Shown here one piece after another: positions 1 to 64,000 of a DNA stretch of 64,000 nucleotides; positions within the stretch are counted from its first letter, which is position 1, and each line of letters opens with the position of its first letter. Origin of the DNA: Pseudomonas sp. Teo4 (lineage in GTDB: Bacteria > Pseudomonadota > Gammaproteobacteria > Pseudomonadales > Pseudomonadaceae). The notes under the pieces were generated by a model. That model saw nothing but the letters and a program-made list of their open reading frames with translations. It was not told where the DNA came from and did no database searches. The translations under genes were made by a program, and so were the position numbers. The stretch lies in the NCBI RefSeq assembly GCF_034387475.1, contig NZ_JAXCIL010000002.1, positions 620,001-684,000 on the forward strand, in the 5' to 3' direction.

Positions 1-573
1 GGCCAGGGTTGCTGCCAGCGGTTGGGCGCCGCCCATGCCGCCCAGACCGGCGGTCAGTACCCACTTGCCCTTGAGGCTGCCGTTGTAGTGCTGGCGGCCA
101 GCCTCGACGAAGGTTTCATAGGTGCCCTGGACGATGCCTTGGCTGCCGATGTAGATCCAGCTGCCGGCGGTCATCTGGCCGTACATGGCCAGGCCCTTGG
201 CATCCAGTTCGTTGAAGTGTTCCCAATTGGCCCAGTGCGGCACCAGGTTGGAGTTGGCGATCAGCACACGCGGGGCGTTTGCATGGGTCTTGAACACGCC
301 GACCGGCTTGCCCGACTGCACCAGCAGGGTTTCATCGTCGTTAAGGTTGGTCAGGCTCTCGACGATCTTGTCGTAGCACGCCCAGTTGCGGGCGGCGCGG
401 CCAATGCCGCCGTACACCACCAGCTCTTTCGGGTTTTCAGCAACCTGCGGGTCGAGGTTGTTCATCAGCATGCGCAGCGGCGCTTCGGTCAGCCAGCTTT
501 TGGCGGTCAACTTGTTGCCACGCGGGGCGCGGATCTCGACGTCACGGAATTTGTTCAAGTTGTTGTCAGTCAC
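1..573 (-). CDS. hutU: Urocanate hydratase, N-terminal part (cut by window edge)
   Basis: Urocanase converts urocanate to imidazolonepropionate, the second step of histidine breakdown in the cytoplasm. Only the first 191 residues are present; the family is about 557 residues, so the rest lies left of the window. The visible part is typical of the family and ends in the glycine-rich NAD-binding loop [10 protein letters not shown]. The start is a GTG (571-573) preceded by AAGGAG about 8 bases upstream, and it gives the usual [12 protein letters not shown]-terminus. A sigma-54 promoter and a HutC operator lie upstream at 685-718. Family assignment is sure. Confidence 0.96.
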
Positions 574-684
574 GAAAAGTGCTCCTTGAGCGATCTATCC
601 AAACCCGACGCGATCGGCGGGCCAGTGGTGCGTTGTGTCAAACGCGAAAGGGACGGCCTATCCACTTTCGCGCACTTGGCTTTA

Positions 685-698
685 CTTGTACATACAAG
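685..698. promoter_or_regulatory. HutC operator in front of hutU
   Basis: CTTGTA-CA-TACAAG is a perfect inverted repeat with 6-base arms. It contains TGTA-N2-TACA, the core known for HutC in Pseudomonas. It covers the predicted start of transcription of the sigma-54 promoter at 703-718, so bound HutC would block initiation until urocanate releases it. Confidence 0.7.
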
Positions 699-702
699 CA
701 TA

Positions 703-718
703 TGCAATTGAATTGCCA
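703..718 (-). promoter_or_regulatory. Predicted sigma-54 promoter of hutU
   Basis: On the minus strand the sequence reads TGGCAAT-N4-TTGCA, with GG and GC exactly ten bases apart, close to the consensus TGGCACG-N4-TTGCW. The expected transcription start is near 692. From memory, the hutU operon of P. fluorescens depends on RpoN with CbrB or NtrC, which agrees with this reading. No activator site was resolved further upstream. Confidence 0.65.
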
Positions 719-890
719 AGTCGTCTTTTCGACCACGCACCAGCCGCCTGCGGAGCGGTTGAAGGCCACGTTATTCAAGGGATACGGGGTTTATGAAAAT
801 TCTGAGAAGGCGTTGCGAGGGAGAATTCAGGCCAAGGCGGCATTGCGCCACCTTGGGGCATTCGGTAACAAATTGTGCGATAGCGGTGCG

Positions 891-1469
891 TTACCGGGAA
901 ACGTCGCTCAGTTCGATGACACAGCACAGCCCGGTGACTTCCAGCTCCACCAGGCGATCGTTACCGCTCAAGTGCACGCAGTCGTAGCGGTCCAGGTTAT
1001 CCACAGGCTGCCCGCCGACACGAAGCTGCAATTGTGCCTGCCCACTGAAGACCAGCACGGTGCCTGCGGCGCTGAACAGCCGGGTACTGCCGTTGAACCA
1101 CTGCAGGCGCGCACGGTAACGCTCGGGGGCATAGATGAGGTTGAAGTCGCGGATCGGGCCACCCAGCAGGTGACAATTCACCTGGCTCTGGCCATCGAAG
1201 GCGAATGCATCGAACGGCAACAACGGCCGCGACGCCACACCATCGACACTCAGGCGCATGCCGTCCCCTTGCAAGACGGTGATGATCCGCTGATAGCCGA
1301 CGAAGCTGGAGAAGCCGCCGGAAGCCTCGATATCGGCAATGGAAAGACGCCAGCCGAAACCGTCCAGTCCATCACCCGCGTCGCGCGTGATTTCTTCGGT
1401 GTAACCGCCACCGTTCTTCCAGGGCATGCGTGGGTAATCCCGCGCACGTAACACATGCAGGTGGCTCAT
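891..1469 (-). CDS. hutD: HutD family protein, histidine-catabolism accessory protein
   Basis: HutD is a small cupin-fold protein found in hut loci of Pseudomonas and relatives. It has been proposed to hold hut activity within limits, perhaps by binding formylglutamate; its exact role is not settled. The reading frame is open further upstream, but the start at 1469 is chosen because its ATG overlaps the TGA of hutC (ATGA) and gives the family N-terminus MSHLHVLRARDYPRMPWKNGGG. The product is 192 residues, normal for the family. It is translationally coupled to hutC. Confidence 0.88.
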   Translation of the reverse strand: MSHLHVLRARDYPRMPWKNGGGYTEEITRDAGDGLDGFGWRLSIADIEASGGFSSFVGYQRIITVLQGDGMRLSVDGVASRPLLPFDAFAFDGQSQVNCHLLGGPIRDFNLIYAPERYRARLQWFNGSTRLFSAAGTVLVFSGQAQLQLRVGGQPVDNLDRYDCVHLSGNDRLVELEVTGLCCVIELSDVSR

Positions 1470-2212
1470 TTGCTGAAGCGTCCTTCCAGGCGATGACGGG
1501 AACCCGGGTGAATCAACCGAGCGGCAGTAACTGGCAGGCGACCAGACCAGGTACGGCGACGGATCAGCAGGCAAGGCTCGCCACGCTCGATCTGCAGCAG
1601 TTCGCATTCATCGGGCTCGGCGAGGATGGCCTCGACCACGTGCTCACCCTCTGTCAGCGGTGCAACCTGAGACAGATAGGCATACGGCGTCTGGCGGGTG
1701 AAGTCCTGCTTGAGGTAGTCCGGCGCGATGGCGGCGTTGACGTAGCGGTCCTCGATCTGCACCGGTACGCCATTCTCGTAATGCACGATCAGCGAGTGGA
1801 ACACCCGCTGGCCTTCGCGCATGTCCAGGGCCAAAGCGCGCTCGGAGCCGGCCGCTTCCTCGGTAAGGGTGATGACCTGGCAGCTATGCTGGTGGCCACG
1901 GGCGGCAATCTCGTCTGCGATGTTGTGGACCTCGAACAGCGCCGAGCGGGTCTTGGGCTCGGCGACGAAGGTCCCCACGCCTTGCATGCGTACCAGCAGG
2001 CCCTCTGCCGTGAGTTCGCGCAGGGCGCGGTTGATGGTCATGCGGCTGAAGCCCAGCTCGCTGACCAGTTCGCTTTCCGAGGGCACCCGGTGATGCGGTG
2101 GCCAGCTGCCGTTTTCGATCTGCTGGACGATCATCTGCTTGACCCGGGCATACAGCGGCGCCGGCCCTTCGCCCATCTGGGCGACCAGCGTGGAGACAGG
2201 AGGTGTCGGCAC
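1466..2212 (-). CDS. hutC: Histidine utilization repressor HutC (GntR/UTRA family)
   Basis: HutC represses hut genes and is released by urocanate. Residues about 10-75 form the GntR winged helix (PLYARVKQMIVQQI, SESELVSELGFSRMTINRAL) and about 95-235 form the UTRA effector domain. The start is the GTG at 2210-2212, with AAGGA just upstream, which gives 248 residues, the usual Pseudomonas length. An upstream ATG at 2305 would put the HutC operator inside the gene and is rejected. The gene is divergent from hutF, and the shared gap carries a TGTA-N2-TACA site, suggesting autoregulation. Confidence 0.95.
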   Translation of the reverse strand: MPTPPVSTLVAQMGEGPAPLYARVKQMIVQQIENGSWPPHHRVPSESELVSELGFSRMTINRALRELTAEGLLVRMQGVGTFVAEPKTRSALFEVHNIADEIAARGHQHSCQVITLTEEAAGSERALALDMREGQRVFHSLIVHYENGVPVQIEDRYVNAAIAPDYLKQDFTRQTPYAYLSQVAPLTEGEHVVEAILAEPDECELLQIERGEPCLLIRRRTWSGRLPVTAARLIHPGSRHRLEGRFSK

Positions 2213-2285
2213 GGCGTTTGGTCCTTGTGCGAATTGATTGAGCGGTAGCTTGCCGGAGTTTACCCGGCAGGCAAACGGCTGTATA

Positions 2286-2295
2286 TGTATATACA
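2286..2295. promoter_or_regulatory. HutC operator between hutC and hutF
   Basis: TGTA-TA-TACA matches the HutC core TGTA-N2-TACA also found at 685-698. It lies in the 108-base divergent gap, 26 bases before the hutF ATG and 74 bases before the hutC GTG. It could therefore control both genes. Confidence 0.6.
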
Positions 2296-2320
2296 AGCTG
2301 AACAATAACAGGATAGACCC

Positions 2321-3685
2321 ATGCCCGCCTACTTCGCCGAACGTGCCCTCCTACCCAGCGGTTGGGCTAGAAATGTCCGTCTGGAGATCGCCGCCGACGG
2401 CTATCTGACGGGCGTGCAAGCCGATGCCAGTGCAGAAGACGCCGAGCGGTTGAGCGGGCCTGTGCTGCCAGGCATGCCCAACCTGCATTCCCATGCGTTC
2501 CAGCGTGCCATGGCTGGCCTGGCGGAGGTCGCAGGCAACCCCAACGACAGCTTCTGGACCTGGCGTGAGCTGATGTACCGCATGGTCGGCAAGATCTCCC
2601 CGGAGCAACTGCAGGTCATCGCCCGTCAGCTCTACATCGAGATGCTCAAGGCCGGTTACACCTCGGTGGCCGAGTTCCACTACGTACACCACGATCAGGC
2701 TGGCAACGCTTACGCCGACCCCGCCGAGCTATCCCGACGCATCAGCGCAGCCGCCACCAGCAGCGGCATCGGCCTGACCTTGCTGCCCGTGCTGTACAGC
2801 CATGCCGGTTTCGGCGGCCAAGCGCCCAATGATGGCCAGCGACGCTTCATCAACACCACGGAGCAGTACCTGAACCTGCAGGCGCAGCTTGCACCGATCC
2901 TGGCCGCGGAACCTGCGCAAGCGCTGGGCCTGTGCTTCCACTCCTTGCGTGCGGTCACCCCAGGGCAGATCGACCAGGTGCTGACAGCGTCGAACCCTCA
3001 CTGCCCGATTCATATCCACATCGCCGAACAGCAGAAGGAAGTGGATGACTGCCTGGCCTGGAGCGGCCTGCGCCCGCTGCAGTGGCTGTACGAGCATGTT
3101 CAGGTGGACCCGCGCTGGTGCCTGGTCCATGCCACCCATGCCAATGCCGATGAGGTGACCGCGATGGCTCGCAGCGGCGCCGTCGCGGGCCTGTGCCTGA
3201 CCACGGAAGCCAACCTGGGTGATGGCATCTTCCCGGCGGTGGACTACCTGGCTCAAGGCGGGCGTATGGGGATTGGCTCGGACAGCCATGTTTCGCTGAG
3301 CGTGGTGGAAGAGTTGCGCTGGCTGGAATATGGACAGCGCCTGCGAGATCAGCGGCGCAATCGGCTGTATGGCAAGGACCAGCCGATGGTCGGACGCACC
3401 TTGTACGACGCAGCGCTAAGAGGTGGAGCCCAGGCGTTGGGCCAAGCCATCGGCACTCTGGAAGTGGGCAAGCGGGCTGACTGGCTTGTGCTCGACGGGC
3501 AGGATCCGTACATCGCAACCGCCGATGGCGATGCCATTCTCAACCGCTGGCTGTTCGCTGGCACAGACCGTCAGGTACGGGATGTGATGGTGAATGGGCA
3601 GTGGGTGGTGCGCCAGGGGCGGCATGCGCAGGAGGAAGAAAGTGCGCGGGCGTTTGCTGGGGTGTTGAGGCAGTTGCTGGGGTGA
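2321..3685 (+). CDS. hutF: Formimidoylglutamate deiminase HutF
   Basis: HutF deaminates N-formimino-L-glutamate to N-formylglutamate in the five-step histidine pathway of Pseudomonas. It belongs to the amidohydrolase superfamily. Visible metal ligands are HSHAF (about residues 57-61), HIHIAE (about 231), HATH (about 268) and SDSH (about 321). The length of 454 residues is normal. ATG at 2321 follows AGGA by about 8 bases. It is transcribed away from hutC and is probably controlled by HutC through the site at 2286-2295. Confidence 0.94.
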   Translation: MPAYFAERALLPSGWARNVRLEIAADGYLTGVQADASAEDAERLSGPVLPGMPNLHSHAFQRAMAGLAEVAGNPNDSFWTWRELMYRMVGKISPEQLQVIARQLYIEMLKAGYTSVAEFHYVHHDQAGNAYADPAELSRRISAAATSSGIGLTLLPVLYSHAGFGGQAPNDGQRRFINTTEQYLNLQAQLAPILAAEPAQALGLCFHSLRAVTPGQIDQVLTASNPHCPIHIHIAEQQKEVDDCLAWSGLRPLQWLYEHVQVDPRWCLVHATHANADEVTAMARSGAVAGLCLTTEANLGDGIFPAVDYLAQGGRMGIGSDSHVSLSVVEELRWLEYGQRLRDQRRNRLYGKDQPMVGRTLYDAALRGGAQALGQAIGTLEVGKRADWLVLDGQDPYIATADGDAILNRWLFAGTDRQVRDVMVNGQWVVRQGRHAQEEESARAFAGVLRQLLG

Positions 3686-3701
3686 TGGGTTGCCTGCACT
3701 G

Positions 3702-3730
3702 GCCCTATCGCCGGCAAGCCGGCTCCTACA
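3702..3730. repeat. Single REP element
   Basis: The core GCCGGCAAGCCGGCTCCTAC is the common P. putida REP motif, found in several other gaps of this window. Here it is a single copy between hutF and the convergent lipocalin gene, with no inverted partner nearby. Confidence 0.7.
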
Positions 3731-3770
3731 AAGAGCGGGCTGTCGGCGAAGGGGCCGGAGCAGACTGGCA

Positions 3771-4343
3771 TCAATGCATCTGCACGATCTGCTTGTCGGC
3801 CGTACGCCAGATCAAACGGCTGGTGTCATAACCCTGCTGCCGAGCCTTGGACATCAGGCTCTCGCGTTCCCAGGCCGGCAAGGTCGGCGTGCGCGAAAGA
3901 ATCCACAGGTATTTGCGGTCCGGGCTGCCGACGATGGCTGTGCGGTAACGGTCATCCACGTACAAGATCCAGTATTCGCCCTTGGTCAAACCCGGTACCA
4001 GGCGGGTGAACCAGTTGTCGAACTCCACCCACAGCCTGTCGGTATGCCCCGGCTCCTGAATGTTGGCATGCCCTTCAGCGCGCAACCATTCGTCGCCCAT
4101 CGTCCGGCACCGGTTGAGCACGCCGTACGAGCCATCCGGTTTGAGGTTGTAATGCGCCTCCGACTGGGCACACTCGCTCTGGTAAGGCATCGGCAGCCGG
4201 GCCAGTTCGTACCACTTGCCCTGGTAACGCTTGAGGTCGACGTTGCCAGCTGTCTTGGGCGCCAGCGGGTCATTGGCCGACGTGGCGCAACCACCGAGCA
4301 GAATCACCAGGCACAGGCCCAGCAGCAGGTGCAGACGTTTCAT
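3771..4343 (-). CDS. blc: Outer membrane lipocalin Blc family lipoprotein
   Basis: Bacterial lipocalins are lipid-binding beta-barrels anchored in the outer membrane. The first 20 residues are a lipoprotein signal ending in the lipobox LGGC. The lipocalin signature GKWYELARLP follows (about residue 43), and the C-terminal part holds the strand ending in LWILSRTPTLP. The length of 190 residues is close to E. coli Blc (177). Its ATG overlaps the stop of the upstream lipoprotein gene (ATGA), so the two are co-translated. Confidence 0.92.
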   Translation of the reverse strand: MKRLHLLLGLCLVILLGGCATSANDPLAPKTAGNVDLKRYQGKWYELARLPMPYQSECAQSEAHYNLKPDGSYGVLNRCRTMGDEWLRAEGHANIQEPGHTDRLWVEFDNWFTRLVPGLTKGEYWILYVDDRYRTAIVGSPDRKYLWILSRTPTLPAWERESLMSKARQQGYDTSRLIWRTADKQIVQMH

Positions 4344-4594
4344 TTGAGACCCTGCCCTGAGTACATCAGTACCCTGTCAGCCGCGTATTGCACGCTGATA
4401 AAGCTCTTCTCGTCCCCCCAGGTGCAACTGCTCATGCCCAGTGCGCCAGAGCACTCGGTGGGCATGCCGAGCAATTGCTCGACCTCGGCCTTGTTCATGC
4501 CGGCCTTGAGCTTGGAATAGTTTTCCTGATTGATCTTGCTGCACGCAGTCAGGACGACGCACAAGGACAACAGGGCGAGGGAACGCAACGACAT
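4340..4594 (-). CDS. Small lipoprotein, BamE/SmpA-like fold
   Basis: This 84-residue protein has a lipoprotein signal with lipobox LTAC (cysteine near residue 18). A short domain follows, YSKLKAGMNKAEVEQLLGMPTEC, which is the motif of the SmpA/OmlA and DUF3862 family. Such proteins are periplasmic-facing lipoproteins, often of unknown role. It precedes blc with a 4-base overlap, which suggests a shared envelope function. Function is not known. Confidence 0.75.
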   Translation of the reverse strand: MSLRSLALLSLCVVLTACSKINQENYSKLKAGMNKAEVEQLLGMPTECSGALGMSSCTWGDEKSFISVQYAADRVLMYSGQGLK

Positions 4595-4820
4595 GAAGGG
4601 ACACTCCTGGACAGTTAGATGCAGGCGAGTGGCCTGCAGTGACCTTCGACGGGAAAAAGCCTTGCTGGTTCCCTGAATGCCACCATTTACGCCCCCACCA
4701 TTGGTCGGTTGCCCCTGCGCAAACGATTAAGGTTTCCGCGCGCCGTGACGACATAGCAAGCGGCGCTGTGGCGTATTGCCACACCCTCTCCCTCCGACTT
4801 GCCTTGCGCAGACCGCATTC

Positions 4821-6713
4821 ATGACCAAGAACCTGAAGTTCAGCCACAAGATTCTGCTGGCCGCCGCCCTCGTGGTAGCGGTCGCTTTCACCTGTTTTGT
4901 CCTGTTCAACGACTACCGACAACGTCAGTCGCTGCGCAGCGATACGCAAGCTACCCTGAGGGACCTGGGTAATCTCACTGCAGGCAACATCCGCAACTGG
5001 CTCGACAGCCGTATCCAATTGCTCGACTCGCTGGCCCAGCAGGTCGCGGTGGACGGCCCAAACAAGGCCAGCCTCGACCGCAGCCTGTCGCTGCCGGTGT
5101 ATGGCAGCAATTTCCAGCTCACCTACTTCGGCGGCCAGGACGGCAGCATGCAATCGGTGCCGGTCGGCAACCGTGCCGCTGACTATGACCCTCGTGCAAG
5201 AGGCTGGTACAAGGCCGCCAGCGCCGCCAACCGGACGATCGTTACCGAACCCTATATCTCGGCATCCGCCGGCAAGCTGGTGATCACCCTGGCCACCCCG
5301 GTGCAGCAGGCTGGCAGGCTGATCGGCGTCAGCGGCGTCGACACCGACCTGCAAACCATCAGCAACCTGATCAACACCCTGGACTTCAACGGCCGGGGCC
5401 ACGCGTTCATCGTCAATGGCGAAGGCAAGATCCTCATCCACCCCAAGGCCGAACTTGCGCTGAAGACCTTGGCCGATCTCTACCCTGGCACCCCACCGCG
5501 CACCGCCAGCGGCCTGCAGGAAGTCGAACTGGACGGACGCAAGCAGTTCATCAGTTTCACCCACGTCGACGGCGTGCCGTCGGCGGACTGGTACGTGGCG
5601 CTGGTGCTCGACCAGGACGCGGCCTTCGCCATGCTGGGCGAGCTGCGTACCTCGGCCATTGTCGCGACCCTGATCGCCGTGGTGGTGATCATTGCCCTGC
5701 TGAGCCTGCTGATTCGTGTGCTGATGGAACCGCTGCACCTGATGGGCCGAGCCATGCATGACATCGCCGAAGGTGAAGGCGACCTGACCCGTCGCCTGAC
5801 CATTCATGCCCAGGATGAATTCGGCAGCCTTGGCCAGTCGTTCAACCGCTTCGTCGAGCGAATTCACGAGTCGATTCGCGAAGTGGCCTCGGCCACCGGC
5901 CAGGTGAACGCGGTGGCCGCGCAGGTGGTGACGGCCTCCAATGCGTCGATCAACAACGCCGACCAGCAGTCCAGCCGTACCAGCAGCGTGGCCGCAGCCA
6001 TCAACCAGCTCGGCGCCGCAGCCCAGGAAATCGCCCAGAACGCAGCGCTGGCTTCGCAACACTCCAGCGAAGCACGGGGGCTTGCCGAAGATGGCCAGCA
6101 GGTGGTCGGGCGTACGATCGATGTGATGAACCAGTTGTCGGCGCGCATCAGCGACTCGTGCGGCAACATCGAAACGCTCAATGCGCACACGGCAAACATC
6201 GGCCAGATCCTCGATGTGATCAGCGGTATTTCCCAGCAGACCAACCTGCTGGCGCTCAATGCCGCAATCGAAGCCGCCCGTGCAGGCGAGGCCGGACGAG
6301 GCTTTGCCGTAGTTGCCGATGAAGTGCGCAACCTGGCCCACCGCACCCAGGAATCGGCGCAACAGGTGCAGCGCCTGATCGAAGAGCTGCAGGCCGGCGC
6401 ACAGGTGGCGGTCAGCACCATGAACCAGAGCCGGCAGCACAGTGACCACAGCGTAGGCATTGCCAACCAGGCCGGTGAGCGTCTGGGCAGCGTCACCCAG
6501 CGTATCGGTGAAATCGATGGCATGAACCAGTCAGTGGCCACCGCCACCGAAGAACAGACCGCCGTGGTGGAGTCGATCAATGTCGACATCACCGAAATCA
6601 ATACGCTGAATCAGGAAGGGGTGCAAAACCTGCAGAGCACCTTGCGTGCCTGCACCGACCTGGAGCACCAGGTCGAGCGGTTGAAGCATCTGGTGGGGAG
6701 TTTCAGGATCTGA
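4821..6713 (+). CDS. Methyl-accepting chemotaxis protein with dCACHE_1 sensor, probable amino acid receptor
   Basis: This is a 630-residue transmembrane chemoreceptor resembling P. aeruginosa PctA/B/C. It has TM1 at about 8-30, a periplasmic dCACHE domain at about 35-270, TM2 at about 277-301, HAMP, and a signalling domain whose tip is [19 protein letters not shown]. The residues of the amino-acid-binding motif are all present: Y122, R127, W129, Y130 and D174, with the spacing of PctA. The ATG at 4821 gives the N-terminus [15 protein letters not shown], shared with PctA-type receptors; an upstream in-frame start at 4776 is less likely. There is no CheR-tether pentapeptide at the C-terminus. 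The ligand is inferred, not proven. Confidence 0.92.
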
Positions 6714-6772
6714 AACAGCCGGGGCCGCTCTGCGGCCCATAGCAGCGGTTCGGCAGCCCCGACTTAGCCAGA

Positions 6773-6817
6773 GCCAGCTCCCACGGCGCCAACCCAACCC
6801 TTTCCGTGGGAGCTGGC
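6773..6817. repeat. Inverted repeat (REP-like) between chemoreceptor and DUF924 gene
   Basis: GCCAGCTCCCACGG at 6773-6786 and its exact reverse complement at 6804-6817 form a 14-bp stem with a 17-base loop. It lies between two convergent genes. It may act as a REP relic or a transcription-ending structure; no U-run follows. Confidence 0.55.
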
Positions 6818-6854
6818 GAAGCCTGCGATGGGCTGCATAGCAGCCCCACTGCAT

Positions 6855-7451
6855 TCAGAACCTGGACCCAGGCTCCAGCAAAAAGTCCATCTCTTCACTG
6901 GTGCTCGGCCGGCCAAGCATCAGGTTGCGATGCGGGAAGCGCCCGAATCGGGCAATTACCCGTTGATGCTGCTCGGCATAGTCGAGGAAGCCCTCGAACA
7001 ACCGGCGGTTCGCCTCCGGTTGTTCATCGAGCAGAATCTGGTAACGCTCGACACTCAGGTTCTGCCAGTCCAGCACCTCGGCATGCTCCAGCACCAGCAG
7101 CACGAACACCCGCTGGATCGGCAGCAACTGGTAATCCCAGCCTTTCTGCAGCCCTTGCATGGCGACCACCTGGGCACGCCGGTCACCTTCAAAGGCGCGC
7201 GGCGTGTCGCGGTGGATCATGCGCGGCAACTGGTCCAGCAGAATCAACAGCCCCAGCCAGCCTTGCGGGCTCTGCTGCCATTCCTCGAGGCCACCGGCCA
7301 AGGCGTGCTCGACCAGCTCGCCAAACAGCGCCTGGGCCTCGGCATCATGGTGCTTGCCGAACCACAGCGTGCTCTTCTCGTCAGCCACGGCCTGGGGACT
7401 GGTGCCCCAACCGAACCACCATTCCAGCAACGGCTGCCAAGGTGCGAGCAT
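6855..7451 (-). CDS. DUF924 family protein
   Basis: This 198-residue protein of the DUF924 family has an alpha-helical fold related to TPR proteins. Recognisable segments are the N-terminal LEWWFG, LILLDQLPRMIHRDTPRAFEGD in the middle, and RFGRFPHRN near the C-terminus. Its biochemical role is unknown. It follows fbp with only 3 bases between them and probably shares its transcript. Confidence 0.85.
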   Translation of the reverse strand: MLAPWQPLLEWWFGWGTSPQAVADEKSTLWFGKHHDAEAQALFGELVEHALAGGLEEWQQSPQGWLGLLILLDQLPRMIHRDTPRAFEGDRRAQVVAMQGLQKGWDYQLLPIQRVFVLLVLEHAEVLDWQNLSVERYQILLDEQPEANRRLFEGFLDYAEQHQRVIARFGRFPHRNLMLGRPSTSEEMDFLLEPGSRF

Positions 7452-7454
7452 GAC

Positions 7455-8465
7455 TTACTCCTTGTGGTAGGCGGTTACGCGCTCGACCTCTTCCTTCGAG
7501 CCAAGGATGACCGACACGCGCTGGTGCAGGCTTTCTGGCTGGATATCGAGGATGCGGTCGTAACCGTTGGTGGAGGCGCCACCGGCCTGTTCGATGATGA
7601 ACGACATCGGGTTGGCTTCGTACATCAGACGCAGCTTGCCCGGCTTGCTCGGCTCGCGCGCGTCGCGCGGGTACATGAACAGGCCGCCACGGGTCAGGAT
7701 GCGGTGTACGTCGGCCACCATCGAGGCGATCCAGCGCATGTTGTAGTTCTTTTTCAGCGGGCCGGTCTCACCTTCCAGCAGCTCGCCCACGTAGCGTTGC
7801 ACCGGGGCTTCCCAGTGACGCTGGTTGGACATGTTGATGGCGAACTCGGCGGTGCTTTCCGGTACGCGGATGTTTTCGTGGGTCAGGACGAAGCTGCCCA
7901 GCTCGCGATCCAGGGTGAAGCCCTTGACGCCGTTACCCAGGGTCAGGATCAGCATGGTCTGCGGGCCGTAGATGGCATAACCGGCGGCGACCTGCTGGGT
8001 GCCTGGCTGCAGGAAGGCTTTTTCGTTGAGGGTTTCGTTCTGGCTCAGGTATTCGTTAGGGCAACGCAGTACCGAGAAGATGGTGCCGACCGAAACGTTT
8101 ACGTCGATGTTCGACGAACCGTCCAGTGGGTCGAAGACCAGCAGGTAGGCACCTTTGGGGTACTTGCCCGGGATCTGGTAGGCGTTGTCCATTTCCTCGG
8201 AGGCCATGCCGGCCAGGTGGCCGCCCCACTCGTTGGCTTCGAGCAGGATCTCGTTGGAGATCACGTCGAGCTTCTTCTGCACTTCGCCCTGCACGTTTTC
8301 AGTGCCCATGCTGCCCAGCACACCGCCCAGGGCGCCCTTGGACACGTTGTGGCTGATTTCCTTGCACGCACGCGCCACCACTTCGATCAGGAAGCGCAGA
8401 TCGGCAGGGGTATTGTTGCTGCGGGTCTGCTCAATCAGATAGCGACTCAGGGTAACGCGGGACAT
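7455..8465 (-). CDS. fbp: Fructose-1,6-bisphosphatase class 1
   Basis: The enzyme hydrolyses fructose 1,6-bisphosphate to fructose 6-phosphate in gluconeogenesis. Its 336 residues are the usual length. The metal-binding motif [13 protein letters not shown] is intact, as is the downstream [22 protein letters not shown] phosphate/substrate region. ATG at 8463-8465 is preceded by a purine-rich ribosome site. It lies upstream of the DUF924 gene and downstream of glgP on the same strand, separated from glgP by a REP pair. Confidence 0.97.
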
Positions 8466-8615
8466 GTATGGCTCCGAAAGGATAGGGGGAGAAAAACCCC
8501 CGCAGTTTACAGGGAGAGTTCGATGCTAGCGAGTGATGAGACTCGCCTGGGCTGTCAGACGGCACAATAGGTCGGTAGTTCACCGGGCGCCAGGCCGACT
8601 GTCGGCAGTGCCTTG

Positions 8616-8697
8616 TTCGCGGGTAAACCCGCTCCCACAGGTATTCCACAGCCGTTGCAGGCGGTGGAGTACCTGTGGGAGCGGGTTTACCCGCGAA
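8616..8697. repeat. Inverted REP pair (GCGGGTTTACCCGC class)
   Basis: TTCGCGGGTAAACCCGCTCCCACAGGTA at 8616-8643 is repeated inverted at 8670-8697 with a 26-base centre. Each arm contains its own small palindrome. It sits between fbp and glgP. The same class recurs at 20899-20963. Confidence 0.85.
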
Positions 8698-8706
8698 TGC
8701 CTCACC

Positions 8707-11157
8707 TCAGTCCAACGCCTTCCAGATCTCCGTCGCATACTCGCGAATCGTCCGGTCCGACGAGAACCAGCCCATCCGCGCCGTATTCAGCACCGCCATG
8801 CGCCACCACTCCTCCGGCTTGTGCCACAACTCCTCGACCCGTCGCTGGGCATCCCAGTAGGCATCGAAGTCGGCGCACACCAGGAAGCGGTCATGGGCCA
8901 CCAGGCCATCGACCAGCCCGGCGTAGCGGGATGGGTCGTCCGGCGAGAACACCCCGCTGCGAATCGCCTGGAGTACATCGCTAAGGCGCGTCGAGGCCGC
9001 AATGGCGGCACCGGCACCAAAGTCGCCAGCACGCCGCCGTGTTTCCACTTGCTGGGCCGTGAGGCCGAAGATGAACATGTTGTCGGCACCGACCTGCTCG
9101 CACATCTCCACGTTGGCACCGTCAAGGGTACCGATGGTCAGCGCGCCATTGAGGCCGAACTTCATGTTGCTGGTGCCCGAGGCCTCGTAGCCAGCAGTGG
9201 ATATCTGCTCGGAAAGGTCGGCCGCCGGAATGATGCTTTCAGCCAGGCTGACGTTGTAGTTGGGCAGAAACACCACCTTGAGCAGGCCGCGCACGGTCGG
9301 GTCGTTGTTGACCACCCGGGCGATGTCGTTGGCCAATTTTATGATCAGCTTGGCCTGGTGATAACTGGCCGCGGCCTTGCCGGCGAAAATCTTCACCCGT
9401 GGCACCCAGTCGGTACCGGGTTCGGCACGAATGGCCTGATACAACGCCACGGTGTGCAGCAGGTTGAGCAACTGCCGCTTGTACTCGTGAATGCGTTTTA
9501 CCTGCACATCGAACAGCGCCTCTGGGTTGACCGTCACCCCCAGGCGGTCCTGGATGATGCTGGCCAGCGCCCGCTTGCTGTGCAGGCGCTGGGCAGCGAA
9601 CTGCTTGCGGAAGCTGCCCTTTTCGGCGAATGGCACCAGATTGGCCAGGCGGCCTTCCGGGTCATCCAGCAGCTCTGGGCCCAACGCCTCGACCAGCATC
9701 GCAGTCAGCTGTGGGTTGGACTGGTACAACCAACGGCGGAAGGTGATGCCGTTGGTCTTGTTGTTGATCCGCTGCGGGTAGAGCTTGTGCAGCTCGGCGA
9801 ACACCGTACTTTTCATCAGCTTGCTGTGCAGCGCCGACACACCGTTGACGCTGTGCGAGCCGAGGAATGCGAGGTTGCCCATGCGCACTCGGCGGCCATT
9901 GTCCTCCTCGATCAGCGATACCGCCCGCAGCACATCGAAGTCATGCAGGCCTTTGGCGCGCAAGGCGTCGATATGGTAGGCGTTGATCAGGTAGATGATC
10001 TGCATGTGCCTTGGCAGCATGCGCTCCATCAAGGCCACCGGCCAGGTTTCCAGCGCCTCGGGCAACAGGGTGTGGTTGGTGTAGGCGAGCGTGCCGACGG
10101 TCAGCTCCCAGGCCTTGTCCCAAGGTACTTCGTGCTGGTCGACCAACAACCGCATCAGTTCGGCCACGGCGATCGAGGGGTGGGTGTCGTTGAGCTGGAT
10201 CGCCGCCGCATCGGGCAGGTTGAGGAAGTCCTTGTGCATGTTCAGGTGGCGCCGCAGCAAATCCTGCAGCGAGGCGGAAACGAAGAAATATTCCTGCCTA
10301 AGGCGCAGCTCCTGACCCGCCTCGGTGCTGTCCGCCGGGTACAGCACCCGCGAAATGCTCTCGGCCCGCGCCACTTCGGCAACCGCGCCAAGGTGGTCGC
10401 CTGCGTTGAAGCGCTCCAGATGCAGGTCTTCCAGCGCCCGTGCACGCCACAGGCGCAAGGTGTTGACACTGGCACCGCGCCAGCCCACCACCGGTGTATC
10501 GTAGGCCACCGCCCGCACCGTTTCCGCCGGCGACCATACCTGGCGCTGCGCGCCGCTGGCATCGTGCACCGTCTCGACGCTGCCACCGAAGCTGATCGGG
10601 TAGATCACCTCGGCCCGCTCGAACTCCCAGGGGTTGCCGAAATCCAGCCAGTTCTCGGTCTGCTCCTGCTGCCAGCCATCGACCACCGCTTGGCGGAACA
10701 GGCCGTGCTCGTAGCGAATGCCGTAGCCATGGGCGGCAATGCCCAGGGTCGACATGCTCTCCATGAAGCACGCTGCCAGCCGGCCCAGGCCACCATTGCC
10801 CAGCGCCGCATCGGGCTCCAGCAGGCGAATACGCTCCAGGTCCACGTCCAACCCTTCCAGGGCATCACGGGCAATATCCAGCAGGCCCAGGTTGCTCAGG
10901 CTGTCATACAGCAGCCGACCAATGAGGAACTCCAGAGAGAGGTAATAAACCCGCTTCTGACTGCGCCGATAAGCCCGGCGGGTGTGATCCATCCAGTGGT
11001 CGACCATATGATCGCGGGCAGCCAGGGCAATGGCTTCGAACCAGTCATGGTCGAAGGCGTGCTCTGGGTCCTTGCCGACCGCATAGGTCAGTTTGGCCAG
11101 TACAGCGGCGCGAAACTCGGCCACCTCGGCGTCACGTGCTTTGGGTTCCTGAGACAT
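8707..11157 (-). CDS. glgP: Glycogen/maltodextrin phosphorylase
   Basis: The enzyme releases glucose 1-phosphate from glycogen or maltodextrins. At 816 residues it is full length. The pyridoxal-phosphate lysine motif EASGTSNMKF and the GNGGLGRLAACFMES segment are intact. The ATG at 11155-11157 (MSQEPKARDAEV) has GAGGA about 7 bases upstream and is preferred over an ATG 93 bases further out. It is the only glycogen gene in the window and may be transcribed alone. Confidence 0.96.
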   Translation of the reverse strand: MSQEPKARDAEVAEFRAAVLAKLTYAVGKDPEHAFDHDWFEAIALAARDHMVDHWMDHTRRAYRRSQKRVYYLSLEFLIGRLLYDSLSNLGLLDIARDALEGLDVDLERIRLLEPDAALGNGGLGRLAACFMESMSTLGIAAHGYGIRYEHGLFRQAVVDGWQQEQTENWLDFGNPWEFERAEVIYPISFGGSVETVHDASGAQRQVWSPAETVRAVAYDTPVVGWRGASVNTLRLWRARALEDLHLERFNAGDHLGAVAEVARAESISRVLYPADSTEAGQELRLRQEYFFVSASLQDLLRRHLNMHKDFLNLPDAAAIQLNDTHPSIAVAELMRLLVDQHEVPWDKAWELTVGTLAYTNHTLLPEALETWPVALMERMLPRHMQIIYLINAYHIDALRAKGLHDFDVLRAVSLIEEDNGRRVRMGNLAFLGSHSVNGVSALHSKLMKSTVFAELHKLYPQRINNKTNGITFRRWLYQSNPQLTAMLVEALGPELLDDPEGRLANLVPFAEKGSFRKQFAAQRLHSKRALASIIQDRLGVTVNPEALFDVQVKRIHEYKRQLLNLLHTVALYQAIRAEPGTDWVPRVKIFAGKAAASYHQAKLIIKLANDIARVVNNDPTVRGLLKVVFLPNYNVSLAESIIPAADLSEQISTAGYEASGTSNMKFGLNGALTIGTLDGANVEMCEQVGADNMFIFGLTAQQVETRRRAGDFGAGAAIAASTRLSDVLQAIRSGVFSPDDPSRYAGLVDGLVAHDRFLVCADFDAYWDAQRRVEELWHKPEEWWRMAVLNTARMGWFSSDRTIREYATEIWKALD

Positions 11158-11275
11158 GCGGCATCCTCGGGCAAGTTGACGAAAGCGGAGGGAGAGTGTT
11201 GAGACTAGACCCTTCGACAAGGAGTGACAGTAGCCGTTCGCAGTTTTCATGCCCGCTTTACGATTCCGGCAAAAG

Positions 11276-11296
11276 GTTGTTCACAATTTGAACAAC
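11276..11296. promoter_or_regulatory. Palindrome over the promoter of the YkgJ-like gene
   Basis: GTTGTTC-ACAATTT-GAACAAC is an inverted repeat with 7-base arms. A good -10 element, TATGAT at 11302-11307, follows directly, so the palindrome covers the -35 region. The ATG is at 11346. This is the layout of a repressor or activator site; the regulator is unknown. Confidence 0.45.
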
Positions 11297-11345
11297 TCCG
11301 GTATGATCGCGCGCCCCAAGACCGTGATTCACCTCTTATATAACG

Positions 11346-11750
11346 ATGAAAACGACCCTGATTGCCGCGGCCGAAGTAGACCGCCTGGAAACCTGGCAGC
11401 GCTATGCCAGCCACATGTGCGGGGGCTGCCATTCGACCTGCTGCACCCTGCCGGTTGAAGTGAAGATCAAAGACCTGATCCGCATCGGCGTGGTAGACGA
11501 GTTCGAGAAGGACGAACCGCCGAAGAACATCGCCAAACGCCTGCAGAAAGACGGCATCATCGAGCGCTTCAACCAGAAGTCGGGGATCTTCACCCTGACC
11601 CGGATGAGCAACGACGATTGCCTCTATCTGGATCGTAAGAGCCGGCTGTGCACCATTTATGACAAGCGCCCGGATACCTGCCGCAACCATCCGAAGGTGG
11701 GGCCGCGTCCGGGGTATTGTGCTTATAAGCCGAAGGTGGTTGGGCGTTGA
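11346..11750 (+). CDS. YkgJ family cysteine cluster protein
   Basis: This 134-residue protein of the UPF0153/YkgJ family is predicted to bind a metal or Fe-S cluster through cysteines. The N-terminal cluster is CGGCHSTCC (about residues 25-33), followed by CLYLD, CTIYDKRPDTCRNHP and a final CAYKP. The function is unknown. It is divergent from glgP and convergent with typA. A palindrome overlaps its putative promoter. Confidence 0.8.
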   Translation: MKTTLIAAAEVDRLETWQRYASHMCGGCHSTCCTLPVEVKIKDLIRIGVVDEFEKDEPPKNIAKRLQKDGIIERFNQKSGIFTLTRMSNDDCLYLDRKSRLCTIYDKRPDTCRNHPKVGPRPGYCAYKPKVVGR

Positions 11751-11822
11751 GTCTAATGTGGCTGTCGCCAGATTGGGTTGGGGCCGCTAGGCGCTAGCCT
11801 TGATTGTGATGGTGTGGCGCAG

Positions 11823-12044
11823 ATCGAGCGCCGCCCCCGCGGCGCATCGCGAGCAAGGCTCGCTCCTACGTCTGTTTCGGGCCAGTCACGCCTACGACAG
11901 AGGTGCGCGACCGCCTTGTTTGCTCGACTCGAGACCAAGCCATGCGCCAAAAGCGGTCGCGCGCGGATCTCACAGGAATAATTGGCCAGAAACAGACGTA
12001 GGAGCGAGCCTTGCTCGCGATGCGCCGCGCGGGCGGCGCTCGAT
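11823..12044. repeat. 222-bp palindromic REPIN/MITE-like element
   Basis: Arms of about 61 bases (11823-11883 and 11984-12044) are near-perfect inverted copies that contain GCGAGCAAGGCTCGCTCCTACGTCTG. A second, inner inverted repeat sits in the centre (GCGCGACCGC and GCGGTCGCGC). The element has no coding capacity of note. It lies between the convergent YkgJ-like gene and typA, just beyond the typA terminator. It looks like two inverted REPs forming a mobile REPIN. Confidence 0.75.
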
Positions 12045-12084
12045 TTCATAGGCGCCGAAAATCTCGCGGCAAGCCTTGTAAAAC

Positions 12085-12120
12085 AAAAACGCCCCCGGCC
12101 TTTCGACCGGGGGCGTTTTC
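12085..12120 (-). terminator. Rho-independent terminator of typA
   Basis: Read on the minus strand, GAAAACGCCCCCGG pairs with CCGGGGGCGTTTT around a loop of about 8 bases and is followed by TGTTTT. It starts about 22 bases after the typA stop. Confidence 0.85.
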
Positions 12121-12141
12121 GTTTCAGCTCAAGCTAGACGA

Positions 12142-13962
12142 TCAAGCCTTGGCTTTCTTGGCAGCGCGGGTACGCTCGCCTTCGTCCAGGATCTTCTTGC
12201 GCAGACGGATCGACTTCGGAGTGACTTCGCACAGCTCGTCGTCCTGGATGAACTCCAGGGCCTGCTCGAGGGTGTGACGAACTGGCGGAACCAGAGCGAT
12301 GACTTCGTCTTTGCCCGAAGCACGCATGTTGTCGAGCTTCTTGCCTTTGGTCGGGTTAACGCCCAGGTCGTTGTCACGGCTGTTCAGACCGATGATCTGA
12401 CCGTTGTAGATGTCCTGGCCGTGCTCGATGAACAGCTTGCCGCGAGCCTGCAGGGTTTCCAGCGAGTAGGTCAGCGCCTTGCCGGTCTCGATCGAAACCA
12501 GAACACCGTTCAGACGGCCGGACATGCTGCCAGCTTTCATGGTGTCGTAGCGATCGAAGATCGAGGTCAGGATGCCTGCACCGTTGGTCAGGGTCAGGAA
12601 CTGGTTACGGAAACCGATCAGACCGCGAGCAGGTACGTTGTACTCCAGACGTACACGGCCTTTGCCATCCGGCGCCATGTTGGTCAGGTCGCCCTTACGC
12701 AGGCCCATTTCTTCCATGACCTTGCCCTGGGATTCTTCAGGGATGTCGATGGTGACGTTTTCGAACGGTTCCTGCTTCACGCCGTTGACTTCACGGATGA
12801 TCACTTCAGGACGGCCTACAGCCATCTCGAAGCCTTCGCGACGCATGGTTTCGATCAGAACCGACAGGTGCAGCTCACCACGGCCGGAAACCTTGAACTT
12901 GTCAGCCGAGTCGCCTTCTTCAACGCGCAGTGCAACGTTGTACAGCAGCTCTTTGTCCAGACGCTCTTTGATGTTACGGCTGGTGACGAACTTGCCTTCC
13001 TTACCGCAGAACGGCGAGTCGTTGACCTGGAAGGTCATCGAAACGGTCGGCTCGTCAACGGTCAGCGGCTTCATCGCTTCGACGTTGTTCATGTCGCACA
13101 GGGTGTCGGAGATGAACAGCTCATCGAAACCGCTGATGCAGACGATGTCGCCAGCCTGAGCTTCTTCGACGTCAACACGGTGCAGGCCGTGGTGACCCAT
13201 CAGCTTCAGGATACGGCCGTTACGCTTCTTGCCGTCGACATCGATGGCAACAACCGGAGTGTTCGGCTTGACGCGACCACGTGCGATACGGCCAACGCCG
13301 ATAACGCCCAGGAAGCTGTTGTAGTCCAGAGCGGAGATTTGCATCTGGAACGGGCCATCGACGTCAACGTTCGGCGCTGGAACGTTGTCGACGATCGACT
13401 GGTACAGCGGGGTCATGTCTTCAGCCATATCGGTGTGGTCCAGACCGGCGATGCCGTTCAGGGCCGAGGCGTAGACAACCTGGAAGTCCAGCTGGTCGTC
13501 GGTAGCACCGAGGTTGTCGAACAGGTCGAAGATCTGGTCCAGAACCCAGTCAGGACGTGCGCCCGGACGGTCGACCTTGTTGATCACGACGATCGGCTTC
13601 AGGCCAGCTTCGAAGGCCTTCTTGGTCACGAAGCGGGTTTGTGGCATCGGGCCGTCTTGGGCGTCGACCAGCAGCAGCACGGAGTCGACCATCGACATTA
13701 CGCGCTCAACCTCGCCACCGAAGTCGGCGTGGCCGGGGGTGTCGACGATGTTGATGTGGTAGCCGTTCCAGTTGATGGCGGTGTTTTTCGCCAGAATGGT
13801 AATACCGCGCTCTTTTTCCTGGTCGTTGGAGTCCATGACGCGCTCGTCGTTGAGCTCGTTACGCTCCAGGGTGCCGGACTGGCGCAGGAGTTTGTCGACC
13901 AGGGTGGTTTTACCATGGTCAACGTGGGCGATGATGGCGATGTTACGCAGATTTTCGATCAC
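12142..13962 (-). CDS. typA: Ribosome-associated GTPase TypA/BipA
   Basis: TypA is a translational GTPase of the EF-G type that binds the ribosome under stress and aids 50S assembly. At 606 residues it is full length. The G1 motif is [10 protein letters not shown] (about residues 13-22), G3 is [15 protein letters not shown], and G4 is [12 protein letters not shown]. The C-terminal domain ends KKAKA. ATG at 13962. A strong terminator follows at 12085-12120. It is upstream of, and on the same strand as, fbp/glgP but independent of them. Confidence 0.97.
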
Positions 13963-14089
13963 AACTGTATCTCGATCAGAGGATTCGGTTGCCGCCCAGT
14001 CTAGGCGGCCAATATGAAGTTAAAAGGCTCAGCGGGCCCGGCGGTCGGGAGGGCGATGGCGGATGCTGCCGCCATACAGCCCTGGCGTC

Positions 14090-15544
14090 TTATGTCGGAC
14101 GATAAACACGCACATTGGCATGTCCCTCACTGAGCAGGTGGTGTGCGTGCAGACGGCTCATCACACCCTTGTCGCAATACAGCAGGTACTGGCGGTTGGC
14201 ATCCAGGTTCTTGAACTTGCTGTTGATCGCGTAGAACGGCAGCGTCTGGACTTCGACGCCTTCGATGACCAGGGGTTGGTCTTCCTGGGCATCGGGGTGA
14301 CGAATGTCGATGACAATCTGGCCCGGCAACGCCTCGGCCACTTCCTCGATTTCGACGTCTTTGCCCAGCTCGTCGATCACATGGTCGATGGAGATGAACT
14401 TGGCGCGCTCCAGAGCGCGCTCAAGCACGGCCATGTCGAACTGCTTCTCTTCATGCTCCATGCGGTGACGCTTGGCATGAGTGGTCGGGTTCACCGAAAT
14501 CACACCACAGTACTCTGGCATGTGTTTGGCGAACTCGGCAGTGCCGATCTGATAGGCGGTGTCGATGATGTCCTGCTTGTGGCTGGCCAGCAGCGGGCGC
14601 AGCACCAGCTTGTCGGTGGCCGAGTCGATGATCGACAGGTTTGGCAGGGTCTGGCTGGACACCTGGGAAATCGCCTCGCCGGTGACCAGCGCATCGATTT
14701 CCAGACGTTCGGCCATGCGCGCCGCGCCGCGCAGCATCATGCGCTTGAGGGTCACGCCCATGTAGCTGTTGTCGACCTTGTTGAGGATCTCGCCGACCAC
14801 TTCCTCGAACGGTACGCTGATGAACAGCACGCGCTGGCTGCTGCCGAACTTCTTCCACAGGTAGTGGGCAACTTCCATCACGCCCAGTTCGTGGGCACGG
14901 CCACCGAGGTTGAAGAAGCAGAAGTGGGTCATCAGGCCGCGGCGCATCATCTGATAGGCCGCCACGGTGGAGTCGAAGCCACCGGACATCAGCACCAGGG
15001 TCTGTTCCAAAGCGCCGAGCGGGTAGCCGCCAATGCCGTTGTGCTGGTTGTGGATGACATACAGGCGCTGATCGCGGATTTCGATGCGCACCAGCACTTC
15101 CGGGGTCTTCAGGTCGATACCGGTGGCGCCACACTGCTGACGCAGCTGGCTGCCGACGTAGCGGTCGACGTCCATGGAAGTGAAGTCGTGGTGGCCACCA
15201 CGCTTGCAGCGCACGGCGAAGCGCTTGCCGGCCAGCAGATGGCCGAAGTGGTGCTTGCACTTGGCGACGATATCGTCGAAGTCACCCAGCGGGTACTCCT
15301 CGACCTGCAGGAAGTGGGTGATACCCGGCGTGCAGGTGAGGCGCTCGATCATCTCGCGCTGGACCTTCTCGTCCTCGACGCGGGTGACCACTTCGAGATT
15401 GTCCCAGACACCATCGACCGCGAGCTCAGGATCGAGGTCCTTGAGCACGACACGGATGTTCTTGCCGAGCTGGCGGATGAAGCGCTTGCGCACCGGCCGG
15501 CTCTTGATGGTGATCTCTGGGAAGACTTTGACGATAAGTTTCAT
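14090..15544 (-). CDS. thiI: tRNA 4-thiouridine synthase / thiamine sulfur carrier ThiI
   Basis: ThiI adenylates U8 of tRNA and transfers sulfur for s4U, and takes part in thiamine thiazole synthesis. The domains are THUMP (about 60-165), the PP-loop ATPase with SGGFDSTVA (about residues 183-191), and a C-terminal rhodanese domain with Cys457 in YCDKGVMS, the counterpart of E. coli Cys456. The partner cysteine is in MPEYCGVIS near 345. The start at 15544 gives [15 protein letters not shown] and 484 residues; the open frame further upstream is intergenic and contains a REP pair. Confidence 0.96.
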
Positions 15545-15658
15545 TGGGTTAACAGCGCGCGCAGGGCCTGCCGAAAATGAGGGGCGCGAATTATAGCGGA
15601 AATTGCTCAGGATTTGACCAACTTTTGTACAGAAGGTTGGAATTAGCTTGGCTGCACC

Positions 15659-15740
15659 GGCCTCATCGCCGGCAAGCCGGCTCCTACAGGGATATCGAGG
15701 GCACCACAGCTGTGGGAGCCAGCTTGCCGGCGATGAGGCC
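15659..15740. repeat. Inverted REP pair (GCCGGCAAGCCGGC class)
   Basis: GGCCTCATCGCCGGCAAGCCGGCTCCTACAG at 15659-15689 is mirrored, with a few mismatches, at 15710-15740. It lies in the 457-base gap between divergent thiI and glnA, upstream of the NtrC-like sites. Confidence 0.85.
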
Positions 15741-15767
15741 CCCAAAGGATGCACGCCCGTCCAAACA

Positions 15768-15784
15768 TGCACACTATTGGTGCG
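15768..15784. promoter_or_regulatory. Predicted NtrC site 1 upstream of glnA
   Basis: TGCACACTATTGGTGCG matches the NtrC consensus TGCACYA-N4-TGGTGCA at most positions (GCAC-N7-GTGC). It lies about 105 bases upstream of the sigma-54 promoter. A weaker copy, CGCATCTTAAGGGTGCA, is at 15799-15815. Confidence 0.6.
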
Positions 15785-15888
15785 CACAAGACGAAACTCG
15801 CATCTTAAGGGTGCATTTTTCTTCCGCGAACCGCCGCCAGATGCCCCTAAACGCCCCCTTTTATCCCGCTCTCGCCATTTTTGGGCAC

Positions 15889-15904
15889 TGGCATGCAATT
15901 TGCT
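15889..15904 (+). promoter_or_regulatory. Predicted sigma-54 promoter of glnA
   Basis: TGGCAT-N5-TTGCT has GG and GC ten bases apart and differs little from the RpoN consensus. Transcription would start near 15914, about 88 bases before the glnA ATG. NtrC-like sites lie upstream at the usual distance for an enhancer. Confidence 0.65.
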
Positions 15905-16001
15905 CTCTTGTGAGGCAGGTAAGCTTGGCCGACTATGCGCGCCCGGCGACACCCTTTTTCCAGGGCAGCGGCTAAGCGCCCTAGACCATCCGGAGGACAA
16001 C

Positions 16002-17408
16002 ATGTCGAAGTCGGTTCAACTCATCAAAGATCATGACGTCAAGTGGATTGATCTGCGTTTCACGGACACCAAAGGCAAACAGCACCACGTCACCATGCCC
16101 GCTCGCGACGCGCTGGATGACGACTTCTTCGAAGCTGGCAAAATGTTCGACGGCTCGTCGATCGAAGGCTGGAAAGGCATCGAAGCTTCCGACATGATCC
16201 TGCTGCCGGACGACTCCTCCGCCGTCCTGGACCCGTTCACCGAAGAGCCGACCCTGATCCTGGTCTGCGACGTGATCGAACCGTCCACCATGCAAGGCTA
16301 CGACCGCGACCCACGCGCAATCGCCAAGCGTGCTGAAGAGTTCCTGAAATCCACCGGTATCGGTGACACCGTTCTGGTAGGCCCGGAGCCTGAGTTCTTC
16401 ATCTTCGACCAAGTGAAGTTCAAGTCCGACATCTCGGGCTCGATGTTCAAGATCTACTCCGAGCAAGGCTCCTGGATGACCGATCAGGACGTCGAAGGCG
16501 GCAACAAGGGCCACCGTCCTGCTGTCAAAGGCGGCTACTTCCCGGTTCCACCATGCGACCACGACCACGAAATCCGTACTGCCATGTGCAACGCCATGGA
16601 AGAAATGGGCCTGGTCGTCGAAGTTCACCACCACGAAGTGGCCACCGCTGGCCAGAACGAAATCGGTGTGCGCTTCAACACCCTGGTAACCAAGGCTGAC
16701 GAAGTTCAGACCCTGAAGTACTGCGTGCACAACGTTGCCGATGCTTACGGCAAGACCGCTACCTTCATGCCGAAGCCACTGTACGGCGACAACGGCTCGG
16801 GCATGCACGTTCACATGTCGATCTCCAAAGACGGCAAGAACACCTTCTCCGGTGAAGGCTATGCCGGCCTGTCCGACACCGCCCTGTACTTCATCGGCGG
16901 TATCATCAAGCACGGTAAGGCCCTGAACGGCTTCACCAACCCGGCTACCAACTCCTACAAGCGTCTGGTTCCAGGCTTCGAAGCTCCGGTCATGCTGGCC
17001 TACTCGGCCCGTAACCGTTCGGCCTCGATCCGTATTCCTTACGTTTCCAGCCCGAAAGCCCGCCGTATCGAAGCGCGCTTCCCGGACCCGGCTGCCAACC
17101 CGTACCTGTGCTTCGCCGCACTGCTGATGGCCGGCCTGGACGGTATCCAGAACAAGATCCACCCAGGCGATGCCGCCGACAAGAACCTGTACGACCTGCC
17201 GCCTGAAGAGGCCAAGGAAATCCCGCAGGTTTGCGGCAGCCTGAAAGAGGCCCTGGAAGAGCTGGACAAAGGCCGTGCGTTCCTGACCAAGGGCGGCGTG
17301 TTCTCCGACGACTTCATCGATGCCTACATCGAGCTGAAGTCGGAAGAAGAGATCAAGGTCCGTACCTTCGTTCACCCGCTGGAATACGACCTGTACTACA
17401 GCGTCTGA
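16002..17408 (+). CDS. glnA: Glutamine synthetase, type I
   Basis: GlnA joins ammonia to glutamate using ATP, the main entry of nitrogen at low ammonium. Its 468 residues are normal for GSI-beta. The motifs include [12 protein letters not shown], the metal-binding GPEPEFF, the ATP motif [14 protein letters not shown] and the conserved NRSASIRIP. Tyr397 in NLYDLPPEE is the adenylylation site used by GlnE. The start at 16002 is preceded by GGAGG. A sigma-54 promoter with NtrC-like sites and a strong terminator at 17441-17470 frame it as a single-gene unit. Confidence 0.98.
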
Positions 17409-17440
17409 TTTAGTCGGCGCGTTGCGCTGATAAAATCACC

Positions 17441-17470
17441 AGAAACGGCCTTCATACGAAGGCCGTTTCT
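17441..17470 (+). terminator. Terminator after glnA
   Basis: A perfect 13-bp stem (AGAAACGGCCTTC with GAAGGCCGTTTCT) surrounds a 4-base loop, 33 bases after the glnA stop. A T-rich stretch is part of the stem and continues as TGTTTG. It should separate glnA from the chorismate mutase gene. Confidence 0.8.
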
Positions 17471-17557
17471 GTTTGCGGACAGAATTATCAGGCGCTTCCT
17501 ACAAGCGAAGACCCGCAGGCTGGCCACACTCAGGTCTCCATTTACCAGGAGATCGCC

Positions 17558-18100
17558 ATGCGCCTTGCACCTACCATCACATGCCTCACCTTCGTCATTG
17601 TCGGCTGCAGCGCAACTTCGCCCCCACAACCCGATTTCCACCCGCTACTCGCGACCATCGAACAACGCCTGGACCTGGCGGTTTCGGTCGCCGTGCACAA
17701 ATGGGATCACAAGCTGCCGGTCGAAGCCCCCGAGCGTGAACGGCAAGTGTTGTCTGAAGTCCGCAAGCACGCACCCGACTACGCCCTCACCCCGGACCGA
17801 GCCGCCGCGTTCTTCAGCGACCAGATAGAGGCCAACAAGCTCGTTCAATACACGCTCATGGATCGCTGGAACACCTTGGGCAGCAGGCCCCCCACTGAAT
17901 CCCGCGACCTTGCTCACGAAATTCGCCCACGCCTGGACAAGCTTCAAGCGAACCTGCTGTTCGAGCTACGCCGTGTTGACCGTCTTGCCAAGGATGATTG
18001 CCCGAAGCAGCTGGCCAGAGCACTGGAACAACGCACCAATGATCCGCTACGCCACATGGCGCTGGTTCGAGCCACCGCACAGCTGTGCAAGGAACACTGA
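17558..18100 (+). CDS. Exported chorismate mutase (AroQ gamma class), putative lipoprotein
   Basis: The protein has 180 residues. A signal sequence of about 16 residues ends in IVGC, which fits a lipobox, so the enzyme may be lipid-anchored rather than free in the periplasm. The AroQ gamma pattern follows: RLDLAVSVAVHKWDHKLPV, ERERQVL and AAFFSDQIEANKLVQYTLMDRW, with the active-site Arg/Lys and helix residues in place. Chorismate mutase makes prephenate; the purpose of the secreted form is unclear. AGGAG precedes the ATG. It sits between the glnA terminator and ntrB, an unusual place. Confidence 0.8.
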   Translation: MRLAPTITCLTFVIVGCSATSPPQPDFHPLLATIEQRLDLAVSVAVHKWDHKLPVEAPERERQVLSEVRKHAPDYALTPDRAAAFFSDQIEANKLVQYTLMDRWNTLGSRPPTESRDLAHEIRPRLDKLQANLLFELRRVDRLAKDDCPKQLARALEQRTNDPLRHMALVRATAQLCKEH

Positions 18101-18109
18101 ACAGCGCAA

Positions 18110-18126
18110 TGCTCTATATTGGTGCA
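18110..18126. promoter_or_regulatory. Predicted NtrC site upstream of ntrB
   Basis: TGCTCTATATTGGTGCA agrees with TGCACYA-N4-TGGTGCA at all but one defined position. It is about 130 bases upstream of the candidate RpoN promoter at 18254-18269, a normal enhancer distance. Confidence 0.6.
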
Positions 18127-18253
18127 TAAGAGTTATCAGCGCCCCACGCTGCAGCCCAAAAAAGGTCATTTGAAACGTTAAACCAGCATATTCTGATCCG
18201 AATAGGCGCAATTTCAGGTCTTTGTCACGAAATACCGCTTCTTTTCGGAGCCT

Positions 18254-18269
18254 TGGTTTGTTTCTTGCA
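18254..18269 (+). promoter_or_regulatory. Candidate sigma-54 promoter of ntrBC
   Basis: TGGTTTG-TTTC-TTGCA has the required GG-N10-GC spacing and a perfect -12 element, but a weak -24 element. Transcription would start near 18279, about 77 bases before the ntrB ATG. Confidence 0.5.
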
Positions 18270-18355
18270 TTTTCCTGGCATCAGCGGATCCATAGCGCAC
18301 CCGCCCCTGGCACGGCTGGGGGTATGCAAGCGCCAAAAGAGGTCAACGACGCCTT

Positions 18356-19441
18356 ATGACCATCAGCGATGCACAGCACCGTCTGCTTCTGGACAACCTG
18401 ACCACGGCCACGCTCCTACTCAACTCGGAGCTACGCCTGGAATACATGAACCCGGCCGCCGAGATGCTCTTGGCCGTGAGTGGTCAGCGCAGCCACGGGC
18501 AGTTCATCAGCGAGTTGTTCACCGAATCGACCGAAGCGCTCAACTCGCTGCGCCAGGCCGTGGAACAGGCACACCCGTTTACCAAGCGCGAAGCGCAACT
18601 GACGTCGCTGACCGGCCAGACCATCACGGTCGACTATGCCGTCACGCCGATCCTGCATCAGGGCAATACCTTGCTGCTGCTGGAGGTTCACCCGCGTGAT
18701 CGACTGCTGCGCATAACCAAAGAAGAAGCCCAGCTGAGCAAGCAGGAAACCACCAAGATGCTGGTGCGCGGCCTGGCCCATGAAATAAAGAACCCGCTGG
18801 GTGGCATCCGTGGCGCGGCGCAGCTGCTGTCCCGCGAACTGCCCGACGATGGCCTGCGCGACTACACCAATGTGATCATTGAAGAGGCCGACCGATTGCG
18901 CAATCTGGTCGACCGCATGCTCGGCTCGAACAAGCTGCCGTCACTGGCCATGACCAACATCCATGAAGTATTGGAGCGGGTCTGTAGCCTGGTGGATGCC
19001 GAAAGCCAGGGTTGCATCACTTTGGTGCGCGATTACGACCCTAGCCTGCCGGACGTGCTGATCGACCGCGAACAGATGATCCAGGCCGTACTCAACATCG
19101 TGCGCAATGCCATGCAGGCGATCAGCTCGCAAAACGAACTGCGCCTCGGCCGTATCACCCTGCGCAGCCGCGCAGTACGCCAGTTCACCATCGGCCATGT
19201 GCGTCATCGCCTGGTGGCCCGCGTCGAAATCATCGACAACGGCCCGGGAATTCCGTCGGAACTGCAGGACACCCTCTTCTATCCCATGGTCAGTGGACGT
19301 CCGGACGGTACCGGGCTGGGCCTGGCCATCACCCAGAACATCATCAGTCAGCACCAGGGCTTGATCGAATGCGAGAGCCATGCCGGCCACACCGCGTTTT
19401 CGATCTTCCTGCCCCTGGAACAAGGAGCCAACGCCTCATGA
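18356..19441 (+). CDS. ntrB: Nitrogen regulation sensor kinase NtrB (GlnL)
   Basis: NtrB phosphorylates NtrC under nitrogen limitation and is turned into a phosphatase by GlnB/GlnK. This 361-residue protein has a PAS domain (about 10-120) and a DHp helix with the phosphorylated His142 in GLAHEIKNPLGG. Its HATPase domain contains NIVRNAMQA (N box), DNGPGIP (G1) and GTGLGLAI (G2). It has no transmembrane segment. Its last codons overlap the ntrC ATG (ATGA), giving a coupled two-gene unit. Confidence 0.97.
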   Translation: MTISDAQHRLLLDNLTTATLLLNSELRLEYMNPAAEMLLAVSGQRSHGQFISELFTESTEALNSLRQAVEQAHPFTKREAQLTSLTGQTITVDYAVTPILHQGNTLLLLEVHPRDRLLRITKEEAQLSKQETTKMLVRGLAHEIKNPLGGIRGAAQLLSRELPDDGLRDYTNVIIEEADRLRNLVDRMLGSNKLPSLAMTNIHEVLERVCSLVDAESQGCITLVRDYDPSLPDVLIDREQMIQAVLNIVRNAMQAISSQNELRLGRITLRSRAVRQFTIGHVRHRLVARVEIIDNGPGIPSELQDTLFYPMVSGRPDGTGLGLAITQNIISQHQGLIECESHAGHTAFSIFLPLEQGANAS

Positions 19442-20874
19442 GCCGAAGTGAAACCGTATGGATCGTCGATGATGACCGTTCCATCCGCTGGGTACTGGAA
19501 AAAGCCCTACAGCAAGAAGGCATGGCCACCCAGAGCTTCGACAGCGCTGACGGCGTGATGGGCAGGCTGGCCCGCCAGCAACCGGATGTGATCATCTCCG
19601 ACATCCGCATGCCGGGCACCAGCGGCCTGGACCTGCTGGCTCAGATCCGCGAGCAGCACCCACGCTTGCCGGTCATCATCATGACCGCCCACTCCGACCT
19701 GGACAGCGCCGTGGCTTCGTACCAAGGCGGCGCCTTCGAGTACCTGCCCAAGCCGTTCGACGTGGACGAGGCCGTGTCGCTGGTCAAGCGGGCCAATCAA
19801 CATGCGCAAGAGCAGCAAGGCCTGGATGTTCCACAAAGCCTGGCACGCACACCGGAAATCATCGGCGAAGCGCCGGCCATGCAGGAGGTGTTCCGCGCCA
19901 TCGGCCGCCTGAGCCATTCCAACATCACCGTGCTGATCAATGGTGAGTCCGGTACCGGCAAGGAACTGGTGGCTCACGCCCTGCACCGCCACAGCCCACG
20001 TGCGGCGTCGCCATTCATCGCGCTGAACATGGCGGCCATCCCCAAAGACCTGATGGAATCAGAGCTGTTCGGCCACGAAAAAGGTGCGTTCACCGGAGCA
20101 GCCAACCTGCGCCGCGGTCGCTTCGAGCAGGCTGATGGCGGCACGCTGTTCCTCGACGAAATCGGCGACATGCCGGCCGACACACAGACCCGCCTGCTGC
20201 GAGTACTGGCCGATGGCGAGTTCTATCGGGTCGGCGGGCATATTCCAGTGAAAGTCGATGTGCGCATCATCGCCGCTACGCACCAGAACCTCGAATCCCT
20301 GGTACAGGCCGGCAAGTTTCGCGAAGACTTGTTCCACCGCTTGAACGTGATCCGCATTCATATCCCGCGCCTGGCAGACCGGCGCGAAGATATTCCGGCC
20401 CTGGCCCGCCACTTCCTTGGCCGCGCCGCACAGGAACTGGCGGTCGAACCCAAGCTGCTGAAGCCGGAAACCGAAGAGTTCATCCGTAACCTGCCGTGGC
20501 CGGGCAACGTGCGTCAGCTGGAGAACACCTGCCGCTGGATCACGGTGATGGCGTCCAGCCGCGAGGTGCTGATTGGCGACCTGCCTCCAGAGCTGCTGAA
20601 CCTGCCTCAGGACGCCGCACCGGTAACCAACTGGGAGCAGGCCCTGCGCCAGTGGGCCGACCAGGCCCTGGCACGCGGGCAGTCCAACCTGCTCGACAGC
20701 GCAGTGCCCAGCTTTGAACGCATCATGATCGAGACCGCACTGAAGCACACTGCTGGTCGTCGTCGCGACGCAGCCGTGTTGCTGGGCTGGGGCCGTAACA
20801 CCCTGACTCGCAAGATCAAGGAGCTGGGGATGAATGTGGCTGGCGGGGATGATGAAGACGCCGACGAGCATTGA
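19438..20874 (+). CDS. ntrC: Nitrogen regulation response regulator NtrC (GlnG)
   Basis: NtrC-P activates RpoN promoters of nitrogen-assimilation genes. It has 478 residues. The receiver domain carries Asp55 in SDIRMPGT. The AAA+ domain carries Walker A GESGTGKE, the sigma-54 contact GAFTGA and the Walker B region GGTLFLDEIGD. A Fis-type helix-turn-helix is at the C-terminus (RRRDAAVLLGWGRNTLTRKIKEL). The start at 19438 overlaps the ntrB stop. The predicted NrsZ-like sRNA lies immediately downstream. Confidence 0.98.
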   Translation: MSRSETVWIVDDDRSIRWVLEKALQQEGMATQSFDSADGVMGRLARQQPDVIISDIRMPGTSGLDLLAQIREQHPRLPVIIMTAHSDLDSAVASYQGGAFEYLPKPFDVDEAVSLVKRANQHAQEQQGLDVPQSLARTPEIIGEAPAMQEVFRAIGRLSHSNITVLINGESGTGKELVAHALHRHSPRAASPFIALNMAAIPKDLMESELFGHEKGAFTGAANLRRGRFEQADGGTLFLDEIGDMPADTQTRLLRVLADGEFYRVGGHIPVKVDVRIIAATHQNLESLVQAGKFREDLFHRLNVIRIHIPRLADRREDIPALARHFLGRAAQELAVEPKLLKPETEEFIRNLPWPGNVRQLENTCRWITVMASSREVLIGDLPPELLNLPQDAAPVTNWEQALRQWADQALARGQSNLLDSAVPSFERIMIETALKHTAGRRRDAAVLLGWGRNTLTRKIKELGMNVAGGDDEDADEH

Positions 20875-20898
20875 TGCCTGACAGCCTGCGCTGACTTT

Positions 20899-20963
20899 TT
20901 CGCGGGTAAACCCGCTCCCACAGGGATCACACCGAACCCTGTGGAAGCGGGTTTACCCGCGAA
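20899..20963. repeat. Inverted REP pair (GCGGGTTTACCCGC class)
   Basis: TTCGCGGGTAAACCCGCTCCCACAGGG at 20899-20925 is mirrored at 20937-20963 with one mismatch. It starts 24 bases after the ntrC stop and may stabilise or end the ntrBC message. It is the same class as the pair at 8616-8697. Confidence 0.8.
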
Positions 20964-20996
20964 TGCTTTTGCAATACGCCCCAACTCTCGCCGCCA

Positions 20997-21013
20997 TGCA
21001 CCGATCCTGTGCC
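20997..21013. promoter_or_regulatory. Predicted NtrC site upstream of the NrsZ-like sRNA
   Basis: TGCACCGATCCTGTGCC has the GCAC-N7-GTGC core of the NtrC site and lies about 85 bases before the sigma-54 promoter. A weaker half-match (GCACCGCCCGAAGGCA) follows at 21018-21033. Confidence 0.5.
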
Positions 21014-21095
21014 CGACGCACCGCCCGAAGGCATAAATCCCCTCAAAACCCGGCCAAATCGCCCTGAAAGCCAATGTTTCCGGGTTTTTCAAAAC

Positions 21096-21111
21096 TGGCA
21101 CGCCCCCTGCA
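21096..21111 (+). promoter_or_regulatory. Sigma-54 promoter of the NrsZ-like sRNA
   Basis: TGGCACG-CCCC-CTGCA has a perfect -24 element and a -12 element off by one base, with GG-N10-GC spacing. It is the best RpoN promoter in the window. Transcription would start near 21121, at the beginning of the repeat array. Confidence 0.75.
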
Positions 21112-21114
21112 ATA

Positions 21115-21427
21115 GCTAATACATCTCCAGTTTCGGGGGCCTCGGTACAGGCAGGCCGGGTGAACCCCTCTTTTATTCGCAGTCGCTCCAGTTTTGGGGA
21201 CCTTGGTACAGGCAGGCCGGGACATCCCCTCTTTTACATGCAGTAGCTCCACCCTTCGGGGACCTCGGTACAGGCAGGCCGGGACATCCCCTCTTTTACA
21301 CGCAGTAGCTCCACCCTTCGGGGACCTTGGTACAGGCAGGCCGAGACATCCCCTCTTTTACATGCCGTAGCTCCACCCCTTCGGGGACCTCGGTACAGGC
21401 AGGCCGGGACATCCCCTCTTTTATTCG
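21115..21427 (+). repeat. Five tandem ~62-bp direct repeats
   Basis: The copies are at about 21115-21180 (most divergent), 21181-21241, 21242-21303, 21304-21365 and 21366-21427. Copies 3 and 4 differ at only a few positions; copy 5 has one extra C in the CCCC-TTCG stem. Units are contiguous with no unique spacers, which excludes a CRISPR array. Confidence 0.92.
21121..21427 (+). ncRNA. nrsZ: NrsZ-like nitrogen-regulated small RNA built of tandem repeats
   Basis: The stretch consists of five direct repeats of about 62 bases between ntrC and the conserved membrane-protein gene. That is the same site as the NtrC/RpoN-dependent sRNA NrsZ of P. aeruginosa (PA5125-PA5126 gap), which is also modular. 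Units share CTCGGTACAGGCAGGCCGGG and end in CCCCTCTTTTA. Copies 3-5 carry a hairpin capped by TTCG (CCCTTCGGGG). A sigma-54 promoter and NtrC-like site lie upstream. The 3' end is uncertain; the last U-rich tract is at 21417-21424, overlapping the end of the opposite gene. Assignment is by position and architecture, not by base-by-base comparison. Confidence 0.75.
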
Positions 21428-21858
21428 TGCAGCCTTACCTGCACACGCCAACGTCCAGCGTCCTCTGCACCGGCCCACTCGCCGTGCAGGGGACGCGCGG
21501 CCACCACGGTCAACAGCAAGCCTTCCTCACTCTTCTGCAAACGCCAGCCCACCGGCTTGCCCTGCAGGCTCAATTGTCCGCGCTGTGCCTTGCCTTGCGC
21601 CTCGAACAGCACCGCGACCGTTCCTTCCACATTCTCGCCGTGGAGCTTGGGTTCTTCGTTGAACCAAAGGTCCAGGCCATCCTGCACGACCTCCACCTGT
21701 TCCAGTACACGCTCGTCAGGCGAGGTCAGCTTGCCGATCATGAGGCCGACCATCAGGCCGACAATCGCCAAAGAGAGCAGCACCCGTGGGAAGCCTTTCG
21801 AACGCAGGTCCGGTTCGGGGGTAGAATGCTCGCCATCTTCACGCTTGGAGCCGTGCAT
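21421..21858 (-). CDS. Conserved membrane-anchored hypothetical protein
   Basis: This 145-residue protein has a polar N-terminus, one transmembrane helix at about residues 25-45 (VLLSLAIVGLMVGLMIG) and a soluble C-terminal domain of about 95 residues. It matches, by position, the uncharacterised gene between ntrC and trmL in other Pseudomonas (PA5126 in P. aeruginosa). The role is unknown. Its ATG overlaps the ATG of trmL on the other strand, and its 3' end runs into the last unit of the sRNA repeats. Confidence 0.75.
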   Translation of the reverse strand: MHGSKREDGEHSTPEPDLRSKGFPRVLLSLAIVGLMVGLMIGKLTSPDERVLEQVEVVQDGLDLWFNEEPKLHGENVEGTVAVLFEAQGKAQRGQLSLQGKPVGWRLQKSEEGLLLTVVAARPLHGEWAGAEDAGRWRVQVRLHE

Positions 21859-22318
21859 GTTTCACGTCATCCTTTTTCAACCAGAAATTCCGCCAAATAC
21901 CGGCAATATCATTCGCCTCTGCGCCAACAGCGGCTGCGACCTGCACCTGATCGAACCCATCAGCTTCGAACTCGATGACAAGCGCCTGCGCCGGGCCGGG
22001 CTGGATTACCACGAGTATGCCACGCTCAAGCGTCACGAGAGCCTAGCCGGATGCCTGGAAAGCCTTGGCAACCCGCGCTTGTTCGCCTTCACCACCAAGG
22101 GTTCGCACCCCTTCCACGAAGTGGCCTACCAGCCGGGCGATGCGTTCCTGTTCGGGCCTGAAAGCCGTGGTCTTCCGGCAGAGGTGCTGGATAGCCTGCC
22201 GGCCGAACAACGCCTGCGCTTGCCGATGCGACCGGGGTGCCGCAGCCTGAACCTGTCCAATACCGTGGCGGTGACGGTGTATGAGGCGTGGCGCCAGCAA
22301 GGGTTTGCTGGCAGCTGA
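21857..22318 (+). CDS. trmL: tRNA (cytidine/uridine-2'-O-)-methyltransferase TrmL
   Basis: TrmL methylates the ribose at position 34 of tRNA-Leu isoacceptors. It is a 153-residue SPOUT (SpoU class) enzyme. The N-terminal motif FQPEIPPNTGNIIRLCAN, LFGPESRGLP and the C-terminal knot NLSNTVAVTVYEAWRQ are all present. The ATG at 21857 has TTGGAG about 6 bases upstream, which lies inside the start of the divergent gene. A REP pair and a two-way terminator separate it from secB. Confidence 0.95.
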   Translation: MFHVILFQPEIPPNTGNIIRLCANSGCDLHLIEPISFELDDKRLRRAGLDYHEYATLKRHESLAGCLESLGNPRLFAFTTKGSHPFHEVAYQPGDAFLFGPESRGLPAEVLDSLPAEQRLRLPMRPGCRSLNLSNTVAVTVYEAWRQQGFAGS

Positions 22319-22333
22319 TGCAGCGCATGCAAT

Positions 22334-22414
22334 GGCCCTATCGCCGGCAAGCCGGCTCCCACAAAGACCGCACACCACAGTTCCTGTGGGAGCCGGCTTG
22401 CCGGCGATAGGGCC
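22334..22414. repeat. Inverted REP pair (GCCGGCAAGCCGGC class)
   Basis: GGCCCTATCGCCGGCAAGCCGGCTCCCACA at 22334-22363 is perfectly mirrored at 22385-22414 around a 21-base centre. It lies between convergent trmL and secB. Confidence 0.88.
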
Positions 22415-22434
22415 GGTGCAGACAACCAGGCAAT

Positions 22435-22463
22435 AAAAAGGCGACCTCGAAGGTCGCCTTTTT
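22435..22463. terminator. Bidirectional terminator between trmL and secB
   Basis: A perfect 13-bp stem, AAAAAGGCGACCT with AGGTCGCCTTTTT, surrounds a CGA loop. T-runs on both strands let it serve trmL and secB. Confidence 0.9.
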
Positions 22464-22477
22464 GCTACCAGGCAGAA

Positions 22478-22957
22478 TTACTGCACAGTCGCTTCACCAG
22501 CTTCCTGCATGCGCTGCATCTCTTGCGCGTACAGAGCGTCGAAGTTGACCGGCGACAGCATCAGGGCCGGGAACGAACCACGGGTCACCAGGCTGTCCAG
22601 GGTTTCACGCGCGTACGGGAACAGGATGTTCGGGCAGAACGCACCGAGGGTGTGGCTCATCGACGCCGCATCCAGGTTCTTGATCAGGAAGATACCCGCC
22701 TGCTGTACTTCAGCGATGAAAGCCACTTCCTCACCGTTCTTGACGGTGACGGACAGGGTCAGCACCACTTCGTGGAAGTCGCCTTCCAGGGCTTTCTGCT
22801 TGGTGTTCAGGTCCAGCGCTACGCTCGGCTCCCACTGCTGGCGGAAGATCTGCGGGCTTTTCGGGGCCTCGAACGACAGGTCACGCACATAGATGCGCTG
22901 CATGGAGAACTGAGGGCTGTTGTCTTCTGCTGCGCCGTTGGTCTGTTGGTCAGTCAT
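22478..22957 (-). CDS. secB: Protein-export chaperone SecB
   Basis: SecB keeps precursors unfolded and hands them to SecA. The protein has 159 residues and contains the SecB motifs [26 protein letters not shown], the QQAGIFLI strand and [26 protein letters not shown] precedes the ATG. It is the last gene of the yibN-grxC-secB unit, as in enterobacteria. Confidence 0.97.
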
Positions 22958-22996
22958 GGCAGATCCTTATCCTAATGTTTTTGAATGCAGTGCAAA

Positions 22997-23251
22997 TCAG
23001 GCCGCCAGCAGCGCGTCGAGCTTACCCGCGCGCTCCAGGGCATAGAGGTCATCGCATCCACCGACGTGGGTGCTGCCAATCCAGATCTGCGGCACCGAAG
23101 TACGGCCGGCCTTCTGGCTCATCTCGGCGCGAACCTGCGGTTTGCCGTCGACCTTGATTTCCTCGAAGTCCACGCCTTTGCTCTCGAGCAGGTATTTGGC
23201 GCGCATGCAGTAGGGGCAGTAGTCGCTGGAATAGACGATGACGGGCTTCAT
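22997..23251 (-). CDS. grxC: Glutaredoxin 3
   Basis: This 84-residue dithiol glutaredoxin has the active site C12-P-Y-C15. Glutathione-binding residues TSVPQIWIG and GGCDDLYALE follow. It reduces protein disulfides and mixed disulfides with glutathione. It starts one base after yibN ends (23253/23251), so the two are one transcript, with secB 39 bases further on. Confidence 0.95.
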   Translation of the reverse strand: MKPVIVYSSDYCPYCMRAKYLLESKGVDFEEIKVDGKPQVRAEMSQKAGRTSVPQIWIGSTHVGGCDDLYALERAGKLDALLAA

Positions 23252-23252
23252 A

Positions 23253-23666
23253 TCACTTCACCAGGGGCAGGTTATCGGCTTTCCAGCTGGAAACGCCACC
23301 GCTAAGTTTGGCGGCTGTGTAACCAGCTTTGAGCAGCTCGCTGCAGATAGCACCGGACTGCTGGCCCATCGCGTCGACGACGATCAGGGTCTTGGCTTTG
23401 TGCTTTTCCAACTCGGTCATGCGGTTGGCCACTTTGTCCTGCGGGATGTTGATCGCGCCGACGATGTGCCCGGCGGAGTAGTCCTTGGCCGGACGGATGT
23501 CGAGGACCAGGCCCTTCTCGGCATTGACCAGGGCGGTCAACTGGCCATTGCTCAGGCTCTGGCCGCCGCGGCGGATTTCATTGAGCAGCAGCAGGACCAG
23601 CAGGACAACGAAGATCGCAACCAGGATGTAGTGATCTGTCGCGAATTGAATCAGGTGAGCAACCAT
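23253..23666 (-). CDS. yibN: YibN-type membrane-anchored rhodanese-like protein
   Basis: The product is 137 residues with one transmembrane helix at about 11-29 and a rhodanese domain (VLDIRPAKDYSAGHIVGAINIP). The loop that normally holds the catalytic cysteine reads VDAMGQQSG, so the canonical cysteine is missing; a Cys occurs four residues later in the following helix. The start at 23666 (MVAHLIQFATDHY) is chosen over an upstream in-frame start. The gene order yibN-grxC-secB is conserved with E. coli. A sulfurtransferase role is doubtful; the real function is not known to me. Confidence 0.88.
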   Translation of the reverse strand: MVAHLIQFATDHYILVAIFVVLLVLLLLNEIRRGGQSLSNGQLTALVNAEKGLVLDIRPAKDYSAGHIVGAINIPQDKVANRMTELEKHKAKTLIVVDAMGQQSGAICSELLKAGYTAAKLSGGVSSWKADNLPLVK

Positions 23667-23872
23667 CAGCGGTGTTCCAGGCGATTGAAAATGTCGGCCA
23701 GTATACACAGCCCCCCAGTGCCACCAAAGCCCGACGGGCCGGCGGCAAAGGTACCTTCATGTTGCCTGCAGACGTGCGCCGGTCGGGGGGCTGGACGAAT
23801 ATTCGCCGTTGATGGCGCATTTGCCCTAAAATGCGTGTCTTTATCATCTTTGAACAACCGTGAGTTTGATTG

Positions 23873-25408
23873 ATGACGAGTACGCCCAAACCCCTGGTCC
23901 TGATCATCCTGGATGGCTTCGGTCATAGCGAAAGCCCCGAATACAATGCCATCTATGCCGCCAACACCCCGGTCTACGACCGCCTGCGCGCGAATCAGCC
24001 GCATGGTCTGATTTCCGGTTCCGGGATGGATGTCGGCCTGCCGGACGGGCAGATGGGCAACTCGGAAGTGGGTCACATGAACCTCGGCGCCGGCCGTGTC
24101 GTGTACCAGGACTTCACCCGTGTCACCAAAGCCATCCGCGATGGCGAGTTCTTCGAAAACCCGGTGCTCACCGGCGCAGTGGACAAGGCTGTCGGTGCCG
24201 GAAAGGCTGTGCATATCCTTGGCCTGCTCTCTGACGGCGGCGTGCATAGCCACCAGGACCACCTGATCGCCATGGCCGAACTGGCCGCGCAGCGTGGTGC
24301 CGACAAGATCTACCTGCACGCCTTCCTCGATGGCCGTGACACCCCGCCCCGCAGCGCACAGTCCTCGATCGAGCTGCTTGACGCCACCTTCGCCAAGCTC
24401 GGCAAGGGCCGTATCGCCAGCATCATTGGCCGTTACTACGCCATGGACCGCGACAACCGCTGGGACCGCGTCAGCGCCGCCTACAACCTGATCGTCGACA
24501 GCACTGCCGACTACACCGCCGACAGCGCGCTCGCTGGCCTTGAAGCCGCCTACGCCCGCGAAGAAAACGACGAGTTCGTCAAGGCCACGCGCATTGGCGA
24601 GGCCGTCAAGGTCGAAGACGGCGACGCGGTCATCTTCATGAACTTCCGCGCCGACCGCGCCCGTGAGCTGTCGCGCGCGTTCGTCGAGCCAGATTTCAAC
24701 GAATTCCCTCGTGCACGTCTGCCAAAACTGGCGGCGTACATTGGCCTGACCCAGTATTCGGCGAAAATCCCGGCACCCGCCGCCTTTGCCCCGTCCAGCC
24801 TGGACAATGTCCTGGGCGAATACCTGGCGAAGAACGGTAAAACCCAGCTGCGCATCGCAGAAACCGAGAAGTACGCCCATGTGACGTTCTTCTTCTCCGG
24901 TGGCCGCGAAGAGCCGTTCGAAGGCGAAGAACGCATTCTTATTCCATCGCCGAAGGTCGCCACTTACGACCTGCAACCGGAAATGAACGCCCCCGAAGTT
25001 ACCGACCGCATCGTCGAAGCCATCGAGCAACAGCGTTTTGATGTGATCGTGGTCAACTACGCCAACGGCGACATGGTCGGCCACACGGGCGTGTTCGAGG
25101 CAGCGGTCAAGGCCGTCGAAGCCCTGGACACCTGCGTCGGTCGTATCGTCGAAGCGTTGGACAAGGTGGGTGGCGAAGCGCTGATCACCGCCGACCACGG
25201 CAACGTCGAGCAAATGGAAGACGCCTGCACCGGCCAGGCCCACACCGCTCATACCAGCGAACCGGTGCCATTCATCTATGTCGGCAAGCGCAAGGTCAAG
25301 GTTCGCGAAGGTGGCGTGCTGGCCGACGTGGCGCCGACCATGCTCAAGCTGCTGGGTCTGGAAAAACCTGCGGAAATGACCGGCACCTCGATTCTGGTCG
25401 ATGCCTGA
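23873..25408 (+). CDS. gpmI: 2,3-bisphosphoglycerate-independent phosphoglycerate mutase
   Basis: GpmI interconverts 3- and 2-phosphoglycerate using two Mn ions. At 511 residues it is full length. The alkaline-phosphatase-like motif ILDGFGHSE (metal Asp), [20 protein letters not shown] with the phosphorylated serine in GNSEVGH, and the C-terminal ligands [10 protein letters not shown] and [11 protein letters not shown] are intact. ATG at 23873 is preferred over a TTG one codon upstream. It is divergent from yibN. Confidence 0.97.
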
Positions 25409-25434
25409 TTGATGCCGAGGGGCCGCTTCGCGAG

Positions 25435-25511
25435 CCAATCGTCGGCAAGACGGCTCCTACAGGAACGGTGGCATACACCAAGTCTGTGGGAGCCGACTTG
25501 CCGGCGATTGG
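25435..25511. repeat. Inverted REP pair after gpmI
   Basis: CCAATCGTCGGCAAGACGGCTCCTACAG at 25435-25462 is mirrored imperfectly at 25485-25511 (TGTGGGAGCCGACTTGCCGGCGATTGG). It is an altered member of the GCCGGCAAGCCGGC class. Confidence 0.75.
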
Positions 25512-25547
25512 GCTGCAAAGCAGCCCCCCGACACATGAATTCCAGAC

Positions 25548-25584
25548 AAACGCCTCGCCGCATCTGCCGCGAGGCGTTTTTTTT
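25548..25584 (+). terminator. Terminator between gpmI and envC
   Basis: AAACGCCTCG pairs with CGAGGCGTTT around a 12-base loop that can pair further, followed by eight T residues. It ends about 55 bases before the envC ATG and should separate gpmI from the envC-ctpA-yibQ unit. Confidence 0.85.
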
Positions 25585-25638
25585 GCGGGCTTGCGCGGGC
25601 ATACTAGGCCAGTCTCCATCCTTGGTACGCCCAATTCC

Positions 25639-26937
25639 ATGCTCCGCGCCCTGATCCCAATCGCCCTGTCATGCCTGCTCAGCCCGGCATTCGCCGACGA
25701 GCGCGCACAGACCCAGCAGCAACTGGACGCCACCCGCCAGGATATTGCCGAGCTCAAGAAGATGCTGGGCAAGCTCCAGGACGAAAAATCTGGCGTGCAG
25801 AAAGACCTCAAGAGCACCGAGACCGATATCGGCAACCTCGAGAAGCAGGTGGAGGCGCTGCAGCAAGAACTAAAAAAGACCGAGGGCGAGCTGGAGCGCC
25901 TTGATACCGAGAAAAAAAAACTCCAGAGCGCCCGCGTTGAACAACAGCGACTGATCGCCATCCAGGCCCGTTCGGCCTACCAGAACGGCCGCGAGGAATA
26001 CCTCAAGCTGCTGCTCAACCAGCAGAATCCCGAGAAGTTCGCCCGCACCCTCACCTACTACGACTACCTGAGCAAGGCACGTCTGGAGCAGCTGCGTGCG
26101 TTCAATGAAACCTTGCGCCAGCTAGCCAATGTCGAACAGGACATTGCCCGCCAGCAGGAACAGCTGCTGACCCAGCGCGCCGACCTCGACACCCAGCGCC
26201 AGGCCCTGGAAGCCGAACGCGGCAAGCGTCAGCAGGTGCTGGCCAAGCTCAACAGCGACATGAAAGACCGCGACCAGAAGCTCCAGGCCCGTGAACAGGA
26301 CCAGGCCGATCTGGCCAAGGTGCTCAAGACCATCGAGGAAACCTTGGCCCGCCAGGCCCGCGAGGCCGAGGAAGCGCGCAAGAAAGCCCTTCTGGCCCAG
26401 CAGGAAGCGGAAAAACGTCGCCAGCAGGAAGCCCTGGCCGCCGCTCGCGACCGCGACCGCGACGATGCCGAGCCACCGAAGAAGGCCCGCACCACGCTTG
26501 GGCCGCTGGTTTCCAGCGATGGCGCAAGCTACGGCGGCGCATTTTCTGCTGCACGGGGAAAACTTCCATGGCCGGTCAATGGTCGATTGCTGGCACGCTT
26601 CGGTGATGCCCGCGGCAGCGATGCCCGCGCCAAGTGGGACGGGGTGATGATCAGTGCCAACCCCGGTACCCAGGTGCGCGCCGTGCATGGCGGTCGCGTG
26701 GTATTCGCCGACTGGTTGCGTGGCGCCGGTCTTCTGGTCATTCTCGACCATGGCAATGGCTACCTGAGCTTGTACGGCCATAATCAGAGCCTGCTCAAGA
26801 GCGCCGGCGACATCGTCAAGGCCGGTGAGGCCATCTCCACCGTTGGCGACAGCGGTGGCCAGGACAGTTCAGGCTTGTACTTCGCCATTCGCCAGCAGGG
26901 CCGGCCGACCGACCCCGCCCAGTGGTGCAAAGGCTAG
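25639..26937 (+). CDS. envC: Murein hydrolase activator EnvC
   Basis: EnvC is a periplasmic activator of amidases AmiA/AmiB at the division site. The 432-residue product has a signal peptide (cleavage after SPAFA, about residue 18), a long coiled coil at about 20-270 and a C-terminal LytM domain. The LytM metal ligands are lost: the usual HxGxD region reads WDGVMIS and the HxH strand reads GLYFAIR, as expected for an activator rather than an enzyme. The start at 25639 gives MLRALIPIALSCLL; the longer open frame covers the terminator and is rejected. Confidence 0.93.
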   Translation: MLRALIPIALSCLLSPAFADERAQTQQQLDATRQDIAELKKMLGKLQDEKSGVQKDLKSTETDIGNLEKQVEALQQELKKTEGELERLDTEKKKLQSARVEQQRLIAIQARSAYQNGREEYLKLLLNQQNPEKFARTLTYYDYLSKARLEQLRAFNETLRQLANVEQDIARQQEQLLTQRADLDTQRQALEAERGKRQQVLAKLNSDMKDRDQKLQAREQDQADLAKVLKTIEETLARQAREAEEARKKALLAQQEAEKRRQQEALAAARDRDRDDAEPPKKARTTLGPLVSSDGASYGGAFSAARGKLPWPVNGRLLARFGDARGSDARAKWDGVMISANPGTQVRAVHGGRVVFADWLRGAGLLVILDHGNGYLSLYGHNQSLLKSAGDIVKAGEAISTVGDSGGQDSSGLYFAIRQQGRPTDPAQWCKG

Positions 26938-27019
26938 TTACCTATTTACGGCCAGGCGCGCAGCGCCAGGCCGATGCTTCCGCTGAGGAAGCGCTTACAG
27001 GATCAGGAGTTCGTTCGAC

Positions 27020-28336
27020 ATGCTGCACTCCCCACGTCTCACCCAGTTGGCTCTGAGCATCGCCCTGGTGGTCGGCGCGCCCCTGGCCGTCGCTGCCGAG
27101 CCGGCCAAACCGGCGGCAGTGCCAGCCACCGAAGTGACGGCCAAGGCGCCGTTGCCACTGGAGGAGCTGCGTACCTTCGCCGAGGTCATGGACCGCATCA
27201 AGGCCGCCTACGTCGAGCCTGTGGACGACAAGACCCTGCTGGAGAACGCCATCAAGGGCATGCTCAGCAACCTAGACCCGCACTCGGCCTACCTCGGCCC
27301 CGAGGACTTCCAGGAGCTGCAGGAAAGCACCAGCGGCGAATTTGGCGGCCTCGGCATCGAGGTTGGCCAGGAAGATGGCTTCATCAAGGTGGTCTCGCCT
27401 ATCGATGACACGCCTGCCTCGCGCGCGGGCGTCCAGGCTGGCGACCTGATCGTCAAGATCAACGGCGCCCCAACCCGTGGCCAGACCATGACCGAAGCCG
27501 TCGACAAGATGCGTGGCAAGGTCGGCGAGAAGATCACCCTCACCTTGGTTCGCGACGGCGGCAACCCGTTCGATGTCACCCTCACCCGGGCGGTCATCCA
27601 GGTCAAGAGCGTGAAAAGCCAGCTGCTGGAGAACGACTACGGCTACATCCGTATCACCCAGTTCCAGGTCAAGACCGGCGACGAAGTGGGCAAGGCCCTG
27701 GCCAAGCTGCGCAAGGACAACGGCAAGAAGCTGCGCGGCGTGGTCCTGGACCTGCGTAACAACCCCGGTGGCGTGCTGCAGTCGGCCGTGGAAGTGGCCG
27801 ACCACTTCCTGACCAAAGGCCTGATCGTCTACACCAAGGGCCGCATCGCCAACTCCGAGCTGCGCTTCTCCGCCGACCCGGCCGACGCCAGCGAAGGCGT
27901 GCCACTGGTGGTGCTGATCAACGGCGGCAGTGCCTCGGCATCTGAAATCGTCGCAGGCGCCTTGCAAGACCAGAAACGTGCCGTGCTGATGGGCACCGAC
28001 AGCTTCGGCAAAGGTTCGGTGCAGACCGTGCTGCCACTGGCCAACGACCGCGCGCTGAAGCTCACTACCGCGCTGTACTTCACCCCCAATGGCCGCTCGA
28101 TCCAGGCCCAGGGCATCGTGCCGGACATCGAAGTGCGCCCGGCCAAGCTCACGGCGGAAGTCGACAACGACAACTTCAAGGAAGCCGACCTGCAAGGCCA
28201 CCTGGGCAACGGCAACGGCGGCGCCGACCGACCGACTGGCAGCGACAAGCGCAAGGAGCGGCCACAGGATAACGACTTCCAGCTGAGCCAGGCGCTGAGC
28301 CTGCTCAAGGGCCTGAACATCACCAAGGGCAGCTGA
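27020..28336 (+). CDS. ctpA: Carboxy-terminal processing protease (S41 family)
   Basis: This 438-residue periplasmic serine protease of the CtpA type has a signal peptide ending AVAAEPA (about residue 27), a PDZ domain with GLGIEVG (about 100-185) and a catalytic core. The nucleophile is Ser in NGGSASASEI and the general base is Lys in SFGKGSVQ. In P. aeruginosa CtpA degrades cell-wall cross-link hydrolases with the help of LbcA. It lies 82 bases after envC and 8 bases before yibQ, consistent with control of murein hydrolysis. Confidence 0.93.
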   Translation: MLHSPRLTQLALSIALVVGAPLAVAAEPAKPAAVPATEVTAKAPLPLEELRTFAEVMDRIKAAYVEPVDDKTLLENAIKGMLSNLDPHSAYLGPEDFQELQESTSGEFGGLGIEVGQEDGFIKVVSPIDDTPASRAGVQAGDLIVKINGAPTRGQTMTEAVDKMRGKVGEKITLTLVRDGGNPFDVTLTRAVIQVKSVKSQLLENDYGYIRITQFQVKTGDEVGKALAKLRKDNGKKLRGVVLDLRNNPGGVLQSAVEVADHFLTKGLIVYTKGRIANSELRFSADPADASEGVPLVVLINGGSASASEIVAGALQDQKRAVLMGTDSFGKGSVQTVLPLANDRALKLTTALYFTPNGRSIQAQGIVPDIEVRPAKLTAEVDNDNFKEADLQGHLGNGNGGADRPTGSDKRKERPQDNDFQLSQALSLLKGLNITKGS

Positions 28337-28344
28337 TCCACTCC

Positions 28345-29109
28345 ATGCGTTATCTGCTGTGTCTGTTGTTCAGTCTGTTGGCCGGCGCCGCCCAAGCGGC
28401 CCCGGCCAAGGCCTACATGAGCATCATCATCGACGACCTGGGCCAGAGCAGCGAGCGTGACAGCCGCACCCTCGCCCTGCCCGGCCCGGTCACCATGGCG
28501 ATCATGCCCGACACCCCGCACGCCACCGACTTCGCCCGCCAGGCTCACAAGGCCGGCAAGACGGTGATCCTGCACATGCCCATGGACCCGGCCACCGGCC
28601 CTTATGCCTGGCACCCCGGCACGCCGCTTGCCGAGCTTGCGCAACGGCTGGACGCCGCCTTGGCCAAGGTGCCGTATGCCGCCGGCATCAACAACCACAT
28701 GGGCAGCCGCATGACCGCGCAACGCGAGCCCATGGCCTGGCTGATGGCGGAGCTGCAACGGCGCCACCTGTTCTTCGTCGACAGTCGTACCAGCGCGGCC
28801 ACGGTAGCTGCCGCAGAGGCCCAGGCGCAGGATGTCGCCCATGTGTCGCGGGATGTATTCCTGGATGACATGCGAACGCCCGAGGCCATCGCCGGGCAGC
28901 TTCAACAGGGTATCGCGCTGGCCCACAAGCAGGGCACGGCGGTGCTGATCGGCCACCCTTACCCGCAAACGCTGCAGGTGCTGGAGCGGGCGATCCCCCA
29001 ACTCAAGGCTGAGGGAATCGTCCTGATCGGCCTGAGACAGATGATTGCCGAGCGCGGTAACCAGGCCATGCCTGCCCACGGCAAGCATGGCCGCTACAGC
29101 AACCGCTAA
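28345..29109 (+). CDS. yibQ: Divergent polysaccharide deacetylase YibQ family protein
   Basis: The 254-residue product has a signal peptide (cleavage near AAQAAPA, about 18). It carries the divergent polysaccharide deacetylase fold: SIIIDDLGQ at the N-terminus, LHMPMDP, NNHMGSRMT and FFVDSRTSA. This domain is usually found next to envC and ctpA, and the activity is untested. Its stop codon overlaps the stop of the opposite toxin-like gene by four bases. Confidence 0.9.
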   Translation: MRYLLCLLFSLLAGAAQAAPAKAYMSIIIDDLGQSSERDSRTLALPGPVTMAIMPDTPHATDFARQAHKAGKTVILHMPMDPATGPYAWHPGTPLAELAQRLDAALAKVPYAAGINNHMGSRMTAQREPMAWLMAELQRRHLFFVDSRTSAATVAAAEAQAQDVAHVSRDVFLDDMRTPEAIAGQLQQGIALAHKQGTAVLIGHPYPQTLQVLERAIPQLKAEGIVLIGLRQMIAERGNQAMPAHGKHGRYSNR

Positions 29110-32100
29110 GGCACTCCATCGAAGGGGATGATGCCGGCGGCCTGTTCGAGGGTCAGTCGCCCTCGATGGACACGATATCCCCGCTCAGCGCCTTCCTTGC
29201 TACTCATGCGCCGCTGCTCCCGCGTTTTAAGGTGCCCCTGGGTAAAGTCCCGTGGCAGCGCGTCGGCTGACCGCATATGAAAGTGAGCCACCCACAATAG
29301 CCAGCCAGACGCAGAGCCAACTTGTGTAAGGCGTATTATCTTGTACTCGTCGAATGCACTGCCATTGGCCATGACTTGCCGCTTGCCGCTGTACTCCACT
29401 TTCAGCAGCTTTTGCTCATGCATGAAGCGAAGCGCCTCGGCAGTTGGATAGCGCGTTTTGGTGTAGAGCTTGATCAGCTTCAGGTTTCTCTCCGCACGCA
29501 GTTCGTCCAAGGCTGAAGCCAGTGCTCTGATCAAACTGGTGCTGGCTTCCTGCCTGCTCAACCTGTCCGCCTCACGACCGAGGCGCTCGATCTGATCATC
29601 GAACAGCTGCGCCAGCAGCGTCCCCTTGATATCGTTCTCAAGATATTCATCGGCCTTGCGCGAGAGCTGCGCATTTTCATCCAGCAAGCTCTGCACCCGC
29701 ATGGCCGAGTCATTCTCTTGCACCGCAGGCTCAGCAGGTGTCGGCTCTGAGTCGCGCTTTTCCCATTGGTCGTTCACCCAGTCGAAATGGGCCAACAACG
29801 TGTTGCTGAATGGCTCGCGAACCTCAAGCACCTTGCGCCCATCCTCGTCGACCTCTGTGCCAATGAGTATCTGGTCCTTCCCACTAGGCACCACTTCCTG
29901 AGGTTTGGTCGTGGGTAGATAGGCTGTGCGTCCGGCTGCACCGGTCTCTGACTCCTTGTCGGCCTCAGCCAGCCGTAGCCCGGCATTATCCTTGAGTTTC
30001 TGCAGTTCGAGGCGGTAGCGGTCGATCATGTCGACCCTGACCAAAGCTCCACCTTCCCTGCGAATACGCGCGCTATTGACCAGCGCCTCGGAGTACTTGT
30101 CCCAGGCTTGCTGGAGGATGGCGATACGGTCTTCCACCGAAAGGTTGGCAAAATCAAGCTCACCATGGGCACCTGCCGCGTTACGCAGTTCATGCCCTGC
30201 CATCTCTAGTCTGTAACCACGCAAAATGTGTTGGTCATTGGGAGACCCCAAGTTCAGCGCCAGGTCGGCCAGATTGAGCACATGATGGAAGCGGAACTGA
30301 ACCGTGCTGAACTTTCTTTGGGGAATGAGTGAGCCAACGGTCCGAGTGACCTCCTCCATCTCTCTACTGATGACCAGGTCAGCAGGTGCCTCGACCAATA
30401 GCACATCGAGGTCTTCATAAGCCTTCAGAATACGGTCCTGGAATCCCGCTACGCGTGTGAGCTTCTCAAGATACGCTGCGTACTGCTCCTGTATCTGCTG
30501 CAACGGCTGCCCTTCGATGGCAGCTTTGAGCGTCAACAGCTCGGAGTAGTCCGCAAGGTTCCACAGCTCGTTCAGGATAAAGTCGCTGTAATAAATCAGG
30601 CTGCTCAGAACATTGCGCCTATGTTGCTTGATCGCATCCCCCAGGCCCGACTCGCGGCTTCTGGAGTACTTGGGCTCCAGCATGGCGTCGAGTTTCACCA
30701 TGATCTGCTTGTCTTTTTCCACCGCTTCCTCAAGGTGGGGAATCGACTCATGGCGCTTCTCGATTAGTTGCGCTTGCCATTGGGCAATACGCGAGTCGTA
30801 CTGCCCAATGACGGTCTCGGTCAGTTGCTGTTCATCGGCTGTACTCCCTGCGTCAAGTTTGCCCTGCGCAGCCTGCCGAAGCTTCTCCACCTTTTCGATG
30901 TTCTCCAGCAGCTTGGTGATGTCCAAACTGATCTGGCCGAATTTATGTATCGCCACCTTGCCTTGGTTATCCAGTTGATCGGCTGCGTTCTTGAGCGCTT
31001 TGAACTGGCTGGCAAGATTCGTCCGCGGGCGCCTGTTCATGCCACCGGCAAGGCGCAGCGTGGCGTCCACTCGCCAGACACCATTCGCCTGCGCCAGCCA
31101 GGGTCCGAATCCCCCCTTGCCGTCGATCACCCGCACGCCTTGTGGAGTCACTTCAACAGGATATGCATCCGCGCTCATGACGGCATAATACTGCCCGTCG
31201 ATCAGGTGCAGGCCTGCCGCATCTCCGCTGACTTGCAAGCTGGTGGCATCGAACGCCACACCTGAGCGCATGGCGCGTAACGCTTGGCGCTGAGCCGGTG
31301 GCAGCCAGTTGAAGCCGTGCTTACCACGCCAGGAAAGGTCCAGCTGACGGTCGGGCAGCTCAGCCAGCGCACCTACCCTCGCTACAGCTCCGCCGGAAGG
31401 CTCCACCGAAACTTCGCCGAACGCCCCGTTTTGCGCAGCCGCCCCTTCAAAACCGGACGCGTCAGGGGTTTGCCCAAAGGCCTCTGGTACAGGGCCTGGT
31501 TGGCGCACATGCAACAACACCATACTCAGGTTCAGCAACAGATCCACAACGGCTGCAGACCGGTCGAACTCCCCGTCCTGCTCTAGGGCCAGTAAATCCT
31601 GCTCGAGGGACGACAGCAGTTGCACCATCCAAGCCACGCTGGCCACTGGCCCACGCAGTGCCAGGGTGATCACATCGAACAGCAGCCAAGCACCTTGCGA
31701 AAGCGTTTCCCAGCGACGTTCGGCATTCGAGGTGGTTTGCAGGTCGGCCATCTCTACAAGCAAGTCTCTGTTCGCGCTGTAGAGTTTTTCATCCAGGTCA
31801 CCACTCCAGAACATCGGCTCAATGACAGGCGGAACGGGGCGTTCAGGCAAGCTTGACGGGTCCAGGCCGATGCTGGCGACATGCGGTTCGAGAAAACCTC
31901 CATTGTCGTAGATATGGCGAACCTGCGGCTGCAACCAGTCAAGTATGCTCGCTTGCAGGCGATCGGACTCTTGCACGTGTTCGAGCAAACTCTCGAAGTT
32001 TGCATATTCGTGAAGTGTGTCCTGCTTGTACAAAGGACGATACAGCAGCACCAGCGTGGGCTCGGCACAGAACAACACATACATGCCACGCACCGTGTCG

Positions 32101-33812
32101 CCCTGACGAGACTGAGGCTGGCGCCTGAACGTTAGCGGCATCAGGCTGACTCGTGGTGTGTCCGGGTCGTCATGCCTGCGGCAGAAGTTGATCACGCACT
32201 GCAAGCCATTCTCGGTGATCTTCCCGTCCAGCTTGCTTTGCAGCGCACTGAACTGCAGGGCGTTGCGCCATTCTCGGCCAAACCGCTGCACACGCCTGCC
32301 ACGCTGTTGCGGGTCATCGAGCAGGCTCGCGACATAGAGAGGATAGTTGCCCCCGATGTCCACGTGCTCAACCAGTCGCCTGGCCGCTTCGGCGTTCAAC
32401 CATGCGGGTAATGCAACCCCCTCTGAATGCCGGATACGTATTACCGAGGCGTCCTTGAGCGTGCCCAGCTTACCGATTGCAAATTGGGTCAAGGTTTTTT
32501 CGCCCGACCAGGCAAGTGGTTCGCCGCCACCTGCCCCTGTAGCCGACCCTCCAGGAACGCCCAACGCTTTGTAGAATTCGAGGAGCACGTCATCCGGCGA
32601 AATGGCTTCGCCACGCTCTTTGAGCATTTGTTGGCTTAGCCGTTCGCGGGCGTAGTCATGCAAGCTCATGACGCCATCCAAGGCAGAAACACCCTCAGCG
32701 TCCATGTGGTCTACTGCAAGCTGCAGCAAAGCGCCGCGGTACTGGAAAATCTCATTGGCCGCGCTTGTCACCAGACCCGGCGGCGGTTTTACCGCAGGTG
32801 TGTCATCGAGGTAGCTGACGAACCACTGTGCCGGGTCGCTCAACTGGGCGAACAGCTGTTCCAGCGCTGGCACATCGGCCACGCGTCCGTAGCGCACCTT
32901 TTCGACGCTGTCGAACATATGCTCGAGCAACTGCACGACTTGTTGTGCGGCGACATTACCCTCCACACGGTAGCGCTGCCAGCTCATGGCGTCGAAGGCG
33001 TAGCGCTGCGCCAGCTCATCGCGCAAGGCCAAGGCAAACGCTGCCATTGACGCAAAGCTGCGCACTTGGCCTGAAGGTGCACACCACAAGATGACCTGCC
33101 GCTGATCCCACTCGCCCGTCACCAGTAAATGGCTCAGCATTTCCTTTGCGTTGAATGGGCCGGTGGCTAACTCGACTTGCACAAAGCTCACGTCAGGTTG
33201 ATCGGAACCGCCGCGTATCAACCCACGTATGCATGCCTGCTCCTGAGCGTCCAGGCCTTGGAGTGGCAATCCGCGCATCAGGGCGGTCTTCAACAGCAGT
33301 TGCATCCAGCTGTCCCGGCTGCTACCGCCACTGCCGACGCTGTTCCAATAGTCGAGCTGAGCCTGGCAGAAGTGTTGCGGCAATTGCTCGATCAACTCGT
33401 TGAATGCTGCGCTCAGGTCCGGTAACTGGCGGGTATCGAACACGCTGCTGGAGGCGGCGAAGCGATAAGGGTCGATCAGGCCGAGATTATGGTGACGCTT
33501 ACCGAGCGACTCAAAGTCTTTGGAGTAGGGATCTAGCGGACTCAGGTCGATGGGGCGGGTGTCGAGCATGCCCTGCAGCACGCGGTCGACAAGCGGTTGG
33601 GTGCTCCAGTAGGGCGTCAACGGGTCGGGGCTGTCCAACATCAATGGGTCGGCAGACGACAAGGCAGGCTGCACGAATGCCAGCCAAGGTAGCTCGGCAA
33701 GCAGCAGTTTGAGCAATTGTTCGCTCGCGACCTGGCGCAGTGTCGGGCGATCGTTGAACTGCCGGGCAGCGGCACGTTGAAAGTCGAATGTCGGTGTATC
33801 GGGAGCGGGCAT
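29106..33812 (-). CDS. Large dermonecrotic-toxin-like (DUF6543-type) protein
   Basis: The product has 1568 residues and no signal peptide or transmembrane region. The N-terminal third resembles the DUF6543 'dermonecrotic toxin' domain of Pseudomonas giant proteins (FDFQRAAARQFNDRPTLRQVA, later VRGMYVLFCAEPTLVLLYRPL). A middle segment (about 880-960) has the G-x-Y/W-rich pattern seen in these toxins (DGQYYAVMSADAYPVEV, GVWRVDATLRLAGG). The last 600 residues are mostly helical and end with WVAHFHMRS and FTQGHLKTREQRR. No leucine-rich repeats, NEL ligase or other catalytic domain is recognised. AGGAGG precedes the ATG. Its codon use is less GC-biased than its neighbours, suggesting acquisition. 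No partner, secretion or immunity gene is adjacent. Family membership is from memory of motifs. Confidence 0.65.
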   Translation of the reverse strand: MPAPDTPTFDFQRAAARQFNDRPTLRQVASEQLLKLLLAELPWLAFVQPALSSADPLMLDSPDPLTPYWSTQPLVDRVLQGMLDTRPIDLSPLDPYSKDFESLGKRHHNLGLIDPYRFAASSSVFDTRQLPDLSAAFNELIEQLPQHFCQAQLDYWNSVGSGGSSRDSWMQLLLKTALMRGLPLQGLDAQEQACIRGLIRGGSDQPDVSFVQVELATGPFNAKEMLSHLLVTGEWDQRQVILWCAPSGQVRSFASMAAFALALRDELAQRYAFDAMSWQRYRVEGNVAAQQVVQLLEHMFDSVEKVRYGRVADVPALEQLFAQLSDPAQWFVSYLDDTPAVKPPPGLVTSAANEIFQYRGALLQLAVDHMDAEGVSALDGVMSLHDYARERLSQQMLKERGEAISPDDVLLEFYKALGVPGGSATGAGGGEPLAWSGEKTLTQFAIGKLGTLKDASVIRIRHSEGVALPAWLNAEAARRLVEHVDIGGNYPLYVASLLDDPQQRGRRVQRFGREWRNALQFSALQSKLDGKITENGLQCVINFCRRHDDPDTPRVSLMPLTFRRQPQSRQGDTVRGMYVLFCAEPTLVLLYRPLYKQDTLHEYANFESLLEHVQESDRLQASILDWLQPQVRHIYDNGGFLEPHVASIGLDPSSLPERPVPPVIEPMFWSGDLDEKLYSANRDLLVEMADLQTTSNAERRWETLSQGAWLLFDVITLALRGPVASVAWMVQLLSSLEQDLLALEQDGEFDRSAAVVDLLLNLSMVLLHVRQPGPVPEAFGQTPDASGFEGAAAQNGAFGEVSVEPSGGAVARVGALAELPDRQLDLSWRGKHGFNWLPPAQRQALRAMRSGVAFDATSLQVSGDAAGLHLIDGQYYAVMSADAYPVEVTPQGVRVIDGKGGFGPWLAQANGVWRVDATLRLAGGMNRRPRTNLASQFKALKNAADQLDNQGKVAIHKFGQISLDITKLLENIEKVEKLRQAAQGKLDAGSTADEQQLTETVIGQYDSRIAQWQAQLIEKRHESIPHLEEAVEKDKQIMVKLDAMLEPKYSRSRESGLGDAIKQHRRNVLSSLIYYSDFILNELWNLADYSELLTLKAAIEGQPLQQIQEQYAAYLEKLTRVAGFQDRILKAYEDLDVLLVEAPADLVISREMEEVTRTVGSLIPQRKFSTVQFRFHHVLNLADLALNLGSPNDQHILRGYRLEMAGHELRNAAGAHGELDFANLSVEDRIAILQQAWDKYSEALVNSARIRREGGALVRVDMIDRYRLELQKLKDNAGLRLAEADKESETGAAGRTAYLPTTKPQEVVPSGKDQILIGTEVDEDGRKVLEVREPFSNTLLAHFDWVNDQWEKRDSEPTPAEPAVQENDSAMRVQSLLDENAQLSRKADEYLENDIKGTLLAQLFDDQIERLGREADRLSRQEASTSLIRALASALDELRAERNLKLIKLYTKTRYPTAEALRFMHEQKLLKVEYSGKRQVMANGSAFDEYKIIRLTQVGSASGWLLWVAHFHMRSADALPRDFTQGHLKTREQRRMSSKEGAERGYRVHRGRLTLEQAAGIIPFDGVP

Positions 33813-33892
33813 ACCTATGGCCTCCTGGTGAGTAAACCGGAAGCCTTGCGCGAACGGTCGCGCCTTCGGTGCTACTTATTGCAGGCACCTGT

Positions 33893-33923
33893 AAAAAGCC
33901 CTGCTATTGCAGCAGGGCTTTTT
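33893..33923 (-). terminator. Terminator of betT
   Basis: A perfect 12-bp stem, AAAAAGCCCTGC with GCAGGGCTTTTT, has a 7-base loop. It lies just past the betT stop (33932) and 81 bases upstream of the toxin-like gene on the same strand, so it shields that gene from betT transcription. Confidence 0.88.
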
Positions 33924-33931
33924 CGCACTCA

Positions 33932-35935
33932 TCAGCTGTAGACGCGCCCCAGCAACTGGCGATGGCTCTCGAACTGGTCGAGTACATCACGCACGATCTG
34001 CTCCGGCGCAAAGCCCATCAGGTCGTACTCCTGGCTGCCGTCGTGCAGGTACACCTCGGCACGGTAGAAGCGCTGGCGCACCTCAGGCTCGCCTTCGACC
34101 GGCGCTTCGCTCGGCGCGGCCAGGTAGCCATCCAGGCTCACTTCATAGACGAAGGGGTTGCCCTCCTCCATCATCACCCGCAGGCCCATCATGTTGCGCG
34201 ACTGGCCAACCCGGGTCTCCACCTCGAAGCCCAGGGTGCGCAACTGCTCGGCGGCGTCTTTCAGCGCCGGGCTGACGTGCCTGTCCATGAAGCGCTGTAC
34301 CACTGCCTGGGTCGGCTGCAGGTCCAGCTGGCTCAGACGCTCGCTGAAACCACGACGGCCACGGGCGGCCAGCTCGGCGCGCTCGCCCTCGACGGCAACG
34401 TCCTGCTTCATGGCCTTGTACAGGCCGAACATGAACAGCACCAGCACCACCGAGAACGGCAGGCCCGCCAGCACCACCATGGTCTGCATGGCTTCAAAGT
34501 TGCCGGCGAACAGCAGGCCGATGGTCACCAGGGTGATCACCACCGACCAGAACACCACCATCCAGTGCGGGGCGTCTTCGTCGACCTTGCCGCCTTTGCA
34601 CGACAAGTTGGCCATCATCACCGCGCCGGAGTCGGCCGGGGTAAGGAACAGCACGAAGCCGACGAACACCGCCACACCGATCACGATCTTGGCGGCCGGG
34701 AAGTACTCCAGCAGCTGGTAGATCGACATCGAGGGCTGTTCAAGCGCTGTCTTGCCCAGCTCCACGGCGCCCTGGTTGATCACCAGGTCCAGCGCGGTGT
34801 TGCCGAAAATCGACAGCCAGGCCAGGGTGAAGCCCAGCGGGATCAGCAGCACGCCGCTGACCAGCTGGCGTACGGTACGACCCTTGGAAATACGGGCGAT
34901 GAACATGCCGACGAACGGGCCCCAAGAGATCCACCAGGCCCAATAGAACACGGTCCACAGACCCAGCCAGCGCTCGGACTTGCCGGCCTCGCCTTCATAG
35001 ACATAGAGGTCGAAAGTCTTCAGCACGATACCGTTGAGGTAGTCGCCGATGTTCTGCACGAAGCCGTTGAACAGGTGCAGCGTATTACCCGCCAGCAGAA
35101 CGAAGACCAGCAGGCCGCTGAACAACAGGATGTTCAGGTTGGACAGGCGGCGGATGCCGTTCTCCACACCCGACACCGCAGCCACGGTGGCAACGCCAGC
35201 CATGACCAGGATCACCATCAGCAGGTTGGTCTGGCTGTGTTCCATGCCGAACAGGTACTCAAGACCCGAAGATACCTGCATCGAGCCGATACCCAGGTTG
35301 GTCACCAGGCCCAGCAAGGTGACGAACATGCCGAAGATGTCCACGGCATTGCCTGCAGCACCCTTGACCCAACGCTCACCGACCAGCGGATACAGCGCCG
35401 AGCGCAATGCCAGCGGCTGGTTGTGGCGGTAGGCGAAGTAACCCACGGCCAGGCCAACCAGCGCATAGATTGCCCAGCCGTGCAGGCCCCAGTGCAGGAA
35501 GGTCAGCTGCAGCCCCTGACGTGCGGCTTCGAGGCTGGCCGGCGTGCCTTCCGGTGGGTTGAAGTAGTGGTCCAGCGGCTCGGAAGCGCCGAAGTACAGC
35601 AGCGAAATGCCGATACCGGACGAGAACAGCATGCCGGCCCAGGCGCCGTAGCTGAAGTCAGGCTGGTCGTCCTTGCCGCCAAGCTTGAGCTTGCCGTAGT
35701 CGGAGAACGCCAGGTAGACGACGAACAGCAGGTAACCGCAGATCACCAGCATGTAGTACCAACCGAAGGTGCGGGTCAGCCATTTCTGGGCGACGCCAAG
35801 CACCTGGCCGGCAGTTTCGGGTACAGCGATCAGCAAGGCAGTCAGAACAAGGACCAACAGCGCGGAGGTGTAAAACACCACGCGATTGACCCGCACCCTC
35901 TCGGCGGGGGGTTTGGTTAGGGAGGCAGAACTCAT
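33932..35935 (-). CDS. betT: Choline transporter BetT, BCCT family
   Basis: BetT is a secondary transporter that imports choline, precursor of the osmoprotectant glycine betaine. It has 667 residues: 12 membrane helices over about residues 20-510, with the BCCT signature WTVFYWAWWISWGPFVGMFIARIS near 330, and a cytoplasmic tail of about 150 residues of the kind that senses osmotic stress. The start at 35935 (MSSASLTKPPAERV) has GGAG about 10 bases upstream. It is divergent from betIBA, and BetI probably controls both directions. Confidence 0.93.
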   Translation of the reverse strand: MSSASLTKPPAERVRVNRVVFYTSALLVLVLTALLIAVPETAGQVLGVAQKWLTRTFGWYYMLVICGYLLFVVYLAFSDYGKLKLGGKDDQPDFSYGAWAGMLFSSGIGISLLYFGASEPLDHYFNPPEGTPASLEAARQGLQLTFLHWGLHGWAIYALVGLAVGYFAYRHNQPLALRSALYPLVGERWVKGAAGNAVDIFGMFVTLLGLVTNLGIGSMQVSSGLEYLFGMEHSQTNLLMVILVMAGVATVAAVSGVENGIRRLSNLNILLFSGLLVFVLLAGNTLHLFNGFVQNIGDYLNGIVLKTFDLYVYEGEAGKSERWLGLWTVFYWAWWISWGPFVGMFIARISKGRTVRQLVSGVLLIPLGFTLAWLSIFGNTALDLVINQGAVELGKTALEQPSMSIYQLLEYFPAAKIVIGVAVFVGFVLFLTPADSGAVMMANLSCKGGKVDEDAPHWMVVFWSVVITLVTIGLLFAGNFEAMQTMVVLAGLPFSVVLVLFMFGLYKAMKQDVAVEGERAELAARGRRGFSERLSQLDLQPTQAVVQRFMDRHVSPALKDAAEQLRTLGFEVETRVGQSRNMMGLRVMMEEGNPFVYEVSLDGYLAAPSEAPVEGEPEVRQRFYRAEVYLHDGSQEYDLMGFAPEQIVRDVLDQFESHRQLLGRVYS

Positions 35936-36412
35936 TGCACGAATGCTCCGGGCAGTACGGCTGTGGAGGCTAATCAGTCTTTTCCCGCGCAATTGGTGCA
36001 ATAGCCCCACTGCGTCAGGTGTTATAAAAGCACCCTGGAAACCGTGATCCCGAATCGAAACGTTGCAAAAAACCAGACAGGTGGTCTGTGTTCAGCTGCG
36101 CACTCAACATGAAAGTGCGCGCATTGGTCACAGAGCACCCCGCCCGCTCCAAGGGCCTGCCGCAGGTCGCTGACCGTTCGGCAGAATCTGTCTTTCGCTT
36201 CGCTCTAGCCCGTCAACGCCTTGTATTCCGGGGGTTACACGATTTCCTGGGGTGTCGATTCGTGCCTTCTCGACCGTGTGAAATACTGTCAATGGCACAA
36301 ATTGTCGCAGAGCTTATTCTTTATTGATTGAACGTTCAATCAAAACAAAATAGACTGGCCTTCGCCGAGTCAGCCGCCCGTCGTCTGCTCGCAGGCCTGA
36401 GGAGATAGCAAG
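35936..36412. promoter_or_regulatory. Divergent control region betT / betIBA
   Basis: This 477-base AT-richer gap separates betT from betI. The only clear site is the BetI-type palindrome at 36324-36343. A short plus-strand frame around 36088-36327 has no ribosome site or recognisable product and is taken as non-coding. Confidence 0.55.
36324..36343. promoter_or_regulatory. BetI operator
   Basis: TTGATTGAACGTTCAATCAA is a perfect 20-bp palindrome. It contains the TTGAACGTtCAAT core also seen in the E. coli BetI site. It lies 70 bases upstream of betI and is the natural target of this TetR-family regulator, relieved by choline. Confidence 0.8.
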
Positions 36413-37069
36413 ATGCCCAAGGTCGGTATGCAACCCATCCGCCGCCAGCAGTTGATCGAAGCCACGTTGCAGGCGGTCGATCAGGTCGGACTGGGGGACG
36501 CCAGCATTGCGCTTATTGCCCGTTTGGCCGGGGTGTCGAACGGCATCATCAGTCACTACTTTCGGGACAAGAACGGCCTGATCGCAGCGACGATGGGTTA
36601 CATCATGAGCATGCTCAACGAAGGCGTGAGGGCGCGTCGCCAGGCATTGACCGACGACAGCCCGCGAGCCCACCTGAAAGTGATCATCGAGGGCAACTTC
36701 GATGCCAGCCAGGTGAACGGCCCGGCAATGAAAACCTGGTTGGCCTTCTGGGCCTCCAGCATGCACCAGCCCGATTTGCATAGGTTGCAGCGGATCAACG
36801 ACCACCGCCTGTATTCCAACCTGTGTTGCCAGTTCCGCCGCAGCCTGCCGCTTTACCATGCGCGCAAGGCAGCCCGCGGCCTGGCGGCCCTGATCGATGG
36901 CTTGTGGCTGCGTGGAGCGCTGTCGGGTGATGCATTCGACACCGAGCAGGCGATACGGATTGCTTACGAATACATGGATCTACAACTGGCTAAACAGCAC
37001 ACCCTGGGCACTGACGACCAGGCCGCTGAACAAACGCGCACGGCACTTGCCAACCCGGCAGGAGCGTGA
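36413..37069 (+). CDS. betI: Choline-responsive repressor BetI (TetR family)
   Basis: BetI represses the bet genes and releases them when choline is present. Its 218 residues start with the family N-terminus [20 protein letters not shown], followed by the helix-turn-helix [25 protein letters not shown]. The C-terminus is about 20 residues longer than usual (the family is about 195-197). AGGAGATAGC precedes the ATG. It is the first gene of betIBA, 38 bases before betB. Confidence 0.96.
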
Positions 37070-37107
37070 CGCGACAGCCAACCACACACTGCACTTGCGA
37101 GGACACT

Positions 37108-38580
37108 ATGGCCCGTTTCGGAACGCAAAAACTCTACATTGATGGTGGTTATGTCGACGCTGGCAGCGATGCCACTTTCGAAGCCATCAACCCGGCCACC
37201 GGCGAAGTCCTCGCCCACGTGCAGCGCGCTACCCAGGCTGACGTCGAAAAAGCCGTGGAAAGCGCCGAGCGCGGCCAGAAAGTCTGGGCTGCCATGACCG
37301 CCATGCAGCGTTCGCGCATCCTGCGCCGCGCCGTCGACATCCTGCGCGAGCGCAACGACGAACTGGCCATGCTGGAAACCCTGGACACCGGCAAGTCGTA
37401 CTCGGAAACCCGCTACGTCGACATCGTCACCGGCGCCGACGTGCTGGAGTACTACGCTGGCCTGGTACCGGCCATCGAAGGCGAACAGATTCCGCTGCGT
37501 GAATCGTCCTTCGTCTACACCCGTCGCGAGCCGCTGGGCGTAACCGTCGGTATCGGCGCGTGGAACTACCCGATCCAGATCGCCCTGTGGAAATCCGCCC
37601 CGGCCCTGGCCGCTGGCAACGCCATGATCTTCAAGCCTTCGGAAGTCACTTCGCTGACCACCCTGAAACTGGCCGAGATCTACACCGAAGCAGGCCTGCC
37701 GGACGGCGTGTTCAACGTCCTGACCGGCAGCGGCCGCGAAGTCGGCACCTGGCTGACCGAACACCCGCGCATCGAGAAAGTCTCCTTCACCGGCGGCACC
37801 ACCACCGGCAAGAAGGTCATGGCCAGCGCCTCCAGCTCCTCGCTGAAGGAAGTGACCATGGAACTGGGCGGCAAGTCGCCACTGATCATCTGCGCCGACG
37901 CCGACCTGGACAAGGCCGCCGACATCGCCATGATGGCCAACTTCTACAGCTCGGGTCAGGTGTGCACCAACGGCACCCGCGTGTTCATCCCAAGCGCGAT
38001 GAAAGCCGCCTTCGAAGCCAAGATCGCCGAGCGCGTGGCCCGCATCCGTGCCGGCAACCCGGAAGACGAGAACACCAACTTCGGCCCGCTGGTCAGCTTC
38101 GCGCACATGGAAAGCGTGCTGGGCTACATCGCCAAAGGTAAAGAAGAAGGCGCCCGCGTCCTGTGCGGCGGTGAGCGTCTGACCGAAGGTGCATTCGCCA
38201 AGGGCGCCTTCGTGGCCCCGACCGTGTTCACCGACTGCAACGACGACATGACCATCGTCAAGGAAGAGATCTTCGGCCCGGTGATGAGCATCCTCACCTA
38301 CGAGACCGAAGAAGAAGTCATCCGTCGCGCCAACGATACCGAGTACGGCCTGGCCGCCGGTGTCTGCACCAACGACATCACCCGCGCCCACCGCATCATC
38401 CACAAGCTGGAAGCCGGTATCTGCTGGATCAACGCCTGGGGCGAATCGCCAGCCGAAATGCCGGTTGGTGGCTACAAGCAGTCGGGCGTCGGCCGTGAGA
38501 ACGGCGTCAGCTCGCTGGCTCAATACACTCGCATCAAGTCGGTTCAGGTCGAGCTGGGCGGCTACAACTCGGTTTTCTAA
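37108..38580 (+). CDS. betB: Betaine aldehyde dehydrogenase
   Basis: BetB oxidises betaine aldehyde to glycine betaine with NAD(P)+. At 490 residues it has the normal length. Catalytic Glu is in MELGGKSP, catalytic Cys in [12 protein letters not shown], and the cofactor loop in [10 protein letters not shown]. The start at 37108 ([16 protein letters not shown]) is preceded by GAGGA and is chosen over an upstream start that overlaps betI. A hairpin lies between it and betA. Confidence 0.97.
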
Positions 38581-38593
38581 ACCCCGTTTAGCC

Positions 38594-38619
38594 ACGCCCG
38601 TGCCGCTGCGCACGGGCGT
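38594..38619 (+). terminator. Intercistronic hairpin between betB and betA
   Basis: ACGCCCGTGC pairs perfectly with GCACGGGCGT around CGCTGC, followed only by TTTCC. The tail is too weak for a full terminator. It may lower betA expression relative to betB or protect the betB message end. Confidence 0.55.
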
Positions 38620-38657
38620 TTCCGCTCCCTGATCACCGCCAAACGAGGGTACTTAAC

Positions 38658-40355
38658 ATGTCCCAAGCTTACGATTACATCATTGTCGGCGCAGGTTCTG
38701 CCGGCAACACCCTGGCCACCCGCCTCACCGAAGACGCCAGCGTCTCCGTGCTGCTGCTGGAAGCCGGTGGCCCTGACTACCGCTTCGACTTCCGCACCCA
38801 GATGCCAGCCGCCCTGGCCTTCCCGCTGCAGGGCCGCCGCTACAACTGGGCCTACGAGACCGACCCGGAGCCGTTCATGGACGGCCGCCGCATGGAATGT
38901 GGCCGCGGCAAGGGCCTGGGTGGCTCGTCGCTGATCAACGGCATGTGCTACATCCGTGGTAACGCCATGGACTTCGACGGCTGGGCGGAACTGCCAGGCC
39001 TGGAAGACTGGACCTACCTGGACTGCCTGCCGTACTTCCGCAAGGCGGAAACCCGCGACATCGGCCCTAACGACTACCACGGCGGCGAAGGCCCGGTCAG
39101 CGTGGCCACGCCGAAAGCCGGCAACAACCCGCTGTTCCACGCCATGGTCGAAGCCGGCGTGCAGGCCGGCTACCCGCGCACTGAAGACCTGAACGGCTAC
39201 CAGCAGGAAGGCTTCGGCCCGATGGACCGCTCGGTGACCAAGAAAGGCCGCCGCTCCAGCACCGCCCGTGGCTACCTGGACCAGGCCAAGAAGCGCCCGA
39301 ACCTGACCATCGTCACCCACGCCCTGAGCGACCGCATCCTGTTCGAAGGCAAGCGCGCCGTTGGCGTGACCTACCTGGTCGGCGACAGCGAAGAGCGCGT
39401 TGAAGCCCGCGCCCGCAAGGAAGTCATCGTCAGCTCCGGCGCCATCGCCTCGCCGCAACTGCTGCAGCGCTCCGGCGTTGGCCCGCGCGCCCTGCTCGAA
39501 GGCCTCGACATTCCGGTGGTCCACGACCTGCCGGGCGTCGGCGAGAACCTGCAGGACCACCTGGAGCTGTACCTGCAGTACGCCTGCACCCAGCCAGTGT
39601 CGCTGTACCCATCGCTGCTGTGGTGGAACCAGCCGGCCATCGGCGCCGAATGGATGTTCAACGGCACCGGCATCGGCGCCAGCAACCAGTTCGAGGCCGG
39701 TGGTTTCATTCGTACCCGTCCTGAGTTCAAGTGGCCGAACATCCAGTACCACTTCCTGCCGGTGGCCATTAACTACAACGGCTCCAACGGCGTGAAGGAA
39801 CACGGCTTCCAGGCACACATGGGTTCCATGCGCTCGCCAGCCCGTGGCCGCATCCAGGCTAAGTCGAAAGACCCGCGCCAGCACCCAAGCATTCTGTTCA
39901 ACTACATGTCCACCGAGCAGGACTGGCAGGAATTCCGCGACGGCATCCGCCTGACCCGCGAAATCATGGCCCAGCCGGCGCTGGACCCGTACCGTGGCCG
40001 CGAGATCAGCCCGGGCGCGCATGTGCAGACGGATGAAGAGCTGGACAAGTTCATCCGCGAGCACGCCGAAACCGCGTTCCACCCGTCCTGCTCGTGCAAG
40101 ATGGGCACCGACGACATGGCGGTGGTCGATGGCGAAGGCCGCGTGCATGGCATGCAGGGCCTGCGTGTGGTCGATGCGTCGATCATGCCGTTGATCATTA
40201 CCGGCAACCTCAACGCCACCACGATCATGATCGCCGAGAAAATCTCGGACAAGATCCGTGGCCGCAAGCCACTGCCGCGCAGCACCGCCAAGTACTATGT
40301 GGCGGGTGATGCACCGGTCAAGGGCAAGCCGATGCGTGAAGTGAAGCAGGCTTGA
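38658..40355 (+). CDS. betA: Choline dehydrogenase
   Basis: BetA is a membrane-associated FAD enzyme of the GMC family that oxidises choline to betaine aldehyde. It has 565 residues. The FAD motif [16 protein letters not shown] starts at residue 8, the GMC signature [15 protein letters not shown] follows, and the C-terminal active-site His is in [12 protein letters not shown]. It completes the two-step choline-to-betaine route with betB. A REP pair and a terminator follow. Confidence 0.97.
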
Positions 40356-40370
40356 CCCTGCTCCGGCCTC

Positions 40371-40434
40371 TTCGCGGCTAAAGCCGCTCCCACAGGGGCA
40401 GTGCAATACCTGTAGGAGCGGCTTTAGCCGCGAA
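40371..40434. repeat. Inverted REP pair (GCGGCTAAAGCCGC class)
   Basis: TTCGCGGCTAAAGCCGCTCCCACAGG at 40371-40396 is mirrored at 40409-40434 with one mismatch. It is a third sequence variant of the REP family in this window and lies 16 bases after betA. Confidence 0.85.
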
Positions 40435-40457
40435 AGGGCCCTCCCAGGCAATACAAG

Positions 40458-40487
40458 AAAAGGCACCCTCTGCGGTGCCTTTTTTTC
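40458..40487 (+). terminator. Terminator of the betIBA operon
   Basis: AAAAGGCACC pairs with GGTGCCTTTT around a 6-base loop, followed by more T residues. It lies about 100 bases past betA and separates it from the antiporter gene. Confidence 0.88.
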
Positions 40488-40592
40488 ATCTGCAGAAACG
40501 CTTTACAGCCTGCCAATTCATCAGGTTAGAATCGATTGGCACGCGACTTGCCAGTCAAGCCCTTTTCCCGCGATATCCCGGAGTACCTGCCT

Positions 40593-42335
40593 TTGGATGC
40601 CAGCACCATCAACAGCCTGTTTCTGATCGGCGCATTGCTGGTGGGTGCAAGTATCCTGGTCAGCTCGCTGTCGTCGCGCCTGGGCATCCCGATACTGGTC
40701 ATCATCCTCGCCGTCGGTATGGCCGCGGGCGTGGACGGTGGTGGCATCATCTTCAACAACTACCCGACCGCCTACCTGGTGGGCAACCTGGCGCTGGCCG
40801 TGATCCTGCTCGACGGTGGCCTGCGCACGCGGGTGGCGAGTTTCCGCGTGGCCCTGTGGCCGGCCTTGTCGCTGGCCACCGTCGGCGTGCTGATTACCAC
40901 TGGCCTGACAGGCATGGTCGCCGCCTGGCTGTTCGACCTGAGCCTTATCCAGGGCCTGCTGATCGGCGCCATCGTCGGTTCCACCGACGCCGCGGCGGTA
41001 TTCTCGCTGCTCGGCGGCAAAGGCCTGAACGAGCGGGTAACGGCCACGCTGGAGATCGAGTCGGGTAGCAACGACCCCATGGCGGTGTTCCTCACCGTCA
41101 CCCTGATCGACATGATCGCCAGCGGCCAGACCGGCCTGCACTGGAGCCTGCTGACCCACCTGCTTCGCGAATTCGGCATCGGTGGACTGCTGGGCCTGGG
41201 CGGTGGCTGGCTGATGCTGCAACTGGTCAACCGTATCAACCTGGCCGGGGGCCTGTACCCGATCCTGGTGGTGGCCGGCGGCCTGGTGGTGTTCTCGCTG
41301 ACCAACGCCCTGCATGGCAGCGGCTTCCTCGCCGTGTACCTGTGCGGCCTGGTGCTGGGCAACAAGCCCATTCGCAGCCGCCACGGCATTCTGCACATGC
41401 TCGACGGCATGGCCTGGCTGGCGCAGATCGGCATGTTCCTGGTACTGGGCCTGCTGGTCACGCCCCATGACCTGCTGCCGATCGCCCTGCCCGCACTGGG
41501 CCTGGCGTTGTGGATGATCCTGGTTGCCCGCCCCCTGTCGGTGGTTGCCAGCCTGCTGCCGTTCAAGGCCTTCCATGGCCGCGAGAAAGGCTTCATTTCG
41601 TGGGTTGGCCTGCGCGGCGCGGTACCGATCATCCTGGCGGTGTTCCCGCTCATGGCAGGCCTGCCGCAAGCCCAGCTGTTCTTCAACCTGGCCTTCTTCA
41701 TCGTTCTGGTGTCGCTGCTGGTACAGGGCACCAGCCTGCCGTGGATGGCCAAGCTGCTCAAGGTCACCGTACCACCAGACCCGGCACCGATTTCCCGTTC
41801 CGCGCTGGAGGTGCACATCACCAGCGAGTGGGAGCTGTTCGTCTATCGCCTGGGTGCCGAAAAGTGGTGCATCGGTGCAGCCCTGCGCGAACTGAAGATG
41901 CCCGAGGGCACCCGCATCGCCGCGCTGTTCCGGGCTGAGCAATTGCTGCACCCGTCCGGTAGTACCGTGCTGGAAGTCGGCGACATGCTCTGTGTGATCG
42001 GCCACGAACATAACCTGCCGGCGCTTGGCAAACTGTTCAGCCAGGCACCGCAACGCGGCCTCGACCTGCGCTTCTTCGGCGATTTCGTCCTCGAAGGCGA
42101 TGCCGAGTTGGGCGCGGTGGCGGCACTTTATGGCCTGAAACTCGATGGCCTGGACGCGAAAATGCCACTGGCGCAGTTCATCCGACAGAAGGTCGGAGGC
42201 GCTCCAGTAGTAGGCGACCAGGTCGAATGGCATGGCACCATCTGGACCGTCGCGACCATGGAGGGGAACAATGTCCAGAAAGTCGGCGTCAGATTCCCCG
42301 AAGGAACTCGACCCGGCCCGGGCTTGTTCCTCTAA
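40593..42335 (+). CDS. K+/H+ antiporter, NhaP2/CvrA type (CPA1 family)
   Basis: This is a 580-residue antiporter. A membrane domain (about 1-385, some 12 helices) carries the conserved [14 protein letters not shown] and [13 protein letters not shown] acidic motifs. A TrkA-C (RCK-type) regulatory domain spans about 400-480, and a CorC/HlyC-like C-terminal domain ends the protein. The start is the TTG at 40593 (reading [13 protein letters not shown]), with GGAG about 9 bases upstream and the length of NhaP2 homologues. A TTG at 40536 lacks a ribosome site. It likely exports K+ or related cations for protons. Confidence 0.88.
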
Positions 42336-42372
42336 ACTCCGATTCTGCCCCGATCCACAATGTAGTCTGCCT

Positions 42373-47305
<4,933 letters not shown>

Positions 47306-47323
47306 GTCACCGCTGCTGCGGAT

Positions 47324-47385
47324 GGCCTCATCGCCGGCAAGCCGGCTCCCACAGAAGATGTAGCCGGCTTGCCGGCGATGAAGCC
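47324..47385. repeat. Inverted REP pair between selO and trxC
   Basis: GGCCTCATCGCCGGCAAGCCGGCT at 47324-47347 is mirrored at 47362-47385 with one mismatch around a 14-base centre. Confidence 0.82.
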
Positions 47386-47410
47386 GGTACAAACACCACA
47401 AGGATCCCTC

Positions 47411-47845
47411 ATGTCCGACCCACTGCTGATCCCCTGCCCCCACTGCAACGGTCTCAACCGCCTGCCCGCCGCTCGCCTGGGTGACGCCCCCAAGTGCGGC
47501 CGCTGCAAGCAGGATGTGCTGCTGAGCACGCCGTTCGACCTCACCGAAGGCAACTACGCCAGCCAGATCAAAGGCGACTTGCCGCTTTTGCTGGACGTCT
47601 GGGCCGACTGGTGCGGCCCTTGCAAATCCTTCGCCCCGACCTTCGAACAGGCCGCCCGCCAACTCCAGGGCCGCTGCCGCCTGGCCAAACTCGACAGCGA
47701 GGCCAACCGCAACCTGGCAGGCCAGTTGGGCATCCGCTCCATCCCTAGCCTGATACTGTTCAAGAACGGCCGTGAGGTCGCTCGCCAGGCCGGGGCGTTT
47801 CCACTGCAGACGCTGCTGGAGTGGCTGCGAAGCCAAGGGGTTTAG
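47411..47845 (+). CDS. trxC: Thioredoxin 2 (TrxC)
   Basis: TrxC is a stress-induced thioredoxin with an N-terminal zinc site. The 144-residue product has the zinc cysteines CPHC (residues 9-12) and CGRC (near 30), then a thioredoxin fold with the active site WADWCGPCK. The start at 47411 (MSDPLLIPCPHC) is preceded by AAGGA and avoids a longer frame starting in the REP pair. It converges with higA, five bases away. Confidence 0.95.
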   Translation: MSDPLLIPCPHCNGLNRLPAARLGDAPKCGRCKQDVLLSTPFDLTEGNYASQIKGDLPLLLDVWADWCGPCKSFAPTFEQAARQLQGRCRLAKLDSEANRNLAGQLGIRSIPSLILFKNGREVARQAGAFPLQTLLEWLRSQGV

Positions 47846-47850
47846 TGTTC

Positions 47851-48207
47851 TCAGGCACCCGCCAGAAGCGACTCATAAGGAATACGTAGGCCATCGTGTA
47901 GGCGCCTGATCATGGACAGACTCAAGCTGCGCTTGCCATTCAGGACCTCGGACACCCGCCCGCTTGGCCCGATATAGCGTTCCAAGTCCCGAGGCGTCAG
48001 TCCTTGTTGATCCATACAGAATTTAATTGCTTCAATCGGATCAGCTGGATGAATGGGATAGTGCTTGTTCTCATACGCTTCAATGAGCGTCACAAGCACT
48101 TCCATTTCATCTGCCTCAGCAGTCCCTGCCTCAGCTTGGAAGATAGCTTCAAGCCGCTGGAATGCAGCACGAAGATCGTCATCATTTCGGATCGGCTTAA
48201 TATTCAC
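47851..48207 (-). CDS. higA: Antitoxin HigA family, helix-turn-helix
   Basis: This 118-residue antitoxin has a C-terminal XRE-type helix-turn-helix (GLTPRDLERYIGPSGRVSEVLNGKRSLSLSMIRRL), the COG5499 HigA arrangement. It should neutralise HigB and bind the operator at 48514-48532. The start is a GTG (48205-48207) with GGAG about 7 bases upstream; it lies inside the 3' end of higB, an 11-base overlap, so toxin comes first in the operon, as is usual for higBA. Confidence 0.88.
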   Translation of the reverse strand: MNIKPIRNDDDLRAAFQRLEAIFQAEAGTAEADEMEVLVTLIEAYENKHYPIHPADPIEAIKFCMDQQGLTPRDLERYIGPSGRVSEVLNGKRSLSLSMIRRLHDGLRIPYESLLAGA

Positions 48208-48505
48208 TGATCGTCTCCACGTCTATCTCGTCGTATCGCATGTGCGTACCGACGAACTTCACCCAGGCAATACCGGCCCGATACTGCATCTCCACCACAA
48301 GCCGGTACTTATTGCCTCCGATGTTGAAGACCACGCGGTTACCGCCACATATGCTGGCGCTTCCTATTTGCCTCTTTACGTCCTGAGGCGTTTTCCAGAC
48401 GGCCTTGAGCACCATGTCGTGCCAGCTTTGCAGCGGTGCCTTGGCATCCTCATGCCCAGGTAACTCCCAGAATTTCACCAGGGTACTTTTGGCGATGATG
48501 CGCAT
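48197..48505 (-). CDS. higB: Toxin HigB family mRNA interferase
   Basis: The 102-residue product is of the HigB (RelE superfamily) toxin type that cleaves mRNA at the ribosome. Recognisable segments are MRIIAKSTLVKFWE, the middle DVKRQIGSASICGGNRVVFNIGGNKYRL and the C-terminal KFVGTHMRYDEID. The ATG at 48505 follows GGGAG in the operator palindrome; an upstream in-frame ATG would include the promoter and is rejected. higA overlaps its end. Confidence 0.88.
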   Translation of the reverse strand: MRIIAKSTLVKFWELPGHEDAKAPLQSWHDMVLKAVWKTPQDVKRQIGSASICGGNRVVFNIGGNKYRLVVEMQYRAGIAWVKFVGTHMRYDEIDVETISEY

Positions 48506-48513
48506 CCAAGCAA

Positions 48514-48532
48514 ATCTCCCGTTTTGGGAGAT
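48514..48532. promoter_or_regulatory. higBA operator palindrome
   Basis: ATCTCCC-GTTTT-GGGAGAT is a perfect inverted repeat with 7-base arms, 8 bases before the higB ATG. It overlaps the -10 element of the promoter at 48531-48559, the usual site for autorepression by the antitoxin complex. It also supplies the higB ribosome site. Confidence 0.7.
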
Positions 48533-48559
48533 AGTAGAGACTGTCTGCCTGAAGTGCAA
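48531..48559 (-). promoter_or_regulatory. Sigma-70 promoter of higBA
   Basis: On the minus strand TTGCAC and TACTAT are separated by exactly 17 bases. Transcription would start near 48523, inside the palindrome, about 18 bases before the higB ATG. Confidence 0.7.
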
Positions 48560-48576
48560 GCGAGGCGCGTGCCCGC

Positions 48577-49350
48577 CTATTCGGCCTGCTCAAGCAAATC
48601 ATGCAACTCGACAAACTGCTGCGTCAGCTTGTGCCGTGGCTCAAGGTGGATCAGCGGCAGGCTGGCGTGGTGCGATTCGCGCATCTTCACCGAGCTGCCC
48701 AGGTACACCGGCAACACGGGCAAGCCCTCGGCCAGCAGCTCGTCGAGCATCTGCTGGGGCAAGCTGGCGCGGGACTGGAACTGGTTGACCACAATGCCCT
48801 CGACCACCAGGTCCTCGTTGTGGTCGTCCTTGAGTTCTTCGATCTCGGCCAGCAGGCCATACAGCGCCTGACGCGAGAAGCTGTCGCAATCGAAGGGGAT
48901 CAGCACGCGATCAGCGGCAATCAGCGCAGAAACCGCATAGAAATTGAGCGCTGGCGGCGTATCGATGTAGATGCGCTCGTAATCCTCGTCCAGATCATCG
49001 AGCAACTTACGCAGTTTGTTGATCTTGTGCTTGGCCTCGAGCTTGGGCTGCAAGTCGGCCAGTTCGGCGGTCGCCGTCACCACGTGCAGGTTGTCGAACG
49101 GCGTTTCGTAGATATCGACCTTGTTCTTCTTGCTGAACGGCCCACTGGACAGGCTCTGCTTGAAGAAGTCGGCAATGCCCATGGGAATGTCCTCGCCGGT
49201 CAGGCCGGTGAGGTACTGGGTCGAGTTGGCCTGGGCATCCAGGTCGATCAACAGGGTCCGGTAACCTTCGCTGGCGCTGACCGCCGCCAGGTTGCAGGCG
49301 ATGCTCGACTTGCCAACGCCACCTTTCTGATTGAACACCACGCGCCGCAT
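48577..49350 (-). CDS. Orphan ParA family ATPase
   Basis: This 257-residue ParA/MinD-type ATPase has a deviant Walker A KGGVGKSS at about residue 10, switch [10 protein letters not shown] and Walker [10 protein letters not shown]. No parB-like gene or centromere repeat is next to it, so its cargo is unknown. The start at 49350 ([11 protein letters not shown]) has GAGG upstream (GGAGGTCTCTC). It is divergent from the aryl polyene cluster and upstream of higBA on the same strand. Confidence 0.88.
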
Positions 49351-49670
49351 GAGAGACCTCCGTGTATCAACGAATGCCCGAGTATGTGGCGGCGTCGCGG
49401 CAATGGCCAGCACCTATTCACTCAACTTGAACGAACGGCGACCGACAACCTTTGCGAGCCGTCCATCGGAAATATCGCGCGCCAGATGTCGAATTTGACG
49501 CAATCACCTGAGCCCGCTGTCTGATGGCAATCAGCTAACCAACATTTGCTACGCACCCCCAGCACCGGGATAATGCGCGCCACTCGGCGAATGCGCCAAC
49601 CCTGTCAGGTCGTTGTTTCGAGTCATTCCCTCGGCAAGGAAGTTCCTCAGGGCGGAAAGTTAACACTATC
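49351..49670 (+). promoter_or_regulatory. Divergent gap parA-like / aryl polyene cluster
   Basis: This 320-base non-coding gap is AT-richer than the genes around it. A candidate sigma-70 promoter for the polyene operon is at 49546-49574. No palindrome strong enough to call an operator, and no small gene, was found. Confidence 0.5.
49546..49574 (+). promoter_or_regulatory. Candidate sigma-70 promoter of the aryl polyene operon
   Basis: TTGCTA and GATAAT are 17 bases apart, giving a start near 49581 and a leader of about 90 bases before the first GTG. All following genes overlap or nearly touch, so this could drive the whole cluster. Confidence 0.42.
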
Positions 49671-50387
49671 GTGATCAGCTTCGATATCAGCCAATGGCGC
49701 GCCTGGTCTCCAGGGCTTCAAACACCTGCCGATTGGCACGCCTGGGCACAGGGGGCGCAGCAGTCGCAGTGCGACGGGCCGCCTCCCGATGTGTCGTTCC
49801 TGCCGGCCATGCAGCGCCGTCGCCTGAGCCACTTGGCCCGCATGGCATTTGCCGTGGGCTGGCCATTGGCCGAGGGGCAAGGTGCGCTGCCACTGGTGTT
49901 CGTCTCGCGTCATGGCGAAACCCCGCGCACCTTCGCGATGCTCAGCGAACTGGCCGAGCGCCAGCCGCTCTCGCCCACCCAGTTCAGCCTGTCGGTACAC
50001 AATGCAGTGATTGGCCTGTGGTCGATCATGCGCGGCGAAACCAGCGAAATGACAGCGCTGGCAGCAGAGCAGGATGGCTTCGAGCAGGGCATGATCGAAG
50101 CTGCGGCCCTGCTTGCCGAGGGCGCCCCAGCGGTACTGCTGATCGTCACCGAGGAGCTGCCCCCCGAGGCCTATCGCCCCTGGATCGACGACGTGCCTTT
50201 TTCATACGCACTGGGCCTGCTGCTGACCCCCGGCCAGCAATGGCGACTCACCCCAGGCCAGACGTCAGAGCAGCATGGCACTGAGTTGCCCCATGCCCTG
50301 AGCTGGCTGCGCGCCTCGCTTACCGGCCAGGACACCATCACCCACACCGTGAAGCGTCGTGTATGGACCTGGCAACGACAACCGTGA
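49671..50387 (+). CDS. Beta-ketoacyl synthase-like chain length factor (ApeC type)
   Basis: This 238-residue protein has the shortened ketosynthase-like domain found at the head of aryl polyene clusters (MISFDISQWRAWSPGL, LPAMQRRRLSHLARMAF, QFSLSVHNAVIGLWSI). It has no active-site cysteine; HN replaces the nucleophile region. By analogy with E. coli ApeC it should pair with the ApeO-type ketosynthase at 60874. The start is a GTG at 49671 with a weak ribosome site. It overlaps the next gene by 25 bases. Confidence 0.82.
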   Translation: MISFDISQWRAWSPGLQTPADWHAWAQGAQQSQCDGPPPDVSFLPAMQRRRLSHLARMAFAVGWPLAEGQGALPLVFVSRHGETPRTFAMLSELAERQPLSPTQFSLSVHNAVIGLWSIMRGETSEMTALAAEQDGFEQGMIEAAALLAEGAPAVLLIVTEELPPEAYRPWIDDVPFSYALGLLLTPGQQWRLTPGQTSEQHGTELPHALSWLRASLTGQDTITHTVKRRVWTWQRQP

Positions 50388-51181
50388 ACAGACCGCGCGA
50401 TGCCTACTACTGGCGCCTGCTGGCCACCGCCTTGAGTTTTGCCGTGTTTGGGCTCGGCGGCCTATGCCTGCGGGTGCTGGTGTTCCCTCTGTTGGCCTGC
50501 CTGCCCGGCGGCCCAGAACGCCACCGCCAGCGTGCTCGCCGAACCATCGGCTGGCTGTTCTGGCATTTCATTCGTTTCATGCAGGGCGCAGGCGTGCTGA
50601 CCTACCAGGTGATTGGCGCCGAACGCCTGGGCCGCCCTGGCCAGATGATCGTCGCCAACCACCCGTCGCTGATCGACGTGGTATTTCTCATCGGCCTGGT
50701 GCGCCAAGCCAATTGCGTGGTCAAGCACAGCCTGTTCGACAACCCGTTCACCCGTGGCCCGATCGGCGAAGCCCAGTACATCGGCAATGACGGCAGCATG
50801 GACATGCTCGACCAGGCCGTGGACGCATTGCGCGAAGGCCAACCGTTGATCATCTTCCCGGAAGGCACACGCACACCGCCCGGCCAGATGCCGGCCTTTC
50901 ATCGCGGCGCGGCCGCGATAGCCCTGCGTGGTGCGAAGATCATCACCCCGGTCACCATCAAGGTCAGCCCGACCACGCTGACCAAGAACGAACCCTGGTA
51001 CCGCATCCCCGGCCGTCGTGTGCACTTCACCCTCAATGTCGGCGCCGATATCGACCCCCAGGCCTTTGCCGCCCAGGGTCCGGCGCCGCAAGCATCACGC
51101 AAGCTGAACGACTACCTGCATCAGTACTACCTCAAGGAGCTCGCCACCGATGAGCGATCCACAACACGACCTGCACCGTGA
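50363..51181 (+). CDS. 1-acyl-glycerol-3-phosphate-type acyltransferase (ApeD type)
   Basis: This 272-residue PlsC-fold protein has an N-terminal hydrophobic segment (about 20-50), the catalytic motif NHPSLID and the substrate motif FPEGTR. In aryl polyene clusters such enzymes are thought to acylate the lipid anchor. The ATG at 50363 lies inside the previous gene; a GTG at 50384 overlapping its stop (GTGA) is an alternative start giving 265 residues. It overlaps the first ACP gene by 32 bases. Confidence 0.85.
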   Translation: MDLATTTVNRPRDAYYWRLLATALSFAVFGLGGLCLRVLVFPLLACLPGGPERHRQRARRTIGWLFWHFIRFMQGAGVLTYQVIGAERLGRPGQMIVANHPSLIDVVFLIGLVRQANCVVKHSLFDNPFTRGPIGEAQYIGNDGSMDMLDQAVDALREGQPLIIFPEGTRTPPGQMPAFHRGAAAIALRGAKIITPVTIKVSPTTLTKNEPWYRIPGRRVHFTLNVGADIDPQAFAAQGPAPQASRKLNDYLHQYYLKELATDERSTTRPAP

Positions 51182-51422
51182 CCTCAAGCAGCTGATCATC
51201 GACGCCCTGGGCCTGGAAGACATCAGCGTGCAGGACATCGACGACCAGCAACCCCTGTTTGGCGAAGGCCTGGGCCTGGACTCGGTGGACGCACTTGAGC
51301 TCGGCCTGGCGATCCAGAAGCGCTACAGCATCAAGATCGACGCCGATGCCAAGGACACTCGCAACCATTTCCGCAACGTCGCCACCCTGGCCGCGTTCGT
51401 CACTGCCCGTAAGGCCGCCTGA
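51150..51422 (+). CDS. Acyl carrier protein (ApeE type)
   Basis: This 90-residue acyl carrier protein has the phosphopantetheine serine in GLGLDSVDALEL (about residue 44). It would carry the growing polyene. It is the first of two tandem carriers, which is characteristic of aryl polyene clusters. GGAG lies 10 bases before the ATG. Nine bases separate it from the second carrier gene. Confidence 0.88.
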   Translation: MSDPQHDLHRDLKQLIIDALGLEDISVQDIDDQQPLFGEGLGLDSVDALELGLAIQKRYSIKIDADAKDTRNHFRNVATLAAFVTARKAA

Positions 51423-51431
51423 GACCGCACC

Positions 51432-51686
51432 ATGCAAACCCGCGAAGACATCTTCAACACCCTGCGCGACGCCCTGGTCGAGCTGTTCGAACTGGACCCC
51501 GCCAGCATCAGCCTGACGTCTCACCTGTACGATGACCTGGAAATCGACAGCATCGATGCCATCGACCTGCTCGACCACATCAAGCGTCAGACCGGAAAGA
51601 AAATCGCCGCCGAAGACTTCAAGACCGTGCGCACCGTGAATGACGTGGTCGAAGCGGTGTACCGCCTGGTCAACACCGCGGCATGA
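51432..51686 (+). CDS. Acyl carrier protein (ApeF type)
   Basis: This 84-residue carrier protein has the serine in LEIDSIDAIDLL (about residue 39). It differs clearly from the first carrier, so the two probably have distinct roles, such as starter versus elongation. Its stop overlaps the next start (ATGA). Confidence 0.88.
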   Translation: MQTREDIFNTLRDALVELFELDPASISLTSHLYDDLEIDSIDAIDLLDHIKRQTGKKIAAEDFKTVRTVNDVVEAVYRLVNTAA

Positions 51687-52228
51687 AGCGCCTGATCGGC
51701 CTCGGCCTGCTGTTGGCCGGTGTGCTGTATCCGTTTGCGGTGCATTTCGGCATGGCCCACTTCGCCCCATGGCAGTTCGGCCTGCTGCTTGGTGCCCTGT
51801 GGCTGGCCCGTGCACTGAGCACGCCGCGTCGCCCAGGCGGCCTGTGGATGGCCTTGGCCGCACTGGCGTTCTGCGCAGCCCTTGGCCTGTCCGACAGCCC
51901 GCAACTGCTGCGCTGGTACCCGGTGCTGGTCAACGCCTTCATGCTTGCCCTGTTCGGCGTCAGCCTGTTGCAGGGCATGCCGTTGGTCGAGCGTCTGGCA
52001 CGCCTGCAGGAGCCGCAGCTGCCACCGGCGGCCGTGCGCTACACACGCCAGGTAACGCAAGTGTGGTGCCTGTTTTTCGTGATCAACGGCCTGATCGCCG
52101 CCAGCCTGACCCTGTGGGCACCGCTGAGCTGGTGGACGCTGTACAACGGCGTGATCGCCTATGCCGCGATGGGGCTGTTGTTCGCGGTCGAATGGCTGGT
52201 AAGACAACGTGTGCGAGGACGCTCATGA
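51683..52228 (+). CDS. Integral membrane protein of aryl polyene cluster (ApeG type, COG4648)
   Basis: The product is 181 residues with five or six predicted membrane helices, for example LIGLGLLLAGVLYPFAVHFG at the N-terminus and WCLFFVINGLIAASLTLWAPLSWW near 135. This conserved membrane protein accompanies the two carrier genes in these clusters; its function is unknown. It overlaps both neighbours by four bases (ATGA). Confidence 0.82.
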   Translation: MKRLIGLGLLLAGVLYPFAVHFGMAHFAPWQFGLLLGALWLARALSTPRRPGGLWMALAALAFCAALGLSDSPQLLRWYPVLVNAFMLALFGVSLLQGMPLVERLARLQEPQLPPAAVRYTRQVTQVWCLFFVINGLIAASLTLWAPLSWWTLYNGVIAYAAMGLLFAVEWLVRQRVRGRS

Positions 52229-53904
52229 ACTGGATCAACCTCGAACACCTGCTGCAGCCGCTGGATGCGCCGCGCCAGGTGACCCAGAACCCAAGCCTGG
52301 ACCACGCCGAACTGAGCCAGCAGGCCCTGCGCCTGGCCGGCGGCCTGCGCCAGCGTGGCGTGAAGCGCCTGGTCGTGCATCTGGAAGACGCTGCAGAACT
52401 GGCAGCTGCCTTGCTGGGTGCCTGGCGTGCAGGTGTCGAGGTATGGCTCCCAGCCGACCTGCAACCAGCCACCCGCGAGCGCTGGCACAGCCAGGTAGAC
52501 CTGTGGCTTACCGACCAAGCCGGTGATGCAGACGTCACCTCCCTTTTGGACACCCCTCTGGCACCTGCCGAGCTGGACCTGGAGCATTGCCGCATCAGCC
52601 TATGCACGTCCGGCTCCAGCGGTGAACCCAAACGCATCGACAAGCAGCTTCGTCAGCTGGGCAATGAAGTCTTGGCCCTGGAGCAGCTGTGGGGCCATGC
52701 ACTGGGCGACGCGTGGATCGTCGGCAGTGTCGCCACCCAGCACATCTACGGTTTGTTGTTCCGGGTGCTCTGGCCACTGTGTGCCGGGCGCGGCTTCGAA
52801 CGACGCCAGTTGCCATTCCCCGAAGACCTGCAACGCGCCAGCCTCGCACATACGGCCTTTGCCTGGGTGGCCAGCCCGGCGCTGCTCAAGCGCATGGGCG
52901 ACAACCTCGACTGGCCGGCCCTGAGCCAGGTCCGCCAGGTGTTCTCCTCCGGTGGCGAGTTGCCTGCGAACGCCGCCCAGCGCCTGCACCAGCATCTGGG
53001 TAAATGGCCGACGGAGATCCTCGGTAGCTCGGAAACGGGCGGTATCGCCTGGCGACAAGGTGCAGCACTGTGGCAGCCATTTGCTGGCGTACGCCTGAGT
53101 CAGGACAACCAAGGCGCGCTGTGCATCGCTTCGCCGTACCTGCCTGCAGGCCATGTCGAGCACAGTGCGGATGCCGTCGAGTTCGCCGAAGACGGGCGCT
53201 TCCACCTGCTCGGTCGCCTTGACCGCATCGTCAAACTGGAAGAAAAGCGTATTTCCCTGCCCATGCTCGAACAGGCGCTGTGTACTCACGCCTGGGTTGC
53301 CGAAGCCCGCCTGGGCATGGTCGAGCAAGGCCGCGCCTACCTCGCCGCGCTGGTCGTATTGACCCCCGCCGGCCTGCACGCATTGCGCAACAAGGGTCGC
53401 AAAGCCTTGGCCGAAGGCCTGCGCACGCACCTATCTGAACATTGCGAACCCATGGCCGTGCCACGCCGCTGGCGGCTGCTTCGGCAACTGCCACTAAATG
53501 CACAGGGCAAACTGCCTCAGGCCGACGTCCAGGCCCTGTTGCAGGCTCCGCGTAGCATGGCCCCGGAGGTACTGGACCAACGCCAGGAAGGTGACGAACT
53601 GCACCTGACCCTTTGCGTACCCCTGGACCTGGCCTGCTTTGCCGGCCACTTCCCGGAGGCCCCGGTGCTGCCGGGCGTTGTGCAGATCGACTGGGCCATC
53701 GCCTTGGCCAGCGAGCAACTGGTGCCCAACCACCGCTTCGCCGGCATGGAGGTGCTCAAGTTCCAGCATGTGGTGCGCCCTGGCGACGAACTGGCACTGA
53801 ACCTGCGCTGGGACAAAGATCGCAGCAAGCTCTACTTCGCCTACAGTTGCGCCGGGCAGGCCTGTTCCAGTGGCCGTATCCTGATGGAGGCCACCTGTGC
53901 ATAA
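52225..53904 (+). CDS. Acyl-activating ligase fused to hotdog dehydratase (ApeH-ApeI type fusion)
   Basis: This is a 559-residue two-domain protein. Residues about 1-445 are an AMP-forming ligase with the phosphate loop CTSGSSGEPKRIDKQ (about 126), LGSSETGGIAWR, the hinge LGRLDRIVKLEEKRISL and the catalytic Lys in LPLNAQGKLP. Residues about 455-559 form a FabA/FabZ-like hotdog domain with FAGHFPEAPVLPGVVQIDWA. In E. coli these are separate proteins, the starter-activating ligase and one subunit of the heterodimeric dehydratase. The start at 52225 overlaps the stop of the membrane-protein gene. Confidence 0.85.
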   Translation: MNWINLEHLLQPLDAPRQVTQNPSLDHAELSQQALRLAGGLRQRGVKRLVVHLEDAAELAAALLGAWRAGVEVWLPADLQPATRERWHSQVDLWLTDQAGDADVTSLLDTPLAPAELDLEHCRISLCTSGSSGEPKRIDKQLRQLGNEVLALEQLWGHALGDAWIVGSVATQHIYGLLFRVLWPLCAGRGFERRQLPFPEDLQRASLAHTAFAWVASPALLKRMGDNLDWPALSQVRQVFSSGGELPANAAQRLHQHLGKWPTEILGSSETGGIAWRQGAALWQPFAGVRLSQDNQGALCIASPYLPAGHVEHSADAVEFAEDGRFHLLGRLDRIVKLEEKRISLPMLEQALCTHAWVAEARLGMVEQGRAYLAALVVLTPAGLHALRNKGRKALAEGLRTHLSEHCEPMAVPRRWRLLRQLPLNAQGKLPQADVQALLQAPRSMAPEVLDQRQEGDELHLTLCVPLDLACFAGHFPEAPVLPGVVQIDWAIALASEQLVPNHRFAGMEVLKFQHVVRPGDELALNLRWDKDRSKLYFAYSCAGQACSSGRILMEATCA

Positions 53905-54631
53905 GCCTTGCGCGGTGATCCCGGTGTACAACCACGAACTGGCCGTGCCCGCAGTGGTGGCCGACCTGCTGCGTGCGGGCCTGCCCTGCGTGCTGGTCGA
54001 CGACGCCAGCCATGAGCCATGCGCCCAGGTGCTGCGCCAGCTGGCCCAGCAGCCTCAGGTGCACCTGGTCACGCTCACGACCAACCAGGGCAAGGGCGGC
54101 GCGGTCATGGCCGGGCTGCGTGAAGCCTCGCGGCTGGGGTTCAGCCATGCCTTGCAGGTGGACGCCGATGGCCAGCATGACCTGGCCGATGTCAGCCGCT
54201 TTCTCGAACAGTCGCAGGCTTATCCACAGGCGCTGGTGTGCGGTTATCCACAGTACGATGCCAGCGTGCCCAAGGGCCGCCTGTATGCCCGCTACCTGAC
54301 CCATGTGTGGGTATGGATCAACAGCCTGTCGCTGCAGATACCGGACTCGATGTGCGGTTTTCGCGTCTACCCGCTGCCTGCCACCCTGGCGATGATCGAC
54401 AGCGTCAGCCTCGGCCGACGCATGGACTTCGACCCCGAGATCCTCGTGCGCCTGTCGTGGCGCGACCAGCCGATGCGTTGGCTGCCGACCCGAGTCCACT
54501 ACCCGCAGGACGGCCTCTCGCACTTTCGCCTGTTCCACGACAACGCCTTGATCTCGAAGATGCACGCCAAGCTGTTCTTCGGCATGCTGCTGCGCGCACC
54601 GCTGATTCTCTGGCGCAGGTGGCGCCGATGA
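53897..54631 (+). CDS. Family 2 glycosyltransferase
   Basis: This 244-residue GT-A glycosyltransferase has the N-terminal VIPVYNHE, nucleotide-binding VLVDDAS and the DXD-like VDADGQHD motif. It may transfer a sugar during assembly of the lipid anchor of the polyene. The GTG start at 53897 overlaps the previous gene by 8 bases. It has no clear membrane helix except a hydrophobic C-terminus (FFGMLLRAPLILW). Part of the ApeJ-type function in other clusters may be split between this gene and the next one. Confidence 0.85.
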   Translation: MHKPCAVIPVYNHELAVPAVVADLLRAGLPCVLVDDASHEPCAQVLRQLAQQPQVHLVTLTTNQGKGGAVMAGLREASRLGFSHALQVDADGQHDLADVSRFLEQSQAYPQALVCGYPQYDASVPKGRLYARYLTHVWVWINSLSLQIPDSMCGFRVYPLPATLAMIDSVSLGRRMDFDPEILVRLSWRDQPMRWLPTRVHYPQDGLSHFRLFHDNALISKMHAKLFFGMLLRAPLILWRRWRR

Positions 54632-55566
54632 GCATCCCGTCGCAACACTGGGCCGAGCAACAGGAGCGCGGCAGTTTCTGGCTGATGAAACTGACCGCCA
54701 CCCTGGTGCGTCTGTGTGGCCGACGCGTGCTCAGCCCGCTGATACACATCATCGTGGCCTATTTCTTCGTGTTTGGCCGCCGCGCCCGGCGCAGTGCCTG
54801 GCAGTATCAGCAACGGCTGCATCGCTGGAGTGGCGGGCAAATCCCCGCACCCAGCCACTGGCAGGTGTTTCGCCAGTTCATGGCCTTCGCCGACGCCCTG
54901 CTGGACAAGCTCGACGTATGGAATGGCCGGCTGCGCATGGAAGACATCGATATCATCGACCCGGCTCACCTGCGCCAGCAATTGCGCGGCCAGCGTGGCC
55001 AGATGCTGGTAGGTGCGCACCTGGGCAACCTGGAAGTGTGCCGTGCCCTGGCTGAAATCGGCGAGCAGGTAACCATGAACGTGCTGGTCCACACGCGCCA
55101 TGCCGAGCGCTTCAACCGCCTGCTGGGTGAAGCCGGTGCCACCAACCTGCGGCTGATTCAGGTCAGCGAACTGGACCCGGCGGTGATGCTGCAACTGTCC
55201 GAGCGCCTGGAGCGCGGCGAGTGGCTCGCCATCGCCGGGGACCGGGTACCGCTGCATGGCACACGCACGGTCGAGGTGGATTTTCTCGGCCACCCGGCGC
55301 CGTTTCCGCAAGGCCCCTGGTTGTTGGCCGGTTTGCTCGATTGCCCAGTCAACCTGCTGTTCTGCCTGAAGCACCAGGGCCGCTACCGCATCACCCTGGA
55401 GCCCTTCGCCGAGCGTCTGCAGTGGCGGCGCAACCAGCGTGACCAGGTGATTGCCCAATGGGCCTCGCGCTACGCCGAACGCCTGGGCCAGTACTGCACC
55501 CAGGCGCCCTTGCAGTGGTTCAACTTCTACCCCTTCTGGAAGACCGATGACGATGCATCCGCATGA
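54628..55566 (+). CDS. LpxL/HtrB-like lipid acyltransferase
   Basis: This 312-residue acyltransferase of the lipid A late-acyltransferase family has an N-terminal membrane segment (about 30-50), the H-x4-E motif in GAHLGNLEVCRAL and the conserved GDRVPLHG. It likely attaches the aryl polyene, or an acyl chain, to the lipid carrier. The ATG at 54628 overlaps the preceding stop (ATGA); the open frame upstream is a shadow of the glycosyltransferase. Confidence 0.87.
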   Translation: MSIPSQHWAEQQERGSFWLMKLTATLVRLCGRRVLSPLIHIIVAYFFVFGRRARRSAWQYQQRLHRWSGGQIPAPSHWQVFRQFMAFADALLDKLDVWNGRLRMEDIDIIDPAHLRQQLRGQRGQMLVGAHLGNLEVCRALAEIGEQVTMNVLVHTRHAERFNRLLGEAGATNLRLIQVSELDPAVMLQLSERLERGEWLAIAGDRVPLHGTRTVEVDFLGHPAPFPQGPWLLAGLLDCPVNLLFCLKHQGRYRITLEPFAERLQWRRNQRDQVIAQWASRYAERLGQYCTQAPLQWFNFYPFWKTDDDASA

Positions 55567-57091
55567 ACCTGTCACGTTCGGCGAATCGCCGCTGGCAATC
55601 GAGGACATCCTCGCCCTGGCCGAGCGCCGTGCCCCGGCACAGCTGCAGGACGACCCCGAGTACCGCGAGCGAATCGCCCGTGGCGCGCGTTTTCTGGACA
55701 CGTTGCTGGACAAGGAAGGCGTGATCTACGGCGTCACCACCGGCTACGGCGACTCCTGCGTGGTGGCCGTGCCGCTGGAGCATGTGGAGGCTCTGCCGCA
55801 GCACCTGTACACCTTCCACGGTTGCGGCCTGGGCCGACTGCTGGACGCCCCCGCCACTCGCGCCGTGCTGGCCGCGCGCCTGCGTTCGCTGAGCCATGGT
55901 GTGTCGGGGGTGCGCCTGGAACTGCTCGAGCGCCTGCGCGACTTCCTCACCCACGACATCCTGCCGCTGATCCCCGAAGAAGGCTCGGTGGGCGCCAGCG
56001 GCGATCTGACCCCGCTGTCCTATGTCGCCGCCACCCTGTCTGGCGAGCGCGACGTGATGTACCAGGGCCAACGCCGCAGCAGTGCCGACGTGCACCGTGA
56101 ACTGGGCTGGCAGCCCCTGGTGCTGCGGCCCAAGGAAGCCCTGGCGCTGATGAACGGCACCGCCGTGATGACCGGCCTGGCCTGCCTGGCGTTCGCCCGT
56201 GCCGACTACCTGCTGAAACTGGCCACGCGCATCACCGCGCTCAACGTCATTGGCCTGCAAGGCAACCCGGAACATTTCGACGAGCGCCTGTTCGCCGCCA
56301 AGCCACACCCAGGCCAGATGCAGGTAGCCGCCTGGCTGCGCCAGGACCTTGCCATCGACGCCCCGCTACCGCCCCTGCACCGCCTGCAGGACCGCTACTC
56401 GCTGCGCTGCGCGCCCCATGTACTGGGCGTATTGGCCGACAGCCTGGGCTGGCTGCGTGGTTTCATCGAAACCGAACTGAACAGCGCCAACGACAACCCG
56501 ATCATCGACGGCGACGCCGAGCGGGTGCTGCATGGCGGGCACTTCTATGGCGGCCACATCGCCTTCGCCATGGACAGCCTCAAGACCCTGGTAGCCAACG
56601 TCGCCGACCTGCTCGACCGCCAGCTCGCATTGCTGGTGGACGTACGCTACAACCATGGCCTGCCGAGCAACCTCTCCGGTGCCGAGGCCGACCGGGCGAT
56701 GCTCAATCACGGCTTCAAGGCCGTGCAGATCGGCGCCAGCGCCTGGACCGCCGAGGCCCTCAAGCTGACCATGCCGGCCAGCGTTTTCTCGCGTTCCACC
56801 GAGTGCCACAACCAGGACAAGGTGAGCATGGGCACCATTGCCGCCCGTGACGCCCTGCGGGTACTGGAACTGACCGAACAGGTTGCCGCCGCGGCTTTGC
56901 TGGCCGCCAACCAGGGCGTCTGGCTGCGCGCTCGTCAGGCCGATGCGCGGCCCTTGCCACCCGCCCTGGCACAGATGCATGAGGCCCTGTCGGCGGAGTT
57001 CGCCCCGGTCATCGAAGACCGTGCCCTGGAAAACGACCTGCGCCTGTGTCTGCAACGCATTGGCCAGCGCCACTGGAGGCTGCATGCGTAA
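55547..57091 (+). CDS. Aromatic amino acid ammonia-lyase (HAL/TAL/PAL family)
   Basis: The product has 514 residues (508-512 is typical for this family). The MIO-forming triad is A150-S151-G152 in GSVGASGDL, and the catalytic tyrosine is in GVTTGYGD. The substrate-selectivity pair reads F90-H91, unlike H-L of tyrosine lyase, S-H of histidine lyase or F-L of plant phenylalanine lyase. Within a polyene cluster it should deaminate tyrosine or phenylalanine to a cinnamate-type starter; the hut-type role is unlikely. Two ATGs (55547, 55553) are possible starts, both overlapping the previous gene. Confidence 0.85.
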   Translation: MTMHPHEPVTFGESPLAIEDILALAERRAPAQLQDDPEYRERIARGARFLDTLLDKEGVIYGVTTGYGDSCVVAVPLEHVEALPQHLYTFHGCGLGRLLDAPATRAVLAARLRSLSHGVSGVRLELLERLRDFLTHDILPLIPEEGSVGASGDLTPLSYVAATLSGERDVMYQGQRRSSADVHRELGWQPLVLRPKEALALMNGTAVMTGLACLAFARADYLLKLATRITALNVIGLQGNPEHFDERLFAAKPHPGQMQVAAWLRQDLAIDAPLPPLHRLQDRYSLRCAPHVLGVLADSLGWLRGFIETELNSANDNPIIDGDAERVLHGGHFYGGHIAFAMDSLKTLVANVADLLDRQLALLVDVRYNHGLPSNLSGAEADRAMLNHGFKAVQIGASAWTAEALKLTMPASVFSRSTECHNQDKVSMGTIAARDALRVLELTEQVAAAALLAANQGVWLRARQADARPLPPALAQMHEALSAEFAPVIEDRALENDLRLCLQRIGQRHWRLHA

Positions 57092-57509
57092 CCCCGGCGT
57101 CTTCCATGTCGACAGTGAAATCGTCGTGCCCTTCTTCGACGTCGACAGCATGCACATCGTCTGGCACGGCCACTACGTGAAGTACCTGGAAGTGGCCCGC
57201 TGCGCGCTGCTCGACCGGCTCGAGCACAACTACCTGCAAATGCATGCCAGCGGCTACATCTGGCCGGTGATCGACCTGCAATTGCGCTACATCCGCGGCG
57301 CCACCTTCGGCCAGCGCCTGAAGGTGCGGGCCAGCCTGGTGGAGTGGGAAAACCGCCTGAAGATCCACTACCTGATCAGCGATGCCGAGACCGGCGAGCG
57401 CATGACTCGCGCCAGCACCGTGCAGGTTGCCGTGCAGGTGGAAAGCGGCGAGATGCAACTGGCATCGCCGCAGGTGATGCTCGATGCGGTTGCCAAGGTG
57501 CTTTCATGA
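57084..57509 (+). CDS. Acyl-CoA/ACP thioesterase, 4HBT family (ApeK type)
   Basis: This 141-residue hotdog thioesterase has the catalytic Asp in FFDVDSMHIVWHGHYVKYLE, the 4-hydroxybenzoyl-CoA thioesterase signature. It could release or proof-read acyl chains from the carriers. The start at 57084 overlaps the lyase stop by 8 bases, and its stop overlaps the next ATG. Confidence 0.87.
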   Translation: MRNPGVFHVDSEIVVPFFDVDSMHIVWHGHYVKYLEVARCALLDRLEHNYLQMHASGYIWPVIDLQLRYIRGATFGQRLKVRASLVEWENRLKIHYLISDAETGERMTRASTVQVAVQVESGEMQLASPQVMLDAVAKVLS

Positions 57510-58096
57510 GCCGACTCGCCGCCCTCATCCTGCTGTTCATCAGCCCCCTGACATTCGCATTCAGCCTGGACGACCTGCAAAAGCAGCTTAGCGAGCCAGC
57601 AGTGGTCAAAGGCCCGTTCATCCAGGAAAAACACCTGCGTGCCCTGCCCCAGCCCCTGCTGAGCAAAGGCAACTTCATCCTGGCCCGCGACCATGGCCTG
57701 CTGTGGCTGCTGCAAACTCCGCTGCGCCAGGACTACCGCATCCGCGCCGACGGTATCGCCCGCCGCGACCCGAGCGGCTGGCAAACGCTGCCTGGCCGCA
57801 GTGCTGGCGCCGAACAAAACCGGCTGTTCTTCGCCGTGCTGCAAGGCGACAGCAGTGGCCTGCAACGCGATTTCGAGCTGAGCCTTTCGGGCGATGCCGC
57901 GCACTGGAAATTGCACCTCACACCTCGCTCGCTGCTGCTCAAGCAGGTGTTCACCGCCATCGACATCAGCGGCGGCCAGTTCGTCGAACGCATCGAACTG
58001 CGCGAGACCCAAGGCGACAGCACCGTGCTGCGCATGCCCGAAAGCAGCGCCGAGGCAGCCCTGAGCGACACGGAGCGCAGCGATTTTGCCGACTGA
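57506..58096 (+). CDS. LolA-like outer membrane lipoprotein carrier (ApeL type)
   Basis: This 196-residue periplasmic protein has a signal peptide (cleavage near TFAFS, about 17) followed by the LolA-like fold (FSLDDLQKQLSEPAVVKGPFIQEKHLRALPQPLLSKGNF). It is thought to carry the polyene lipid through the periplasm, together with the MMPL exporter that follows. The ATG at 57506 overlaps the thioesterase stop. Confidence 0.86.
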   Translation: MSRLAALILLFISPLTFAFSLDDLQKQLSEPAVVKGPFIQEKHLRALPQPLLSKGNFILARDHGLLWLLQTPLRQDYRIRADGIARRDPSGWQTLPGRSAGAEQNRLFFAVLQGDSSGLQRDFELSLSGDAAHWKLHLTPRSLLLKQVFTAIDISGGQFVERIELRETQGDSTVLRMPESSAEAALSDTERSDFAD

Positions 58097-60395
58097 ACGC
58101 CTGCTGCCACGCCTGTTCCTGGGGTTGTTGCTGGTCATGCTCGCGGTGGCCGGCTGGCAATGGCATCGTGGCGCGCCGTTGTCAGCCGACCTGATGACAC
58201 TGGTGCCTGGCGCCACCCAGGACCCTCTGGTCAAACGCGCGGAACTGCGCATCCAGGAACCGCTCAACCGCGAACTGCTGGTGCTGGTAGGCCACGTCGA
58301 CCGCCAGCAAGCGCTGACCCTCACCGAGCACCTGGCCGCACAGTGGCAAGCCAGCGGGCTGTTCAGCAAGGTGCAGTGGAACCTGCAGACCGACCTCGCC
58401 GCCGTGCGTGAACAACTGCTGCAAGGGCGGCTGGCCATGCTGTCAGCCCACGACCGCCAGCAACTGCGCGAGCAACCCGAGGCCTTCATCGAACAACGCG
58501 TGCAAAGCCTGTTCGACCCCTTCACCGGCTTCAGCCTGGTACCCAGCCAGAATGACTGGCTCGGCCTGACCGGGCGAATCCAGGCCAGCCAGCCCAAACC
58601 CGCGAACGTAGAACTGGACACCGCCAGCGGCGCGCTTATCGCCAGCGCCGAGGGCCAGCACTGGGTGCTGCTGCGCGCGCGCACCGACGGCAACGCCTTC
58701 GACCTGAACCTGCCCCTGCAAGTGGCCGACCTGCTTGCCAGGAGTCGCCAACAAGCCGAGCAAGCCGGCGCCCAACTGGTTGCCGCCAGTGGCCTGCTCT
58801 ATGCCGCCGCTGGCCAACAACAGGCAAGCCGTGAAATTACCTGGGTAGGTGGCGGTGCGACCCTCGCCATTCTGCTGTTGCTGCTGCTGGCGTTTCGGCG
58901 CTGGCGGGTGCTGCTGGCCTTCGCGCCCGTGTTGGTGGGTGTGCTGTTCGGGTCTGTGGTTTGCGTGGCGTTGTTCGGCCAGATTCATGTCATGACCTTG
59001 GTGCTGGGTTCGAGCCTGATTGGCGTGGCCGTGGACTATCCCCTGCACTACCTGTCCAAGAGCTGGAGCCTGAAACCCTGGCGCAGCTGGCCTGCCCTGC
59101 GCCTGACGCTTCCGGGCTTGAGCCTGAGCCTGGTGACCAGTTGCATCGGCTACCTGGCCCTGGCGTTCACCCCCTTTCCGGCGCTGACCCAGATCGCCGC
59201 CTTTTCCGCCGCTGGCCTGGTCGGTGCCTACCTGTGCGCAGTCTGCCTGCTGCCGGCCCTGCTCAGGGGCGTGGAGCTGCGCCCGGCGCACTGGCCGCTG
59301 GGTGTTGCCGAAACCCTCACACGCTGGCGTGAACGCCTCTTGCGCAAAGTGCCCAGCGCCGCGCTGCTGGCCTTGCTGATGCTGTTTTGCGCCGCAGGCC
59401 TATGGCAACTGGACAGCCGCAACGACATACGCCAGTGGGTCAGCAGCCCACCGCAATTGTTGGAGCAAGCTCAGGCGGTGGCGCGAATCACCGGTTACCA
59501 ACCCACCAGCCAGTTCTACCTGGTACGCGGCACCGATCAGCAACAACTGCTCGACCGCCTGGGTGCGCTGTCCGGCAAGCTCGATGAACTGGTCGAGCTG
59601 GGCAAACTCAAAGGCTACATGAGCCTGAACCAGATCGTCGCCAGCCCGGCTGAACAATTGCAGACTCAACAGGCACTGAGTGCCCTGCGCGAGCATTGGC
59701 AGCCGTTGGTGGCCCTGGGTGTACCGCAAGCGGCGCTGGACAGCGAACTTGAGCAGTTGCGCCTGCTACCCGCTGTGACCGTCGAACAGGTGCTGGCAGG
59801 GCCATTGGGCGAAGCCTGGCGCCCACTGTGGTTGGGACAGACCGACTCGGGCGTAGCCGCTATCGTCAGCCTGCAAGGCTTAAACGATACCGCGCTGCTG
59901 CGCCTGCAGACCGATGATCTGGACGGTGTGCAACTGGTGGACCGGCTAGGCGAGCTGAACCAGCTGTTCGCCGCCACCCAGCTCAGCGCTGCCGAACTCA
60001 AGCTGTTCTCCTGCGCGCTGATTCTACTGTTGCTGGTGCTGCCCTTCGGCCTGCGCGGTGCCCTGCGCATCGTTGCCCTGCCACTGCTGGCAGCCTTGTG
60101 CAGCCTTGCCTGCCTGGGCTGGCTGGGCCAACCGCTGACCTTGTTCAGCCTGTTCGGCCTGTTACTGGTCACCGCCATCAGCGTCGATTACGCGATCCTC
60201 ATGCATGAGCAGATCGGCGGTGCTGCTGTGAGCCTGCTGGGCACGCTGCTGGCGGCCCTCACTACCTGGCTTTCGTTCGGCCTGCTGGCCCTTTCCAGCA
60301 CACCCGCCGTGAGCAATTTCGGCTTGGCGGTAAGCTTGGGCCTGGTCTTCAGTTTCATTCTGGCCCCTTGGGCCAGGCCCTTGGAGAGCCCATGA
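58086..60395 (+). CDS. MMPL/RND family exporter (ApeM type)
   Basis: This 769-residue inner-membrane exporter has about 12 helices in two halves, each preceded by a periplasmic loop: helix 1 at about 8-25, a loop to 255, helices 2-6 at about 260-395, helix 7 near 425, a loop to 635 and helices 8-12 to the end. MMPL motifs include VLGSSLIGVAVDYPLHY and VTAISVDYAILMHEQ. It should lift the polyene lipid from the inner membrane. The start is TTG at 58086, overlapping the previous gene by 11 bases, with GGAG about 10 bases upstream. Confidence 0.88.
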   Translation: MPTERLLPRLFLGLLLVMLAVAGWQWHRGAPLSADLMTLVPGATQDPLVKRAELRIQEPLNRELLVLVGHVDRQQALTLTEHLAAQWQASGLFSKVQWNLQTDLAAVREQLLQGRLAMLSAHDRQQLREQPEAFIEQRVQSLFDPFTGFSLVPSQNDWLGLTGRIQASQPKPANVELDTASGALIASAEGQHWVLLRARTDGNAFDLNLPLQVADLLARSRQQAEQAGAQLVAASGLLYAAAGQQQASREITWVGGGATLAILLLLLLAFRRWRVLLAFAPVLVGVLFGSVVCVALFGQIHVMTLVLGSSLIGVAVDYPLHYLSKSWSLKPWRSWPALRLTLPGLSLSLVTSCIGYLALAFTPFPALTQIAAFSAAGLVGAYLCAVCLLPALLRGVELRPAHWPLGVAETLTRWRERLLRKVPSAALLALLMLFCAAGLWQLDSRNDIRQWVSSPPQLLEQAQAVARITGYQPTSQFYLVRGTDQQQLLDRLGALSGKLDELVELGKLKGYMSLNQIVASPAEQLQTQQALSALREHWQPLVALGVPQAALDSELEQLRLLPAVTVEQVLAGPLGEAWRPLWLGQTDSGVAAIVSLQGLNDTALLRLQTDDLDGVQLVDRLGELNQLFAATQLSAAELKLFSCALILLLLVLPFGLRGALRIVALPLLAALCSLACLGWLGQPLTLFSLFGLLLVTAISVDYAILMHEQIGGAAVSLLGTLLAALTTWLSFGLLALSSTPAVSNFGLAVSLGLVFSFILAPWARPLESP

Positions 60396-60877
60396 AGCAC
60401 CTGCTGCTGATCACCCTTTGCGTGCTGCTGGGCGCTTGCGCCGCACACCCGCCGCTGCCCACACAGCTCCCGACACTCGACCTGCCGCAACAGCTGCACG
60501 TCCAGCGCGAACAGGCCGGACAGCAGCAGGACTGGCTACTGGTGATTCAGCGTGAAAACGGCCATTTGCGCTGGTCACTGCTCGACCTGCTCGGCATTCC
60601 CCAGGCCCGCCAGTTGCTCGATGGCCAGCACTGGCAAGCGGACGGCTTGCTCCCGCCCAACCCGGCTGCGCGTGAACTGTTCGCCGCCGTACTCTTCGCC
60701 CTGACACCCGCCGACCAGTTGCAGGCGCTCTACCCCAACGCCCGCCAGCAGCACGGGCAACGCTGGCTGCAAGACCGCTGGCATGTCCGCTATCGAGACA
60801 CCGACGGATTCGACTTGAACCTCGGTGAAGGCCTGCGCTATGTAGTTGCCCCTATGCCCAGCGAGAACACGCCATGA
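60392..60877 (+). CDS. DUF3261 lipoprotein (ApeN type)
   Basis: This 161-residue lipoprotein has a signal ending in the lipobox LGAC (cysteine near 17). The DUF3261 domain follows (QREQAGQQQDWLLVIQRENGHLRWSLLDLLGIP). It is probably the LolB-like outer-membrane receptor partner of the LolA-like carrier. Both ends overlap neighbours by four bases. Confidence 0.83.
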   Translation: MKHLLLITLCVLLGACAAHPPLPTQLPTLDLPQQLHVQREQAGQQQDWLLVIQRENGHLRWSLLDLLGIPQARQLLDGQHWQADGLLPPNPAARELFAAVLFALTPADQLQALYPNARQQHGQRWLQDRWHVRYRDTDGFDLNLGEGLRYVVAPMPSENTP

Positions 60878-62067
60878 CTGCCTACCTCAACGCCTTGGGC
60901 GTAGTCTGCGCTCTGGGCCAGGACCAGACCGAAGTCGCCGCCCGCCTGTTCGCCGGCGACTGCTCAGGGATGCAGCCCCAGGAAGGCTGGATCCCCGAGC
61001 GCAGCCCTGCCGTCGGTGCGGCGCCAGGCGCATTGCCTGCGTTGCCCTTGCCGGAACAGCACAGCCGCAACAACCAGTTGCTGTACAGCGCGGCCCTGCA
61101 GATCGAGCCGGCTATTCGCCAAGCCATCGCCCGCCATGGTGCACACCGCGTCGCGGTCATTCTGGGCACCAGCACATCCGGCATCGCCGAGGCCAGCGAA
61201 GGCATCGCCCAGTACCTTCAGCAACAGCAATTTCCGGACAGCTACCGCTACGCGCAGCAGGAGCTGAGCGCACCGGCCAACTTCCTGGCCGACTGGCTGC
61301 AACTGAGCGGCCCGGCCTACGTGATTTCCACCGCTTGCACTTCCAGCGGTCGGGCCTTGGCAAGCGCACGCCGACTACTGGAGCTGGGTGTTTGCGATGC
61401 GGTACTGTGCGGCGGCGTCGACAGCCTGTGCGGGTTTACCCTCAACGGTTTCAGCGCCCTGGAAGCGGTCAGTGAGCAGCGCTGCAACCCGTTCTCGATC
61501 AACCGCAACGGCATCAACATCGGTGAAGCCGCAGCGCTGTTTCTGATGACCCGTGAGGCCAACGGCGAGGGCCCCTCCATCGCGCTGCTCGGTGCCGGCG
61601 CCAGCTCCGATGCCCACCACATCTCGGCGCCAGACCCGACCGGCGGCGGTGCCTTGCAGTGCATGGCCAAAGCCTTGGACAATGCAGGCCTTACGCCTGC
61701 GCAAATCGACTACCTCAACCTGCATGGCACCGCCACGGTGCATAATGACGCCATGGAGAGCCTGGCCGTCAGCGCACTGTTCGGCGCCAGCCTGCCGTGC
61801 TCGTCGAGCAAGCCCATGACCGGCCACACCTTGGGTGCCGCTGGCGCGCTCGAGGCGGCGTTCTGCTGGCTGACGTTGAGCGGGCACAACCCTGGCGGGC
61901 TGTTGCCGCCACACGTGTGGGATGGGCAGCACGACCCTGAGCTGGCGGAGCTGAACCTGGTCGACGGTGAGCAGCGCTTGCCACTGCAGCGCCCACGCCG
62001 TTTGATGAGCAACTCGTTCGCCTTCGGCGGCAACAATGTCAGCCTGATTCTCGGAGACACCCCATGA
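60874..62067 (+). CDS. Beta-ketoacyl-ACP synthase (ApeO type)
   Basis: This 397-residue FabF-like ketosynthase has an intact triad: Cys in ISTACTSSG, His in LHGTATVHNDAME and His in KPMTGHTLGAAGA. It should extend the polyene by malonyl units with the ApeC-like subunit at 49671. Overlapping ATGA junctions on both sides show tight coupling. Confidence 0.9.
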   Translation: MTAYLNALGVVCALGQDQTEVAARLFAGDCSGMQPQEGWIPERSPAVGAAPGALPALPLPEQHSRNNQLLYSAALQIEPAIRQAIARHGAHRVAVILGTSTSGIAEASEGIAQYLQQQQFPDSYRYAQQELSAPANFLADWLQLSGPAYVISTACTSSGRALASARRLLELGVCDAVLCGGVDSLCGFTLNGFSALEAVSEQRCNPFSINRNGINIGEAAALFLMTREANGEGPSIALLGAGASSDAHHISAPDPTGGGALQCMAKALDNAGLTPAQIDYLNLHGTATVHNDAMESLAVSALFGASLPCSSSKPMTGHTLGAAGALEAAFCWLTLSGHNPGGLLPPHVWDGQHDPELAELNLVDGEQRLPLQRPRRLMSNSFAFGGNNVSLILGDTP

Positions 62068-62534
62068 TCCCCTGGCCACTGGCCGAACTGCTGCCCCACG
62101 CTGGCGACATGATTCTGATCGACCAGATCGACAGCTGCGACGAGGAACAGATCCACGCCCGTGCCACCGTGCGCCAGGGCGGCCTGTTCAATCGCGCCGA
62201 CGGCAGTCTGCCGGCCTGGTTCGGGGTCGAACTGATGGCCCAGACGGTGGCCGCCTTCGCCGGGTGCCGAGCACGTCGCCAAGGTCAACCGGTGGAGCTG
62301 GGCTTCCTGCTCGGCACCCGCAAATACAGCTGTGATGTCGAACACTTTCCCGCAGGCACCGAGCTGCAGCTTCACGCCTCGCGTTCGCTGGAAGACGAAA
62401 ATGGCATGGGCGTGTTCGAATGCCACCTGCGCGGCCCGGGTATCCACGCCACCGCCCGCCTGAATGTCTATCGCCCGCCGCAACCCGCCAGTTACCTGGC
62501 CGAGGCAGGCCCTGAGGAGTCACCCCATGACTGA
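62064..62534 (+). CDS. 3-hydroxyacyl-ACP dehydratase (ApeP type)
   Basis: This 156-residue hotdog dehydratase of the FabZ-like group has LLPHAGDMILIDQI at the N-terminus and GVELMAQTVAAFAG in the central helix. In E. coli the ApeP dehydratase works as a heterodimer with ApeI; here the ApeI-like partner is the C-terminal domain of the ligase at 52225. It overlaps the ketoreductase by 8 bases. Confidence 0.88.
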   Translation: MIPWPLAELLPHAGDMILIDQIDSCDEEQIHARATVRQGGLFNRADGSLPAWFGVELMAQTVAAFAGCRARRQGQPVELGFLLGTRKYSCDVEHFPAGTELQLHASRSLEDENGMGVFECHLRGPGIHATARLNVYRPPQPASYLAEAGPEESPHD

Positions 62535-63255
62535 CACCATCCTGGTCACAGGCTCCAGCCGCGGCATCGGCCGGGCCATCGCCCTGCGTCTGGCTCGCTC
62601 AGGCTACGACCTGGTACTGCATTGCCGCAGTGGCCGTGCCGAAGTCGACGCGGTCGCCGCCGAAGTCCGGGCACTGGGCCAGCAGGCACGGGTACTGCAG
62701 TTCGACGTGGCGGACCGCACTGCCTGCAAAACCATCCTGGAAGACGATGTCGAAACCCACGGCGCCTACTACGGCGTGGTGTGCAACGCCGGGCTGACCC
62801 GCGACGGTGCGTTCCCGGCACTTACCGATGAAGATTGGGACCAGGTCATGCGTACCAACCTGGATGGTTTCTACAACGTTCTGCACCCATTGATGATGCC
62901 GATGATCCGCCGCCGCGCGCCGGGACGTATCGTCTGCATCACCTCGGTATCGGGGTTGATCGGCAACCGGGGCCAGGTCAACTACAGCGCCTCGAAGGCC
63001 GGCGTTATCGGCGCCGCCAAAGCCCTGGCCATCGAGCTGGGCAAGCGTCGCATCACCGTCAACTGCGTAGCCCCCGGCCTGATCGACACGGCCATGCTCG
63101 ACGAGCATGTGCCCGTCGAAGAGCTGCTCAAGATGATTCCCGCCGGACGCATGGGCACCCCCGAGGAAGTGGCCGGCGCGGTGAATTTCCTGATGTCGCC
63201 AGAAGCCGCCTACATCACCCGCCAGGTGCTGGCGGTCAACGGAGGGCTGTGCTGA
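62527..63255 (+). CDS. 3-ketoacyl-ACP reductase, FabG-like (ApeQ type)
   Basis: This 242-residue short-chain reductase has the NADPH motif TGSSRGIGRAIA, the CNAGLTRDG loop and the catalytic Y-x3-K in NYSASKAG. It reduces the 3-keto group after each extension. The start at 62527 is preceded by GAGG (CTGAGGAGTCACCCC); the upstream open frame lies inside the dehydratase gene. Confidence 0.92.
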   Translation: MTDTILVTGSSRGIGRAIALRLARSGYDLVLHCRSGRAEVDAVAAEVRALGQQARVLQFDVADRTACKTILEDDVETHGAYYGVVCNAGLTRDGAFPALTDEDWDQVMRTNLDGFYNVLHPLMMPMIRRRAPGRIVCITSVSGLIGNRGQVNYSASKAGVIGAAKALAIELGKRRITVNCVAPGLIDTAMLDEHVPVEELLKMIPAGRMGTPEEVAGAVNFLMSPEAAYITRQVLAVNGGLC

Positions 63256-64000
63256 TGCGCCGTGTCGTGGTCACCGGCATGGCCGGCATCACCGCCCTGG
63301 GCAACGACTGGGCAACCATCGCCGGGCATTTCGCCAACCAGCGCAGCGGCATTCGCCGCATGCACGAATGGGACAGATACGAGGAACTCAACACCCGTCT
63401 GGCTGGCCCCATCGATGATTTCACCGTGCCCCGCCACTGGACCCGCAAGCAGCTGCGCAGCATGGGCCGCGTCTCTCGTCTGGCGGTTGCCGCTGCCGAG
63501 CGCGCGCTGGCCGACGCCGGGCTGCTCGACGACCCGAGCATCCGCGACGGTCGCATGGGCGTGGCCTGTGGCTCGTCAACCGGCAGCACCGACGAGATCA
63601 AGACCTTCGGCAACATGCTGATGAACGCGGTGGCCGATGGCCTGAACGCCAACTCCTACGTGCGCATGATGCCGCACACCACCGCCGCCAATATCAGCAT
63701 CTTCTTCGGCCTCACCGGGCGCCTGATCCCCACCTCCAGCGCCTGCACCAGCGGCAGCCAGGGCGTCGGCTACGCCTATGAGGCGATCAAGTACGGTCGC
63801 CTGCCGATGATGCTCGCCGGCGGCGCCGAAGAGCTGTGCCCCACCGAAGCCATGGTGTTCGATGCGCTGTACGCCACCAGCCTGAAGAACGACACCCCGC
63901 ACCTGACCCCACGGCCCTATGACATCGACCGCGATGGCCTGGTCATCGGCGAAGGCGGTGGCATGCTGGTGCTCGAAGAGCTGGAGCATGCCCTGGCTCG
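63255..64000 (+). CDS. Beta-ketoacyl-ACP synthase (ApeR type), cut by window edge
   Basis: The first 248 codons of a FabF-like ketosynthase are present (family about 400-410). It begins MRRVVVTGMAGITALGNDW, and the active-site Cys is in TSSACTSGSQG. The two histidines lie beyond the window. In the E. coli system ApeR is the second, homodimeric ketosynthase. The ATG overlaps the reductase stop by one base (TGATG). The cluster may continue to the right. Confidence 0.88.
   Translation, partial: MRRVVVTGMAGITALGNDWATIAGHFANQRSGIRRMHEWDRYEELNTRLAGPIDDFTVPRHWTRKQLRSMGRVSRLAVAAAERALADAGLLDDPSIRDGRMGVACGSSTGSTDEIKTFGNMLMNAVADGLNANSYVRMMPHTTAANISIFFGLTGRLIPTSSACTSGSQGVGYAYEAIKYGRLPMMLAGGAEELCPTEAMVFDALYATSLKNDTPHLTPRPYDIDRDGLVIGEGGGMLVLEELEHALA

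Follow-up and report, generated by a model that had tools for sequence, protein, structure and literature searches.

Tandem and duplicated small RNAs

NrsZ of Pseudomonas aeruginosa PAO1 is a small RNA of about 226 nt that is made in nitrogen limitation through NtrB/C and RpoN and is detected as species of around 40 and 140 nt. The initial 60 nt are sufficient, and the RNA contains ACAGGCAG and activates rhlA, possibly through opening of the leader (PMC9308961 and PMC8395346, available sections). NrsZ is also present in Hfq CLIP-seq data, in which the difference between conditions is not significant (PMC6890931, available sections). In P. putida KT2440, ntrC is raised under nitrogen limitation in a study that excluded non-coding RNA reads (PMC7801951, available sections). 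NsiR1 of Nostoc/Anabaena is likewise a nitrogen-stress small RNA of about 60 nt that is encoded in a tandem array of identical and diverged copies, but its twelve copies each have their own promoter and depend on HetR (PMC9045159, available sections); we treat this likeness as an analogy and claim no common sequence. In excerpted accounts, PrrF1, PrrF2 and PrrH of P. aeruginosa similarly comprise neighbouring duplicate small RNAs and a longer form that joins them, whereas PrrF1 and PrrF2 are two full small RNA genes under Fur and concern iron rather than nitrogen. NrsZ itself is reportedly processed into three similar short modules, a finding ascribed to Wenner et al. 2014.

The window (the whole 64-kb stretch of DNA that was analysed) contains an array that resembles PAO1 NrsZ (family RF02695), as described in the excerpts available, in its place between ntrC and a PA5126 homologue, in its sigma-54-type promoter and in its ACAGGCAG hairpin modules. 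It differs in having five modules spaced 61–63 nt in a predicted RNA of about 304 nt, against 226 nt in PAO1. On sequence grounds, the feature is the NrsZ gene of a putida-group Pseudomonas, which adds to a known family a gene with the uncommon number of five modules. We propose, with a probability of roughly three in four, that NtrC and sigma-54 drive an NrsZ precursor of about 300 nt, that this precursor is cut or stopped into units of about 60 nt that pair through their loops, and that the extra modules arose by tandem duplication. The parts of the locus are as follows, with the scores of a single-module covariance model, R1, given for the modules.

18356..19441, + strand: ntrB (HisKA, HATPase_c and PAS)
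19438..20874, + strand: ntrC (Sigma54_activat, Response_reg and HTH_8), start judged by eye in an open frame that begins at 19369
20997..21012, + strand: NtrC-like palindrome TGCACCGATCCTGTGC, a probable upstream activator site judged by conservation in relatives
21018..21033, + strand: second NtrC-like site, degenerate (GCACC-N6-AAGGCA), seen by eye in many aligned rows and unscored
21096..21111, + strand: sigma-54-type promoter TGGCACGCCCCCTGCA, start expected near 21122
21122..21425, + strand: predicted NrsZ small RNA of about 304 nt with five modules (RF02695 matches); 5' end placed from the promoter and 3' end from the last tail
21130..21174, + strand: module 1, core hairpin and tail (58.4 bits)
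21191..21234, + strand: module 2 core (65.5 bits)
21253..21296, + strand: module 3 core (61.5 bits)
21315..21358, + strand: module 4 core (60.7 bits)
21378..21421, + strand: module 5 core, a probable terminator hairpin (61.5 bits)
21417..21425, + strand: U-rich tail of the last module, TCTTTTATT, read from the sequence and overlapping the stop codon of the convergent gene (21421-21423)
21421..21858, − strand: convergent PA5126-like gene, 145 aa, without a Pfam family and with relatives in 74 loci

A SpoU-type methylase gene also adjoins the locus, beyond the PA5126-like gene; the name PA5126 is taken from the preliminary description of this DNA and from excerpts of reviews. The transcribed part probably begins near 21122, with 20997-21121 as the control region.

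Assignment to the NrsZ family

RF02695 matches the window at 21123-21308 (120.5 bits) and at 21312-21512 (77.6 bits, extending beyond the array), both above the gathering cut-off of 76.9 bits; five modules give two matches because the Rfam model covers three. In a search of the whole genome, the best match scores 123.7 bits and two overlapping matches fall below the cut-off. The model matches 291 of 298 genomes of the genus (203 above the cut-off) and 219 of 298 genomes in a draw from the family that takes in many of the genus (108 above the cut-off), and none of the 14 control genomes. R1 matches 389 of 398 genus genomes and, across the order, eight of 145, of which five belong to the family and three are weak (21–26 bits) and are taken as chance. 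Judged from these matches, NrsZ is a Pseudomonadaceae RNA within the sampled genomes and the window gene is its orthologue.

The genomic setting points the same way. Genome G511, which has the strongest RF02695 match seen (259 bits), has the identical gene order ntrC, NrsZ, PA5126-like gene and SpoU-type methylase gene, although its three modules are spaced 89 and 80 nt and those of the window 61–63 nt. All five modules of the window array carry the ACAGGCAG hairpin, and both the sigma-54-type promoter and the NtrC-like site are present in the sequence. The preliminary description had proposed NrsZ, had named a covariance-model search as one check and had counted the lack of a model match and of homologous repeats downstream of ntrC in other P. 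putida as evidence against. Its proposal is upheld by the RF02695 match above the cut-off, by the synteny with G511, by the conserved sigma-54 element and by the NtrC-like palindrome of most putida-group loci, and relatives do carry homologous repeats. Neither ANGGA nor AANAANAA, which we take to be the motifs of Rsm- and Crc-type sponges, occurs in 21118-21430. All Rfam matches in the window other than NrsZ score below their own cut-offs, and the REP-like palindromes of the window attract such matches to unrelated families.

Module structure

The ACAGGCAG loops start at 21147, 21208, 21270, 21332 and 21395, at spacings of 61, 62, 62 and 63 nt. Tandem Repeats Finder reports an array at 21132-21423 (period 62, 4.7 copies, 90% matches, score 456); the only two other arrays that it reports there have scores of 68 and 60. 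The five tandem modules first noticed by reading the DNA are confirmed. Their description as having no spacers is right in that the units abut, but within each unit the hairpin is followed by a U-rich tail and a short linker. Divergence had been described as graded, with copy 1 most changed and copies 3 and 4 nearly identical. The likeness of copies 3 and 4 stands, yet copies 3, 4 and 5 are all 90–95% alike, with an identical 44-nt core in 3 and 5, and copy 1 is not the sole outlier, for copies 1 and 2 are both diverged (68–74% to each other and to the other copies).

Each module is predicted to fold into an outer stem of 4–5 pairs and an inner stem of 6–7 pairs, separated by an internal loop and capped by an 8-nt loop; TCTTTT follows. 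The structure and loop counts use the best 150 of 166 R1 matches. Across 75 distinct modules, 99.6% of 750 cells are paired, versus 41–77% with partners slid; four of the ten hairpin pairs are invariant, two pairs show one compensatory change each, and the covariation score is 0.149, while partners slid by two or three columns give 0.150 and 0.180. Against shuffles, the stability of single modules is slightly higher (z −0.5 to −1.8) and that of the whole array is lower (z +2.6, with 100 of 100 shuffles folding at least as well). The pairing data are supportive of the predicted hairpin, not strong. The ACAGGCAG loop is found in 149 of the 150 modules, the exception being Pseudomonas sp. BP8 with one extra A, a conservation that is no unbiased test because R1 was built from modules selected by ACAGGCAG.

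A tree built from neighbouring genes places the window and P. taiwanensis as sisters (SH-aLRT 99), and the two share the linker GTAGCTCCACCC. P. capeferrum, which joins them with a support of 80, has two modules, as do Pseudomonas sp. GM84 and P. faucium of the same wider group. By eye, the two-module genes have a first module like module 1 of the window and a second like its last module. On the simplest reading, duplication of a single unit would have given modules 3–5, no later than in the ancestor common to the window and P. taiwanensis, and modules 1 and 2 would be older. The recent amplification proposed earlier is supported as an amplification, but it predates the strain, since P. taiwanensis shares the amplified linker type. 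In P. taiwanensis DSM 21245, the nearest relative, a run of N lies within the NrsZ array.

Module number in Pseudomonas

Counted genome-wide with R1 under strict filters and with 15 candidates scored per genome, so that single values may be slightly off, the 398 genus genomes have no match in nine cases, one in 105, two in 69, three in 147, four in 45, five in 16, six in one, seven in five and eight in one, which places at least five modules in 23 of 398. Nine genomes lack an R1 match (G157, G298, G222, G223, G240, G284, G037, G273 and G317); the contig of G157 ends at the locus, the ntrC match of G298 lies 58 nt from a contig end, and G222, G223, G240 and G284 are less than 90% complete. Among the 49 genomes that are best by ntrC match, 48 have an NrsZ match and none has more than four modules, a set that includes the P. 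taiwanensis draft with the gap in its array; G307, at about rank 54 by ntrC match and also 86% identical, has five.

In 74 named loci, counts by loop motif give one module in 22, two in 23, three in 24 and four in five, after correction by hand of a spurious loop in L093 and of a module missed in L102 (extra A in the loop), and with the four of P. taiwanensis (L091) as a minimum. On the tree, at least 19 changes of module number are needed among 74 labelled rows (73 loci and the window, L102 being unlabelled); this was a quick tree from which the array was excluded, and 16 of its 72 inner branches are open. Spacing in 122 sequence-distinct multi-module arrays takes values of 43 nt, 57–64, 66–72, 76–90, 93–103 and up to 118–119 nt. 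The tightest array seen, in G001 (L202, G001:C1:767900-769400), has five hairpins at a constant 43-nt period and is almost linker-free, and the 118–119-nt unit of P. reidholzensis (L160) includes, with the hairpin, sequence that resembles the 3' end of the neighbouring gene. These differing unit lengths suggest repeated independent amplification in which the hairpin was kept whole. In P. soli (L125), a short tandem duplication of the 3' end of the PA5126-like gene is found without a hairpin. The NrsZ gene is ordinary for Pseudomonas, and its copy number is unusually labile between species. No mention of variable module number was found in the available parts of the NrsZ literature outside Wenner et al. 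2014.

Such variation might be neutral, an explanation that is somewhat less likely than not and is compatible with the NrsZ identity. One module would suffice, as the frequency of one-module genes allows, and the extras would come from slippage or unequal recombination without important effect; the many changes of number on the tree and the widely varying breakpoints and spacing are what such a process would leave. Less easily reconciled with neutrality are the commonest state, which is three modules, and the almost unchanged loop and stem of the extra copies, though recent copying could explain the latter.

Tails of the modules

TTTTATT follows the last or only module in 75 of 75 cases (74 loci and the window). 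The 89 internal modules have TTTTATT in 40 cases, T3A in 41 and T4 without ATT in eight, a class possibly inflated by the T run of the next module in closely spaced arrays. Of the window modules, the first has the full TTTTATT and modules 2–4 have TTTTACA. From this distribution, the last module would seem to act as the terminator, and internal tails would often be weakened. A confounder is that the terminal TTATTC of the window doubles as the last codon and stop of the convergent gene; this stop lies 28–32 nt from the final loop at 73 of the 74 loci and 60 nt from it in P. soli. A simple terminator scan called none of the window modules, and its stem rule may not admit the internal loop.

The modules could also be read as serial leaky terminators, giving a ladder of one- to five-module RNAs, in which case extra modules would affect the length of the RNA more strongly than the count of active molecules. 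TCTTTT stands after every hairpin, and the internal TTTTATT tails, module 1 of the window among them, equal those of last modules. We consider such a ladder improbable, given that in 41 of 89 internal modules the tail is no more than T3A, which looks weakened, that the terminator scan calls no module and that PAO1 NrsZ is reported to be processed (PMC9308961 and PMC8395346, available sections).

Control region

The promoter, TGGCACG-N4-CTGCA at 21096-21111, is the only match to TGGCACNNNNNYTGCA in the 64 kb, where shuffles give 0.15 expected matches and at least one in 14 of 100 cases; it stands directly before the modules, as had been noticed from the DNA. The GCAC-N7-GTGC site seen at the same time is at 20998-21012, 84 nt upstream of the promoter (about 85 in the earlier estimate). 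The palindrome was called with what we take to be the NtrC consensus: TGCACC-N5-TGTGC with at most one mismatch has five matches in the window against 3.4 expected, and the site at the locus alone has no mismatch. By count alone the NtrC-like site is not significant; that relatives conserve it speaks more strongly for a probable site.

Over the 130 nt scanned per row, GCAC-N7-GTGC, allowing one mismatch, is present in 50 of 72 rows (71 loci and the window), and 49 of these sites are at −97 to −101 from the promoter; it is missing from that stretch in 22 rows, including fluorescens-type loci and several one-module clades, and the pattern finds no match in G511. The sigma-54 element is found by pattern in 71 of the 74 named loci, which were collected through the PA5126-like protein, and its distance to the first loop is 51 nt in 54 loci, 65 nt in 12 and 50–72 nt in five. 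The pattern misses L093 and L102, where the element is visible by eye, and L144. The glnA region of the window (15768-15905), with the palindrome TGCACACTATTGGTGCGC and TGGCATGCAATTTGCT, is a likely NtrC and sigma-54 control region and served as a yardstick for that of NrsZ.

In at least four genomes (G003, G113, G303 and G324), NrsZ lies about 86 to 785 kb from ntrC. It still faces the PA5126-like and methylase genes there, neither of which was found in the 2.3–2.5 kb 3' of ntrC, and it keeps a sigma-54-like element just before its first module (72 nt before the loop in G003). The link between ntrC and NrsZ has perhaps been broken more than once. Since distant NrsZ genes keep the element, NrsZ would have its own promoter rather than be a piece of the ntrC mRNA. 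The array starts about 250 nt 3' of the ntrC stop on the same strand and could for that reason be a 3' untranslated region cut from the ntrBC transcript, without a promoter of its own; against its own conserved sigma-54 element and the four detached genes, this origin is very improbable.

A coding or REP-type repeat in place of an RNA gene has practically no chance of being right: REP-like palindromes adjoin the array (20897-20965) and open frames of 58–183 aa cross or touch it, but the reading is contradicted already by the family match and by the conservation of place and promoter, and a coding repeat was rejected because periods of 61–63 nt shift the frame between copies. The REP-like palindromes of the window are paired, at 20897-20965 and 22332-22416, and consist of cgcgggtaaacccgctcccacaggg and its inverse, plus a second kind.

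Proposed mechanism and targets

Based on the NtrC- and sigma-54-driven precursor favoured here, we propose that under nitrogen limitation phosphorylated NtrC would bind about 110 nt upstream of the start and activate sigma-54 RNA polymerase, and that the resulting transcript of about 300 nt would display five hairpins with ACAGGCAG and U-rich tails. The transcript would be cut, possibly by RNase E within the U-rich tails, or partly terminated at the tails, giving units near 60 nt, and up to five interchangeable units may pair with mRNAs via the loop. One unit may be enough, with which the natural one-module genes agree; extra modules may let each transcript yield more active units, and module number may set the RNA dose.

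Candidate targets were sought as exact 12-nt complements of the loop region CCTGCCTGTACC in 19 genomes, and among the 21 stretches examined no convincing target was found. One of these (L167) is NrsZ itself, and nearly all other sites fall within long open frames. The sole site in the genome of the window is 475 nt into a 493-codon ATG frame, and 29 nt upstream of this site a 253-codon GTG frame begins in another register. A coding site common to three genomes is best explained by protein conservation; the gene is presumably NadB-like. In L168 (G007:C5, mid-locus), an exact 12-nt loop complement lies in a 177-codon frame, 11 nt past its ATG, and is a possible target there.

Implications

This study extends a P. 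aeruginosa small RNA to the putida group in a five-module form. For annotation, it should be borne in mind that the 236-position Rfam model spans three modules and that only 203 of the 291 matching genomes (of 298) pass its cut-off. We tentatively suggest, as something possible rather than probable, that NrsZ is an evolvable dosage array, in which few-module ancestors repeatedly and independently gave rise to precursors with three to eight modules, and in which module number would tune how many active regulators are released per NtrC-driven transcription event. If so, selection would act on how many copies a single small RNA gene contains, and that number would be a regulatory trait. The natural series of one to eight modules of one gene is material with which to ask whether repeats in a precursor multiply its output.
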